In this document: positions 1 to 50,483 of the stretch, piece by piece | Numbering within the stretch: position 1 is the first letter of the stretch | Layout: every line of letters starts with the position of its first letter | Assembly: GCA_028874985.1 (NCBI GenBank) | Contig: JAPPGI010000174.1 | Coordinates: 1-50,483, forward strand | Reading direction: 5' to 3' | From: Gemmatimonadota bacterium | GTDB lineage: Bacteria; Gemmatimonadota; Gemmatimonadetes; Longimicrobiales; Gaopeijiaceae | Length of the DNA: 50,483 bases | Notes under the pieces: generated by a model | Databases searched by the model: none | The model's input: only the letters and a program-made list of their open reading frames with translations | Told to the model about the DNA's origin: nothing | Translations under genes and position numbers: made by a program

Positions 1-78
1 AAACTACAACCACATGTCAGCCCGGCGCCTCGCCGCTCTCGGTGCTCGCGGGGCTCTATCCACGGACTGTAAACTCCC

Positions 79-2016
79 ATGAACAGCACCCCCATGAACA
101 GCGAATCCATCCGCGTCACCCTCCCCGACGGCCGCGCCGTCGCACTGCCCCCGGGCTGCAGCGCGGCCGACCTCGCCGCCGCAATCGGCCCCGGTCTGGC
201 CCGGGCGGCCCTCGCGGCGGTCGTCGACGGCGAAATCGTCGACCTGAACCGCCCCCTCGCCGACGGCGCGTCGGTGCGCCTCCTCACCGACCGCGACCCC
301 GAAGCGCTCGGAGTGCTGCGCCATTCGGCGGCCCACGTGCTGGCCACAGCCGTGCGCGAACTGGTCCCCGGCGCCGGCATCGGCTTCGGGCCCGCCATCG
401 ACGACGGCTTCTACTACGACTTCGACGTTCCCGAGCCCTTCACCCCGGACCAGGTAGAGGCCATCGAGAAGCGCATGGGCGAAGTCATCCGTGCCGACCA
501 TCCCTTCGAACGGCGCGTCGTTACCCGCGACGAGGCGCTCGAGCTCTTCGCCGACGACCCCCTCAAGCTCGAACGGCTCGTCGAGTTCGCCGACGACGAA
601 GTCATCACCGTCTACCGCGACGGGCCCTTCCTGGACCTCTGCCGGGGGCCCCACATTCCCACCACCGGCAGGCTCCGGCACTTCAAGCTCCTCAGCGCGG
701 CAGGCGCATACTGGCGCGGCGACGAGCGCCGCCGGATGCTCCAGCGCATCTACGGCACCGCCTTCTTCACGAAGAAGGACCTTCGCACCCACCTGCACCG
801 CCTGGAGGAGGCGAAGAAGCGCGACCACCGCGTTCTGGGCAAGCGCCTCGATCTCTTCTCCATCCAGGAGGAGGTCGGCCCCGGCTTCGTCCTCTGGCAC
901 CCCAACGGCGGCCGCGTCCGGCGCATCATCGAGGACTTCCTGCGCGACACCCTGGTCGAGCACGGCTACGAGATCGTCTACACGCCGCACGTCGCCAGCG
1001 AGGAACTCTACCGCATCTCGGGCCACCTGGACGTCTTCGCCGACGACATGTTCCCGGCCATGGACGACGACGGCGACCGGTTCCGCATGAAGCCGATGAA
1101 CTGCCCCCACCACTTCATGATCTACCGCTCGCAGACCCGCTCCTACCGGGACCTGCCGCTGCGCTTCGCGGAGCTGGGGACCTGCTACCGCTACGAGCGC
1201 TCGGGGACGCTGCACGGCATGCTGCGGGTGCGCTCGTTCACCCAGGACGACGCCCACATCTTCATCCGCGAGGACCAGATCGCCGACGAGTACAACCGCC
1301 TCCTGGACCTGGGCGACCACCTGCTCAGGGTCTTCGGCTACGAGTACCGCACGGCGCTCTCCACCCGCCCCGAAAAGGCGATCGGCGACCCGGCGGTGTA
1401 CGACGCGGCCTCCGACCGGCTGGCCGGCGTGCTGCGCGACCGCGGGCTCGACTACGAGCTCGACGAGGGGGGCGGCGCCTTCTACGGGCCCAAGGTCGAC
1501 GTCCTCGTCACCGATGCGCTGGGGCGGGAGTGGCAGGGCGGGACCTTCCAGCTCGACTTCCTCATGCCGGAGCGCTTCGGGCTCGAGTACGTGGGCGCGG
1601 ACAACCGGCGCCACCGCGCGGTGGTCGTCCACCGCACCCTGCTCGGGTCGATGGAGCGCTTCATCGGCGGCCTGATCGAGCACTACGGGGGGGCGTTCCC
1701 GCTCTGGCTGGCACCGGAGCAGGTGCGGATCCTGCCGGTCTCGGAGCAGTGGACGGAGTCGGCGCGGGAACTCGTGGCCCGGCTGCGGGCGGAAGGGCTA
1801 CGCGTGGAGCTGGACGATCGCGACACGCTCGGCTACAGGATCCGCGCCGCCGAGATGCGGAAGGTGCCGTACATGGGGATCGTGGGGGAGCGCGAGGCGG
1901 AGGCCGGGACGGTGTCGGTGCGGATGCGGGGGGCGGGGAGGAAACAGGTGGCGATGGGGCGCGGTGAGTTCGTGGAGCGGCTCAAGGGCGAGGTGGAGCG
2001 GCGGGCGTTGGGTTGA
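79..2016 (+). CDS. thrS: Threonyl-tRNA synthetase
   Basis: Class II aminoacyl-tRNA synthetase that charges tRNA-Thr in the cytoplasm. 645 residues, the normal full length. Domains in order: TGS (about 9-70), editing domain with HSAAH (about 84) and CRGPH (about 188), catalytic core (about 260-540), anticodon-binding domain to the end. The zinc ligands expected of the family are visible: Cys in MNCPHH (about 341), His in DDAHIF (about 391) and His in VVHRTLLGS (about 516). Two in-frame ATGs exist, at 79 and 94; both leave the TGS domain whole and neither has a clear ribosome binding site, so the choice of 79 is by length only. It heads the conserved thrS-infC-rpmI-rplT-pheS-pheT order, but a 362-base gap with a terminator-like hairpin separates it from infC. 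Confidence 0.98.
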   Translation: MNSTPMNSESIRVTLPDGRAVALPPGCSAADLAAAIGPGLARAALAAVVDGEIVDLNRPLADGASVRLLTDRDPEALGVLRHSAAHVLATAVRELVPGAGIGFGPAIDDGFYYDFDVPEPFTPDQVEAIEKRMGEVIRADHPFERRVVTRDEALELFADDPLKLERLVEFADDEVITVYRDGPFLDLCRGPHIPTTGRLRHFKLLSAAGAYWRGDERRRMLQRIYGTAFFTKKDLRTHLHRLEEAKKRDHRVLGKRLDLFSIQEEVGPGFVLWHPNGGRVRRIIEDFLRDTLVEHGYEIVYTPHVASEELYRISGHLDVFADDMFPAMDDDGDRFRMKPMNCPHHFMIYRSQTRSYRDLPLRFAELGTCYRYERSGTLHGMLRVRSFTQDDAHIFIREDQIADEYNRLLDLGDHLLRVFGYEYRTALSTRPEKAIGDPAVYDAASDRLAGVLRDRGLDYELDEGGGAFYGPKVDVLVTDALGREWQGGTFQLDFLMPERFGLEYVGADNRRHRAVVVHRTLLGSMERFIGGLIEHYGGAFPLWLAPEQVRILPVSEQWTESARELVARLRAEGLRVELDDRDTLGYRIRAAEMRKVPYMGIVGEREAEAGTVSVRMRGAGRKQVAMGRGEFVERLKGEVERRALG

Positions 2017-2281
2017 GGTTGGGGTCCTGGCCGTCCCGGATTTCAGTTCGGGTATCGTCGCTGCGGCGCATAAAGGCATCGGACCATCATCAAGAGAGCC
2101 TTGACATTCGCCCCCGCGAATCGCCACCATTGTGATCTGCAAAGCCCCTCTTGTGAGCGGGCTCCGGATCACCTGCGGAACCACAAGTCAGGAAGCAGAG
2201 GACTGACCGCCTCTCACCCCAGCTAGACGGGCTTCCGGGTCACAGGTCGGCGGGCGCTACGCTCCGTCCGGCAGGTCACGT

Positions 2282-2310
2282 GGCCCGGGTCTACCCGGGC
2301 CTTTCCGTTT
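2282..2310 (+). terminator. Terminator-like hairpin ahead of infC
   Basis: GGCCCGGG (2282-2289), loop TCTA, CCCGGGCC (2294-2301), then TTTCCGTTT: a perfect 8-bp stem with a U-rich tail. It lies about 265 bases after the thrS stop and about 70 before the infC start. It could simply end thrS transcripts or act as an attenuator in the infC-rpmI-rplT leader, as known in Firmicutes; the sequence alone does not decide. The rest of the 2017-2378 gap shows a TTGACA at 2101 without a well-placed -10 and nothing else I can name. Confidence 0.6.
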
Positions 2311-2378
2311 GTGGGCCGCGGGATCGGGCACGGAAGGACGGCGGCGCGGCCGCCCCGACAACCAAGGAGAATCTCAAG

Positions 2379-2894
2379 ATCGCAGAAAAACGCGTCCGGG
2401 TGAACGAACAGATCCGGATCAGTCCGATCCGGCTGATTGCGGAGGGCGGGGGACAGATCGGGATCGTTTCGCTGGACGAGGCGCGCGCCCGGGCCGCCGA
2501 GATGGGACTCGACCTGGTCGAGGTGGCTCCCGACTCGAGGCCGCCCGTGGTCCGCATGATGGACTACGGGAAGTACAAGTACAAGGCGGCGCGCGCCGCC
2601 CGGGAGGCCAGGAGGAAGCAGCACACCACCCAGATCAAGGAGGTGAAGTTCCGGCCGGGAATCGAGGACCACGACTACGAGTTCAAGCTGCGCCACGCGC
2701 GGCGCTTTCTCGCGGAGGGCAACAAGGTGAAACTCACCATGATGTTCCGTGGACGGCAGATCACCCACCCCGAGCTGGGACGGCAGGTACTGCTGCGTCT
2801 CACCGAGGACCTCGGCGAGTACGGGAAGATCGAGCAGTACCCGAACTTCGAGGGCCGCCAGATGTCCATGATCCTGACTCCCATCAAGAACTGA
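2379..2894 (+). CDS. infC: Translation initiation factor IF-3, ATC start
   Basis: IF3 binds the 30S subunit and enforces correct start-codon and initiator tRNA selection. The product is 171 residues with the N-domain ([14 protein letters not shown]), a basic linker and the C-domain ([19 protein letters not shown]), close to the usual 170-180. The frame stays open upstream to a GTG at 2280, but that start would add 33 unrelated residues and would begin inside the terminator-like hairpin. The better start is ATC at 2379: AAGGAG at 2364-2369 lies 9 bases ahead and the family N-terminus begins right there. Non-canonical AUU/AUC/AUA starts are a known property of infC and allow IF3 to repress its own translation. 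Followed by rpmI after 91 bases. Confidence 0.95.
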
Positions 2895-2985
2895 CCGGCG
2901 AGGCGGACCGTCACGGAGCCCTCGCGCTCCGGGTACCCCGGCCATCCCTCCGCTCAGCCAAACACGGAATCGCAGGGAGGAACCC

Positions 2986-3183
2986 ATGCCCAAGATGAAG
3001 TCGAACCGGGGCGCCGCGAAGCGCTTCCGGACAACCGGAACCGGAAAGCTCAGGAGGATGCGGGCCAGCAAGTCTCACATCCTGACCAAGAAGAACCGGA
3101 AGCGGAAGCGTCGGCTGCGTTCGTCGACATCGGCTGCCAAGGCCGATGTGGCGCGCGTGCGGCGGATGCTGCCGGGAACATAG
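2986..3183 (+). CDS. rpmI: 50S ribosomal protein L35
   Basis: Small, very basic ribosomal protein of the large subunit, 65 residues as usual. It begins [14 protein letters not shown] and contains the family pattern of Lys/Arg-rich stretches around [21 protein letters not shown] ribosome binding site stands just upstream (AGGGAGGAACCC then ATG). It lies between infC and rplT, the standard arrangement, and is probably transcribed with them; rplT starts 28 bases after its stop. Confidence 0.97.
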
Positions 3184-3211
3184 AAGCCAGGGAAACGAGG
3201 AGAGGAGACCG

Positions 3212-3571
3212 ATGCCGCGCTCGACCCGCGCCGTCGCACGCAACAAGCGCAAGAAGAAGGTCCTCAGGGCCGCAAAAGGGTATTTCGGGGGACGAAAGAA
3301 CCTCTACCGCACGGCCAAGGACGCCGTGGAAAAGGGCTGGGAGCACGCCTACCGCGACCGGAGGAAGAAGAAACGCAACTTCCGCCGGCTGTGGATCACC
3401 CGGATCAACGCCGCCGCCCGGCAGAACGACCTTTCCTACTCCCGCTTCATGAACGGGCTCCGGCGCGCCGGGGTCGAACTCGACCGCAAGGCGCTGGCCG
3501 ACCTGGCGATTCGCAGCCCGGAAGCCTTTTCGTCGCTTGCGGACCGGGCGAAGTCGGCGCTGAAGAACTAG
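3212..3571 (+). CDS. rplT: 50S ribosomal protein L20
   Basis: Large-subunit protein that binds 23S rRNA early in assembly; in several bacteria it also represses its own operon. 119 residues, normal length, beginning [18 protein letters not shown] with the conserved [15 protein letters not shown] and the globular C-terminal half ([20 protein letters not shown]). The start ATG at 3212 follows an AGGAGA site; a longer open frame upstream overlaps rpmI and does not match the family. No L20-binding pseudoknot could be recognised by eye in the leader. Confidence 0.97.
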
Positions 3572-3618
3572 CGGCGCACCGGCTGGGGAAGACGTACGGG
3601 GTCGGCGGGGGTGCATCC

Positions 3619-4629
3619 GTGATCGAAGACCTCCGGAGGCTCGAGCGGGAGGCACTCGCGGCGATTGCCGCCGCGGCGGGTCTCGATGAGCTCGAGCAGG
3701 TTCGCGTCCGTTACCTGGGCCGCAGGGAGGGGCGGATCTCGGCGGTGCTGCGACGACTGGGGCGGCTGAGTCCCGAGGAGCGACCGGCGGTGGGCGCCGC
3801 CGCGAACCGTGCTAAGACCGCCGTGGCCGAAGCGCTGAAGAACCGCCTTGCGGAGCTGGAAGCCGTGGCGGCTCCGGACCGCGACGGTGTGGATCTCACC
3901 CTTCCCGCACGGGGCAGGTGGCGCGGGACGATCCACCCCGTCAGCCGGGTGATCGACGACATCTGGGCGATCTTCCGCAGCCTGGGCTTCACGCGCGCCC
4001 GGGGGCCCGAGGTCGACACCGAGTGGTACAACTTCGTCGCCCTCAACACGCCGCTGGACCACCCCGCCGCCGACGAGCAGGACACCCTGTACCTCGGCCC
4101 CGGCCTCCTGCTTCGCAGCCACACCTCGCCGGTGCAGATCCGCACGATGGAGCAGTACCCGCCGCCGATCCGGATCATCGCGCCGGGAATGGTCTATCGC
4201 CGCGACACCTACGACGCGACCCACACGCCCGCCTTCGCGCAGATCGAGGGGCTGGTGGTGGACGAGGGCGTCACCTTCGTGGACCTCAAGGCCACGCTGG
4301 CCGAGTTCGCGCGGCGCTTCTGGGGGCCCGGGACCCGGGTCCGCTTCCGACCGTCGTTCTTCCCGTTCACGGAGCCGTCGGCCGAGGTGGATGTGAAGCG
4401 CGTGATCGTGCGCGAGGACGGCGCGGATGAGGAGACCGACTGGATCGAGATCATGGGTGCGGGGATGGTCGACCCGGCCGTGCTGGACAACGTGGGCTAC
4501 GACTCCGAGCGCTACACCGGGTGGGCCTTCGGGATGGGACCGGCCCGGGTGGCGCTGCTGCGCCACGGGGTGCGCGATCTCCGGCTCTTCTACGAGAACG
4601 ACATGCGCTTCCTGGGGCAGTTCAGGTGA
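3619..4629 (+). CDS. pheS: Phenylalanyl-tRNA synthetase alpha subunit
   Basis: Catalytic subunit of the alpha2-beta2 enzyme that charges tRNA-Phe. 336 residues from GTG 3619 (MIEDLRRLEREALAAI), compared with 327 in E. coli; the frame is open further up into rplT but only this start gives the family N-terminus, a coiled-coil arm of about 85 residues. Class II motif 2 (FRPSFFPFTEPSAEVDV) and motif 3 (GMGPARVALL) are intact, and the C-terminus DMRFLGQFR is typical. The stop overlaps the GTG of pheT by four bases (GTGA), so the two subunits are probably translationally coupled. Confidence 0.97.
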   Translation: MIEDLRRLEREALAAIAAAAGLDELEQVRVRYLGRREGRISAVLRRLGRLSPEERPAVGAAANRAKTAVAEALKNRLAELEAVAAPDRDGVDLTLPARGRWRGTIHPVSRVIDDIWAIFRSLGFTRARGPEVDTEWYNFVALNTPLDHPAADEQDTLYLGPGLLLRSHTSPVQIRTMEQYPPPIRIIAPGMVYRRDTYDATHTPAFAQIEGLVVDEGVTFVDLKATLAEFARRFWGPGTRVRFRPSFFPFTEPSAEVDVKRVIVREDGADEETDWIEIMGAGMVDPAVLDNVGYDSERYTGWAFGMGPARVALLRHGVRDLRLFYENDMRFLGQFR

Positions 4630-7034
4630 AGGTCTCCTACCGCTGGGTCCGCGACGTGGCCCCCGGCATCGGACTTACGGCCACCGGGGCGATTGAGCGG
4701 CTGGCGCGGCGCGGCGCGCCGGTGGAGGAGGTCGTCGACCTGGCGGAGGGCCTGGGGGACGTGGTCATCGGGCGGGTCCTGGAGGCGAGGCCGCACCCGA
4801 ACGCCGACCGCTTGACGCTTTGCCGGGTGGTCGGGCCCGGGGGCGAGGTGCCGGTGGTCTGCGGAGCTCCGGATGTCCGAGAGGGTGCTTGCTACCCCTT
4901 CGCGCCGGTGGGCGCGGTGCTCCCCGGCGGCTTCACGATCGGAAGACGGAAGATCCGGGGCGAGTACAGCGAGGGCATGTTGTGCTCCGAGCGCGAGCTG
5001 GGGCTGGGGGAGGACCACGCCGGGATCATGCTGCTCGAAGGACGGTACGAGCCGGGCGACCCGTTCGCGATGGCGGTCGGCCTGGACGACCTCCGTTTCG
5101 ATGTCGAGGTGACGCCCAACCGGGGGGACCTGCTTTCACACGTGGGCATCGCGCGGGAGCTTCACCCCGAGGGGCAGGGGGGAATCGTTCTCCCGTCGTT
5201 GCCGGGAATGACTTCGGAACCGGCGCTCTCCTTTGCGCGGGGCTCCTCGGAGAGCGGTTCGGACGGATGTCGGATTATGATCGAGGATCCGGCGCTCTGC
5301 TCCCGGTACCTCGGTGTGGTCGTCCGCGGTGTCACCGTCGGGTCGTCCCCGCGCTGGCTCGCCGACCGGCTGCGGGCCGCGGGAGCGCGGCCCGTCAACA
5401 ACGTTGTGGACGCCACCAACTACGTCATGCTGGAATTGGGACAGCCGCTCCACGCCTTCGACCTGGCGAGGCTGGCCGGCGGCACGATAGTGGTCGGCCG
5501 TGCCCGGCCCGGGGAATCGCTCGTCACGCTCGACGGCGAGGAGCGCCCGCTCACGCCCGAAATGCTGATGATCCGGGACGCGAAGCGGCCCGTGGCGGTG
5601 GCCGGGGTGATGGGGGGCGGGGACTCCGAGGTGTCAGAGCGGACGGTGGACATCCTGCTCGAGTGTGCCCTCTTCGAACCTCGCCGGGTGCGGGCGACGC
5701 GGCGTGCGCTGGGCATGTCCACCGACGCGAGCTACAGGTTCGAGCGCGGGGTGGACCCGGCCACGATGGAGACTGCGGTGACGCGGGCGGCCTCGCTGAT
5801 CCTGGCTGTCGCCGGCGGGGCGCCGGCGGGAGAGGTCATCGATGTTCACCCGGCGCCGTGGAGGGCTCCCACGGTGACGCTCCGGCCATCTCGCGTGCGG
5901 CACGTCCTGGGGGTGGACTTCACGCCGCACGCGATCGCCGGGCTGCTGTCGCCGCTCGGCTACGAGGTGGTGGAGCGGGGGCGCGACGCACTCGAGGTCG
6001 TGGTGCCCGGCCACCGCAGCTACGACACCCTGCGCGAGGTCGACCTCATCGAGGAGGTGGCCCGCACGCACGGCTACGACGCCTTCCCCGAGACCATGTC
6101 CCCCTGGCGGCCCGGAACCGTTCCGGACCATCCCCTCTTCCGGCTCGAGGATGCGCTCAGGGCCGAGCTGGCGGCCGACGGGATCAGCGAGGCGCAGACC
6201 CCGGCGATGGGGCCCGCCCGGCACGGCGACGTGCCGCTGCGGAATCCCATGTCGCGCGACGAGAGCCACCTGCGGCGCGACCTCCTCCCGGGGCTGCTCA
6301 AGCATGTGGAACGGAACACGGCCCGGGGAGTGCGCGATGTGCGACTCTTCGAGATCGGAACCGCCTTCGCGCCGGTCGCGGGGGGGCCGCCGCACGAGTC
6401 GTCGCGGGTGGCGGCGGTGTTGACCGGGCGGCGGACACCGCCGCACTGGTCGGGTCGGGGTGAGCCGTTTGATGTCTACGACGTTTCCCGGGTGCTCGGG
6501 CTGGTCGCCGCGGAGGCGCATCCCGGGGCGCGCGTGGCGCCCGCCGGTACGGAGGCCGTGCCGCATCCGTACCTGCCGGGACGCTGCTACGAGCTGGTGA
6601 CCGGGGCGGGGAAGGTGGTGGGGTGGGGGGGGGAGGTGACTCCCTCGGCCGTGGACGTCCCCCCGTGGGTGGGCGCGGTCGTGGGTGCCGAGGTGGTGCT
6701 TCCCGAGGATCCCCGGCCGAAGCCCGGGGTAACCGCCCGAGACCTGCCGGATCAGCCCGCGTCGGAGCGGGATCTTGCGTTTCTGGTTCCGCCGGACGTT
6801 GCGGCCGGGGACGTTCTCGGCGCGGCCCGCAAGGGTGGCGGGAAGCTGCTGGAGGCGGTGGAGGTCTTCGATCTGTACCTGGGTGACGACCTGCCGTCCG
6901 GGATGCGTTCGCTGGCTCTGCGCTTGCGTTTTCGCGCCCGGGGGCGGACCCTGACGGACAGGGAGGTGGACGGGGCTTGTCGTCGGGTGCTCTGGAAAGT
7001 GAAGGAGAAGACCGGTGTCGAACCAAGGACCTGA
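4626..7034 (+). CDS. pheT: Phenylalanyl-tRNA synthetase beta subunit
   Basis: Beta subunit of PheRS, carrying editing and tRNA recognition. 802 residues from GTG 4626 (MKVSYRWVRDVAPG). Visible in order: N-terminal B1 part, OB-fold EMAP-like tRNA-binding domain (about 38-150, with HPNADRLTLCRVV), B3/B4 editing domain (about 210-380), B5 domain (about 400-475), a catalytic-like fold, and the FDX-ACB anticodon-binding domain at the C-terminus (from about 705, LPDQPASERDLAFLVPPD). Length and order match full-length PheT. The last 20 bases overlap the next small gene. Confidence 0.97.
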   Translation: MKVSYRWVRDVAPGIGLTATGAIERLARRGAPVEEVVDLAEGLGDVVIGRVLEARPHPNADRLTLCRVVGPGGEVPVVCGAPDVREGACYPFAPVGAVLPGGFTIGRRKIRGEYSEGMLCSERELGLGEDHAGIMLLEGRYEPGDPFAMAVGLDDLRFDVEVTPNRGDLLSHVGIARELHPEGQGGIVLPSLPGMTSEPALSFARGSSESGSDGCRIMIEDPALCSRYLGVVVRGVTVGSSPRWLADRLRAAGARPVNNVVDATNYVMLELGQPLHAFDLARLAGGTIVVGRARPGESLVTLDGEERPLTPEMLMIRDAKRPVAVAGVMGGGDSEVSERTVDILLECALFEPRRVRATRRALGMSTDASYRFERGVDPATMETAVTRAASLILAVAGGAPAGEVIDVHPAPWRAPTVTLRPSRVRHVLGVDFTPHAIAGLLSPLGYEVVERGRDALEVVVPGHRSYDTLREVDLIEEVARTHGYDAFPETMSPWRPGTVPDHPLFRLEDALRAELAADGISEAQTPAMGPARHGDVPLRNPMSRDESHLRRDLLPGLLKHVERNTARGVRDVRLFEIGTAFAPVAGGPPHESSRVAAVLTGRRTPPHWSGRGEPFDVYDVSRVLGLVAAEAHPGARVAPAGTEAVPHPYLPGRCYELVTGAGKVVGWGGEVTPSAVDVPPWVGAVVGAEVVLPEDPRPKPGVTARDLPDQPASERDLAFLVPPDVAAGDVLGAARKGGGKLLEAVEVFDLYLGDDLPSGMRSLALRLRFRARGRTLTDREVDGACRRVLWKVKEKTGVEPRT

Positions 7035-7329
7035 GCGGTCGGCGGATTCCCTGCTGCCGGAAATGGACTCGTTGGCAAGGGCCGTCGATCTGGCCGTAGC
7101 CGAAGTGCGAGCCGCCCGGGATCGCGCTTGCGAGGCGGAGGAGCGGGCCGAACGCAACGCCGCGATGCTGCGCCAGTTCGCGGAGGGGAACGAAGACCCG
7201 GGGACACTCGCGCGGCGGGTCGAGGCGCTCGAAGCGGAGAACGCGGATCTCCGCGGGCGAATCGAACAGGGCCGCGCCGGGATCGACCGGATCCTCGCCA
7301 GCATGCGGTTTCTGGAGGACAGGAGATGA
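7015..7329 (+). CDS. Small coiled-coil protein upstream of zapA
   Basis: 104-residue, acidic, Ala/Glu/Arg-rich protein predicted by eye to be almost entirely coiled coil (roughly residues 14-100, with heptad-like leucines in RRVEALEAENADLRGRIEQG). No signal peptide, membrane segment or catalytic motif. Start is GTG 7015 with AAGGAG about 9 bases upstream, inside the end of pheT. Its TGA overlaps the ATG of zapA (ATGA), so the two are likely made together. By size, composition and position it could be a ZapB- or FtsB-like partner of the division apparatus, but that is inference and no family can be named from sequence alone. Confidence 0.75.
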   Translation: MSNQGPERSADSLLPEMDSLARAVDLAVAEVRAARDRACEAEERAERNAAMLRQFAEGNEDPGTLARRVEALEAENADLRGRIEQGRAGIDRILASMRFLEDRR

Positions 7330-7631
7330 GCGTTCCGGCGGATGGGTCGCGGACCACCGTGCGGGTTGAGATCGCCGGTGACAAGTACACGTTGCGCACC
7401 GATGCGGACGAAGAGTACACGCGCCGCTGCGCGGCACTCGTTGACGAACGGATGCGGGCGATCGGCGGAGAGTCCGGGCTGAGTGCGAAGAAGACCGCCA
7501 TCATGGCGGCGCTCTCACTGTCCGACGATCTGTTGCAGCAGCAGGAGAGATTCCGGGACGGGGCGCTGGCGCTCTCGGGACGTCTGCGGGAAGCGCTGGC
7601 CGAGACCCCGGCGGAGAGCGAACCCGGGTAG
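7326..7631 (+). CDS. zapA: Cell division protein ZapA
   Basis: ZapA binds FtsZ and bundles its filaments at midcell. 101 residues: an N-terminal part with the family pattern (TTVRVEIAGDKYTLRTDADEEY), a conserved block around VDERMRAIGG and LSAKKTAIMAALSLSDDLL, then a coiled-coil tail. Length is normal. AGGAG sits directly upstream in the end of the preceding coiled-coil gene, whose stop it overlaps by four bases. After its stop there is a 198-base gap with a candidate promoter for rny. Confidence 0.9.
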   Translation: MSVPADGSRTTVRVEIAGDKYTLRTDADEEYTRRCAALVDERMRAIGGESGLSAKKTAIMAALSLSDDLLQQQERFRDGALALSGRLREALAETPAESEPG

Positions 7632-7704
7632 ACGCCGAGGGGCGGCCCACCGGCCCGTCGCCTGCGGACGGGACAAACCCGCCCTGCCGCCGGGTCGGGC
7701 TTAC

Positions 7705-7734
7705 TTGCGACAGGTTCGTGAGATGGCCTATTGT
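7705..7734 (+). promoter_or_regulatory. Candidate sigma-70 promoter of rny
   Basis: TTGCGA (7705-7710), 18-base spacer, TATTGT (7729-7734); expected start of transcription near 7741, giving an rny leader of about 88 bases. Just upstream, 7686-7700, CCCG..CGGG can pair and may end zapA transcripts. Supported only by match to consensus and position. Confidence 0.45.
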
Positions 7735-7829
7735 AGCTATGCAATCCCGGAGCGCACGTCGGCGGGACCGGGGAGCGCTCTCCTATCGACTCATACGGCC
7801 GGGCTCCGGTTCGGTCTTGGAGAAAATAC

Positions 7830-9422
7830 ATGGATCCGCTGGGTGCCATTCTCCCGGCGGTCGGTGCGGTTGTCGCCGCAATTCTGGCGTACCTGCTGGG
7901 GAGGGGCCGGGAGAGGGCCCGGCAGCTCAAAGAGAAGGAAGCGGCGAAAGACGAAGCCTCGCTGATCCGCAAACGGGCGGAGGAGGAGGCCGAAAACCTG
8001 CGCCGCACCGCCGAGTTGCAGGCCAAGGAGACGAGGTTCCGGCTCAGGGAGGCCTGGGAGCAGGAGGAGAGCCACCGCCGGGAGGAGATCGAGCGCGGCG
8101 AACGACGGTTGCTGCAGCGCTCCGAAGCCGCCGACCGCAAGTCCGACCAGCTCGACCGCCGCCAGGATGCGCTTGACGAACGCGCCCGCACGGTCGAGGA
8201 ACGTGCCCGTGCGGTGGAGGCCCGGGAGCGGGAGGCGGTGGAGCGGTCAAAGGACGTGGAGCGCGCTCGCGCCGAAGCGCATGCACGGCTGCAGACCATG
8301 GCCGGCCTTACCGCCGAGGAGGCGAAGACCCAGCTTGTCGCGGAGCTCCAGGACGAGGCCCGGGCCGAAGCCGCCAACCGGGTGAGGGAGATCCGGGAGG
8401 AGGCCCAGCGCACCGCCGACCGGGAGGCGAAGAAGCTGGTGGCCATGGCCATCCAGCGAATGGCGGCCGAGGAAGCCGCCCAGCTCACCGTCTCGGTCGT
8501 GCAACTGCCTTCGGACGAGATGAAGGGGCGAATCATCGGTCGGGAAGGGCGCAACATCCGCGCCTTCGAACAGGCCACCGGAATCGATGTCATAATCGAC
8601 GACACGCCCGAGGCGGTCGTCCTCTCGGGGTACAATCCGGTCCGCCGCGAGGTCGCCCGAGTCGCACTGGCGAAGCTGATCGAGGACGGGCGGATTCACC
8701 CGGGACGCATAGAGGAGACGGTGGCCAAGAGCGCTGCCGAGGTGGAGGTCGAGATGCGGGAGGCCGCGGAGGAGGTCCTCTACGGGCTCGGGATCCACAA
8801 CGTGCATCCCGAGATCGTCAAGGTGCTCGGATGCTTGAAGTTCCGCACCTCGTACGGTCAGAACCAGCTTGCCCACTCCAGGGAGGTGGCTCTGCTGGCC
8901 GGCAACATGGCCGCCGAGATGGGACTCGACGTGCAGATGGCCCGGCGGGCGGGACTTCTGCACGATGTGGGAAAGGGGCTCACCCACGAGCAGGAACTCA
9001 GCCATGTGGAGCTGGGATACCGCCTGTGCAAGCGCCACAAGGAGCCCGACCCGGTTCTCAACGCCATCCGCGCCCACCACGACGAGGAGCCGCACCGGTA
9101 CGCGGAAGCGTGGCTGGTGACCGCCGCCGACGCGATCAGCGGGGCCCGCCCGGGGGCACGCCGGGAAATGTTCGAGGGATACGTCAAGCGCCTCGAAAAG
9201 CTGGAGGGGATCGCTACGGAACACCCGGGGGTGGAGCGCTGCTTCGCCATACAGGCGGGGCGCGAGCTTCGGGTCATGGTGGAGCCGGAGCGGGTGTCCG
9301 ACGAAGACATGACCCGGATCTCCGAGGCGGTGGCCCGCAAGATCGAGGGCGAACTTCAGTATCCCGGTCAGATCAAGGTGGTCGTGATCAGGGAGACGCG
9401 GGCCATCGACTTTGCGCGCTAG
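7830..9422 (+). CDS. rny: Ribonuclease Y
   Basis: Membrane-anchored endoribonuclease that starts mRNA decay. 530 residues in the expected order: N-terminal membrane helix (about 5-24, ending LAYLLGRGRERAR), a long charged coiled coil (about 25-205), KH domain with GRIIGREGRNIR (about 230-290), HD phosphohydrolase domain with HSREVALLAG and the metal-binding LLHDVGKG (about 345-445), and a C-terminal domain ending GQIKVVVIRETRAIDFAR. GGAG stands 9 bases before the ATG. It lies between zapA and folD with its own candidate promoter. Confidence 0.97.
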   Translation: MDPLGAILPAVGAVVAAILAYLLGRGRERARQLKEKEAAKDEASLIRKRAEEEAENLRRTAELQAKETRFRLREAWEQEESHRREEIERGERRLLQRSEAADRKSDQLDRRQDALDERARTVEERARAVEAREREAVERSKDVERARAEAHARLQTMAGLTAEEAKTQLVAELQDEARAEAANRVREIREEAQRTADREAKKLVAMAIQRMAAEEAAQLTVSVVQLPSDEMKGRIIGREGRNIRAFEQATGIDVIIDDTPEAVVLSGYNPVRREVARVALAKLIEDGRIHPGRIEETVAKSAAEVEVEMREAAEEVLYGLGIHNVHPEIVKVLGCLKFRTSYGQNQLAHSREVALLAGNMAAEMGLDVQMARRAGLLHDVGKGLTHEQELSHVELGYRLCKRHKEPDPVLNAIRAHHDEEPHRYAEAWLVTAADAISGARPGARREMFEGYVKRLEKLEGIATEHPGVERCFAIQAGRELRVMVEPERVSDEDMTRISEAVARKIEGELQYPGQIKVVVIRETRAIDFAR

Positions 9423-9514
9423 CAGGCCTTGGATGAAACCGCCCAACTTCAACTCATGACGGGTCGGCAGTCAGCCTGACACCGGCATCAGCCCCAGCGG
9501 GGGACAGGAGATCC

Positions 9515-10405
9515 ATGTCCGCTAAGATCATCTCAGGAAAGGACATCGCCCGTACCATCCGGGACGAGCTGAACGAACGGGTCGCGGAGTTGGCGGAGCA
9601 AGGGCTGGTGCCCGGCCTCGCCACGGTGCTCGCGGGCGACGATCCGGCCAGCCGGCTCTATGTGGGGATGAAGAACCGGGCGGCCGCCGAGGCGGGGATA
9701 CACTCCCGCCAGGTCACCCTGCCCGGGTCGGCCGGCGAGACCGAACTGCTGGATCTGATCGCGGACCTGAACGCCGACCCGGCAATTCACGGCATCCTGG
9801 TCCAGTTGCCGCTGCCGCGGCAGATCGACGAGTCGAAGGTCCTCCTGGCCATCGACCCGGACAAGGACGTGGACGGCTTCCATCCCGTGAACGTGGGGCG
9901 CCTTGCCACCGGCGACCCCGATGTCCTCGCCCCCTGCACCCCGCGGGGCGTCATCGAGATGCTGCTCAGGAGCGGAGTCGATCCCTCCGGAAGACACGTG
10001 GTGGTGGTGGGCCGTTCGAACATCGTGGGCAAGCCGATGGCGCTGCTGCTTCTGCGCCGCGCCCCCGGCGGCAACGCGACCGTGAGCGTCGCGCACAGCC
10101 GCACGGCCGACCTGGGGGCGCTCACGCGCAGCGCCGATGTGCTCATCGTGGCGGTGGGACGTCCCAACACGATCACGAGGGAGATGGTCAAGCCCGGCGT
10201 GACCGTCATCGACGTGGGCACGAACCGCGTGGACGACCCGAGCCGGGAGCGGGGCTACCGGGTGGTGGGCGACGTCGACTTCGAGGGTGTGAGCGAGGTG
10301 GCCGCGGGGATCACGCCGGTGCCGGGAGGTGTCGGCCCCATGACCATCGCCATGCTGCTCGCCAACACCGTCGAAGCAGCGGTCAGACTGCGGAAGGAGG
10401 GTTAG
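9515..10405 (+). CDS. folD: Bifunctional methylene-THF dehydrogenase/cyclohydrolase
   Basis: FolD interconverts 5,10-methylene-THF and 10-formyl-THF using NADP, feeding purine and formyl-Met synthesis. 296 residues, normal. The catalytic Lys is in the YVGMKNRAA segment; [20 protein letters not shown], the nucleotide-binding [17 protein letters not shown] and [10 protein letters not shown] are all present. AGGAG lies 5 bases before the ATG. Two bases separate its stop from xseA, so the genes are probably co-transcribed. Confidence 0.97.
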
Positions 10406-10407
10406 CG

Positions 10408-11736
10408 GTGAGCGACCCCAACCTGGACCTGTTTGCCGGCGCGGGTGCCGGGGGTGCGGCGGCGGACCGCCCCTTCGAGCCGCGCCGTCCCCCCGGGCCG
10501 CGGGTGTGGACGGTGCGCCAGATCAACCGGGCCGCGCGCCTTCTGCTCGAGGAGAGCCTGCCCCGCCTGTGGGTGGCGGGCGAGGTCACGAACTTCCGGC
10601 GACAGCGCTCCGGCCACTGCTACTTCACGCTGAAGGACGAGTCGGCCCAGCTCCGCTGCGTCATGTTCCGGCGCGACGCCGTCCGACTCCCGGCGGACCC
10701 GGAGGAAGGCATGACCGTGCGGGCCATCGGTGCTCTGACCCTGTACGAAGCCAGGGGGGTCTACCAGCTCGTCGTCTCGAGACTCGAAGGCGAGAGCGAG
10801 GGCGGCATGTGGAAGCTTGCCTTCGACAGGCTCCGCAGGCTGCTCGACGCCGAAGGCCTCACCGACCCGGCGCGCAAGCGTCCGCTCCCGGCCTTTCCGG
10901 CCACCGTGGGGATCGTCACCTCGCCGACCAGCGCGGCGCTGCGTGACATCGTGGCGGTGGTCTCCCGGCGGGCGCCCTGGTTGCGCCTGCTCGTGCGCGG
11001 CACGAGGGTGCAGGGGCGGGGGGTCGGGGACGAGATCGCCGCCGCCATCTCGGCATTGGCGAACCGGAATGTCGAGGTGATCGTCGTGGCCCGGGGCGGC
11101 GGCTCGATGGAGGACCTGTGGGGGTTCAACGAAGAGGCCGTCGCGCGGGCCGTCGCCTTGAGCCCCGTGCCCGTCGTGTCGGGGGTGGGCCACGAGACGG
11201 ACGTCACCATCTGCGATCTGGTCGCCGACCTGCGGGCGGCGACTCCATCGGCCGCCGCCGAAGCCGTGGCGCCCGACCGCGACTGGGTGGAGAAGCGCCT
11301 GGTGGGGCTGGGCAACCGGCTGGGCAGGGGACTGGCCGTGCAGGCCCGCTCTCGGCGCTGGCGGCTGGATCGGGCCGGCGAGATGCTCTTTCGTGGTGGT
11401 CGTCGGCATGTCGACGCCAGCCGGACCCGCCTGGAGGGGGCGGAGACCGGGCTGACGGCCGCGGTGCGCGCGCGGATCCGGCGCGACACGGCCCGGCTGG
11501 CCAGGGCCGCGGCGGCAATGGAAGCCCTGTCGCCGCTGTCGACGCTCGCTCGGGGCTACGCCGTACCGCTGGACCCGGATGGGCGCCTGTTGCGTGGTAT
11601 CCGGGACTTCGGCCCCGGCCGGGACTTCGATCTGCGCGTCGCGGACGGGTACGTTCCCGCGACCGTGGCCGGCCGTCCGCGCAGCGCCGCGGCCCCCTAC
11701 GGATCCCGGCCGGCGGAGGCCGAAGATGCCGGGTGA
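10408..11736 (+). CDS. xseA: Exodeoxyribonuclease VII large subunit
   Basis: Large subunit of exonuclease VII, which degrades single-stranded DNA to acid-soluble oligonucleotides. 442 residues from GTG 10408, with AAGGAGG seven bases upstream. N-terminal OB fold (about 30-110, including WVAGEVTNFRRQRSGHCYF), catalytic domain with VVARGGGSMEDLWGFNEE and SGVGHETDVTICDLVAD (about 230-280), then a helical region and a C-terminal segment. Its end overlaps xseB by 11 bases. Confidence 0.97.
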   Translation: MSDPNLDLFAGAGAGGAAADRPFEPRRPPGPRVWTVRQINRAARLLLEESLPRLWVAGEVTNFRRQRSGHCYFTLKDESAQLRCVMFRRDAVRLPADPEEGMTVRAIGALTLYEARGVYQLVVSRLEGESEGGMWKLAFDRLRRLLDAEGLTDPARKRPLPAFPATVGIVTSPTSAALRDIVAVVSRRAPWLRLLVRGTRVQGRGVGDEIAAAISALANRNVEVIVVARGGGSMEDLWGFNEEAVARAVALSPVPVVSGVGHETDVTICDLVADLRAATPSAAAEAVAPDRDWVEKRLVGLGNRLGRGLAVQARSRRWRLDRAGEMLFRGGRRHVDASRTRLEGAETGLTAAVRARIRRDTARLARAAAAMEALSPLSTLARGYAVPLDPDGRLLRGIRDFGPGRDFDLRVADGYVPATVAGRPRSAAAPYGSRPAEAEDAG

Positions 11737-11980
11737 GCAGGGTCTGGACGACCGGTTGCGGCGAATCGAGGAGATCGTTGCGGCGCTGGATTCGGACACG
11801 CTGGAGCTGGATGAGGCCCTGGCCCTCTTCGAGGAGGGGGTGGCGCACCTGGCCCGCGCCCGGGAGATTCTGGCCAGGACGGAACTCAGAGTCGAAGAGC
11901 TGGTCGGTGCCGAAGGCGCCGAGCTCCGTGAACTCCCTGTCGCCGACGGCGGGGAAACGAACGAACCGCGTGATGGCTGA
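11726..11980 (+). CDS. xseB: Exodeoxyribonuclease VII small subunit
   Basis: Small helical subunit that assembles along the XseA coiled coil. 84 residues beginning MPGEQGLDDRLRRIEEIV; the family core LDSDTLELDEALALFEEGV is clear. Starts inside xseA and its stop lies eight bases inside the following prenyl synthase gene, an arrangement often seen with xseA-xseB-ispA. Confidence 0.93.
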   Translation: MPGEQGLDDRLRRIEEIVAALDSDTLELDEALALFEEGVAHLARAREILARTELRVEELVGAEGAELRELPVADGGETNEPRDG

Positions 11981-12875
11981 CACCTCCCTCGTCTCCTTCC
12001 TGGAGGACCGGAGAAGACCGGTGGAATCGGCTCTGCGCGACTCCGTGGACACTTTGGCCGCCGACATCCCCGGCTCTCTTGCGGCGGCGATTCGCGACGC
12101 CGTCATGAGTGGCGGCAAACGCATTCGTCCGCTCCTGCTTGTGGCCGGGTACGAAGAGGCCGGGGCCGCTTCCACGGACCCGGTATACGACCTGGCCGCG
12201 TCGGTCGAACTGATTCACGCCTACTCGCTCATGCACGACGACCTTCCCTGCATGGACGATGCGCCTCTCAGGCGGGGGAGCCCCACCGCGCACATTCTCC
12301 ACGGTGCGCCCACGGCCGCGGTTGCTGGCGCGCTGCTGATCCCCTGGGCGGCGACCCGCGCCTACGACGCGTCGGTCTCACTCGGCCGTTCGCGGGACCA
12401 GGCGCGCGGGATCGCGGCGCACCTTCTGGAAGCCGCCGGAGCGGGGGGCATGATCGGGGGCCAGGCGCTCGACCTGCTGGGCGAAGGCGGATCCCTGGAC
12501 GAGGGCGAGCTGGCGGAACTCCACGTCCTGAAGACGGGAGCACTGCTGGGGGCGGCGCTCGAACTGGGCGCCATGGCGGCGGGTGCGGGCAGGGCCCTGC
12601 TTGCGGCGCTGGGGAGCTTCGGCAGGGACATCGGGTTGGCGTTCCAGGTCACGGACGACGTGCTCGACGCAACCGCCACCGCGGACGTGCTCGGGAAGCA
12701 GCCTTCCGACGCTGACCGCGACAAGTCGACCTACGTGGCCCTGATGGGGGTGGAGGGCGCTCGCGCACACGCCCGGGGGCTCCTGGAACGAGCGCTGGCG
12801 GCGCTGGACACGGCCGGACTGACCGCGTTCCGACTGCGGCAGCTCGCCCGTTTCATCGTGCAACGGAGTCGGTGA
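11973..12875 (+). CDS. ispA: Polyprenyl (farnesyl/geranylgeranyl) diphosphate synthase
   Basis: Trans-prenyltransferase that condenses IPP with allylic diphosphates for quinone, undecaprenyl or carotenoid precursors. 300 residues. The first Asp-rich motif is HDDLPCMDDAPLRRG (about 89) and the second is FQVTDDVLDATATADVLGK (about 226); GGKRIRP for IPP binding is at about 48. Product chain length cannot be read with certainty, so ispA is by position after xseB and by size. ATG 11973 overlaps xseB by eight bases. nadK follows after six bases. Confidence 0.92.
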   Translation: MADTSLVSFLEDRRRPVESALRDSVDTLAADIPGSLAAAIRDAVMSGGKRIRPLLLVAGYEEAGAASTDPVYDLAASVELIHAYSLMHDDLPCMDDAPLRRGSPTAHILHGAPTAAVAGALLIPWAATRAYDASVSLGRSRDQARGIAAHLLEAAGAGGMIGGQALDLLGEGGSLDEGELAELHVLKTGALLGAALELGAMAAGAGRALLAALGSFGRDIGLAFQVTDDVLDATATADVLGKQPSDADRDKSTYVALMGVEGARAHARGLLERALAALDTAGLTAFRLRQLARFIVQRSR

Positions 12876-12881
12876 GGCGGC

Positions 12882-13772
12882 ATGCGGTTTCGGAAGATCG
12901 CCGTAGTGGGGCGCCGGGGCGCCGGGGAAGACCGCATGAGGGTTGCGCTGGAGGAAATCACCGCTGTTGCCGGCGGCTTCGGTGCGGCGGTCGTGGCCGA
13001 GCCGTCCCTGGTCCCCCTGGTTGCCGGCGTTGGCGCCACGGACGTCGGGGGCGACGACATCGACCTCCTCATCTCCCTCGGAGGCGACGGCACGCTGCTC
13101 AGGGCCGCGCGCTCGGTCTTCGGCCGCGGTGTTCCCGTCCTGGGCATCAACCTGGGGGGCCTGGGATTTCTCACGTCGGTGTCCGGGACCGGGATCGAAT
13201 CGGCCCTTGGCCGGATTCTGGGCGGGCAGTACGCTATCGAGAAGCGCCGAACCCTGGAGGCGGAGGTGCGCGAGCCCGGCGGCGAGGTTGGGAGCCGCTT
13301 TCACGTTCTCAACGACGTCGCCGTCCACAACTCGGGCGCTGCCCAGGTACTCCGCCTTGACCTGTGGGTAGGGCCGCAGGGAGACTTGAAGGAGATCGGC
13401 AGCTACTCGGGCGATGGGGTCATCCTGGCCACGCCCACGGGATCGACTGCGTATTCACTTTCCGCCGGCGGCCCGATCGTCGTCCCGGAGATGGACTGCT
13501 TCCTGGTCACGCCGATCCTGCCGCATTCGCTTGCCGTCCGCCCCCTGGTCGTGCCCGGTGGCGAGGAGATCACGGTTGCGGCCCTCGACCGCCGTGAACC
13601 CCTGTTCCTGACGGCCGACGGGCAGGAGGGTGGTCCCGTAGGCCACAACGACCGGGTGGTTGTGCGCATGGGTACCTTTCGGGTTCCCCTGGTGCGGCTG
13701 CCGGAGTATTCGTTCTTCACGACGCTGCGGCAGAAGCTGAACTGGGCGGTTCGGCCCCTCGACGGGAGCTGA
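12882..13772 (+). CDS. nadK: NAD kinase
   Basis: ATP-dependent kinase making NADP from NAD. 296 residues. The signature GGDGTLLRAAR is at about 67, the NAD-binding segment LNDVAVHN at about 144, and the glycine-rich YSGDGVILATPTGSTAYSLS at about 172. Length and order are typical. It lies between the prenyl synthase and recN, a common neighbourhood. 118 bases without a gene follow before recN. Confidence 0.96.
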   Translation: MRFRKIAVVGRRGAGEDRMRVALEEITAVAGGFGAAVVAEPSLVPLVAGVGATDVGGDDIDLLISLGGDGTLLRAARSVFGRGVPVLGINLGGLGFLTSVSGTGIESALGRILGGQYAIEKRRTLEAEVREPGGEVGSRFHVLNDVAVHNSGAAQVLRLDLWVGPQGDLKEIGSYSGDGVILATPTGSTAYSLSAGGPIVVPEMDCFLVTPILPHSLAVRPLVVPGGEEITVAALDRREPLFLTADGQEGGPVGHNDRVVVRMGTFRVPLVRLPEYSFFTTLRQKLNWAVRPLDGS

Positions 13773-13890
13773 CGCCCGGCCGGCGCCGGTGATGCGGCGG
13801 GACTTCGTTCGGCGGCCGGTTTGATCCAGGGGGCACAGCGTTCCCAACCTCCATGGCGATAGCCCGGGCCGCGGCCCCGGACGAGGAATC

Positions 13891-15555
13891 ATGATTGTTG
13901 ACCTGAGAATCCATAACATCGCAGTCCTGAAGGAGTTACACGTCTCACTCGAAGCGGGACTGAATGTCGTTACGGGAGAAACCGGGGCCGGGAAGTCGAT
14001 TGTGGTGGATGCCCTGGAGGTGTTGTTGGGGGGACGCGCTTCCGCCGACGTGGTACGGAGTGGCGAGTCACGTGCCCTGGTCGAGGCGGTGGTTGATGTG
14101 CGGGGACTGGCAGAGGTTGCGGCGCTGCTTGCCGAGCTGGGACTCGAGCCGGACGAGGGCCACCTCATCCTGCGGCGGGAGATCCGCGCCGAAGGGCGGA
14201 GCCGGGGGTGGGTGAACGGTTCCCCCGTCACCGCCGCCGCACTGCGCCGCATCGGATCGCTGCTGGTGGACATCCACGGCCAGCACGAGCACCAGCGCCT
14301 GCTGTCCGCGGACTTCCAGCAGGAGGTGCTGGACGCCTTCGGCGGGTGCCTGGACCTGGCCGGCCGGGTGCGAACGGCCTTCCGCCGGATCACCCGCCTG
14401 CGGGACAGGCTGGCGGCGCATGAGGAACGGCGGCTCGAGCTGGCGCAACGGGCCGACTTCATACGTTTCCAACTCGGTGAAATCCTGGGTGCGAAGATCC
14501 GGGCGGGGGAGGACGGGGAATTGCGAACCGAAGCGAATCGGCTGGAGAACGCGGATCTGCTGGCCCGGGAGGGCCATGCCCTTCACGACCTGCTTCACGG
14601 CGGCGAAGGCGCCGCAACCGACCGCCTTGCGGATGCGGCGGCGCGCCTGCGGCGGCTCGTCGAGGTGGATCCGACGCTCGCGCCCCATCTGTCCACCCTG
14701 GAAGACGCCTACCACCGGGTCGCGGATGCGGCCACCGAACTCGCGAACTACGCCGCCCGCATCGACCACGATCCCGCGAGGCTGCAGTCCCTGCGCGAGC
14801 GGCAGGCGCTGCTCGAGCGGCTGGAGCGCAAATACGGCCCCACGCCGGCGGACGTGATCGCCCGGGGCGAGGCCCTGCAACGCGAACTGGACGAACTGGA
14901 GACCGCGGGTCTGGACGCCGAGACCATCGGTCGGGAACTCGCTCGCGCGGAGGCGGCCTGGGGTTCCGCCTCGGCGGAACTGTCGGACAGGCGGCGCGAG
15001 GCGGCGGACCGGCTCTCCCGCGAGGCCGAGGCCGCGTTCCCCGGCCTGGGTCTCGAGGGCGCCCGCTTCGAAGTTCGCCTCGAGGCGCTCCCTCGGCCGG
15101 CGGCGGGGGGACGGGAACGCGTCCGGTTCATGGCCACGCTGAACCCCGGCTTCGGCGCGGCCTCCCTGTCGCGCATCGCCTCGGGCGGGGAATTGTCTCG
15201 GGTCATGCTCGTGCTCAAGTCGGTGCTCGCCGGAATCGACGAGCTGCCGACCCTGGTCTTCGACGAGATCGACGCGGGGATCGGAGGGGTGGTGGCGGGT
15301 CGGGTCGGGGAGCGGCTCCGGGAGGTGGCGCGGGGGCGTCAGGTTCTGGTGGTGACGCATCTCGCGCGGATTGCGGCGCGGGCCTCCAATCACCTCCTCG
15401 TGGAGAAGGGGGCCGTGGACGGCACCGCGGTCACCGTGCTTCGCCGGCTTGACGGAGAGGAACGGGTTCGGGAGATCGCGCGCATGCTGGGCGGCGACCC
15501 CGACTCGGCGTCCTCACGCGATCATGCGCGGGAGTTGCTCCGGGAGGGACGTTGA
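13891..15555 (+). CDS. recN: DNA repair protein RecN
   Basis: SMC-like ATPase used in double-strand break repair. 554 residues, normal. Walker A GETGAGKS at about 28-35, the conserved LVDIHGQHEHQRLL at about 127, a central coiled coil (about 150-370), the ABC signature ASGGELSRVMLVLKSV at about 430 and Walker B TLVFDEIDAGIGG at about 452, followed by VVTHLARIAARA. GAGGAA stands just upstream of ATG 13891. It closes the housekeeping string and converges with a minus-strand gene. Confidence 0.97.
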   Translation: MIVDLRIHNIAVLKELHVSLEAGLNVVTGETGAGKSIVVDALEVLLGGRASADVVRSGESRALVEAVVDVRGLAEVAALLAELGLEPDEGHLILRREIRAEGRSRGWVNGSPVTAAALRRIGSLLVDIHGQHEHQRLLSADFQQEVLDAFGGCLDLAGRVRTAFRRITRLRDRLAAHEERRLELAQRADFIRFQLGEILGAKIRAGEDGELRTEANRLENADLLAREGHALHDLLHGGEGAATDRLADAAARLRRLVEVDPTLAPHLSTLEDAYHRVADAATELANYAARIDHDPARLQSLRERQALLERLERKYGPTPADVIARGEALQRELDELETAGLDAETIGRELARAEAAWGSASAELSDRRREAADRLSREAEAAFPGLGLEGARFEVRLEALPRPAAGGRERVRFMATLNPGFGAASLSRIASGGELSRVMLVLKSVLAGIDELPTLVFDEIDAGIGGVVAGRVGERLREVARGRQVLVVTHLARIAARASNHLLVEKGAVDGTAVTVLRRLDGEERVREIARMLGGDPDSASSRDHARELLREGR

Positions 15556-15592
15556 GATTGAGACGACCCCGGAGAGAGTGCGATTGGCCACG

Positions 15593-15628
15593 GTCCCGGA
15601 TGCCGCTCCGGCTTGCCGTTGCCGGGAC
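15593..15628. other. Hairpin between convergent genes
   Basis: GTCCCGG (15593-15599) and CCGGGAC (15622-15628) form a 7-bp stem with a 22-base loop between the stops of recN and the minus-strand gene. There is no T-run on either side, so it would not be a classical intrinsic terminator. Confidence 0.4.
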
Positions 15629-15670
15629 TTCACCACCGCTTGCCGGGTCACGACCGGTTCGCAGCCCTTC

Positions 15671-17260
15671 TCACCCCTCTCCCCACAGCCCCGCGAAGAA
15701 GCGGAATCCGGCCTCCATCGCACCCGAGTTGGGGACGTTTCCGCCACGGCCTCCGACGACCCTCCGGTACACGACACGAATCTCCAGCGGCCTCCCGGTC
15801 TTTCCGTCCCAGGTCGGCGTGGCCCGGTTGTAGACCATGCCGACCATCAGCCGGCTGGAGGACACTTCGCTGTGCGGCACCAGGATCTCGGGATCGGGCA
15901 CCGGCCCCGCGGGCGGCTGCTGCGTGGCGTCGCCGGTGGCGAGCGCGAAGCTGTCGCGTCCCTTGCGGTAGTGGTGGAAACCGGCCAGAAGGGTCATCGA
16001 CTCCGCGACACGGTACCAGGGGGTCAGCTCCAGGGACTGATAGTCGCCCGGATCCCAATCCAGCTTCACCTGCGAGGACAGCGGGGCGAAGGTGAAATCG
16101 GGATCGAAGACGCGGCGTTCGGCATTGCCCTTAAGCTGGATGCCGTAGCGAAAGTCCGCCCAGACGCCGAGCCTTCCCTGCCACCGGGCATTGATCCAAC
16201 CCCGCAGTTCCACGTCCGTCTGGGCGTCCCCCGTGCCGGCATCGAGGATGTTGGCGGGATCGCCCTGGGTGCCGGCGGGAAGACGGACCAGTGCACCGCC
16301 TCCCCCGACAAGGTGGCTGGAACCCCCCGATTCCCCGGACTCGAACAATCGGGCGCTTGCTCGCAACTCGATATCGCCGATTCCCCAGAGGCCTCGCCAC
16401 GAGCCCATGGGATTGGTGGCGGCGATCCCGAAGGCGGGATCGGTTACCAGGCGCAGGAAATCCTCCGAAGTAAGGAAGGCATCCGCGAGAGGAATGGCCG
16501 TCGGAAAGCCCGTTACGCCGGCCTCCCCGAACTCCGCGCCCAGATCGGAAAGGCGGGCGTGCAGCGCCATTCCCGTGGGTGACCATCCGAGCGGCGCAAA
16601 CCCGGTCTCGTACATGGCCGCGAGAGCATTCCCGAAGCCGAGCGCGTCCTCCAGGACCGCCGTCGCGTTCAGGCACGCGGGCGACCCCGGGTCGGAGGCG
16701 CAGGTCGCTTCTCGGAATGTGTCGTATTGTCCGATCGAGTGCTGCAGGATGGTCAGAAAGGCGGAAGCCTCACCCGCCCCCGGACCCAACCCGGCGTTGG
16801 CACCCGAGGAATCCGCCTCGAAGTGAAACGCGAACTCGGCCTCGTTCTGTACGGCCGGCACGACCACGCCGGCCGTGAGCCAGTCGAAGATTCCCACATC
16901 CAGGGCTATGGGGGCGCGGGCCGCGTTCATCTCCATGAACGAGGCCATTGTACCGAGGCTGAGGTCATAGTCTTCGTTCCCGGCCTGACGAACCGCTTCC
17001 TGGACGGGGGCCAGGAAGGGAAAGACCCTGACTCCGGCGATGCCGCTGAACGGGTCGCTCAGTTCCTCCAGCCCTTCCCTGGTCGCGGTTCCGTCCGTCC
17101 AGATCCGGTAGCGCGAGGAGAAGGACGAGAACTCTCCCCGGATCTCGAGCCGGATCTTCCCGCGGGGAACCAGGGGCGAATACGGCTCCTGGGCGCTCGC
17201 GAGCGCGGGCGCGCAGAAGGTGCTCAGGAGAACGAGCGTCAGCTTTGCATTACGGTGCAC
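15671..17260 (-). CDS. Exported protein, probable outer-membrane barrel
   Basis: Not assigned to a named family. From GTG 17260 the product is 529 residues and begins with a clear signal peptide (basic HRNAK, hydrophobic LTLVLLSTFCAPALA, cleavage near SAQ|EP). The mature part is rich in alternating polar/hydrophobic segments such as ARWQGRLGVWADFRYGIQL and YQSLELTPWYRVAESMTLLAGF, and ends in aromatic-rich AGFRFFAGLWGEG, which suggests a beta barrel in the outer membrane. The frame is open to a TTG at 17326, but that start would put 22 residues ahead of the signal peptide. The tRNA genes are divergent from it. Function unknown. Confidence 0.75.
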   Translation of the reverse strand: MHRNAKLTLVLLSTFCAPALASAQEPYSPLVPRGKIRLEIRGEFSSFSSRYRIWTDGTATREGLEELSDPFSGIAGVRVFPFLAPVQEAVRQAGNEDYDLSLGTMASFMEMNAARAPIALDVGIFDWLTAGVVVPAVQNEAEFAFHFEADSSGANAGLGPGAGEASAFLTILQHSIGQYDTFREATCASDPGSPACLNATAVLEDALGFGNALAAMYETGFAPLGWSPTGMALHARLSDLGAEFGEAGVTGFPTAIPLADAFLTSEDFLRLVTDPAFGIAATNPMGSWRGLWGIGDIELRASARLFESGESGGSSHLVGGGGALVRLPAGTQGDPANILDAGTGDAQTDVELRGWINARWQGRLGVWADFRYGIQLKGNAERRVFDPDFTFAPLSSQVKLDWDPGDYQSLELTPWYRVAESMTLLAGFHHYRKGRDSFALATGDATQQPPAGPVPDPEILVPHSEVSSSRLMVGMVYNRATPTWDGKTGRPLEIRVVYRRVVGGRGGNVPNSGAMEAGFRFFAGLWGEG

Positions 17261-17398
17261 GGCGAGTCCGGTTGTCGTTGGCCCGGTGGGTCGCGCCGGA
17301 GTGCGCGGGCGGATGCCGGAGAACAAGATAACGCCGCCTGCCCGCGCTGCGTATTAGGTTGTCGGCCCGGCAGCGGCGCTCGGCCCGCCAACAAGCGC

Positions 17399-17427
17399 TT
17401 GACAGCCTGCGCACCCGCGTCTACGGT
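17399..17427 (+). promoter_or_regulatory. Candidate promoter of the tRNA genes
   Basis: TTGACA (17399-17404), 17-base spacer, TACGGT (17422-17427). A perfect -35 with correct spacing about 80 bases before tRNA-Gly; the -10 is weak. The remainder of the 248-base gap (17261-17508) shows nothing else recognisable. Confidence 0.45.
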
Positions 17428-17508
17428 TGTAGTCCCGTTCCGCGGATTCGGGTCCGATCGGAGCGGGCGGCCGCGGTCCGGGAACTCCTCCCGAACGGTT
17501 GCGGACCT

Positions 17509-17581
<73 letters not shown>

Positions 17582-17613
17582 CTGATCGATGGACCGGCCG
17601 CACGTGGAGATAT

Positions 17614-17642
17614 CCGGGCGCGAATTCCGCCCGGGGGTTTTT
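17614..17642 (+). terminator. Intrinsic terminator after tRNA-Gly
   Basis: CCGGGCG (17614-17620), seven-base loop, CGCCCGG (17628-17634), then GGGTTTTT (T-run 17638-17642). It stands between the Gly and Cys tRNA genes, so the Cys gene would need either read-through or its own promoter; none is obvious in the 52 bases between. Confidence 0.75.
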
Positions 17643-17694
17643 CCGCGGGCTGCCGGCGGGGGCGACGGCCGTTGCCGGACGCCCCCTTCGTGTC

Positions 17695-17766
17695 GGCGCC
17701 GTAGCCAAGGGGTAAGGCAGAGGTCTGCAAAACCTCCATTCGGCGGTTCGAATCCGCCCGGCGCCT
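17695..17766 (+). tRNA. tRNA-Cys (anticodon GCA)
   Basis: Complete cloverleaf of 72 bases: acceptor arm GGCGCCG/CGGCGCC, anticodon stem GAGGT/ACCTC around loop CTGCAAA with anticodon GCA at 17727-17729, T arm with GCGGTTCGAATCCGC, discriminator T. The 3' CCA is not encoded. No variable-arm extension, as expected for Cys. Confidence 0.98.
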
Positions 17767-17862
17767 CTTCCGCCCCCGGGTCGTGTTTCCGGCGTTCGAC
17801 GGGTGCGGGCCCCGTCAGGTCCCCCCGTGGTCGAATCCGGTGGGGACCGTGTCCACGGGCTG

Positions 17863-20340
17863 CTAGGGGACCGGCCGCCGCGGCTGTGGCCTCAGCAGGA
17901 ATACGCCCTCGTACATGCTTGTGACCACGACCGTGCCGCCGTCGAAGAACGGATAGGCCGACCATGCGCCCGCGAACCCCGGCGGGTCGCCCTCGTAGGG
18001 TGTGGTGTCGAACCAGCCGATCTCCACGGGCGACTCCGGATCGCCGATGTCGAGGAGGCGGAAGCCCGCCTGGTAGTTCGCCTGGTACATCCGGTCTCCC
18101 CTGACGAAAAGGTTGTGGTCGGTCGCCCTGTTCGGGCCGTCCACGCTTCCCACCAGAATCGGGTCGTCGAGTTCCGAGACGTCGTAGACGTAGGTTCGGG
18201 TCCTGGGCGTGGTGCCCGCCAGCTCGTCGAGTTCGTCGTCGAGGTAGAAATAGCGGTGATCGTCGGTGAGCCAGCCCTGGTGGATGTATGCGACGCCCGG
18301 GTGGCTGGCCGCGCCGACCGTCAGGGGCGCCTGCTTGTCGGTGACGTCCACGATCCTGAGCAGGCTCTCGTTCGAGACGAAGCAGATCTGCCGCCTCCGG
18401 TGGCGCTCGTCGGGGCCGCGGTAGACCACGCATTGGGCGTCGTGGGTGCGTCCCGGCGCGATCAGCCCCACGGTGTCCGTGAAGCAGCCCGCGAAGACGG
18501 GCGCCCCGGGACTTCGCACATCGACCATGTGGAGTCCTCCCCCGCACGTCTGGCCGGCACCGCTGGCACCGACGGGGAAGGCGAATCCGCTCTCGGCGTC
18601 CATCACCAGGTTGTGGGCGCTCGCTATGCCCCGGTAGACCGCATCCGGCTCGAACTCGGCCGGGTGGGTGGAGATGTCGCGGAGCCGGGTGAGGTCGAAG
18701 ATGACGAGCCCGTGGTCGCCGGCCCGGTCGCCCGTGAAGAAGAGGTGTCCGGCGTACACCTTGAGGTCCCGCGCGCCGCTGGGATTCGCAGGCACGAGAC
18801 CCACGTAGCGAGGGGTCACCGGGTCGGTCACGTCGACGATCGCCGCTCCGCCGCTCCGCCCCACCAGCGCGTACTCGCGCTCCGTGTCGGGGTCCCTCCA
18901 TCCCCACACGTCGCTGACGCGCTCCCACGGCTCCGCCCCGATGGCCGCCAGGGGCAGGAAGGCCAGGAGATCCACCCCTTCGCACGCGAAGTCCGCCGCG
19001 GCACCCTCCTCGCAACGCACTTCGCCGCCGGTCACGGCCCCGGGGCCGGCCCCGGGGCGGAGCCACCTCGGTTCTCCCCAGGATCGGCCCGGCTCGCGGT
19101 GGAATGCCAGGGCGGCCCCGCGGCCCCCGTCCGTTCCCGGCGCACCCACCACCGCCACGGTTGCGCCTACGGCTATCGCCGACCCGAGGGCCGCTTCCGG
19201 CCCGGCTTCGGGTACGACGAGCGGCACGGGCCGCCATTCGCCGTCGATGAGCCGGAAGCGATGCACCCCGCCCGAACCGGATCGGGCCCGCGGGGCTCCG
19301 ACCCAGAGTTCGTCGCCGAGCAACGCGAGGGTCGTCCCGAAGGAGGAGGAGTCGTGTTCGGCTCCCCCCTCCCGGGGGCCGGACGGGCCACCGTGCGACC
19401 CGGCGGACAGCACCTGGTGGAATGTCCACTCGCCTTCCCCGAACCGCCGGTACGCGAAGACGAGACCGGAGCCCCCGCGCGCGCCGGGCGCCCCGATCAG
19501 GAGACGACCGCTCTCCGTCGCCAGGGACGCCCCGAACCGGGCTCCCGCATCCAGGGAGTCCGGCGGGGAGATGGTGGCGTTTCCGAGCCGGCTGTCGCGG
19601 GGCCGGTAGACGTACACACGCCCGGCGCCGGCTGCGCCGGGGGAGGAAACGAGCACGTCGTTCCGATGAAGTGCCAGCGCCGCGCCGAAGTCCGCGAACT
19701 CCCAAGGCGGGCCGGGCGGCGGCACGATGGTCGGAACGCCCCACCCGCGCCTGCCGTCCCCGTGGAAGACGTAGACGCCGCCGCCGGCCCCGGAGCCGAA
19801 GACCGAAACCGCTACCCGGTCGCGGTGGACGGCGACCGCCCTTTCCGGCGGCTGCAGGATGCGCATGACCGCCGCGAAGTTGATCGCCGCACCGTCCCGC
19901 CCGGCCTCACTCCCGGTGGGTTCCGGTTGCCTGGGCCCCGGAAGTTCAAGCCTGGTGTCATGGACCAGGCCATCGCGCGTAACCCGGAACAGATGGGCTC
20001 CGAACCGGACATCGGGGTCGCCCGAACCCACAACCAGATGTTCCCCCCTCCACCGCATCGAAGGGGCCAGCCTGAATCCGTTCTCCGCGGCTCCCGGCGG
20101 GGACTCCGCGCCGGTGAGCACCCAGCGGCCCGAGCCATCGCGCACGAACCGGTGGAGGGCCGCGGGACCACGGGCGGGGCCCGGCTTGCCCACGATCACC
20201 GTCTTCCCCGACACCGCAACCATCCGCCCGAACTCGTCCTGTGCCGCTGCCGTGTCCGCGGCGGGGAAGAAGGCGGCGGCTGCCGCGCACAGCGCGGGCC
20301 CCCGAATCGCATCGAGAAGGCGTTGAATCGCCTTGGACAT
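17863..20340 (-). CDS. Exported choice-of-anchor B protein with FG-GAP-like repeats
   Basis: 825 residues from ATG 20340, with GGGAG nine bases upstream. Signal peptide about 1-33 (ending DTAAAQDE). The first half (about 40-430) holds FG-GAP-like propeller blades that recur with FGAALALH (about 217), FGASLATE (about 265) and FGTTLALL (about 332), each followed by phrases such as LLIGAPGA and ELWVGAPRA. The second half (about 440-825) is an LVIVD-type propeller of the choice-of-anchor B family, with VDVTDPVTPRYVG, LVIFDLTRL, LRIVDVTDKQAPLTVG and FRLLDIGDPESPVEIGWFDT. No lipobox or sorting tag is seen. Likely exported or cell-surface; ligand and role unknown. Divergent from hutH. Confidence 0.85.
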   Translation of the reverse strand: MSKAIQRLLDAIRGPALCAAAAAFFPAADTAAAQDEFGRMVAVSGKTVIVGKPGPARGPAALHRFVRDGSGRWVLTGAESPPGAAENGFRLAPSMRWRGEHLVVGSGDPDVRFGAHLFRVTRDGLVHDTRLELPGPRQPEPTGSEAGRDGAAINFAAVMRILQPPERAVAVHRDRVAVSVFGSGAGGGVYVFHGDGRRGWGVPTIVPPPGPPWEFADFGAALALHRNDVLVSSPGAAGAGRVYVYRPRDSRLGNATISPPDSLDAGARFGASLATESGRLLIGAPGARGGSGLVFAYRRFGEGEWTFHQVLSAGSHGGPSGPREGGAEHDSSSFGTTLALLGDELWVGAPRARSGSGGVHRFRLIDGEWRPVPLVVPEAGPEAALGSAIAVGATVAVVGAPGTDGGRGAALAFHREPGRSWGEPRWLRPGAGPGAVTGGEVRCEEGAAADFACEGVDLLAFLPLAAIGAEPWERVSDVWGWRDPDTEREYALVGRSGGAAIVDVTDPVTPRYVGLVPANPSGARDLKVYAGHLFFTGDRAGDHGLVIFDLTRLRDISTHPAEFEPDAVYRGIASAHNLVMDAESGFAFPVGASGAGQTCGGGLHMVDVRSPGAPVFAGCFTDTVGLIAPGRTHDAQCVVYRGPDERHRRRQICFVSNESLLRIVDVTDKQAPLTVGAASHPGVAYIHQGWLTDDHRYFYLDDELDELAGTTPRTRTYVYDVSELDDPILVGSVDGPNRATDHNLFVRGDRMYQANYQAGFRLLDIGDPESPVEIGWFDTTPYEGDPPGFAGAWSAYPFFDGGTVVVTSMYEGVFLLRPQPRRPVP

Positions 20341-20455
20341 TATTTTCACTCCCGTTGGATGATTCGGCGATGAAGCTGCGGGCAGTCCCCCGCACGGGCA
20401 ATACAACCTTGGGCACCGGCCTTCCGGGCTGGCCGGGTCCGGAACTGGAGGAGGG

Positions 20456-22141
20456 ATGACAAGGAGAGGTCCGCACGCCGACATGGAAGGAACTCGTGGC
20501 GCCGGAGGGAGCCCGGGGGTGCAAGCCGAAGGTGGAGCCGGGCATGAGATCACCATCGACGGCCACACCCTCACCCTGGCGCGGATAGAGGCCGTGGCGC
20601 GGGGCCGCGTCCGGGTGCGGCTCGGTGCGGGTGCGGTCGAGGGGATCCGCGCTTCCCGTGCGCTGCTGGAGGACCTCATCGCGGGTGGCGCGGCCGTCTA
20701 CGGCGTGAACACCGGATTCGGGCGTCTGGCGGACGTGCGCATCCCCCGAAGCGAGCAGCGCGCTCTGCAGCGCAACATGGTGCGAAGTCACGCCGCCGGC
20801 GCCGGCCGCCCGCTTCCGGCCGAAGAGGTGCGCGCGATCATGGTTCTGAGGGCCAACACCCTCGCCCGGGGGCAATCGGGATGCCGCCTCGTGGTCGTCG
20901 AGCGGCTGCTGGAGTTCCTCAACCGCGCGGTGCATCCCGTTGTGCCCGAAACCGGCTCGGTGGGGGCGAGCGGCGATCTCGTTCCGCTGGCGCACATCGC
21001 GCTGGCGTTGGTGGGAGAGGGCCGGGTGGAGGCCGGGGGGCGCGAGGCGGATGCCGCCGTATCGCTGGCGGAGGCCGGGATCGCCCCCCTGGAGCTCCTG
21101 GAGAAGGAGGCGCTGGCGCTGCTCAACGGCACCCAGGCCACCACCGCGATCGGTGTGCTGGCGCTTCGCCGCTTCGGACGCGCCCTCGACACCGCCGACG
21201 TGGCCGGTGCCATGTCCCTCGAGGGACTGAAGGGGACGCCCGATGCCTTCAGGCCCGAGATTCACGACGCCCGTCCCCACCCGGGGCAGGTCCGGAGCGC
21301 CCGCCGTCTGTGGGCCCTGCTGCGAGGCTCCGAGATCCGCGAGTCGCACCGCACGGAAGACCTCCGCGTGCAGGATGCCTACTCCCTGCGCTGCATGCCC
21401 CAGGTGCACGGCGCGGCACGTGAGGCCCATGCCTACGCCCGCCGCATCCTCATCACCGAGGCCAACTCGACCACCGACAACCCGCTTGTGGTTCCGGCGG
21501 CCCGGGACGGTGAGCAACCGGGGGGAGCGCATGGGGGTCCGGCCGCGGGACGCTCGCGGTCCCGAGGCGAGGCGGGACCCCCGCCCACCGGGGCGCGGGT
21601 CCTCAGCGGGGGCAACTTCCACGCCCAGGTCGTCGCGCAGTGCCTCGACCTCGTGGCCATCGCCGCCGCCGACCTGGCCTCGATCTCCGAACGCCGCATC
21701 GACCGGATGCTCAACCCGGACCTGTCCGGACTGCCCGCCTTCCTCACCCCGAAACCGGGCACCCGGTCCGGCCTCATGATCGCACAGGTCACCGCGGCCG
21801 ACGCACTGTCCGAGATGCGTGTCCTCGCCTCGCCCGCCAGCGTCGACTCGGTATCGACGAGCGCCGCCCGGGAGGATCACGTCTCCATGGGGATGGCGGC
21901 TGCCCGCAAGGTGCGGCGGTCGGTAGGGCTCCTTGAGCTGGTGCTTGCGGTGGAGTTGCTGTGCGCGGCCCAGGCCGTCGAGTTCCACCGCCCGCTACGG
22001 AGCGGACAGGGTGTTGAGGAGGCGCTCGAAACCGTGCGCGGCCGAGTCTCCCGCCTGGACGGAGACCGGGTGCTGAGCGGTGACATCGCGTCCCTCGTCG
22101 CGCTGGTGCGGGCGGGCGCCCTGGCCCACTCCGACCTGTAG
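20456..22141 (+). CDS. hutH: Histidine ammonia-lyase, divergent form with a loop insert
   Basis: First step of histidine degradation: L-histidine to urocanate and ammonia, using an MIO group formed from Ala-Ser-Gly (GSVGASGDLVPLAH, about 170). The catalytic Tyr segment YGVNTGFG and the His-selecting SHAAG are present. 561 residues, longer than the usual about 510: a 20-residue N-terminal extension if ATG 20456 is used (GGAGGAGGG right before it; ATG 20483 is the alternative), and a Gly/Arg/Pro-rich insert of about 25 residues between DNPLVVP and VLSGGNFH (about 350-380). Two normally invariant blocks differ: SENK is SEMR, and TSANQEDH is TSAAREDH. hutU follows after six bases, which argues for histidine as substrate. 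Confidence 0.92.
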   Translation: MTRRGPHADMEGTRGAGGSPGVQAEGGAGHEITIDGHTLTLARIEAVARGRVRVRLGAGAVEGIRASRALLEDLIAGGAAVYGVNTGFGRLADVRIPRSEQRALQRNMVRSHAAGAGRPLPAEEVRAIMVLRANTLARGQSGCRLVVVERLLEFLNRAVHPVVPETGSVGASGDLVPLAHIALALVGEGRVEAGGREADAAVSLAEAGIAPLELLEKEALALLNGTQATTAIGVLALRRFGRALDTADVAGAMSLEGLKGTPDAFRPEIHDARPHPGQVRSARRLWALLRGSEIRESHRTEDLRVQDAYSLRCMPQVHGAAREAHAYARRILITEANSTTDNPLVVPAARDGEQPGGAHGGPAAGRSRSRGEAGPPPTGARVLSGGNFHAQVVAQCLDLVAIAAADLASISERRIDRMLNPDLSGLPAFLTPKPGTRSGLMIAQVTAADALSEMRVLASPASVDSVSTSAAREDHVSMGMAAARKVRRSVGLLELVLAVELLCAAQAVEFHRPLRSGQGVEEALETVRGRVSRLDGDRVLSGDIASLVALVRAGALAHSDL

Positions 22142-22147
22142 CAGCCC

Positions 22148-23830
22148 GTGGACAACCATCCCGCCGCCTCCGCCCCCCGCACCGTCCGCGCCCCCCGCGG
22201 CCCCACCCTGCGCTGCAAGGGGTGGACCCAGGAGGCCGCGCTCAGGATGCTCATGAACAACCTCGACCCGGAGGTGGCGGAGAAGCCCGGCGACCTCGTC
22301 GTCTACGGCGGAACCGGCCGGGCCGCGCGCAACTGGGCCGCCTTCGACGCCATCGTGGCCGCCCTTGAGACCCTCGCCGGCGACGAGACCCTCCTCGTCC
22401 AGTCCGGCAAGCCCGTCGGCGTCTTCCGCACCCACCCCCACGCCCCCCGCGTCCTCATCGCCAACTCGAACCTGGTCGGCCGCTGGGCCACCTGGGAGCA
22501 CTTCCACGAGCTGGAGCGGCGCGGCCTCATGATGTACGGCCAGATGACCGCGGGCTCGTGGATCTACATCGGCACGCAGGGGATCCTGCAGGGCACTTAC
22601 GAGACCTTCGGGGCGATGGCGCGCACCCACTTCGGCGGATCGCTCGCCGGGCGTTGGATCCTGACCGGGGGGATGGGCGGGATGGGTGGCGCGCAACCCC
22701 TCGCCGCGACCATGAACGGCGCCGCCATCCTGGTGGTCGAGGTCGACGAAGAGCGGATCCGGCGGCGGATCGAGACGCGCTACTGCGACCGCATGACGCA
22801 CAGCCTGGACGAGGCGGTGGAGTGGGTGGCGGGGGCGGTGGGGGAGGGGGAGGCGGTGTCGGTGGGGCTGGTGGGCAACTGCGCCGAGGTCCTGCCCGAG
22901 CTGCTGGAGCGCGGGGTGATCCCGGACATCGTGACCGACCAGACCTCCGCGCACGATCCGGTGGACGGGTACGTGCCTTGCGGTTTCTCGGTCGATGAGG
23001 CAACCGTCTTGCGAAATCGTGATCGAAACGAATATCGCTTACACTCGATGACATCGATCCGCAGGCACTGCGAGGCCATCGTCGAGATGCGGCGGCGCGG
23101 CGCGGTGGCCGTCGACTACGGCAACAACCTGCGCGGCTATGCCCGGGAGGCCGGGTTCGAGGACGCCTTCGCCTATCCCGGCTTCGTGCCGGCGTACGTG
23201 CGCCCCCTCTTCTGCCAGGGCAAGGGCCCCTTCCGCTGGGTGGCGCTCTCGGGCGACCCCGCCGACATCCACCGCACCGACGAGCTGGTGCTCGAGATGT
23301 TCCCCGGGGACGAGCACCTGTGCCGCTGGATCCGCATGGCCCGCGACCGGGTGGCCTTTCAGGGGCTGCCCGCGCGCATCTGCTGGCTGGGCCAGGGGGA
23401 CCGGGCGCGTTTCGGGGTGGCCATGAACCACCTGGTCGCCGGCGGCGAGATCAGCGCCCCCGTCGTGATCGGGCGCGACCACCTGGACACCGGCTCGGTC
23501 GCGTCCCCGTACCGCGAGACCGAGGGCATGAAGGACGGCACCGACGCGGTGGCCGACTGGCCCGTGCTGAACGCGCTCCTGAATACGGCGTCGGGCGCGA
23601 GCTGGGTGTCGTTCCACCACGGGGGCGGGGTGGGGATCGGGGACTCGCTCCACGCGGGACAGGTGCTCGTGGCCGATGGAACTCCGGAGATGGCCACCCG
23701 TATCCGGCGGGTGCTCACCAACGACCCCGGACTGGGCGTGGCCAGACACGTGGACGCCGGCTACGAAGAAGCGCTGGCGACCGCGCGGGCCAAGGGGATA
23801 AGGATCCCGACGGAACCACCCGCGCGGTAA
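22148..23830 (+). CDS. hutU: Urocanate hydratase
   Basis: Second step: urocanate plus water to imidazolonepropionate, with tightly bound NAD. 560 residues from GTG 22148, the normal length. Family blocks are intact: [41 protein letters not shown], the glycine-rich [59 protein letters not shown] and [15 protein letters not shown]. Six bases after hutH, so almost surely the same transcript. Converges with hutF, leaving 53 bases. Confidence 0.97.
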
Positions 23831-23883
23831 CGTCGCCGTCTCGCGGCGAGGGCCGAGGCAATGTGATCCCGGCACGAATCCGT

Positions 23884-25326
23884 TCAGGGAAACCGTAGAT
23901 TCCCCACCGCCTCCCCGAACCTCCTCGCCACCGCCTCCTCACGCTCGTGGCGTCCCCCCCGCACCACCCATTCACCGCCCACCATCACGTCCCGCACCGG
24001 GTTGTCAGACCCGGAAAAGACCCACGAATCGAGCACGGCCGCCCCGGCACGCCCCGCCAGCGCCGGATGCCCGGCCTCCAGCACCACCACATCGGCCCGC
24101 TTTCCGATCTTCACCTCTCCTCCCGCCCAACCAAGCGCACGGGAACCATCCGCCCACGCGTGCGCCAGCAGCGCGCCCCCGGCCCCGGCCAGCACGCCGT
24201 CCCCGCTCCCCAGCCCCGCCCGGCTCCTGGTCGCCAGCCGCCGCCCATACTCCAACAACCTCAACTCCTCGACCGGACTCCTCGACACATGGCTGTCCGT
24301 CCCGATCGCGAACCGCCCTCCCGCCCGCGCAAACGGCCCCAGCGGAAACAGCCCGTCACCCAGGTTCGCTTCCGTCGTCGGGCAGAGCCCCACCACCGCC
24401 CCGCTGCCCGCCACCGCCGCCATCTCCTCGCGGTCGATGTGCGTCGCGTGCACGAGGCACCACCGCTCGTGAACCGGAGCATGGGCTAGCAGCCAGTTGA
24501 CCGGGCGCGCTTGCCGGCGGGCGATGCACTCGCGCACCTCCTGCTCCTGCTCGGCCACATGGATGTGAACGGGCACCCCTCCCGCACCGCCCGCTTCGCG
24601 CTGCCCGCCCACGAGCTCCCCGATCCGCGCGAGCGACTCACGGGGCACCGCCCGCAGGCTGTGCAACGCCCACGCGAGCCGTTCACCGGGACCGCTGAAG
24701 TCGCCCGCCAGCGTCTCGTGCAGCCGCGCCGCCCCCTCGGGATCCATGCGGAACCGCCGCTGGCTCCCGTCCAGGGGTTCCCCGCCGAACCCACCCGCCT
24801 CGTACACGGCGGGCATGTGGACAAGACCGATGCCTGCCGTCCGGGCAGCGGCCAGAATCCTCCGGCTCATCTCGGCAGGATCGTCGTAGGGAGCCCCGCC
24901 GGGCGCGCGGTGGAGGTAGTGAAACTCCCCGACACAGGTGAATCCCGCCTTGAGCATCTCCACGTAGAGCTGCGCCGCGACCGCCTCGACGTCGTCCGGA
25001 GTGAGCCGGTCCAGGAAGGCGTACATCACCTCGCGCCAACTCCAGAAGGAGTCCGGCCCGCGTCCCTCGGCGAGCCCTGCAAGCGCTCGCTGGAAGGCGT
25101 GGCTGTGCACGTTGGGAACTCCCGGCACCGCCCATCCCGCCACCCGCGGGCAGCCCGGTCCCGTCCCCGTGGTCTCCAGCGCCGCGACCCGGCCGCCGGC
25201 GTCCACCTCGACCCTCACATCGCGCTCCCAGCGGTCGTCTACCAGGAGCCGCTCGAAGCGCCAGACGCCTCTGCGCTCCCGGTGCGGCCACGGCTCTCTC
25301 GCCGGACTTCGGGCGACGGGTGACAC
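23884..25326 (-). CDS. hutF: Formimidoylglutamate deiminase
   Basis: Amidohydrolase-superfamily enzyme that converts N-formimidoyl-L-glutamate to N-formyl-L-glutamate and ammonia, the branch that bypasses formiminoglutamase. 480 residues from GTG 25326 with AAGGAGG upstream; the usual length is about 450. Metal and substrate motifs: VPNVHSHAFQRALAG (about 70), FWSWREVMY, HIHVAEQEQEV (about 235), CLVHATHID and AIGTDSHVSRSP (about 335). It is on the strand opposite the other hut genes and divergent from hutI. A HutG deformylase to finish the pathway is not in the window. Confidence 0.93.
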   Translation of the reverse strand: MSPVARSPAREPWPHRERRGVWRFERLLVDDRWERDVRVEVDAGGRVAALETTGTGPGCPRVAGWAVPGVPNVHSHAFQRALAGLAEGRGPDSFWSWREVMYAFLDRLTPDDVEAVAAQLYVEMLKAGFTCVGEFHYLHRAPGGAPYDDPAEMSRRILAAARTAGIGLVHMPAVYEAGGFGGEPLDGSQRRFRMDPEGAARLHETLAGDFSGPGERLAWALHSLRAVPRESLARIGELVGGQREAGGAGGVPVHIHVAEQEQEVRECIARRQARPVNWLLAHAPVHERWCLVHATHIDREEMAAVAGSGAVVGLCPTTEANLGDGLFPLGPFARAGGRFAIGTDSHVSRSPVEELRLLEYGRRLATRSRAGLGSGDGVLAGAGGALLAHAWADGSRALGWAGGEVKIGKRADVVVLEAGHPALAGRAGAAVLDSWVFSGSDNPVRDVMVGGEWVVRGGRHEREEAVARRFGEAVGNLRFP

Positions 25327-25588
25327 TGTCTTTCCTCCTTGCGTTTTCTTCCGAGCGCCCGACCCGGCGGAGTCATGCCCGGCGGCCGGCGCGTGCTTCA
25401 GAGCGCCCCGCAGCCCTGTCGCCGCGACGGCCGCCGTGCGGCACGGGGCTCCTCCACGGACTGCGGGGCCGCCCGTGAATCTTGCCCGCCGGTCCGGGGG
25501 TACGCCAATGTGGCTTCCGTACCGGCGCCGTCATGGCCGCGGCCGCACGGCGGATGGCGCGCCACAAACCAGCACCTGGGACCGACAC
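25327..25588. other. Gap between divergent hutF and hutI
   Basis: 262 bases that must hold the 5' ends of both transcripts. Apart from the strong hutF ribosome binding site (complement of 25330-25340) I see no convincing -35/-10 pair, operator palindrome or riboswitch. No HutC-type operator could be picked out by eye. Confidence 0.5.
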
Positions 25589-26863
25589 ATGCCCCACATC
25601 CCCTGGGACCGTCTCTGGACCGGCGTGAACCTGGCGACGATGACCGACCCTTCCATGGGAATCGTTCGGGACGGCGCCATCGCGTGCAGCGGCGGCCGCA
25701 TCGCCTGGGTGGGAAGGGCCGCCGACCTCCCCGCGGAGCCCGAGCGGCTCGCCGCCGAGGTGATCCGCGGCGGGGGAGCCTGGCTCACCCCCGGTTTCAT
25801 CGACTGCCACACGCACATCGTCTTCGGAGGCGATCGCACGGCGGACTTCCGCCGCCGCCTCCTGGGCGAGAGCTACGCCGACATCGCCCGGGCGGGCGGT
25901 GGCATCATGTCCACCGTGCGGGCGACCCGGAGAGCCTCCAACGAGGAACTGACCGTGCGCGCGGCGGCCCGGGCCGCGGAACTGTCCGCGTGGGGCGTCA
26001 CTACGATCGAGATCAAATCCGGCTATGGCCTCGATCCCGGTACCGAGCTCCGCATGCTCGAGGTGGCCGCGGGACTCGCGCGGCACGTTCCGGCGGACAT
26101 CTCGCCCACCCTCCTGGCCGCGCACACCATCCCGCCGGAGTACGCGGACCGCCGCCGTGAGTACGTCCGCCTGGTGGTGGAGGAGATTGTCCCGGCCGCG
26201 CTGGAGCAGGACCACGCCACCGCCGTCGATGCGTTCTGCGAGGGCATCGCCTTCACCCCGGACGAGGCATGCGCCGTGCTGGAGGCGGGCATGGCGGCGG
26301 GACTGCACGGCCGGCTGCACGCGGACCAGCTCTCCGACCTGGGCGGTGGTGCGCTGGCCGCGTCCCTGGGGGCCCGCTCGGCGGACCATCTGGAATACCT
26401 GTCCCCGGAGGGAGTCCGCGCGATGGCCGCGGCGGATGTGTGCGCGGTCCTTCTCCCCGGAGCGGCCCACACCCTGGGGGCGGACCGCAGGCCGCCCGTC
26501 GGCGCGCTGCGGCGGGAGGGCGTGACGATGGCGCTCGCCACCGACGCAAACCCCGGGTCCTCGCCGATCACGCATGTGGGCATGATCCTCAACCTGGGAT
26601 GCATCCTGTTCGGAATGAGCCCCGAAGAGGCGCTGCTGGGCTTCACGGCGGCCGCCGCGAAGGTCCTCTGCCTGGAGCGCGACCGGGGCACGCTGGAGCC
26701 CGGCAAGCGTGCCGATCTCGCCCTGTGGAGCGTCGCGGATCCGGCCGACCTCTGCTACTGGGTGGGAGCGAGCCCTCTGGCATCCCTTGTAAAGGACGGC
26801 GCAATCGTGGTCGCGGGAGGCGGAAACACCAAGTGGCCCTTACGCCGTGTAAAGACCACTTGA
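25589..26863 (+). CDS. hutI: Imidazolonepropionase
   Basis: Third step of the pathway: opens the imidazolone ring to give N-formimidoyl-L-glutamate. Metal-dependent amidohydrolase of 424 residues (usual about 405). Metal ligands lie in IDCHTHIVFGGDR (about 71), LHADQLSDLGGGALA (about 246, where HADQ contributes a ligand) and LATDANPGSSPI (about 320). The start ATG 25589 gives MPHIPWDRLWTGVNLATM, typical of the family; the frame is open much further up but overlaps hutF antisense. Its tail converges with a minus-strand gene 46 bases away. Confidence 0.96.
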   Translation: MPHIPWDRLWTGVNLATMTDPSMGIVRDGAIACSGGRIAWVGRAADLPAEPERLAAEVIRGGGAWLTPGFIDCHTHIVFGGDRTADFRRRLLGESYADIARAGGGIMSTVRATRRASNEELTVRAAARAAELSAWGVTTIEIKSGYGLDPGTELRMLEVAAGLARHVPADISPTLLAAHTIPPEYADRRREYVRLVVEEIVPAALEQDHATAVDAFCEGIAFTPDEACAVLEAGMAAGLHGRLHADQLSDLGGGALAASLGARSADHLEYLSPEGVRAMAAADVCAVLLPGAAHTLGADRRPPVGALRREGVTMALATDANPGSSPITHVGMILNLGCILFGMSPEEALLGFTAAAAKVLCLERDRGTLEPGKRADLALWSVADPADLCYWVGASPLASLVKDGAIVVAGGGNTKWPLRRVKTT

Positions 26864-26882
26864 CATCTGCGGGATGCAGATG
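26864..26882. other. Hairpin abutting the hutI stop
   Basis: CATCTGC, loop GGGAT, GCAGATG: perfect 7-bp stem beginning at the base after the TGA. No T-run follows, so it is not a classical intrinsic terminator; it may be an RNA 3'-end stabiliser or a shared stop for the two convergent genes. Confidence 0.45.
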
Positions 26883-26909
26883 AGGCCAGGGAGAGGATGA
26901 CTGGGGCGA

Positions 26910-28127
26910 TCAGTCCTTTCCGCCACGCCTCGGGGGGGGCTTTGAAGCTCCCGACCGCCGGGATGCGGGCCGCGCCTTGGGTGCGGAGCGCTTGGGTGCG
27001 GAAGCCTTGGGGGGCGGGCGCCTTGCGGGCGCCCGCACCTTGGCACTGGAACGCCTGGGGGCAGCCGGCTTGACCTTGGATGACGTCCTGGACGGGGCGG
27101 ACCGGGCCGTGCCGCCGGACCGTCTCGATGTGGACGGTCGTACCTTGGGGGTCGTCCGCCGCGTCGGCGTTGTCCGCACTGCAGGTGCGCCTCGTCTGCC
27201 GGTGGCGGGCCGCGCCTTCGGTCTGGGTGTCCGGGTCGGCGTCGAGCGGACCCTGGGCGGAGACCCGGTTCGGGTTCTGAGCTTCGGGGGTGTCCCGCGC
27301 GTCGGCGCGGGCGCCGCCTCACTCCGGGGGCGGGCCCGGCGTGTGTTCGAAGCCTCTCCGGACCGTCTCCTTCCGCCGGCGTTTCCAGCCTCCGTACGGG
27401 TCCCCCGGGAGACTGCCCTCGGGCTCGGTCGTTTCCTGTCGTTGTCGGTCACACGATCCCTCGGATCCTCCTTGTAGCGGGGCCCGAAGAGAGGAGACCC
27501 GCGCACGATGCGGTCACCGGATCTGCCGCGGGGCTTCGCCTGGCCGCGTGACCTGTATCCTCCCGGGGTCAGATACCCGCTTCCGTGGTCGTGGTACGCG
27601 TAACGGTGCGAACGGTAGTGGCGTGCCCCGTGGTAGTGCGGATGCCGCCAGGTCCATCCACCGAACCAGAAGGGGCCGAAGGCGAACCGGTAGAAACGCA
27701 CCTGGCGGAAGGAGTGCCAGCCCGGGAGACCGGACCACCACCACGCATGATAAGGATTCCACCAGCCGAAGCCCGGGTATCCGACGAGGACATACGTGTT
27801 GCAGTCCCAGGGATGGTACCAGAAGACGTCCCAGCAGTCGAAGGGGCTCCATCCTCCGTATCCTCCGTGGTGCCCGTGCCCGGCCCGGTGGCCGGAATGG
27901 CCAGGCCCGGGAGAGGATCCGTAGTAAGCCGATGCGGCCAACCCCGGCACGGCGCCGCCGGACTGCGGTTGATACGCCAATCCCGGGGATACACCGGGCC
28001 GGTGGGCGGAGTGGGTCCCCGACGCCAACCCTATTCCGATCGAAAAGTGGGTGGATTCCTGCGCGGCGGCCGTTGCCGGAATTCCCAGCGACGCCGCGGC
28101 AATCAGGAGCATGTTCGCGTTCTTCAT
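26910..28127 (-). CDS. Exported aromatic/His-rich protein with a histone-like basic tail
   Basis: No family recognised. 405 residues from ATG 28127, with GGAGG seven bases upstream. Signal peptide 1-22 (MKNANMLLIAAASLG, ATAAA|QES). Residues 25-92 are Gly/His/Ser-rich; 93-185 are packed with Trp, Tyr, Phe and His (WWNPYHAWWWSG, FGPFWFGGWTWRHPHYHG) and contain two Cys at about 98 and 109 flanking DVFWYHPWD. Residues 190-405 are low-complexity and strongly basic, with imperfect Pro/Ser/Thr/Arg/Lys units such as PKVRPSTSRRS, SKVKPAAPRRSS and PKARPASRRSG, like histone H1 tails. Exported, probably binding something anionic (nucleic acid, LPS or another wall polymer); that is inference. A longer open frame upstream lacks a start with a ribosome binding site. 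Confidence 0.75.
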   Translation of the reverse strand: MKNANMLLIAAASLGIPATAAAQESTHFSIGIGLASGTHSAHRPGVSPGLAYQPQSGGAVPGLAASAYYGSSPGPGHSGHRAGHGHHGGYGGWSPFDCWDVFWYHPWDCNTYVLVGYPGFGWWNPYHAWWWSGLPGWHSFRQVRFYRFAFGPFWFGGWTWRHPHYHGARHYRSHRYAYHDHGSGYLTPGGYRSRGQAKPRGRSGDRIVRGSPLFGPRYKEDPRDRVTDNDRKRPSPRAVSRGTRTEAGNAGGRRRSGEASNTRRARPRSEAAPAPTRGTPPKLRTRTGSPPRVRSTPTRTPRPKARPATGRRGAPAVRTTPTRRTTPKVRPSTSRRSGGTARSAPSRTSSKVKPAAPRRSSAKVRAPARRPPPKASAPKRSAPKARPASRRSGASKPPPRRGGKD

Positions 28128-28281
28128 GTCACGACCTCCGGATGTGAGGATTCGCCAACATCTCTGTGAAACAACACCGCTCGACGCGGCGCGTTTCAGC
28201 CCTGCGGGGTGGCCGCTCGCGGCCACGGGAGATTCCAATGCATTGATCGTGCCAAGACGGGTGAATTCCCTATAACTCATT

Positions 28282-28768
28282 GTGCCGCAGCGATATGCGA
28301 ACCAGTGTCAATTTCGTTTCCCGGGGGGGTTGTCCCCAATGCGGTACACTGTCGGGGTGGATTTGCGGACGTTCCTTCCCACCGGGACGCTACGGGGCGC
28401 GACCGGGAACCCGGCTGCTTCCGATCGGTTGTCCGGGGGCCGGGAGTTTCCCGCTGCGCGGCGACGCGTTTCCGGGTGCGCACGGCTGTTGTCCGTGGCG
28501 ACAACCCGGTGTGGGCTGGAGCGGGCACTTGCCAATCCCCCAATCGGAGTGAATCTTGATTACATCGGCGCCGCGCCGAAGTACGACAGCATCACGATGC
28601 CTTGCGCGGCGCGTTTTTCGGACCCGGGCGCCATTTCGAGAGATCCGCGTGCAGGCGGTGGCCTCGCGCGAAAGGCGCGGAGCCGTCGCCAGCAGGAGAG
28701 CAGCAGGCCCGGCGGGTCCGTATGACCGCTCAACTTGGAAGGTGCTCTTCCGGGAAGGTGTTGCTACC
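28282..28768 (+). promoter_or_regulatory. Structured leader region of rho
   Basis: Part of a 641-base gap between the basic exported protein and rho. It holds GGGG/CCCC around TTG at 28326-28337, a composite hairpin with CCGGG (28472-28476)/CCCGG (28505-28509) enclosing TTGTC (28489-28493)/GACAA (28500-28504), and then the terminator listed separately. No convincing promoter was found; on the minus strand TTGACA (complement of 28306-28311) and CACAAT (complement of 28279-28284) are 21 bases apart, too far to be sure. The stretch 28128-28281 shows nothing else. Confidence 0.4.
28568..28618 (+). terminator. Intrinsic terminator/attenuator upstream of rho
   Basis: GCGCCGCGC (28568-28576) pairs with GCGCGGCGC (28604-28612) over nine bases with a 27-base loop that itself contains CATCACGATG; TTTTT follows at 28614-28618. 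It stands about 150 bases before the rho start. Rho is autoregulated by premature termination in other bacteria, so this may be an attenuator; it could also end an upstream small RNA. Confidence 0.55.
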
Positions 28769-30145
28769 GTGACCGATGACATGGCCCCAGAACAGACTGG
28801 ATCCGGACAGACCGGTGGAGGCCCGGCCCCTGGCGAGTCCGCCGCGACCCCCGAGGCGGGTTCGGCCGGCGAGGCGGCCGCAGCCGCCTCCGCGTCGAAA
28901 GCGCCGGTAGCCCGGCAGCCTCGGCGCGGTCGGCGGGCACGGGGACGTCCCCGCCATCGAGGTGGACCGTCCCGCCACCACGAGGGGGCGGACCACCAGC
29001 AGCGCGAGCCCGGGGAACTCCTCGGCGTTCTGGAGGTCCTGTCGACCGGTTCGGGTTTCATCCGCCGTCCCGATGATGGGTATGTGCCGGGCAGGAACGA
29101 CATCTACGTCGGATCCCGGCTCATTCACAGGTTCGGCCTGCGTACCGGAGACGAGCTGGCGGGCATCGTCGGGCGCCGCCCGCGCAACGGCAAGAGTCCG
29201 CCGCTACGCTACCTGGAGCGGGTCAACGGGCAGCCCCCCGACAGCGCTGCCAGGCGGCCGGACTTCAACCGGCTGAGCGCAATGCACCCCAGGCACCAGC
29301 TGAAGATGGAATGCGGGCGGATCCACGCCGGCGAACCGGACATGACCAACCGGGTGATCGACCTCTTCTGTCCCATCGGCAAGGGGCAGCGCGCGTTGAT
29401 CGTCGCACCCGCGAAGGCCGGAAAGACCACCGTCCTGCAGGCCGTCGCGGAAGGAGTCGAAAGGAACCATCCGGAGTGCGAGCTGATCATCCTGCTGGTG
29501 GACGAGCGTCCGGAAGAAGTCACCGAGATGGAGATGTGCGGTTTCGGTGAAGTCATCGCGTCGACCTTCGACCTCACCGCCGAGCGCCACTGCCAGGTAG
29601 CGGAGATGACGCTTGAGCGGGCGCGGCGGCGGGTCGAGGCCGGCAAGCACGTCGTCATCATCCTTGATTCCATTACCCGCCTGGCCAGGGCCCACAACAC
29701 CGTGCACGAAGGCAGCGGCCGAACGCTTTCCGGGGGACTTGACGCCAATTCGCTTGAGAAGCCGAAGCGGTTCCTGGGAAGTGCGCGGCTCATCAGGGAG
29801 GACCAGGGGGGTGGGTCGCTGACCATTATCGCGACCGCGCTTGTGGACACCGGCTCGCGCATGGACCAGGTGATCTTCGAGGAGTTCAAGGGCACCGGGA
29901 ACAGCGAACTGGTGCTCAGCCGCGAGCTGGCCGACCGCCGGATATTCCCGGCCATCGACCTCAGGGCGTCCGCCACCAGGAAGGAGGAGCTGCTGCTCTC
30001 GCCCGAAGCGCTCCGGCTGTCCAGGGCGATGAGGAGGCGGCTCTCGTCGTCGCTTCCCGCGGAGGCCATGGAAGAACTCCTGGGTGTGATGCGCCAGACC
30101 CGCTCCAACGACGAACTGATCGCAGTGGCGCTGGAGAGGATGTAG
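28769..30145 (+). CDS. rho: Transcription termination factor Rho
   Basis: Hexameric RNA-dependent ATPase/helicase that ends transcription. 458 residues from GTG 28769 (GGGAAGG about 10 bases upstream; ATG 28781 is the alternative). An extension of about 75 residues, first acidic then Arg/Gly/His-rich (QPRRGRRARGRPRHRGG), replaces the usual short N-terminus, as in many GC-rich bacteria. Then come the RNA-binding OB fold (LLGVLEVLSTGSGFIRRP, about 90-160), Walker A APAKAGKTTVLQAV (about 212), Walker B HVVIILDSITRLARAHN (about 297), Q-loop/R-loop region around SGGLDANSLEKPKRFLGSAR and the conserved DRRIFPAIDLRASATRKEELL. Converges with the SRPBCC gene 13 bases away. Confidence 0.97.
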   Translation: MTDDMAPEQTGSGQTGGGPAPGESAATPEAGSAGEAAAAASASKAPVARQPRRGRRARGRPRHRGGPSRHHEGADHQQREPGELLGVLEVLSTGSGFIRRPDDGYVPGRNDIYVGSRLIHRFGLRTGDELAGIVGRRPRNGKSPPLRYLERVNGQPPDSAARRPDFNRLSAMHPRHQLKMECGRIHAGEPDMTNRVIDLFCPIGKGQRALIVAPAKAGKTTVLQAVAEGVERNHPECELIILLVDERPEEVTEMEMCGFGEVIASTFDLTAERHCQVAEMTLERARRRVEAGKHVVIILDSITRLARAHNTVHEGSGRTLSGGLDANSLEKPKRFLGSARLIREDQGGGSLTIIATALVDTGSRMDQVIFEEFKGTGNSELVLSRELADRRIFPAIDLRASATRKEELLLSPEALRLSRAMRRRLSSSLPAEAMEELLGVMRQTRSNDELIAVALERM

Positions 30146-30158
30146 CGGCCTGGAGCCG

Positions 30159-30773
30159 CTACGGCGCACCACCTTCCACGCGCGCCTTGAGCCGCGTCAG
30201 GCTTTCCCTGAGCTGGCGCCCCTGGGACTCCTCCAGGTTGAGGGCGGTCCAGCCCAGCAGGGGATTCCACCCCAGGTCCGCCCGCTCGGTCCAGCTCACG
30301 AGCGAGCCTCGCGGATGCGGCTGGACGGCGATCGTGCCCTCGAAGCGGATGGCTCCGTCTTCCACCTCGACCAGGTAGTCGACTCCCGGATTGTCCCGGC
30401 CGGGGTCCGCAGGGGGTGGCCGTGATTCCACCAGGGTCAGTGAGCCCGACCCCAGCGCCGGGTCGTCCCACACGCGACGCGCTCCGGCTCCCGCGGAGGG
30501 ACCCTCCAGGCGCGACTCCACTTCGCCCCAGGGCGTCCATTCCGTCCAGGTTGCCAGGTTGTCGAGAAGAGGGAAGACGGCCTCGGGCGGAGCCGAGATT
30601 TCCACCGTTCCGGTCACCTCGACGGTTGCCGGCAGCAGGATCCCCACCAGCACGAAGGTGCCGGCGAGCAGGGCCAGGAGCGCGGCGACAAGCGCACCGG
30701 GTTTCGCTACGGAACCGAACACGGCGGGACGGTGGACCCCCTGTCGTCGCCGACCCTGGCAGCCCACGTTCAT
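30159..30773 (-). CDS. SRPBCC-domain membrane-anchored protein
   Basis: 204 residues from ATG 30773. A single membrane helix at about 24-48 (KPGALVAALLALLAGTFVLVGILLP) is followed by an SRPBCC/polyketide-cyclase-like domain beginning VEVTGTVEISAPPEAVFPLLDNLATWTEWTPWG, with the typical SLVSWTERADLGWNPLLGW later. Such domains bind small hydrophobic ligands; the ligand here cannot be told. The ATG overlaps the stop of the upstream aminotransferase (ATGA), so the pair is translationally coupled. Confidence 0.8.
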   Translation of the reverse strand: MNVGCQGRRRQGVHRPAVFGSVAKPGALVAALLALLAGTFVLVGILLPATVEVTGTVEISAPPEAVFPLLDNLATWTEWTPWGEVESRLEGPSAGAGARRVWDDPALGSGSLTLVESRPPPADPGRDNPGVDYLVEVEDGAIRFEGTIAVQPHPRGSLVSWTERADLGWNPLLGWTALNLEESQGRQLRESLTRLKARVEGGAP

Positions 30774-31930
30774 CCGAAGAACCGGCCCAGGCGCTCCACC
30801 GCGCGTTCCAGTGTCGCGGCCCGCTTGCAGAAGGCGAAACGAACCAGCTTCCGGCCGTCTTCGGGCCTGCTGTAGAAGGACGAGCCGGGCACCGCGGCCA
30901 CGCCGCACTCCCGCGCCAGGAAGGTGCTGAAGGCCACGTCGTCGAGGGTGCTGAGAGCGGAGAAGTCGGCCATCACGTAGTAGGCGCCTTCGGGTGGACG
31001 GCACCGGAAGCCGGATTCGCGGAGTCCACGGTGGAGAATGTCCCGCCGCCGGGTGTAGTCGGCGGCGAGACCGTCGTAGTATTCGCGTCGCAGTGACGAG
31101 ATCCCGGCCGCACACGCCTCCTGGAGGGGGGCGGGGGCGCCGACGGTCAGGAAGTCGTGGACCTTGCGGATCGCCGAGTTCAGGGAGTGCGGCGCGACGA
31201 TCGTGCCGATCCGCCAGCCGGTCACGCTGAAACTCTTGGACAGCCCCGAAATGATTACGGTGCGCTCCCGCATCCCGGGAAGCGTGGCGAGCGGGATGTG
31301 CTCGCCCTCGAAGATGATGTGTTCGTAGATTTCGTCCGTGATTGCGAGAAGGTCGTGGTGCCTGCAGATCTCGGCGAGCGCCATCATCTCGGCCCGGTCG
31401 AAGACGCGCCCCGAGGGGTTGTTGGGGGTGTTGACCACGATGGCCCGCGTGCGTTCGGTGACCGCACTTCGCAGGCGCTCGGGGTCGAGGCGGAAGTCCG
31501 GGAGCGAGAGGGGCACGAAGACCGGAGACGCGGCACAGAGCACCGCGTCCGGACCGTAGTTCTCGTAGAAGGGCTCGAGAACGACGACCTCCTCGCCCGG
31601 GTCGACGGCCGCGAGCATCACGGCCGCCATGGCCTCGGTCGCCCCGCAGGTGACCGTGATCTCCCGGTCCGCATCGACGTCGAGCCCATACCACTCGGCG
31701 TACTTGGCCGCCAGCGCCGCGCGCAGGCCGGGAGTGCCCCAGGTGATCGCGTACTGGTTGACGTCGTCGCGGATGGCCCGGCAGGCGGCGTCCTTGAGAA
31801 GCTGTGGGGCGGGGAAGTCGGGGAATCCCTGGGCGAGGTTGATCGCGCCGTGGCGCTCCGCCACCCGGGTCATGTCTCGAATGACCGATTCGGTAAATGT
31901 ATGGGTTCGTGCGGCCGTACGCTGGCTCAT
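30770..31930 (-). CDS. Class I PLP-dependent aminotransferase
   Basis: 386 residues from ATG 31930 (MSQRTAARTHTFTESVIR). Fold type I aminotransferase: AINLAQGFPDFPAP (about 30) is characteristic of the kynurenine/methionine aminotransferase-like group (YbdL, KAT), VNTPNNPSGRVF and DEIYEHIIFEGEH are the cofactor-binding segments, and the PLP lysine is in SGLSKSFSVTGWRIG (about 228). Substrate cannot be fixed from sequence; methionine, glutamine or kynurenine are the family choices. The ribosome binding site is weak. The gene is divergent from the winged-helix protein, and the two start codons are only 100 bases apart. Confidence 0.9.
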   Translation of the reverse strand: MSQRTAARTHTFTESVIRDMTRVAERHGAINLAQGFPDFPAPQLLKDAACRAIRDDVNQYAITWGTPGLRAALAAKYAEWYGLDVDADREITVTCGATEAMAAVMLAAVDPGEEVVVLEPFYENYGPDAVLCAASPVFVPLSLPDFRLDPERLRSAVTERTRAIVVNTPNNPSGRVFDRAEMMALAEICRHHDLLAITDEIYEHIIFEGEHIPLATLPGMRERTVIISGLSKSFSVTGWRIGTIVAPHSLNSAIRKVHDFLTVGAPAPLQEACAAGISSLRREYYDGLAADYTRRRDILHRGLRESGFRCRPPEGAYYVMADFSALSTLDDVAFSTFLARECGVAAVPGSSFYSRPEDGRKLVRFAFCKRAATLERAVERLGRFFG

Positions 31931-31966
31931 GACCGAAGAATAGGCGGGCGAAATGCCACATGCCAG

Positions 31967-31996
31967 TTGACGGCCTCTCTCTTCATCTCTTATGTT
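31967..31996 (+). promoter_or_regulatory. Sigma-70-type promoter of the winged-helix gene
   Basis: TTGACG (31967-31972), 18-base spacer, TATGTT (31991-31996); transcription should start near 32003, leaving a leader of about 28 bases. One of the best promoter matches in the window. Confidence 0.6.
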
Positions 31997-32030
31997 GTGG
32001 ACACGCAACGTCCACCTCAGGGAACCCCCG

Positions 32031-33536
32031 ATGACCCAATCGACCGACCCCCGCTATCATGACGCGATGGAGCGCCTTCTCGGCTGCGCGGTCCTCTTCC
32101 ACGGTGCCGAAAACCTGGCTGACCTCGCAGAAATCGATTTCGGAACACTTCTGGAGCAGAGTGGTCTGGGAATGTCCGCTTCTGACCTGGAGTTCATCGA
32201 CGCGGCCGAGGCCCTGCGCTCGGAGATACAGATAGGGAAAGAGTTTGCGGGTGTTCTTGAGCGCATGGACAGGCGTTCCCGAACGATCGCCGCCAAGCGC
32301 ACCTATGCCCATGTCCCCCAGAAGCTGGCGGTTCTCGGGGACGAGTTCGGGGTGAGCCGGGAGCGTGCGCGCCAGTTGGAAGTCCGGCTTCGCTGGGTGG
32401 TCGAGGAGGCTGCGTCCGGAGCCGTGCAACGGGCCGCCGACTGGCTCGTGCGGGCGGTCGGGGCGGCAGCCACACCGGCGAGATTCCAGAGAATCCTGGA
32501 CTTGCTTGTGGACGATGCTCCGCCGGAGTGGAGGAGCGCGGCCGAGGTTGCGGTCATGAAGCAGGGCGGGTACGAATACCTTGACGGGGTTGTGGCGAAC
32601 GGGGTGTTCCGAGGTTTGGTGGAGGAGGCGCGGCGGCTTGCTCCGCGGTTCGCCAACGAGGCGGGCGTGATCGACGAAAAGGGACTTCGCCGGGAGATCG
32701 GCGCGGACGGAATATCCGAGTGGGAGGCCCTGGCGCGGAACGCCCGGCTGGTGCGGGTGGGTGGCAGCCTTGTGCTCCGGGACACGCGGCGCGTCCGCGT
32801 TTTCCTGGCCCTGAGCGACATCGGCGAGCCGTCCACAAGGGATGTGATTGCGGACTTGGCCGGGCTCACCGACAACTCGTCGCTTTCCAGCCTCCTTTCA
32901 TCCGATCCTCTCTTCGTCCGGTTCACCAAGGACAAGTGGGGTCTGAGGGACTGGACGGACGAGCCCTACGAAGGGGTGGTCGAGGCGATCATGCGACGAA
33001 TCGCGAAAGCCGGTGGCGTCGTCAGCGTCCAGTCGCTGGTCGAGGAGATCCCGGACCGGTTCGAGGTTCTCCCCGCCACCGTGCGCAACTACCTGGGCAC
33101 GAGAAAATTCGCGGTCGACGGGGATTTCGTACGGGTCGTCGCCGCACCTGTCGCGCCACCCAGGAATCTCGCCGATGCCAGGGATGTGGTATGGTCGCGG
33201 GACGGCACGCCTGCTCTTCACTTCGAGGCGGGTGTGCATCACCTGAAGGGCAACAGCCAGAAGGTGTCGGTCGCGGTCGCACAGCACCTCGGCGTCGGCC
33301 TCGACGGCTCGATAAAGATCCCGTTCGAGCACCCCCGGGGGGTGGATGACGCATCCGTGATCTGGCGGTCCTACGACCCGAACGGACCGGAGATCGGCCG
33401 CCTGCGGGAGGCCCTCCTGGAGTCTGGTGTGCAACCCGGCGAAGAGGTGTTCGTCGTGCTCAGACGCGAAGGTCTGCGGCTCCTCACCGACGCCTCGCAA
33501 TTCGTGAACAGGAAACCGGCACCTGCCGAAGACTGA
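32031..33536 (+). CDS. Sigma-region-4-like / winged-helix DNA-binding protein, function unknown
   Basis: 501 residues from ATG 32031; TTG 31992 is possible but would lie on the predicted -10. N-terminal helical region (1-90), then a segment matching sigma-70 region 4 (about 92-121: KLAVLGDEFGVSRERARQLEV), where VSRERARQLE is the recognition-helix signature. A helical middle follows, then two HARE/winged-helix-like units: about 253-311 (STRDVIADLAGL to KWGLRDW) and about 313-370 (VVSVQSLVEEIPDRF, TVRNYLGTRKFAV). The C-terminal domain (about 385-495, with GNSQKVSVAVAQHLGVGLDG) is unfamiliar. No regions 2 or 3 of sigma, no catalytic motif, no export signal. It stands alone with its own promoter. 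Could be a regulator that touches RNA polymerase or the DNA-recognition part of a system whose partners lie elsewhere; both are guesses. Confidence 0.8.
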   Translation: MTQSTDPRYHDAMERLLGCAVLFHGAENLADLAEIDFGTLLEQSGLGMSASDLEFIDAAEALRSEIQIGKEFAGVLERMDRRSRTIAAKRTYAHVPQKLAVLGDEFGVSRERARQLEVRLRWVVEEAASGAVQRAADWLVRAVGAAATPARFQRILDLLVDDAPPEWRSAAEVAVMKQGGYEYLDGVVANGVFRGLVEEARRLAPRFANEAGVIDEKGLRREIGADGISEWEALARNARLVRVGGSLVLRDTRRVRVFLALSDIGEPSTRDVIADLAGLTDNSSLSSLLSSDPLFVRFTKDKWGLRDWTDEPYEGVVEAIMRRIAKAGGVVSVQSLVEEIPDRFEVLPATVRNYLGTRKFAVDGDFVRVVAAPVAPPRNLADARDVVWSRDGTPALHFEAGVHHLKGNSQKVSVAVAQHLGVGLDGSIKIPFEHPRGVDDASVIWRSYDPNGPEIGRLREALLESGVQPGEEVFVVLRREGLRLLTDASQFVNRKPAPAED

Positions 33537-33539
33537 TCG

Positions 33540-34646
33540 CTATCGGACTCGTGGCTCGCCCCCTGCGCCTTCGCGGTTCCGGTTGACGAGCACGACCCCC
33601 CAGGTGAGAACGGGCAGCACGAAGACCGCCAGGTATCCGTAGGTGATGTAGCCGTAGCCCCTGGCGACCAGAGGGATGAGCCCGAACCGGGCCATGACCG
33701 CGCCGAGCCCCAACATCGCCAGCGCCGCCCCCACCCGGATGGCGACGGGAAGTTCCCGGTCCCGTGCCCGGCGGCTGCGGGCGATGCGCTCGTTCACCGC
33801 GTGCAGGAGGCCGGCCCCGGTCTCGGCCAGCGTGCCGAAAAGCACCACCTGGAACGCGACCTGGAAGCCGCGGGATCCAAGCATCTCCAACATATGATTA
33901 ACCGGTATCGATTCTGTCAATATCTGCGGATATTCACCCGCGATCGCGACAAGGAAGAGCAGTGCCGGAACCATCGCGATGGGCCCGGTCAGGAGTCCCG
34001 CGATGAAGGTGTCCCTGCGGCTGCGGTGGTGGCGGATGGTGATGAGGACGGCGGGGAGCGCGCCCAGGTTGTACCCCGCATACTGCAGTCCACCCAGGAT
34101 CCAGTTCCCCCGGATGCCGCCGCCGGCCAGAGAGGCCTCGATGGCCGGGCCGAAGCTGCGAACGCATAGGACGAAGAAAACGATGTACACGAGGTAGAGG
34201 ACGGCCGACCAGGCGGTGAAGGCCCTCTCGATCACCCGGTTGCCGCCGAAGACGAGGAAACCGACCAGCACGAGAATCCCGACGACGCCGGCCAGGTAGG
34301 GGAGCCCGAAGGCCCTCTCTGCAATCGACCCGGCGGCGGCGGCGATCACGGCGAGGACGATCATCATGAGGGCGACGTACAGCACCTCGAAGGCCACCCA
34401 CCACGGACCTAGCAATCTCTGAAAGAAGCTGCGGTACTCGAACGCCCGGAACACGCGCGCGAATTCATAGCTGACGATGCATACGGCGCTCCAGACGGCG
34501 GTGGCCAGGGCCATGGCCAACAGTCCCCCGAGGGGTCCGCGCGAGAGAAAGAACTCGGCCAGCTCCCGTCCGGTGCCGTATCCGCCGGCGATTACCACCG
34601 ACTGGAAGACGAAGCCCGGAAGAAGGTAGCGGCGCAGGGCGTTCAT
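33540..34646 (-). CDS. YkvI-like integral membrane protein
   Basis: 368 residues with about 10 hydrophobic segments spread over the whole length, related to the YkvI family and more distantly to amino-acid transporters. The N-terminus LRRYLLPGFVFQSVVIAGGYGTGRELAEFF is diagnostic of the family. Four-base overlap (ATGA) with the dehydratase upstream indicates coupling. A role in moving serine, threonine or their products is suggested by that partner only; no direct evidence exists in the sequence. Confidence 0.85.
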   Translation of the reverse strand: MNALRRYLLPGFVFQSVVIAGGYGTGRELAEFFLSRGPLGGLLAMALATAVWSAVCIVSYEFARVFRAFEYRSFFQRLLGPWWVAFEVLYVALMMIVLAVIAAAAGSIAERAFGLPYLAGVVGILVLVGFLVFGGNRVIERAFTAWSAVLYLVYIVFFVLCVRSFGPAIEASLAGGGIRGNWILGGLQYAGYNLGALPAVLITIRHHRSRRDTFIAGLLTGPIAMVPALLFLVAIAGEYPQILTESIPVNHMLEMLGSRGFQVAFQVVLFGTLAETGAGLLHAVNERIARSRRARDRELPVAIRVGAALAMLGLGAVMARFGLIPLVARGYGYITYGYLAVFVLPVLTWGVVLVNRNREGAGGEPRVR

Positions 34647-35671
34647 CCCCGGTCACCTCCCTCCCGTCGAACCGGCCGGGGCGCGCCTTCCCTGAGTGCC
34701 CGCACCATCAGGTCGTCGTCCACGTTGCCCCCCGAGACCACCGCCACCACCACCTCGCCCGGCGACACGGGAACCCGGCCGCACATCAGCGCGGCGACCG
34801 CCGCGGCCCCCGAGGGCTCGGCCACCAGCTTCGCGCGGGTCAGCAGCAGACGCATGGCGGAGAGGATCTCCTCGTCGCGCACCAGGACCACGTCCTCGAC
34901 GAATTCGGCGACGTACCGGTAGTTCAGCTTCCCCGCCATGGGAGGCGCCAGGCCGTCGGCGATGGTATCGGTGCTCTCCAGGGTTGCGGCGCGTCCCGCC
35001 TCGATGCTCCTGTGCATGGCGGGCGCTCCCTCCGGCTCCACCCCGAACACACGCATTCGGCCGCGGCCCGCCAACCTGCCCGCCGCGGCGAGCGCCCCGG
35101 CGATCCCCGCGATGTGACCCCCCCCGCCCACCGGAACGACGACGGCCGCGCCGCCCGTGACGTCCTCGGCCACTTCGAGCCCGGTGGAACCGTGCCCGGC
35201 GATCACGGGCTCCGCGTCGAAGGGATGCAGGAAGGCGAGTCCCTCCTCGTCCGCAAGCCGCCGCGCCTCGCGGAAGGCTTCGGCCGGGGTCCCGTGGAGG
35301 AGGACTTCGGCGCCGTAGCCGGTCGCGGCCGCCACCTTTGACGGCGACGCCCCCTCAGGCATCACCACGACGGCCCGCATCCCCGCCCGCCGCGCCGCCC
35401 ATGCCACGGCCTGGGCGTGGTTCCCGGCCGAGATGGTGATCACGCCCGCGGTCCTCCGGGGCCGGGCCAGCGACGCGATCGCGTTCAGGGCGCCGCGCAC
35501 CTTGAAGGAGCCCGTCTTCTGCAGGTTCTCGCATTTCAGCCAGGCGTTCGTCCCATTCGCCCGGCCCAGCGTGCGAAAGGACAAGAGCGGGGTACGGTGG
35601 ACGCAGGCGGCCACACGGCGTCTCGCCGCCTCGAAGTCCTCCAGTGTGAGCCAATGCATCGCCTGCGCCAT
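34643..35671 (-). CDS. Serine/threonine dehydratase (no ACT domain)
   Basis: Fold type II PLP enzyme that deaminates threonine or serine to the 2-oxoacid. 342 residues. The PLP lysine is in KTGSFKVRGALNA (about 62), SAGNHAQAVAWAA follows, and the phosphate-binding VPVGGGGHIAG is at about 180; LVAEPSGAAAVAAL is near the end. It lacks the C-terminal ACT regulatory domain of biosynthetic IlvA, so a catabolic (TdcB-like) enzyme is likely, although serine racemase-like activity is not excluded. ATG 35671 and ATG 35659 are both possible starts. Divergent from the TonB-dependent receptor. Confidence 0.88.
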   Translation of the reverse strand: MAQAMHWLTLEDFEAARRRVAACVHRTPLLSFRTLGRANGTNAWLKCENLQKTGSFKVRGALNAIASLARPRRTAGVITISAGNHAQAVAWAARRAGMRAVVVMPEGASPSKVAAATGYGAEVLLHGTPAEAFREARRLADEEGLAFLHPFDAEPVIAGHGSTGLEVAEDVTGGAAVVVPVGGGGHIAGIAGALAAAGRLAGRGRMRVFGVEPEGAPAMHRSIEAGRAATLESTDTIADGLAPPMAGKLNYRYVAEFVEDVVLVRDEEILSAMRLLLTRAKLVAEPSGAAAVAALMCGRVPVSPGEVVVAVVSGGNVDDDLMVRALREGAPRPVRREGGDRG

Positions 35672-35797
35672 CCCGCGGCATGTCGGGCCGGGGCCCGGGG
35701 GCGGGGGAACCCTCCTCCGCGATTGTGTTTGCCCCCCGGATATCCTACCTTCGGCAGGACACACAACTTAGCGTCTCCCGCAGCAAGGATGGTTGCC

Positions 35798-38497
35798 ATG
35801 AGCGCCGGATCACGTCTTGTCACAGTACTTTCGGTCTCCTTCGCCATGAGTTTTCCGGCGCCGCCGGCGCTTGCACAACAGGGGGCCATCGGGGGACGGG
35901 TGACCGACGCCGAGACCGGGGAGCCGGTCGTGGGAGCGTCCGTGCAGGTCCGCGGCCAGGCGGGTTCGCAGGCGTCCGACGAAGAGGGCCGGTTCGCTCT
36001 GGAGGCATCTCCCGGGACCCACATCGTCGTCGTGACCATTATCGGCTACGAGACCGCCTGGGTCGACGGCGTGGATGTGACGCCGGGGCGCACGACCGAG
36101 CTGAACATCGCGCTGCGCTCCCGTGCGCTGGTGCTGAATCCGGTGGTCGTGACGGTGTCGCGCCGCCAGGAAAAGGCGCTCGACGCCCCCGCCTCCGTCT
36201 CCACGGTCTCCGCCGACGAGATCGCGAGAATCGCGGCCGTCACGGTGGCGGATCACGTCCAGACGCTCCCCGGCGTCGACCGGGCCCAGACGGGGCTGGC
36301 CCAGAGCACCGTGGTGGCCCGCGGCTTCAACAACGTCTTCTCCGGCACGCTGCTCACGATTATCGACAACCGCTACGCGCGGGTTCCGTCGCTCCGCTTC
36401 AACGCCTACAGCATGTTCCCGACCACGGACCTCGACATCGACCGCATCGAGGTTTCGCTGGGCCCGGGCGCGGCCCTCTACGGCCCCAACGCAGCGTCGG
36501 GCGTCATGCACCTTATCACCTCGTCTCCCCTGGACAGACAGGGCTCGTCGATCTCGCTCGCCGGCGGGGAACGGTCACTCTTCCACGCCCAGTTCCGCAC
36601 GGCCCACGCCCCTTCCGAGAACTTCGGGCTGAAGATTTCCGGGCAGTACATGCGAGGGAACGACTGGGAGTACGATGACCCGGTGGAAGCGGACGCTCGC
36701 AAAGCCGATCCCACGATCCCCGGGCGGGACTATGCGAGCCAACGGTACTCCGTTGACGCGCGCGTCGATTTCCGCGTCGCCGACGACGGGGACCTCGTGC
36801 TTAACGGCGGAATCTCGACCCTTGCCAGCGGAGTGGAGATGACCGGAATCGGCGCCTTCCAGGTCAAGAACTGGGGGTACAACTACTTCCAGTCCAGATT
36901 CTCCAAGGGCCGTCTCTTCGGCCAGTTCTTCCTCAACATGACGAACTCCGGGTCCGAGGCCGGCGCCACCTCCCGCGAAGGCACCTTCGGACTGCGGAGC
37001 GGAGAGCCCGTCGTCGACCAGTCCCACACCATGGCGGCCCAGTTCCAGTACGGCTTCGACGTGGGTTCCCGGCAGAGCTTCACCTACGGCGTGGACTGGC
37101 AGAGGACCGAGCCCAGCACCGGCGGCACGATCAACGGGGACAACGAAGACGACGACATCATCTCCGAGATCGGGGGTTACGTGCACTCGGAGACCTCTCT
37201 GGCTGACAGGGTGGACCTGGTCACGGCCGTCCGCATCGACAACCACAGCCGTCTGGGCGACGTGAACATCTCGCCCCGCGCCGCCCTGGTCTTCAAGCCC
37301 GCGGAACACCAGAACTTCCGGCTCACCTACAACCGCGCCTTCGGGACTCCGACCAGCAGCAACCTCTTCCTGGACATCGAAGCGTCGAAGCTGCCTCCGC
37401 CCATAGACTTCTTCGCGGTGCGGGCGCGCGGGGTGCCCGCGACCGGATACACCTTTTCGCGGGAGTGCGAGGGGGGATTCATGTCCCGCTGCATGCGTAC
37501 CCCCGTCGCACCCGGACAGGAGCTTCCGGCCTCGGCGCCGCTGCTCTGGAATGCCCTCCTCGAACTGGCGGCGGCGGCGGATCCCCGGATAAACGCCATA
37601 AAGGCCCTGCTCGAGAATCCGGGTGCCCTCGAAGACGATCCCGCGCTGGGTACCGTGCTGAGGCGGCTCGACATCGACGGACAGGTGTTCCTGCTGGACA
37701 CCGCCGGTCCCGCCGATGTCGACCCACTCGAGTCCACCATTCACACGACCTACGAGGCCGGCTACAAGGGGTTGCTGGGCAACCGCGTGCGGTTCGCCGC
37801 CGACGTGTACTTCGCGAACATCCAGAATTTCGTCGGACCCCTGCGCGTCGAGACGCCCAACGTCTTCCTCGAACCCGTTTCCACGGGCGCCTTCGTTCTG
37901 AACCGCCTCCGACTTCTGATTCAGCTGGGCCAGATGACCGTGGAGGAGGCGCAGGCAATCGCCGCCCTGTTCGCGGGGGTGCCGGTCGGCACCATCGTGC
38001 CGGACCAGGTCGGCGATCACAACCTCATGGTGACCTACCGCAACTTCGGCAAGGTCGACTACTGGGGAGCCGACCTGGCGGCGCAGGTCCTGGTCTCGGA
38101 CCGGCTGCGGATCAACCTCAACTACTCCATGGTGAGCGCCGACTGCTTCTTCGGCGATAACAAGGACGGCAAGTGCCTCGGCCAGTCCGACATCGCGCTG
38201 AACGCCCCGAAGGGCAAGGGGTCTGTCGGGTTCACCTTCGACGACCGTGCCGCGGGGCTGTCGCTGCAGGGACGCGTGCGTATGACCGGCGAGTTTCCCA
38301 TGAATTCCGGCGTGTACCGCGGAACGGTGGACGCGTACTCGGTCGTGGACGCATCGATCGGCTACAGGCTGCCCTTCCAGCCCGGGACCCGCGTATCGCT
38401 GACCGCCAACAACATCGGCGACAACATGCACCGGGAGTTCGTCGGAGCCCCGGAAGTGGGCCGGCTTCTCCTGCTCCGCGTGCAGCACGACTTCTGA
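35798..38497 (+). CDS. TonB-dependent receptor with carboxypeptidase-regulatory-like domain
   Basis: Outer-membrane active transporter. 899 residues from ATG 35798 (AAGGA eight bases upstream; ATG 35789 alternative). Signal peptide about 1-29 (ending PPALAQQ), then a CarboxypepD-regulatory-like domain (about 30-110, GGRVTDAETGEPVVGASVQV), the plug (about 115-240, DAPASVSTVSADEIAR, VEVSLGPGAALYGPNAASGV), and a beta barrel to the C-terminal aromatic residue in LLLRVQHDF. Cargo cannot be told; no SusD partner, siderophore genes or cobalamin riboswitch are next to it. A long loop at about 550-650 contains two Cys pairs. argR begins 24 bases downstream and could share the transcript. Confidence 0.93.
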   Translation: MSAGSRLVTVLSVSFAMSFPAPPALAQQGAIGGRVTDAETGEPVVGASVQVRGQAGSQASDEEGRFALEASPGTHIVVVTIIGYETAWVDGVDVTPGRTTELNIALRSRALVLNPVVVTVSRRQEKALDAPASVSTVSADEIARIAAVTVADHVQTLPGVDRAQTGLAQSTVVARGFNNVFSGTLLTIIDNRYARVPSLRFNAYSMFPTTDLDIDRIEVSLGPGAALYGPNAASGVMHLITSSPLDRQGSSISLAGGERSLFHAQFRTAHAPSENFGLKISGQYMRGNDWEYDDPVEADARKADPTIPGRDYASQRYSVDARVDFRVADDGDLVLNGGISTLASGVEMTGIGAFQVKNWGYNYFQSRFSKGRLFGQFFLNMTNSGSEAGATSREGTFGLRSGEPVVDQSHTMAAQFQYGFDVGSRQSFTYGVDWQRTEPSTGGTINGDNEDDDIISEIGGYVHSETSLADRVDLVTAVRIDNHSRLGDVNISPRAALVFKPAEHQNFRLTYNRAFGTPTSSNLFLDIEASKLPPPIDFFAVRARGVPATGYTFSRECEGGFMSRCMRTPVAPGQELPASAPLLWNALLELAAAADPRINAIKALLENPGALEDDPALGTVLRRLDIDGQVFLLDTAGPADVDPLESTIHTTYEAGYKGLLGNRVRFAADVYFANIQNFVGPLRVETPNVFLEPVSTGAFVLNRLRLLIQLGQMTVEEAQAIAALFAGVPVGTIVPDQVGDHNLMVTYRNFGKVDYWGADLAAQVLVSDRLRINLNYSMVSADCFFGDNKDGKCLGQSDIALNAPKGKGSVGFTFDDRAAGLSLQGRVRMTGEFPMNSGVYRGTVDAYSVVDASIGYRLPFQPGTRVSLTANNIGDNMHREFVGAPEVGRLLLLRVQHDF

Positions 38498-38521
38498 CCG
38501 CCGGCGCAAGCGGGGCGGCGG

Positions 38522-38983
38522 GTGAAATCCGGAAGTAAGCGGCGGCGGCAGGCCCGGGTGCTCAGGATCATCCGCGAGCGCCGGGTCCCGCACCAGGAAG
38601 CCCTGCGCGAACTCCTCGCCGCGGAGGGCTTCGGGGTGGCGCAGGCCACCCTGTCGCGCGACATCCGGGACCTGCGTCTGGTCAAGGTGGTCGGCGCCGA
38701 CGGGAAGCCGCACTACACGCTGCCCGAGGAGTGGGAGCACGTCGCCCCGCTGGACTCGATCCTGCCGACCCTCTTCGTAGGGGCCGAGACCGTGGGCAAC
38801 CTCCTCGTCGTCAGGACGCTGAACGGGGCGGCGCAGGCGGTGGCGTCGGGGATCGACTGGGAGGAGTTCGAAGGGTTGGCCGGAACCATCGCCGGCGACG
38901 ACACCGTGCTGGTGATTCTCCGTGACCCACATGCCGCGGCGGAGGTCGCCGCGACGATCAGGGAGCTGGCCGGTGAACGCTGA
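38522..38983 (+). CDS. argR: Arginine repressor ArgR
   Basis: Arginine-responsive hexameric repressor of arginine biosynthesis. 153 residues from GTG 38522. N-terminal winged helix with QATLSRDIRDLRLVKV (about 40-56) and C-terminal oligomerisation/arginine-binding domain with GTIAGDDTVLVILRD (about 119-133), including the paired Asp that contacts arginine. Length is normal. It sits directly before the argG promoter, where an AT-rich inverted repeat looks like its operator. Confidence 0.95.
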   Translation: MKSGSKRRRQARVLRIIRERRVPHQEALRELLAAEGFGVAQATLSRDIRDLRLVKVVGADGKPHYTLPEEWEHVAPLDSILPTLFVGAETVGNLLVVRTLNGAAQAVASGIDWEEFEGLAGTIAGDDTVLVILRDPHAAAEVAATIRELAGER

Positions 38984-39012
38984 CCCCTGCGCCCCGCCGC
39001 TCTCCGCGCGAA

Positions 39013-39039
39013 GCCGGGCCTCTTCCCGAGTGGCCCGGC
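39013..39039 (+). other. Hairpin downstream of argR
   Basis: GCCGGGCC (39013-39020), 11-base loop, GGCCCGGC (39032-39039), perfect 8-bp stem 29 bases after the argR stop. No U-tract follows. Possibly an RNA 3'-end structure or a Rho-assisted stop between argR and argG. Confidence 0.4.
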
Positions 39040-39123
39040 GCCGGGGCGGTCCCGGTGTGGCGTGGAAGGTGTTCCCTGGTGGCGCGAGGACTCCGGGGCC
39101 GCCGCGGTTCGAGCACCCCGGGG

Positions 39124-39152
39124 TTGACGGTCACGAGCGTGATGCATATTAT
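39124..39152 (+). promoter_or_regulatory. Near-consensus sigma-70 promoter of argG
   Basis: TTGACG (39124-39129), exactly 17 bases, TATTAT (39147-39152). Predicted transcription start about 39159, leader of about 158 bases to the argG GTG. The best promoter in the window, inside the 333-base argR-argG gap. Confidence 0.7.
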
Positions 39153-39180
39153 TCCACGGAAGTTGGAATATTATTTTTCC
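39141..39180. promoter_or_regulatory. Presumed ArgR operator (two ARG-box-like elements)
   Basis: A sharply AT-rich patch in GC-rich surroundings. TATTCCA (39150-39156) and TGGAATA (39164-39170) are perfect inverted repeats seven bases apart; extended outwards, 10 of 11 positions match. Each half also resembles an 18-bp ARG box: TGCATATTATTCCA (39143-39156) and GGAA..TTCC (39165-39180), centred about 23 bp apart, close to the 21 bp usual for paired ARG boxes. It covers the -10 and the start point of the argG promoter, a position fit for repression. Confidence 0.55.
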
Positions 39181-39316
39181 GGTTCCGGAACCGACAAGCG
39201 GGTTCGGAGCATGGGGATCTGGCAGTTCCGTACGGCCTTGGCGGGAGACGTACGGCCCCCGTGTTCCGGCCCGTGTCCGGTTCGGGGACGCAGGCGACAC
39301 GGAGTGCCGGAAGGCC

Positions 39317-40609
39317 GTGAAGATCGTACTGGGATACTCGGGCGGACTCGACACGTCGGTGATCGTGCCCTGGCTGGGAGAGAACTATCGGGCCGGGGTC
39401 GTCTGCATGGCGGCCGACGTGGGACAGCGCGGCGGAGTGGGCCTGCTGGCGGGGAAGGCCTTCGCCACCGGTGCCTGCGCATTCCACGGCGAGGACCTGA
39501 GGGAGGAATTCCTGACGGACTACGTCCTGCCCGTGCTGCGGGCGGGTGCCGTGTACAGCCGGAAGTACCTGCTCGGCACCGCCATGGCCCGGCCCCTGAT
39601 CTCGCGCCGCATGGTGGAGATCGCACGGCGCACGGGAGCGGGTGCCCTGGCCCACGGCTGTACCGGCAAGGGGAACGACCAGCTGCGCTTCGAGCTGTCC
39701 TTCGCCGCTCTCGCCCCCGATCTGAAGGTGATCGCTCCGTGGAGGGAGTGGGACATCGCCTCGCGGGAGGACGCCTTCGCCTACGCACGCGCCCGGGGAA
39801 TCTCGCTGGAGGGCGTAGACGCCGAGAAGCTCTACTCACGCGACGAGAACCTGTGGCATATCAGTCACGAGGGCGGTCCCCTGGAGGACCCGGCCAACGC
39901 TCCGGGACCCGATGTCTTCGTCTGGACGCGTGACCCCGTGGACGCGCCCGACAGGCCCCTCGAACTCGAACTCGGCTTCGAGGCGGGCGTGCCGGTGACG
40001 ATCGATGGACGCCCCCTGTCGCCGCTGCCTCTGCTCCTCGAGCTCAACGAGGCGGGGTCCGAGCACGGAGTGGGCCGGGCCGACGTCGTCGAGGACCGGG
40101 TCGTCGGGATCAAGTCGCGGGGTGTCTACGAGACCCCGGGAGGGACGATCCTGCTGGCCGCGATCCAGGAGCTCGAGCAGCTTGTGCTGTCGCGCGGCGC
40201 GCTGGCGCTGAAGGACCGGCTGGCTCCCCTCTACGCCGATCTGGTATACGAAGGACGGTGGTGGACGCCCGAGAGGGAGGCCCTCGACGCAATGGTGGAC
40301 TCCCTGATGGGCAACGTGACCGGCACGGTGCGGCTGCGCCTCTACAAGGGGCAGGCGACTGTCGTGTCACGGTCCGCGCCCGCGTCGCTGTACGACCTCG
40401 ACCTCGCCTCTTTCGGTGCCTGCGAGGGCTATGCGCACTCGGACTCCTCGGGCTTCGTCAAGCTCTTCAGCCTGTCCCAGCGTGCGCTGTCGGCGCAGTC
40501 GACGGCTGCACCCGGGCCCGCGGCCCTTCCCCGGCGGGCGAAGCCGGCCGGATCCGTCCAGCCGGTCCGGACGTCCTCCGCGGCGCCGGTCCACGCGCAC
40601 GCCGACTGA
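39317..40609 (+). CDS. argG: Argininosuccinate synthase
   Basis: Joins citrulline and aspartate with ATP in arginine synthesis. 430 residues from GTG 39317; typical enzymes have about 400. The N-type ATP-binding loop YSGGLDTSV is at 7-15, SRKYLLGTAMARPLIS at about 76, HGCTGKGNDQLRFE at about 114, DENLWHISHEGG at about 175. The last 40 residues (after LFSLSQRALSAQ) are a Pro/Ala/Ser-rich tail absent from most homologues. argH follows 50-100 bases on, depending on its start. Confidence 0.96.
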   Translation: MKIVLGYSGGLDTSVIVPWLGENYRAGVVCMAADVGQRGGVGLLAGKAFATGACAFHGEDLREEFLTDYVLPVLRAGAVYSRKYLLGTAMARPLISRRMVEIARRTGAGALAHGCTGKGNDQLRFELSFAALAPDLKVIAPWREWDIASREDAFAYARARGISLEGVDAEKLYSRDENLWHISHEGGPLEDPANAPGPDVFVWTRDPVDAPDRPLELELGFEAGVPVTIDGRPLSPLPLLLELNEAGSEHGVGRADVVEDRVVGIKSRGVYETPGGTILLAAIQELEQLVLSRGALALKDRLAPLYADLVYEGRWWTPEREALDAMVDSLMGNVTGTVRLRLYKGQATVVSRSAPASLYDLDLASFGACEGYAHSDSSGFVKLFSLSQRALSAQSTAAPGPAALPRRAKPAGSVQPVRTSSAAPVHAHAD

Positions 40610-40713
40610 CCGCGCTGGACGGACACCCTCCCTCCCCGGCCTCCGGTGATCCGGGAGACACGGGGGGGCATGCCCTCTGGGGCGGGCGCTCCGAGGGCGG
40701 TCTGGCGAGCGAG

Positions 40714-42096
40714 ATGGAGGCGTTGAACCGGTCCCTCGATGTGGACTGGCGCCTCTGGGCCCACGACATACGCGGGAGCCGCGCGTGGGCCCGGGGGCTC
40801 GAGCGGGCGGGGATCCTGTCGCGGGGGGAAGCCCGGCGGATCGACCTCGGCCTGGCGGCCGTCGCCCGCCGGCTCGAGGCTCTGTCCGGGCCCGAAGGAC
40901 TGCCGGAAGAGGACATCCACACCGTCGTGGAGAGGATGCTGATCGAGGAAGTCGGCGACCTGGGGGGCAAGCTCCACACCGGACGGTCCCGCAACGACCA
41001 GGTCGCGACCGATTTCCGGCTGTGGGCGAAGGACGCGATCCGCGCGCTCCGGGGCCGGGTGGCCGCGCTGGTCGAAGCGCTCGCAGCGAAGGCGCGTGCG
41101 ACCACCGGAGTCCTGATGCCCGGCTACACGCACCTGCAGCAGGCGCAGCCGGTGCCGGCCGCCCATTGGCTGCTGTCGCGGGCCTGGCCGCTGGTCAGGG
41201 ACCTGGAACACTACGGTGCGGCGCTTCGGGAGTGCGATGTCCTTCCCCTGGGCTCGGGGGCGGTCGCGGGTTGCCCGTTCGCGATCGACCGGGAGGCGCT
41301 GGCGGCCGACCTCGGCTTCGCACGCGTCTCCCGGAACTCCATCGACGGCGTCTCCGACCGCGACTGGGCAGCGCGCCTTCTCTTCGGCACGGCCATGACA
41401 GGCGTGCATGTATCCCAGTTCGCCGAGGATCTGGTCCTCTTCTCCAGCAGCGAGTTCGGCTTCGTGCGCTTGGGCGACGGCCATACGACGGGGTCGTCGC
41501 TCATGCCCCAGAAGCGCAACCCGGACGTGGCCGAACTGGCGCGCGGGAAGTCCGGGCGCCTGGTCGGGAACCTCGTGGGGATGCTCACCGTGCTGAAGGG
41601 ATTGCCGACCGGCTACAACCGCGATCTGCAGGAAGACAAGGAGGCGGTCTTCGACTCGGTGGACACGCTTGCCGTCGTCCTGCCGGCGCTCACGGGTGCC
41701 GTGGACGGCATGTCCCTCGACCGGGCCCGCATCTCCCGGGCGCTTCGTCCCGAAGTGCTGGCCACCGACCTGGCCGACTACCTGGTGCGCACCGGCGTGC
41801 CCTTCCGCGAAGCCCACCGGGCCGCCGCGGCGGTCGTCCGAGCCGCGGAGGGGGCGGGCAAGGACATTCACCGGCTCACGCTGGAGCAGATGCGTGCCGT
41901 CCACCCGGGATTCTCCGAGGATGTCTTCGAGGTGTTCGACCCGGTCGTATCGGCAGAGTCGCGGGGGGGTGCGGGCGGCACCTCGGCGGCGGCGCTGGAG
42001 CGGCAGTTGGCTGCCCTCGCCGGAGCCATGTCCGAAGCCGGAGGCGACGACGGGAATACGCCGCCCCGACTGGTGACCGGCCCGCGCGGCGGGTAG
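40714..42096 (+). CDS. argH: Argininosuccinate lyase; start codon unresolved
   Basis: Splits argininosuccinate into arginine and fumarate. From the first canonical in-frame start, ATG 40714, the product is 460 residues. The lyase signature GSSLMPQKRNPDVAEL (about 267), GRSRNDQVATDFRLW (about 91) and TGYNRDLQEDKE are intact. However, the frame directly upstream (40672-40713) encodes ALWGGRSEGGLASE, the conserved N-terminus of the family, and no ATG, GTG or TTG lies in frame before it. An ATG at 40670 is one base out of frame. Either initiation uses a near-cognate codon, or a base is missing between 40672 and 40675. The C-terminus carries an extra tail of about 25 residues. Confidence 0.93.
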   Translation: MEALNRSLDVDWRLWAHDIRGSRAWARGLERAGILSRGEARRIDLGLAAVARRLEALSGPEGLPEEDIHTVVERMLIEEVGDLGGKLHTGRSRNDQVATDFRLWAKDAIRALRGRVAALVEALAAKARATTGVLMPGYTHLQQAQPVPAAHWLLSRAWPLVRDLEHYGAALRECDVLPLGSGAVAGCPFAIDREALAADLGFARVSRNSIDGVSDRDWAARLLFGTAMTGVHVSQFAEDLVLFSSSEFGFVRLGDGHTTGSSLMPQKRNPDVAELARGKSGRLVGNLVGMLTVLKGLPTGYNRDLQEDKEAVFDSVDTLAVVLPALTGAVDGMSLDRARISRALRPEVLATDLADYLVRTGVPFREAHRAAAAVVRAAEGAGKDIHRLTLEQMRAVHPGFSEDVFEVFDPVVSAESRGGAGGTSAAALERQLAALAGAMSEAGGDDGNTPPRLVTGPRGG

Positions 42097-42157
42097 ATTC
42101 CGCCTCCTCCCCCCGGAAGACCACCCCCAACCCGGCGGCGTATTGGCCCCACCCTCC

Positions 42158-42850
42158 GTGGAAGAGATGAAGCGCCTTGCGGGGCGCAACGCGGCCGGCA
42201 CCGTCGCGTCGGGCATGCGTCTCGGCCTCGGCACCGGCTCGACCGTCGCCCATTTCCTCGAACACCTGGGCGAGCGCCTCGCCTGCGGGGAGGTCTCGGA
42301 CGTGGTGGGCGTCCCGACCTCGGTTCGCACCGAAGAGGCCGCGCGGCGGCTGCGGATTCCCCTTGCCACCCTGGAGGAACTGGGCTCACTCGACCTCGCC
42401 GTCGACGGTGCCGACGAAGTCGATCCGGCCCTCGACCTCGTGAAGGGACTGGGAGGCGCGCTGCTCAGGGAGAAGATGGTGGCCCAGGCTGCGGCCCGCA
42501 TGCTGGTCATCGTGGACGACTCCAAGCTGGTGGGCCGGCTGGGGGAGCGCGCGCCGGTGCCCGTCGAGGTCGTTGCGTTCGGCCACGCGAGCCACATTGC
42601 CTGGCTGCGCGATCTGGGGGCCGAGCCCCGCCTCCGCGCCGGCGGCGATGGGGTCCCCTACCGCACCGACAACGGCAACCTGATCCTCGACTGCCGCTTC
42701 GACGGCGGAATAGGGGACCCGGCCGAGCTGGAGAGTCGGCTGGCACACAGGGCCGGCGTGGTGGAATCGGGGCTGTTCCTGGATCTGGCCGGCGAGGCGG
42801 TCGTGGCGGGGACGGAGGGGGTGCGCCGCCTGGGAGGGAACGCTGCGTGA
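42158..42850 (+). CDS. rpiA: Ribose-5-phosphate isomerase A
   Basis: Interconverts ribose-5-phosphate and ribulose-5-phosphate in the pentose phosphate pathway. 230 residues from GTG 42158; TTG 42143 and ATG 42167 are also in frame and none has a strong ribosome binding site. Family blocks: [11 protein letters not shown] (about 24), [25 protein letters not shown] (split by the active-site Asp residues, about 84-105) and the C-terminal DNGNLILDC. The TGA overlaps the GTG of rpe by four bases. Confidence 0.94.
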
Positions 42851-43536
42851 GCATCAGGATCGCCCCTTCGCTCCTGAGCTGCCGCTTCGCCGAGCTGGGC
42901 AGCGAGGTCCGCGCGGTCGACGAGGCCGGGGCGGAATGGATTCACGTCGATGTCATGGACGGCCATTTCGTGCCCAACATCACGATCGGACCGCTGATCA
43001 CCGACGCGGTGCGAGGGGTGACCGAACGCACCCTGGACGTGCACCTGATGATCGACAATCCCGACCGGTACATCGGCGACTTCGCCCGCGCGGGCGCGGA
43101 TGTGATAACCGTGCACGCGGAGGCGGCGGTCCACCTCCACCGGACGCTCGGCCTGATCCGCGGGCTGGGGAAGCGCGCGGGCGTGGCGCTCAACCCCGCG
43201 ACGCCCCTCGCCGCGGTCGACGAGGTGCTCGATGAGATCGACCTGCTCCTGGTCATGTCGGTGAACCCGGGCTTCGGCGGCCAGGCCTTCATCCCGCGAG
43301 CGGTGGACAGGGTGGCGCGGGCCCGCGCCATGGTGGAGGCCCGCCGGCCGGGACAGGTGGAGGTGGAGGTTGACGGCGGCGTGAGCGTGAAGACCGCGCC
43401 CGCGCTGGCGAGGGCGGGTGCGACGGTTCTGGTTGCCGGCTCGGCCGTCTTCGGGCACTCCGCCGGGCCCGGCGCCGGCGTGGAGGCCATCCGTGCATCC
43501 ATCGCCGGGATCTCGTGGCCGGACGGGGAAGGCTGA
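42847..43536 (+). CDS. rpe: Ribulose-phosphate 3-epimerase
   Basis: TIM-barrel epimerase linking ribulose-5-phosphate and xylulose-5-phosphate. 229 residues from GTG 42847. Metal-binding and catalytic segments are present: [17 protein letters not shown] (about 32-48), [14 protein letters not shown] (about 64), [13 protein letters not shown] (about 139) and VEVDGGVS (about 173). Coupled to rpiA by a GTGA overlap, so the two consecutive pentose-phosphate enzymes are made together. Confidence 0.96.
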
Positions 43537-43545
43537 GGCATCGCC

Positions 43546-44931
43546 ATGCCGCGCATCATGCATGAAGCGGAGCTGCCCTTCCCGGTCGAACAGGCATGGG
43601 ACTGGCACATGCGTCCGGGTGCGCTCGAGCGGCTGATGCCTCCGTGGGAGGATGCGCGGGTGGTTGGCCGGGAGGGCGGAATCGGCGACGGCGGGACCGT
43701 GCATCTGAGGGTGCGCCGGGGTCCCGTGAAGGTGGATTTCAAGGTTCGCCACACCGAATTCGAGCCGGGCAGACTCTTCACCGACGAGCAGTACTCCGGC
43801 CCGATGGGGTCGTGGGTGCACCGTCACGAGTTCGAACCCCGCGGCGGCGGGGCCTGCCTGATCCGGGACCGCATCGCGTACGAACCGCCCCTGGGGTCCG
43901 TGACCGCCGCCCTGGCCGGGTCGGCGCTGGAAGGAGAAGCGAAGCGCCTCTTCCGTTTCCGCAACCGGCGACTCGTCCGCGATCTCGCGCGCCACGCCGC
44001 GTACGACGGGCCCCCGCTCAGAGTGGCGGTCACCGGCGCGAGCGGCTTCATCGGGTCGGCGCTGCGGCACTTCCTCACCACCGGGGGCCACGAGGTGCTG
44101 CCCATCGTGCGCCGCAGGCCGGACCGCGACCTGGGCGAAGTCTACTGGGACCCGATGGAGCGGAAGATCGAGGGAGCCCGTCTGGAAGGGGTGGATGCCC
44201 TGGTGCACCTGGCCGGGGAGAGCCTGTCGCGGGGTCGCTGGACTCCGGTCGGGAAGGAGGCGATCTGGAAGAGCCGCGTCGTGGGTACCCGCGTGCTGGC
44301 GGATGCCCTGAATCGTCTGCGCGACCCGCCGCGTGTGTTCGTGTCGTCTTCGGCGGTCGGCTACTACGGCAACCGCGGCAGCGAACGGCTGGTCGAGCGG
44401 AGCCGGCCGGGGAAGGGGTTCCTCGCGGATCTGTGCCGCGAGTGGGAGAACGAGGCGTTCATCGCGGGCCGGTCCGGAGTCCGGGTCGTCGTCCTCAGGA
44501 CCGGGCTCGTGCTCAGCCCCGCGGGGGGTGCGCTCGGCACCATGCTTCTTCCCTTCAAGATGGGGATCGGTGGCCGGCTGGGGTCGGGCCGGCAGTACGT
44601 GAGCTGGATCGACCACGACGACCTCGTCGCTCTCATCTTCCATGCGCTGGTCACGCCTTCGCTGCGGGGACCGGTCAACGCCACCGCCCCCCACCCGGTC
44701 ACCAACGCCACCTTCACCACGAAGCTGGGGCATGTGCTGAGGCGCCCCACGCTGCTTCCGGTGCCGTCCCTTGCGGTTCGCGGCCTATTCGGCGAGATGG
44801 GCGGGGCGCTGCTGCTCGACGGCGCCCGCGTGCTGCCCGAAGCGGCTATGCGGGACGGTTTCCGTTTCGACTTCGAGGGCATCGGCGAATCGCTGGCCTT
44901 CCAGCTCGGGCGGCGTGCGCCCGGCTCCTAG
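43546..44931 (+). CDS. SRPBCC-SDR fusion (TIGR01777/YfcH-like epimerase)
   Basis: 461 residues in two parts. Residues 1-150 form an SRPBCC ligand-binding domain (FPVEQAWDWHMRPGALERLMPPW). Residues about 163-461 are an extended short-chain dehydrogenase of the TIGR01777 family, with VTGASGFIGSALRHFL as the nucleotide-binding loop, VHLAGESLSRGRW, SSSAVGYYGNRGSE carrying the catalytic Ser/Tyr region, and SWIDHDDLVALIF. Such fusions exist in other bacteria. Substrate is unknown; older SulA-like or nucleoside-diphosphate-sugar epimerase names are not supported here. Nine bases after rpe. Confidence 0.88.
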   Translation: MPRIMHEAELPFPVEQAWDWHMRPGALERLMPPWEDARVVGREGGIGDGGTVHLRVRRGPVKVDFKVRHTEFEPGRLFTDEQYSGPMGSWVHRHEFEPRGGGACLIRDRIAYEPPLGSVTAALAGSALEGEAKRLFRFRNRRLVRDLARHAAYDGPPLRVAVTGASGFIGSALRHFLTTGGHEVLPIVRRRPDRDLGEVYWDPMERKIEGARLEGVDALVHLAGESLSRGRWTPVGKEAIWKSRVVGTRVLADALNRLRDPPRVFVSSSAVGYYGNRGSERLVERSRPGKGFLADLCREWENEAFIAGRSGVRVVVLRTGLVLSPAGGALGTMLLPFKMGIGGRLGSGRQYVSWIDHDDLVALIFHALVTPSLRGPVNATAPHPVTNATFTTKLGHVLRRPTLLPVPSLAVRGLFGEMGGALLLDGARVLPEAAMRDGFRFDFEGIGESLAFQLGRRAPGS

Positions 44932-44958
44932 AGCGGCCTGGCACCCCGCGAGTCCCGT

Positions 44959-45579
44959 ATGTCGTCCGCGGACAAGTCCCTCCGGCGCGGTGACCTGGCG
45001 CCCGACCCCGTGGAGCAGTTCGCGCGCTGGTTCGCCGAAGCGGAGGCCGACCCGGCGATCGTCTTCGCCGAGGCCGTGTGCCTCTCCACCCTGGGCCCCG
45101 GCGGAACCCCCGAGGGGCGGATGGTGCTCCTCAAGCACTTCGACGCCCGGGGTTTCGTCTTCTACACCAACCTGGAGTCGGCCAAGTCGCATTCGCTGGC
45201 CGAGCACCCGCGGGCGGGCATGACCTTCCACTGGCAACCGCACGGCAGACAGGTACGGCTCCGCGGGCCGGTCGAGCCCGTGTCGGAGCACGCGGCGGAC
45301 GCGTACTTCGCGAGCCGGCCGCGCCGGAGCCGCATCGGTGCCTGGGCTTCCGACCAGAGCCGCGAGCTGGAGAGCCGCGCGGCCCTGGAAGACAGGGTGA
45401 AGGAGCTGGAGGACCGCTTCGCGGGCGGTGACGTTCCCAGGCCGCCCAACTGGTCCGGCTTCCGCATCGTCCCGGATGCCATCGAATTCTGGCAGGAAGG
45501 CGAGGCCAGATTGCACGACCGCTTCCTGTACGCGCGCGAGGGGGCGGGGGGATGGGTCCGGCGCCGGCTCCATCCGTAA
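44959..45579 (+). CDS. pdxH: Pyridoxamine 5'-phosphate oxidase
   Basis: FMN enzyme that oxidises pyridoxine- or pyridoxamine-5'-phosphate to PLP. 206 residues, normal. GRMVLLKHFDARGFVFYTN (about 53-71), the FMN-binding SAKSHSLAEHPRAGMTFHW, RQVRLRGPVEPV, SRPRRSRIGAWASDQS and the C-terminal WQEGEARLHDRFLY with RRRLHP are all conserved. 27 bases after the SDR fusion gene. Confidence 0.96.
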   Translation: MSSADKSLRRGDLAPDPVEQFARWFAEAEADPAIVFAEAVCLSTLGPGGTPEGRMVLLKHFDARGFVFYTNLESAKSHSLAEHPRAGMTFHWQPHGRQVRLRGPVEPVSEHAADAYFASRPRRSRIGAWASDQSRELESRAALEDRVKELEDRFAGGDVPRPPNWSGFRIVPDAIEFWQEGEARLHDRFLYAREGAGGWVRRRLHP

Positions 45580-45596
45580 ACGCGCCCGAAGAGGGG

Positions 45597-45625
45597 TGCG
45601 CCTTCTCCACCCGCTGCGGTATAGT
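45597..45625 (+). promoter_or_regulatory. Possible promoter of thiI
   Basis: TATAGT (45620-45625) is a good -10 in the 104-base pdxH-thiI gap, but the element 17 bases upstream (TGCGCC at 45597) is a poor -35. Would start near 45632. Confidence 0.3.
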
Positions 45626-45683
45626 CCAGATTCAAGGCACCGTTTCCAGCTCTTCCGATCCCCCGGTCGCCGGGAGTCACTTC

Positions 45684-47144
45684 TTGCAACAGGCCCGCTA
45701 CATCGTACGGATCGCGGCCGAGGTGGCCAGCAAGTCGAACCGCACCCGCCGCCGCTTCCACAAGCGGCTGGTCCGGAACCTGGGCGACGCGCTCGCCTCC
45801 TCCGGCGCCGGCGCACGGGTGAGCGACCGCTGGAGCCGCCTGTTCGTCACGTTCTCCGGCCCGCCCGGGGGACCATCCGCCGACGAGGCGATGCGGTCCG
45901 CGACGCGCGTCTTCGGCGTCCACTCCTTCTCCCGCGTCGATGCGGTCCTCGACGCCGACCTGGACCGGATCGTGGAGGCCGGCCACGAACTCTACCGGGA
46001 TCGGGTCCGCGGCAGGCGCTACGCCGTCGCCGCCCGCCGAACCGGTCGCCATTCCTTCTCGTCGCGAGATATCGGGGTGCACCTGGGGGCCGCGCTCAAC
46101 CCCTACGGCACCGTCGATCTCACCGCGCCGGAGGTGACCGTGTCGGTCGAGGTGCGCGACCGGCTGGCCTACCTCTTCGCCGGCCGGGCCGAGGGGCCGG
46201 GCGGTCTGCCGGTGGGAGTGCAGGGCCGGGCGGTCTGCCTGATCTCCGGCGGCTTCGACTCGGCGGTGGCGGCGTGGTTCCTTCTCAAGCGCGGCGTCGC
46301 GCTGGACTACGTCTTCTGCAACCTGGCCGGTCCGGCCTTCGAAAGGTCCGTGATCCAGGTCACCAGGGTGCTCGCCGACCGCTGGAGCTACGGCGACCGG
46401 CCGCGCATCCACATCGTCGACTTCGCGCGGCCGGTGCACGAGCTGCAGAGCAGGGTCACTCCCCGCTACTGGCAGGTCGTCCTCAAGCGCCTCATGTACC
46501 GTGCGGCCGAGGCGGTGGCCGCCGAAACAGGGGCGGTCGCGCTGGTGACCGGCGAATCGCTCGGGCAGGTGTCGTCCCAGACGCTCCCCAACCTGCGGGC
46601 CATCGAGGCCGCGGCAACGCTGCCGGTCCTCCGCCCGCTGGTGGGGTTCGACAAGGAGGAGATCATCCGGATCGCCAGGCGGATCGGAACCGCGGCGCTC
46701 TCGGCCCGCGTCAGGGAGTACTGCGCGATCCTGGCGGGAAAGCCGGTAACGGGGGCGAAAGCGGGGGCGGTGGACCGTGAGGAGGCGCCGCTGGATCCCG
46801 GCCTGGTGGCGCGCGAGGTGGCCGGACGCACGGTGCTGGAGGTGCGCAAAGTGACCGACGCCGGGCTGCGGCGCGACTACCTCTGGGTGGAAGCGGTGCC
46901 CGCCGGGGCTCGCGTCATCGACTGCCGACCCGCTCACCACGACGACGGGTGGCGCTTTCCCGGGTCTCTCCGGGTCCCTGCGAAAGATCTTCCCGACCTG
47001 GTCCCAGGACTTGATAAGACCAATGCATACGTGCTATTTTGCGACAACGGAATTGAGTCTCAGAAACTTGCAAATCTCATGCAGACAATAGGATACGACG
47101 CATATGCGCTCCGGGGGGGCACCCGCATGCTTCGCCAGACCTAG
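45684..47144 (+). CDS. thiI: tRNA 4-thiouridine synthetase ThiI with rhodanese domain
   Basis: Sulfur transfer enzyme for 4-thiouridine in tRNA and, in some bacteria, for the thiazole of thiamin. 486 residues from TTG 45684, chosen because GGGAG lies seven bases upstream and the length then matches E. coli (482); the frame is open to 45552, inside pdxH. THUMP domain about 60-165, PP-loop LISGGFDSAVAAW at about 189, and a C-terminal rhodanese domain with the presumed active-site Cys in LFCDNGIES (about 453). About the last 35 codons are far richer in A/T than the rest of the gene. Confidence 0.92.
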   Translation: MQQARYIVRIAAEVASKSNRTRRRFHKRLVRNLGDALASSGAGARVSDRWSRLFVTFSGPPGGPSADEAMRSATRVFGVHSFSRVDAVLDADLDRIVEAGHELYRDRVRGRRYAVAARRTGRHSFSSRDIGVHLGAALNPYGTVDLTAPEVTVSVEVRDRLAYLFAGRAEGPGGLPVGVQGRAVCLISGGFDSAVAAWFLLKRGVALDYVFCNLAGPAFERSVIQVTRVLADRWSYGDRPRIHIVDFARPVHELQSRVTPRYWQVVLKRLMYRAAEAVAAETGAVALVTGESLGQVSSQTLPNLRAIEAAATLPVLRPLVGFDKEEIIRIARRIGTAALSARVREYCAILAGKPVTGAKAGAVDREEAPLDPGLVAREVAGRTVLEVRKVTDAGLRRDYLWVEAVPAGARVIDCRPAHHDDGWRFPGSLRVPAKDLPDLVPGLDKTNAYVLFCDNGIESQKLANLMQTIGYDAYALRGGTRMLRQT

Positions 47145-47381
47145 CCGATTGGCGCAAGCCCGGGAAAGGACTTTCGACCCCTGGCGCCCTGGAGGATGCT
47201 GGGAGTCCGGCGGTCGGAGGGGACGCCTGCCCGGCACCGGACGCCGCGGCGCGACTTGCGGAATCCGCGCCCACCCCGCACTATGTGGTGTAGGGTGAGG
47301 TCCAGATCGATCCGGTCGCCGGAATCGACTGCAAGCAGGGGCGCCCCGGCACCCGCGGGGCGCGCCGTTCGGATCGGCGGC

Positions 47382-47410
47382 GTGCGAAAACGGGCCGCAG
47401 GCCCTATAAT
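47382..47410 (+). promoter_or_regulatory. Promoter of the Ig-like lipoprotein gene
   Basis: Perfect TATAAT at 47405-47410; GTGCGA at 47382-47387 is a weak -35 with 17-base spacing. Start expected near 47417. Within the 366-base thiI-lipoprotein gap the only other notable item is the hairpin at 47427; 47145-47380 shows nothing I can name. Confidence 0.5.
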
Positions 47411-47426
47411 GGTATGGATGCCGGTC

Positions 47427-47450
47427 GCCACGCCGAGAGGTCGGCGTGGC
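47427..47450 (+). promoter_or_regulatory. Perfect 10-bp hairpin in the lipoprotein mRNA leader
   Basis: GCCACGCCGA (47427-47436), loop GAGG, TCGGCGTGGC (47441-47450). No T-run follows, so it is not a terminator. It would lie about 10 bases from the 5' end of the transcript, where such stems often protect mRNA; a regulatory role is possible. It is also a perfect inverted repeat in DNA and could bind a protein. Confidence 0.5.
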
Positions 47451-47510
47451 TCACTATGAAGGCGCGCCCGGACAGGATGCGTCAACACACTCCAAACAGA
47501 GGAGGACACG

Positions 47511-48875
47511 ATGAACACACCTTCGTCTACCCGGTCGCCCATCGCGGGGTTCCCGACCCCGCTGCGGTGGTCTCCACTGCTGTTGGTGGTCGCCTTGCTT
47601 GCCGCGTGCGGTGGAGACCCACCGATCGTCTGTGGCGAGGAAGGTCAGGTCGAGCTGTTCACCAAGGACAGTGAACTGCTCCAGCCGTGCTTCGAGGACC
47701 CGGAGGGTGAGAAGCTGACGCTTAGCACGCGTTCGGCGGATAAAGCGATCGCGACCTCGATCGTCCTCGGGCAGGCCATCAGGATCAAGGCCGTCTCTCC
47801 GGGCAGCACGACGGTTACCGTCACGGCGGAGGATCCCGGTGGCCAGACGGCCTCGATGGACATCCAGGTGCTGGTGCCGAACCGGGCGCCCAGAGCTCGC
47901 GGCAGGATGTCCGATGTCAAGACCATGATCGAGGGCGTGAGGCAGGAGGTGGTCAACGACTACTTCAGCGACCCCGACGACCAGGCCCTGGTCTTCAGTG
48001 CCAGGCCGGCGGATCCGTCGGTCGCCAGCGCGGAGGTCGTCGACTCCCTCAAGCTGATCGTGAGGGGTGTCGGAAACGGGACCACCACGGTGACGGTGGT
48101 CGCCACCGATCCGGGCGGACTGACGGCCGAACGGGAAATGGAGGTTTCGGTCGTGGATCCCGTCATGATCTTCGAGAATGCTTTCGACGATTCTGGGGAA
48201 CTGAGCGACTGGACAAGGAACTTCGCTTCCATCGGCTCGATCACGGGCGGTAGGCTCTACCTCTACAACCTCTACCCGGGCTGGTTCGGTCTGGCCGACA
48301 GGACCGGCTTGGCGGTCAGCGACTATGTGTTCGCGGCGTCCGTGGGCCGTGATACCGAAGATATTGTCGCGGGGTTCATGGCCATCGCTCCCTACGTGAG
48401 CTTCGCCACTCCGTATGCGTTCTTCTTCACGCTCGGGTACGGCGAGAACGTCTTGAACCACGCGGGCGACTCCAACTGGCGAATGGCCACGTGCTGCTTC
48501 TGGTCGTCCGAGGGGGCCTTCGGAGGGGAATCGGACCTGATCGCTGAAGTGGGCGAGTTGAACGAGATTGCGATGAGCACACGGCGGGGCCGGATGACCT
48601 TCACGATCGATGGCGAGGAAATGTTAGACATCGACATGATCGCCCGCGTTTGGCCGAGCTTGATGACGACCGCGAGGCTGGCGATGTACGGCCTCGGAGG
48701 CGCTACCCGGCAACGAGGGTTCTGGGACTGGGCCAGCGTGGATGCCGTCGATCAGACTCCCGATCCCGAAAGCCCTCCGGCGTTCGAGTTGGGCCCGGCC
48801 GAGTTCGAGGAGTTCGAGCTCGGCACGATGTCCGCACCCGGTGCCAAGATCCCGACCATCGAGATCCGGAAGTAG
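47511..48875 (+). CDS. Ig-like-domain lipoprotein
   Basis: 454 residues with GAGGAGG upstream. Signal peptide with lipobox LLAAC, lipidated Cys33, so probably anchored in a membrane facing the periplasm or surface. Two Ig/cadherin-like repeats follow, about 45-122 and 130-216, each ending in the pattern GSTTVTVTAEDPGGQTA or GTTTVTVVATDPGGLTA; the second has YFSDPDDQAL. The C-terminal part (about 225-425) looks like a lectin-like beta sandwich (FENAFDDSGELSDWTRN, GRMTFTIDGEEMLDID), then a short acidic tail. Two adjacent Cys at about 325 are unexplained. Role unknown; adhesion or binding is a guess from architecture. Confidence 0.85.
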   Translation: MNTPSSTRSPIAGFPTPLRWSPLLLVVALLAACGGDPPIVCGEEGQVELFTKDSELLQPCFEDPEGEKLTLSTRSADKAIATSIVLGQAIRIKAVSPGSTTVTVTAEDPGGQTASMDIQVLVPNRAPRARGRMSDVKTMIEGVRQEVVNDYFSDPDDQALVFSARPADPSVASAEVVDSLKLIVRGVGNGTTTVTVVATDPGGLTAEREMEVSVVDPVMIFENAFDDSGELSDWTRNFASIGSITGGRLYLYNLYPGWFGLADRTGLAVSDYVFAASVGRDTEDIVAGFMAIAPYVSFATPYAFFFTLGYGENVLNHAGDSNWRMATCCFWSSEGAFGGESDLIAEVGELNEIAMSTRRGRMTFTIDGEEMLDIDMIARVWPSLMTTARLAMYGLGGATRQRGFWDWASVDAVDQTPDPESPPAFELGPAEFEEFELGTMSAPGAKIPTIEIRK

Positions 48876-48952
48876 AGAACCTGGTGGGGATGCCCGATTG
48901 AGTCCCCCTTGACAGGACATTCCAGAGCGCTGGCGGACGAACCGGCGTGACG

Positions 48953-49025
48953 GGGCCCGGTATCGCACGGCGGGCGGAGCAGACGGATGCTCCGCCCGCC
49001 AAGCGGTGCCCGGGCCCGCCGTGCG
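48953..49025. other. Large composite inverted repeat with two alternative pairings
   Basis: A perfect 13-bp stem (48969-48981 with 48988-49000, six-base loop) is enclosed by GGGCCCGG (48953-48960)/CCGGGCCC (49010-49017) and GCAC/GTGC. In addition CGCACGGCGGGC (48964-48975) is exactly complementary to 49014-49025, which would exclude the 13-bp stem. No T-run on either strand. It occupies most of the 265-base gap between the lipoprotein and the peroxiredoxin; a TTGACA at 48909 has no matching -10. Confidence 0.55.
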
Positions 49026-49140
49026 CTAGGCAGCCGGTGGACACAACTCCCCCCGGCATTCGAGGGGACGACGCATCCGCGCCGGGACCTTTCGCCCCGC
49101 GTTGCCCCAAACGTCCCCCGTTTCCCCGATTGGACCGGCC

Positions 49141-49800
49141 ATGACGCTGCGAATCAATGACCTGGCCCCCGACTTCGAGGCCGACACCACCGAGGGCCGC
49201 ATCCGCTTTCACGACTGGATCGGCGACGGGTGGGCGATCCTCTTCTCCCACCCGAAGGACTTCACGCCCGTATGCACGACCGAGCTCGGCACGGTGGCCG
49301 GTCTCAGGGGCGAATTCGAGAAGCGTGGCTGCAAGGTGCTGGGGATAAGCGTGGATGGCGTAGGCGACCACCACGCTTGGTCGCGGGACATAGAGGCTTC
49401 CCAGGGCCATGCCATCAACTACCCGCTGGTCGGGGACCCGACACTCGAGGTGGTGAAGCTCTACGACATGCTGCCCGCCGACGCGGGAGACAGGAGCGAG
49501 GGCCGCACCCCCATGGACAACGCCACCGCCCGCTCGGTCTTTGTGATCGGCCCCGACAAGCGGATCAAGGCCACGCTGACCTACCCGATGAGCACCGGCC
49601 GCAACTTTGCCGAGATCATCCGCCTGCTCGACTCGATTCAGCTCACCGCGAGCGAGCAGGTGGCCACTCCCGCCGACTGGGAGCGGGGAGAAGATGTGAT
49701 CATCCTGCCGGCGGTGTCCGACGAGGCCGCCCGGCGGAAGTACCCGGCAGGCTGGGAGCAGCCGCTGCCGTACATCCGTATCGTACCGCAGCCCGAGTAG
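49141..49800 (+). CDS. Peroxiredoxin, 1-Cys (Prx6) type
   Basis: Thiol peroxidase that reduces hydrogen peroxide and organic peroxides. 219 residues from ATG 49141. The peroxidatic Cys is in DFTPVCTTELG (about 46), preceded by the conserved ILFSHPKD; Arg of SVFVIGPDKRIK region present. The C-terminal extension WERGEDVIILPAVSDEAARRKYP and PYIRIVPQP is typical of the Prx6 group. Only one other Cys (about 71) is present. No regulator of the OxyR type adjoins it. Confidence 0.93.
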   Translation: MTLRINDLAPDFEADTTEGRIRFHDWIGDGWAILFSHPKDFTPVCTTELGTVAGLRGEFEKRGCKVLGISVDGVGDHHAWSRDIEASQGHAINYPLVGDPTLEVVKLYDMLPADAGDRSEGRTPMDNATARSVFVIGPDKRIKATLTYPMSTGRNFAEIIRLLDSIQLTASEQVATPADWERGEDVIILPAVSDEAARRKYPAGWEQPLPYIRIVPQPE

Positions 49801-49830
49801 GCGCGGCTACGCTCTGCGTTGCTCCTCAGC

Positions 49831-49849
49831 CCAATAGCGCTGCTATTGG
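49831..49849. repeat. Palindrome downstream of the peroxiredoxin
   Basis: CCAATAGC (49831-49838), GCT-containing loop, GCTATTGG (49842-49849): a perfect 8-bp inverted repeat starting about 30 bases after the stop, flanked further out by GGCGCG (49800-49805) and CGCGCC (49858-49863). The look is that of a dispersed REP-type intergenic element rather than of a terminator; copies elsewhere cannot be checked here. The remainder of 49801-50043 shows nothing else. Confidence 0.4.
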
Positions 49850-50043
49850 CCCTTCGTCGCGCCTTGCCGGCCCGACAGAGCACCTGAAACCAGAATCCCG
49901 GCAGGAGATCATGTAAGTTCAACCAGGGCTGCACGATCTGCCGCTCTTGCCGGGACGCCGATTCCGACGCGCACGGGTCAAAGATGCGGGAGGGTCGGGG
50001 TTGATTGGCGGGAAGTTGTGCGAACCCCAGCACCGGGTCAAGC

Positions 50044-50483
50044 TCACGGATTCTTCGGCCCGATCCCGGCCGTCTTCAGCATGTCCGCCAGATGGCCCGA
50101 TTCCACGACGACCCGCATGAGATCGACGCGGCTCTGGACGCCCAGCTTGCTCTTCAGGGACATTCGATAGTTGGCGACGGTCTTCGGTGCCAGATGGATC
50201 CGCCGGGCGATCTCCTCGGCGGTGTAACCGGTCGCGGTGAGGTACAGGACATCACGTTCCCGGTCGCTCAGGGAGTCCCAACCACCGGCGAGGCCCTGCG
50301 AGGCGTTTCGCGCCTTCGACAGCAGCCCGACGACATGCGCGGGGAAGGTCATCCTTCCGGCGGCCACCATGTCGAGGGCTCCGACCAGATCGGAGCGAGC
50401 CCGCCGCTTGCTCAGGCAGCCCATGGCACCCGCCTCAATCGCGGCTTCGACATACTCCGGGTCGTCGTGGGCGGTCAACACCA
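50044..50483 (-). CDS. LuxR-type response regulator, 5' end outside the window
   Basis: About 146 residues of the C-terminal part. The visible piece starts in the receiver domain near the conserved switch residue (VLTAHDDPEYVEAAIEAGA, then GCLSKRRA, where the Lys of the active site would be), followed by a linker and a NarL/LuxR helix-turn-helix (about 70-130: LSDRERDVLYLTATGYTAEEIA, LAPKTVANYRMSLKSKL). The phosphorylated Asp lies beyond the edge. DNA-binding regulator of a two-component system; its kinase and targets are not visible. Confidence 0.9.
   Translation of the reverse strand, partial: VLTAHDDPEYVEAAIEAGAMGCLSKRRARSDLVGALDMVAAGRMTFPAHVVGLLSKARNASQGLAGGWDSLSDRERDVLYLTATGYTAEEIARRIHLAPKTVANYRMSLKSKLGVQSRVDLMRVVVESGHLADMLKTAGIGPKNP

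Follow-up and report, generated by a model that had tools for sequence, protein, structure and literature searches.

A chromosomal Gemmatimonadota protein with a sigma region 4, and its larger homologues in Ssp and Pbe defence operons

Sigma-70 factors contact the -35 box through residues of the RERxRQ type and require region 2 to open the -10 element, and the HARE domain occurs in the delta subunit of RNA polymerase. A protein class that joins an alpha-CTD, a sigma region 4 and a HARE domain was reportedly named and described in the 2012 HARE-HTH paper of Aravind and Iyer (Cell Cycle 11:119). As for the Pbe systems, the searched passages of PMC10853773 mention HARE-HTH as a fusion to a nuclease and sigma for a DndH variant, and describe PbeB as a small protein, while those of PMC6459918 contain neither 'sigma' nor 'helix-turn-helix'. 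A link between Pbe and a component bearing region 4 is not mentioned in the passages of either paper, and may stand in the 2012 HARE-HTH paper, the 2020 ABC-ATPase survey or the supplements.

The window analysed here, a stretch of 50,483 nucleotides from a Gemmatimonadota bacterium, encodes such a region 4 in a 501-aa protein, P0001 (coding positions 32031-33533, then the stop codon; Table 1). As the original prediction had noted, the genes around it are metabolic and unrelated to it, and none of PbeA-D lies beside it. No PADLOC model matches P0001 or its larger homologue, PHROGs gave no match for P0001, and no relatives were found in the viral contigs and phage records searched.

Table 1. Coordinates in the window of the P0001 gene, its parts and its neighbours
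Feature	Position	Strand	Basis
Aminotransferase-like gene, divergent	30770..31930	-	ATG 100 bp from P0001 start; syntenic neighbour
Sigma-70-type promoter TTGACG-N18-TATGTT	31967..31996	+	Pattern scan; consensus match only
P0001 gene (501-aa region-4 / winged-helix protein)	32031..33536	+	Open frame, genus-wide presence, synteny, omega
Sigma-70 region 4, residues about 57-128	32199..32414	+	Pfam, NCBIfam and family-profile matches
VSRERARQLE recognition helix, residues 108-117	32352-32381	+	Sequence position
Possible winged helix 0, residues about 191-250	32601..32780	+	AlphaFold2 helices and hairpin, pLDDT about 72-86; no profile confirmation
Candidate HARE-like winged helix, residues about 253-310	32787..32960	+	PF05066, RNAP delta alignment
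Second winged helix, residues about 312-371	32964..33143	+	Structure and profile match
C-terminal domain, possible AbrB/B3-like barrel, residues about 380-486	33168..33488	+	Weak profile/structure rows
Membrane transporter, convergent	33540..34646	-	Downstream neighbour of P0001

Domains of P0001

The original prediction started from the sequence VSRERARQLE, a hallmark of sigma-70 region 4, and this identification holds. A profile built from 17 family sequences aligns over the entire region 4 with PDB sigma chains (E 1e-14 to 1e-9), the NCBIfam RpoH model TIGR02392 aligns to residues 64-119 of P0001 (E 4e-7), and Pfam Sigma70_r4, sub-threshold for P0001 alone (E 0.0058), passes its own cut-off in most family members scanned. 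Within the recognition helix E111, R112, R114 and Q115, whose counterparts in sigma-70 touch the -35 box, are invariant in an alignment of 20 sequences, in which the DNA-contacting positions of the helix-turn-helix also belong to the best conserved. Judged by its sequence, the region 4 of P0001 is real. The same residues might suggest a divergent or degenerate sigma factor that is able to initiate transcription, but regions 2 and 3, absent also by the original prediction, have no match among the Pfam and NCBIfam profiles in P0001 or among those of Pfam in the relatives scanned, and region 2 is what opening of the -10 element needs. A true sigma factor was accordingly rejected, and we regard it as scarcely credible.

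Beyond region 4 the assignments are less firm. The AlphaFold2 model of the whole protein, for which the input was three sequences (the window and two relatives' loci), suggests winged helices at about residues 191-250, 253-310 and 312-371 with an overall pLDDT of 58.5 and a pTM of 0.33, the better stretches being residues about 191-280 and 321-340, and Foldseek found no match to this model below E 0.1. Two HARE-like winged helices had been predicted, and one of them survives, weakly. PF05066 aligns to residues 282-308 (32874-32954) at E 0.6 (12.9 bits against a cut-off of 25.9), and to relatives of P0001 at E 0.06-0.19 (12.6-14.2 bits, again below the Pfam cut-off); the RNA polymerase delta chain 8x6g_E also aligns over this middle winged helix, weakly, at E 1.4. 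The matches are suggestive of a HARE-like fold for it, below the Pfam cut-off. Across the whole genome, at E up to 1, PF05066 finds two places, P0001 and an ORF of 265 aa on contig 188 (L102 78-875, minus strand), in which HARE-HTH passes the Pfam cut-off and the part behind it resembles, on visual inspection, an Mrr-type endonuclease domain. The other predicted HARE, at residues 312-371, is a generic winged helix, matching the Zalpha domain 9j89_D (Z 8.3, rmsd 2.5, 59 residues) and the MCM winged helix 2ma3 (E 0.016).

The original prediction could put no name to the C-terminal domain, and it stays unfamiliar: the signals are faintly AbrB/B3-like, with no firm match. A MazE/AbrB profile weakly touches the domain in two members, over its first half in L014 (E 0.005) and over its second in L032 (E 0.07). 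Modelled alone, the domain reached a pLDDT of 66.7, and the top structure rows for this model were plant B3 domains, themselves weak (1yel, Z 3.5; 8oj1, Z 3.0); Foldseek found nothing with it, and a scan of the genome with PF02362 (B3) gave no match. The domain may be an internally doubled AbrB/B3-like barrel. Of the separate profile searches that the original prediction had proposed, the one with region 4 matched sigma chains and the one with the C-terminal domain gave no notable match in the PDB.

Larger homologues and their operons

P0001 had been called an orphan, which it is not, as its family spans several phyla. Searches with P0001 and with a larger homologue found Gemmatimonadota members mostly of about 520-780 aa and about 30% identity, and tblastn added members on Actinobacterial plasmids. 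Residues 10-481 of P0001 align with L032 and L017 at about 30% identity, so the homology reaches beyond the helix-turn-helix. In the larger homologues a helix-hairpin-helix unit resembling the RNA polymerase alpha-CTD precedes region 4, the winged helices and the C-terminal domain. This unit passes the Pfam cut-off in L064 (25.8 bits against 23.8) and in a more distant member, L110 (41.2 bits), in both of which region 4 does so as well, and falls somewhat below it in L018, L061, L107 and L112; P0001, which in the alignment begins after this part, has no match to PF03118. Two cases deserve separate mention. Nonomuraea gerenzanensis (L059) has two related members at 3731-6001 and 7875-9719, one of them apparently without an intact region 4, and on a 17.5-kb Microbacterium plasmid (L061 578-10093) a member lies amid UvrD-like, exonuclease, DUF4011 and DEAD helicase genes, possibly a further defence cluster.

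An alpha-CTD-like domain in the larger relatives is one of the reasons to consider that P0001 is a polymerase-associated factor, whose region 4 would dock on the beta-flap of RNA polymerase in place of, or next to, that of sigma, the winged helices steering the enzyme as in sigma-appropriating factors. The profile match over the whole of region 4, and not the helix-turn-helix alone, is consistent with such docking, as are the occurrence of HARE in RNA polymerase delta and the weak 8x6g_E alignment. Against it stands the good conservation of the residues for DNA contact, and we consider the polymerase-associated reading doubtful.

In the Gemmatimonadota larger homologues are encoded in defence operons. 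PADLOC reads the genes of L051 as SspA, SspB, SspC, SspD, the homologue (for which it has no model), PbeA and PbeC, and the small last gene, which has no match, is taken as PbeD from its position and size. By tblastn and ORF lists, and within the limits of their contigs, L050, L053, L054 and L100 repeat this order, SspD and PbeA flanking the homologue. L056 has an HKD helicase along with genes resembling SspD, SspA, PbeC and PbeD, and the homologue comes after them on the opposite strand. A PbeA profile search of 395 genomes of the phylum gave eight high-scoring matches, and a family member is present at six of these loci (G045 twice, G088, G093, G213 and G366). The seventh, in G211 (L058), has a 439-aa region-4 protein together with methylase-like, PbeC- and PbeD-like genes, and no region-4 family member was found at the eighth, on contig 36 of G335. 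The original prediction had hinted that such a protein might be tied to restriction and modified DNA, and this is borne out by homologues in phosphorothioation/Pbe operons, P0001 itself having no defence neighbours.

A region-4 protein is absent from three of four SspABCD loci that have no Pbe genes (L096-L098), L099 (SspABCD without PbeA or PbeC) carries a divergent one of 794 aa at 2681-5062 on the plus strand, and the 17-kb contig L055, which gave no match to PbeA or PbeC, combines SspABCD with a family form that has no region 4. After the SspD-Pbe genes of L053 (5809-7555, in G088) there are a DndB-like gene and a 161-aa protein of unknown type, both of which recur in L097.

PbeA also matched 24 plasmid records, of which 12, picked by hand, were examined, and because of that choice the figures for them are counts and not rates. 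By the family profile a region-4 protein adjoins PbeA on plasmids of Pontibrevibacter, Ruegeria and Arthrobacter, and in Aurantiacibacter it ends the Pbe operon, which makes four plasmids from Alphaproteobacteria and Arthrobacter; RefSeq names those of Pontibrevibacter, Ruegeria and Aurantiacibacter 'sigma factor-like helix-turn-helix DNA-binding protein'. Among the 12 records none was found at the Pbe loci of Sphingomonadaceae, Rhizobium, Chlorohelix (a locus interrupted by a transposase), Leuconostoc and Pseudanabaena, or at those of three haloarchaea. The region-4 component of Pbe loci is common in bacteria and, as it is missing from these five other bacterial and three archaeal loci, not universal.

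Conservation in the genus and descent

Within the genus, each of the 23 genomes sampled has the P0001 gene, at 60-84% identity (one match ends at a contig end), and so do two further genera of the same bacterial family. In most of 19 retrieved regions, some of whose contigs end early, it adjoins the same aminotransferase gene. That flank also holds SRPBCC and Rho genes, and the opposite one transporter, dehydratase and TonB-receptor genes; the exceptions are L045, without an aminotransferase match, and L046, without the far-side genes. Omega (Nei-Gojobori) is 0.10-0.23, and the gene is under purifying selection. The promoter of its own that had been predicted was found, and boxes of the form TTGACG-N17/18-TATGTT are kept upstream of the closer orthologues; farther out in the family, many shuffled sequences give boxes as good as the best ones found. 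An MFS transporter gene (roughly 400 aa) follows P0001 in most relatives, ahead of the convergent transporter, is absent at 33536-33540 of the window and seems to remain as a fragment in L040; because it is missing here and in some relatives, it was dropped as a candidate partner.

This distribution bears on the idea that P0001 is a defence component acting in trans, sensing the state of DNA for unlinked restriction genes such as the HARE and Mrr-like ORF on contig 188. That ORF and the defence context of the family both fit. Against it, P0001 occurs throughout the genus in a shared gene order and by vertical inheritance, whereas Ssp and Pbe genes are sporadic (SspD in 7 of 23 genomes; PbeA in 7, four of them high-scoring), and at the thresholds used neither SspD nor PbeA has a match in P0001's own genome. 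We think a role in trans distinctly unlikely.

In the family tree, which is midpoint-rooted and whose root is not fixed, the window clade, made up of forms without an alpha-CTD and without defence genes alongside, is supported at 100/100 and has as its neighbour the Ssp-linked clade with a lone form, L030, both lying in one 100/100 group. Since L018, L019 and L064, which are also Pbe-linked, fall outside this group with Actinobacterial members, a Pbe-linked ancestor would be the shorter story on the midpoint root. The direction of descent is not thereby proved, given the unfixed root and the lone members elsewhere, and a stand-alone ancestor is possible, as members on mycobacterial plasmids and in Nonomuraea, L052 and L101 likewise stand alone. 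The best reading is that the P0001 lineage descended from, or is sister to, a defence component.

Proposed role and relation to known systems

Because its relatives sit in sulfur-marking phage-defence operons, P0001 looks like a defence part turned ordinary regulator. We put at about even the chances that it is a chromosomal DNA-binding regulator, the stand-alone and vertically inherited member of a family whose larger forms belong to SspABCD/Dnd-PbeACD-type operons, and that it came from a Pbe-linked ancestor, presumably losing the alpha-CTD and the partner genes on the way. Its region 4, with the RERxRQ residues kept, would read -35-like DNA, the winged helices and C-terminal domain would hold the DNA that flanks it, and the protein may act as a transcription regulator or DNA-bound factor of the chromosome and not as a sigma factor. 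As a reader of TTGAC-like boxes it would be expected to control a regulon. The interpretation first offered, a DNA-binding protein or a polymerase-associated factor, is in keeping with the domains; to call it of an undescribed type was too strong, the class having reportedly been named by Aravind and Iyer in 2012.

One can speculate further that the bacterial Pbe component is a promoter mimic, in which the alpha-CTD and region 4 would read an UP element and a -35 box without RNA polymerase, check promoters for modification and act on unmarked ones, P0001 then being a domesticated promoter-reading regulator. Archaeal promoters are not known to have a -35 box, and the speculation would for that reason fit the lack of the component at all three of the archaeal Pbe loci studied here; we hold it to be quite improbable all the same. 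Should the proposals made here hold, a component so far unlisted and made of pieces of the transcription machinery would belong to bacterial phosphorothioation/Pbe defence, and the genus is a case of a defence part fixed as a chromosomal gene. They would also give a handle on Pbe self/non-self discrimination, which the passages of PMC6459918 and PMC10853773 leave open.

Set beside known proteins, P0001 has in common with RpoH and SigA a complete region 4, including its RERxRQ recognition helix, but regions 2 and 3 were not found in it. Like the alpha-CTD/sigma-like HARE-HTH proteins it joins a region 4 and a winged helix that is a HARE-like candidate in one chain; it differs from them in having no alpha-CTD, which its larger relatives do have, and in the sub-threshold support for its HARE. 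The RefSeq proteins near PbeA also carry region 4 (family profile, E about 1e-12). They are of 1017-1026 aa or 437 aa, compared with 501 aa, have an alpha-CTD-like helix-hairpin-helix before region 4 that P0001 lacks, are unmatched by the family's domain profiles in their other parts and, unlike P0001, are linked to PbeA. With respect to the PbeABCD and CxC ABC-ATPase systems (PMC6459918, PMC10853773), it is the larger homologues that are encoded in such operons, whereas P0001 stands without PbeA-D alongside.

Follow-up and report, generated by a model that had tools for sequence, protein, structure and literature searches.

In Escherichia coli, the hexameric arginine repressor ArgR binds two 18-bp ARG boxes with 3 bp between them, and in highly repressible genes these boxes overlap the promoter, as described in PMC6640053. 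The locus studied here, from a Gemmatimonadota bacterium and located in a window that comprises the whole analyzed stretch of 50,483 bases, displays a comparable organization upstream of argG, with a conserved structured RNA between the putative operator and the gene. The explanation that we favor, with a probability of roughly 90%, is that of an ArgR operator lying over the argG(H) promoter, together with a leader RNA that probably acts after initiation or stabilizes the mRNA.

The gene immediately upstream is argR (38522–38983, plus strand, GTG start), which encodes a protein of 153 amino acids that contains both the winged-helix and the C-terminal oligomerization domains of ArgR repressors (PF01316, 66.0 bits, and PF02863, 76.4 bits; both above cut-off), and the first-pass annotation was thus right in placing argR there. 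The score against the NCBIfam equivalog TIGR01529 is 127.1 bits, slightly below the cut-off of 130.45. The protein aligns over its full length with solved arginine repressors, its nearest solved relatives, and keeps the GTIAGDDT stretch. A long open reading frame (35417–38497), which by eye resembles a TonB-dependent receptor, stops 24 bases before argR, and the two may be co-transcribed. Downstream, on the plus strand, lie argG, encoding argininosuccinate synthase (39317–40609, GTG start; TIGR00032, 430 bits; PF00764 and PF20979), and argH, encoding argininosuccinate lyase (40675–42096; TIGR00838, 531.5 bits), for which position 40675 is the approximate start of the model match and the gene start is not fixed. 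Among the 23 genomes of the genus, argF scores above cut-off in 22, carA in 21 and argC in 18, the window's own genome having no argC over cut-off; no match to ArgJ was found in any of the 23. Given the lack of an argC over cut-off in the window genome and of ArgJ in the genus, the early arginine pathway may have been lost or replaced. G010, alone in the genus in having no argR, also has no argG, a point in favor of ArgR acting at argG.

The argG promoter, TTGACG-N17-TATTAT (39124–39152, plus strand), consists of a -35 element at 39124–39129, a 17-base spacer (39130–39146) and a -10 element at 39147–39152. It matches 10 of the 12 sigma-70 consensus bases, more than any other site in the window (eight reach 9), in agreement with the initial claim that no better promoter is present. 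In 10 kb, three promoter-like sites were counted, against 0.5 in shuffled sequence. The -35 element reads TTGAC in 16 and TTGCC in 2 of 20 argR–argG intergenic regions of the genus, and two genus members (L018 and L019) have no recognizable -35 in this set. The G+C content of the window is 69.5%, and its highest A+T peak, 27 of 38 bases, starts at 39140–39142. The unstranded inverted repeat TATTCCA-N7-TGGAATA (39150–39170) has its arms at 39150–39156 and 39164–39170 and its N7 loop at 39157–39163; the positions first given for promoter and repeat were confirmed on the sequence. Among 52 inverted repeats in the window with 7-base arms and loops of 5–9 bases, it is the only one with at least five A/T bases per arm. 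A promoter-like TTGTCG-N16-AATAAT on the minus strand (39197–39170) points in the opposite direction from the same AT-rich patch.

The repeat is formed by the right half of one ARG-box-like element and the left half of another. Box 1 (39141–39158, plus strand; core TGCATATTATTCCA at 39143–39156) covers the -10 element, and box 2 (39162–39179, plus strand; core TGGAATATTATTTT at 39164–39177) lies just past the presumed start point. With both boxes extended to 18 bp, the gap is 3 bp and the period 21 bp, rather than the spacing of about 23 bp proposed at first. Conservation was assessed on argR–argG intergenic regions from 20 genomes including the window's own, with the region upstream of argG used for G015 and G022, and the fragments L222 and L226 were left out of the box-pair test at argG. 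Paired ARG-box-like 14-mers precede argG in all 22 argG-bearing genomes of the genus, at a period of 21 in 21 of them and of 20 in G008, and for each of the 22 pairs none of 100 local shuffles scores as well; box 1 is kept throughout. The corresponding boxes of the relatives are TGCATATTATTTCA and TGCATATTATT, or close variants of these. Box 2 has drifted in the window species, with a matrix score of -8.3, whereas the 18 scored relatives range from 1.1 to 17.7. Its drift to TGGAATATTATTTT is what created the striking inverted repeat, which makes the exact repeat species-specific: it occurs in 1 of the 20 intergenic regions, that of the window species, whereas the tandem boxes occur in all 20. 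Judged by this pattern, the tandem boxes are what selection keeps, and not the exact inverted repeat that had been taken for the conserved unit. Palindromic boxes about 21 bp apart that overlap the promoter of an arginine gene, with the -10 inside box 1 before argG, are the features of an ArgR/AhrC operator. The first-pass reading of an ArgR operator overlapping the argG promoter is therefore supported, as is its suggestion that the site defines the ARG box of the lineage, which is TGCATATTATTTCA-like.

We infer that ArgR binds and represses at 39141–39179. The two boxes overlie the -10 element and the probable start of the argG(H) promoter, and when arginine is plentiful, arginine-bound hexameric ArgR, supplied by the adjoining upstream gene, would occupy both boxes and block RNA polymerase. 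When arginine is scarce, ArgR would leave and argG and argH would be transcribed, presumably together. Repression by promoter occlusion is proposed because of the geometry of boxes and promoter and because of what is known of ArgR. Transcription of argG would start near 39159, so that the mRNA leader would carry the structured RNA at about 39180–39290. The degenerate box 2 of the window species, the TIGR01529 score slightly under the cut-off, the unrecognizable -35 elements of L018 and L019, and the lack of box pairs at argC, argF and carA, which is unusual for ArgR, were counted against this explanation.

The target set of the repressor appears to be unusually narrow. Across the 23 genus genomes the pattern TGNATAWTNWTNCA has 20 matches, of which 17 are the argG operator site, while the reversed pattern, used as a control, has 4; in the window genome, its sole match is box 1 before argG. 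Similar sites before other arginine genes, to which the first-pass annotation had looked for confirmation, are absent: with the criterion that a pair be equalled by at most 1 of 100 shuffles, no box pair was found upstream of argC (0 of 17), argF (0 of 22) or carA (0 of 18), incomplete loci (L053 for argC; L113, L115 and L130 for carA) being left out. Sites before several arginine genes are a usual trait of ArgR regulons, and do not define an individual operator. Because conservation of the argG site is so strong, the absence is read as a one-target ArgR and not as a refutation; and because the box pattern matches nowhere else in the window genome, ArgR looks dedicated to argG(H), its regulon reduced to one target. 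Two weaker box-like matches in the window genome (L160 and L165) have flanks in which, as read from their sequence, nothing suggests arginine genes. Relatives also have two box-like sites at a distance from argG (L230, G008:C21:29359; L161, G006:C133:7289), and in G010, though it is devoid of argR and argG, TGCATATTGTTGCA (L234, G010:C61:49714–49727) fits the box pattern perfectly.

Outside the genus, 6 of the 25 argG upstream regions from the rest of the order have a box pair equalled by at most 5 of 100 shuffles; argR lies in the same examined stretch in 5 of the 25 regions, 4 of which have such a pair, as against 2 of the 20 that lack argR there. Locus L031 of G057 also has a box pair before argG, and in one of these cases, G026, the score depends on one good box. 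These data bear on the alternative that the patch amounts to no more than a promoter rich in A+T whose inverted repeat arose by chance, ArgR acting elsewhere or being inactive. Such an arrangement would agree with the lack of boxes at argC, argF and carA and with the poor conservation of the exact repeat, but we hold it to be highly unlikely in view of the strict 21-bp period (20 bp in one genome) and the box letters, common to all 22 genomes, and of the boxes that other genera have where argR and argG are neighbors. The reading of 39141–39179 as an ordinary ArgR operator, with a box sequence of its own and unusually few targets, is well supported by these comparisons.

When the intergenic regions of the genus were aligned, a leader RNA block, missed by the first-pass annotation, surfaced downstream of the operator. 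Its core (39200–39272, plus strand) is composed of a helix P1, pairing 39200–39214 with 39259–39272, topped by a helix P2, pairing 39228–39234 with 39249–39255, and centers on a nearly invariant 26-base hairpin sequence, the apical hairpin itself spanning 39231–39253 on the plus strand. The alignment (A1) contains 21 sequences, 20 of them distinct, and yields a fold of 24 pairs, 11 of which have both partners changed in at least one sequence. A total of 98.3% of the alignment cells are paired, compared with only 32.8–44.3% in all slid controls; no shuffle out of 500 matches the pairing on four of five measures, and 6 do so on the fifth. On the ArgG+ArgR tree the pairs require 44 state changes. 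A covarying structure in a 5' leader, a feature of riboswitches, is therefore present. A model of the RNA (R1) gives the core 89.1 bits, and the window leader folds more stably than its shuffles (z -2.5). A less certain outer helix, P0 (about 39180–39195 with 39275–39290, plus strand), extends the element between operator and argG to 39180–39290; own flanks pair better than swapped partners, with 11 of 5000 permutations as good.

The block is rich in G+C and stem-like, which makes a DNA cruciform or protein site conceivable, and in some species at least one reading frame runs open through it. That its conservation reflects a DNA-level palindrome or a coding stretch is nevertheless extremely improbable. 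With pair 55–60 left out, G-U cells outnumber A-C cells 42 to 5, a strand-specific wobble that points to an RNA of the argG-sense strand; the pairing measures exceed at least 494 of 500 shuffles and all slid controls; and the length of the joining segment ranges between 9 and 17 nt, so that the block is not coding in a shared frame.

Within the genus, a model search found one strong copy of the RNA in each of 21 of the 23 genomes. All 21 precede argG, 19 as seen in the intergenic alignment and those of G015 and G022 by their coordinates, and a further record (L071), which judging by its contig is apparently not one of these genomes, carries the core with the argG start 43 bases past it. The RNA is missing from G010, without argR and argG, and from G008, where the promoter is closer to argG and the leader shorter. 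A scan of 395 genomes from 138 genera of the phylum, with stricter filters that lose weak matches, detected it in 21 genomes, all of one genus; weak model matches in G029 and G033 (E about 0.05), neither present at E 0.01, were not counted. Phyla beyond Gemmatimonadota were searched with the exact 26-base core only, which among 84,980 species (one genome each) retrieved 12 stretches, all from metagenome-assembled genomes with Gemmatimonadetes, Gemmatimonadota or Longimicrobiales in their titles. In Rfam 15 the best match to the window leader has an E-value of 2, and none of 12 loci has a match at E 0.1. Literature searches returned neither an ArgR operator in Gemmatimonadota nor an argG leader RNA, which is weak evidence of absence with most subscription journals outside their scope. 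The leader RNA is thus a new candidate family, absent from Rfam.

Because of its position, single copy and constancy, we think that the RNA probably gives argG a second layer of control after initiation, or stabilizes its mRNA. A metabolite-sensing riboswitch, acting with ArgR on argG and responding to arginine, citrulline or another substrate or product of ArgG, is possible, though we consider it rather unlikely. The nearly invariant hairpin on a covarying stem, present as one strong copy per genome and always before argG, would suit it, as would the fact that both genus genomes without the RNA differ, one lacking argG and the other having the shorter leader. Neither the RNA loop nor the 3' strand of P1, however, shows any signal of conserved alternative pairing with the Shine-Dalgarno region over 21 leaders (mean z -0.05 and 0.19); the argG leader yielded no terminator-like site; and within the sampled phylum the RNA is limited to a single genus, whereas most known riboswitch classes are not so restricted. 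In the window, the P1 3' strand is complementary to the ribosome site of argG in a way that looks switch-like by eye; this candidate was rejected, the 21 leaders giving no such signal. Because neither a terminator nor sequestration of the Shine-Dalgarno was found, the RNA is not filed as a riboswitch; other platforms are possible.

To a role as a protein-binding site, or as a structure that stabilizes the mRNA or enhances its translation, with no small-molecule ligand, we give a little under an even chance. In keeping with this role, sequence conservation is concentrated in a single hairpin, the stem and the 9–17 nt joining segment being variable; any partner protein is putative. We rate protein binding or stabilization no less likely than a metabolite riboswitch. 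A bolder proposal, which we regard as doubtful, has a new aptamer, restricted to the genus, sensing an arginine-pathway metabolite from within the argG leader, in series with the one-target ArgR; if true, argininosuccinate synthase alone would be doubly controlled, the other pathway genes examined having no ArgR sites.

From this locus a little-studied phylum gains a defined ARG box and an ArgR that seems dedicated to a single promoter, along with a well-supported RNA structure, absent from Rfam, ahead of a gene for amino-acid biosynthesis. Small in size, conspicuously invariant in its core and plainly missing from G008, the RNA lends itself to direct tests of its role. Compared with riboswitches and other cis-regulatory leader RNAs, it has no Rfam match, occurs in one genus and shows no expression platform, but shares with them a structured, conserved 5' leader before a biosynthesis gene. 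The window ArgR, here known from its sequence, is homologous over both domains to PDB entries 1b4a, 1f9n and 3ere, which we take to be AhrC/ArgR of Bacillus-type bacteria and ArgR of Mycobacterium. The ARG box of E. coli has a TGAAT-type consensus; the letters here are TGCATATTATTTCA, box 2 is degenerate, and argC, argF and carA have no similar site. The architecture itself corresponds to the tandem ARG boxes of E. coli in the two 18-bp semi-palindromic boxes, their 3-bp separation and their overlap with the promoter (PMC6640053).
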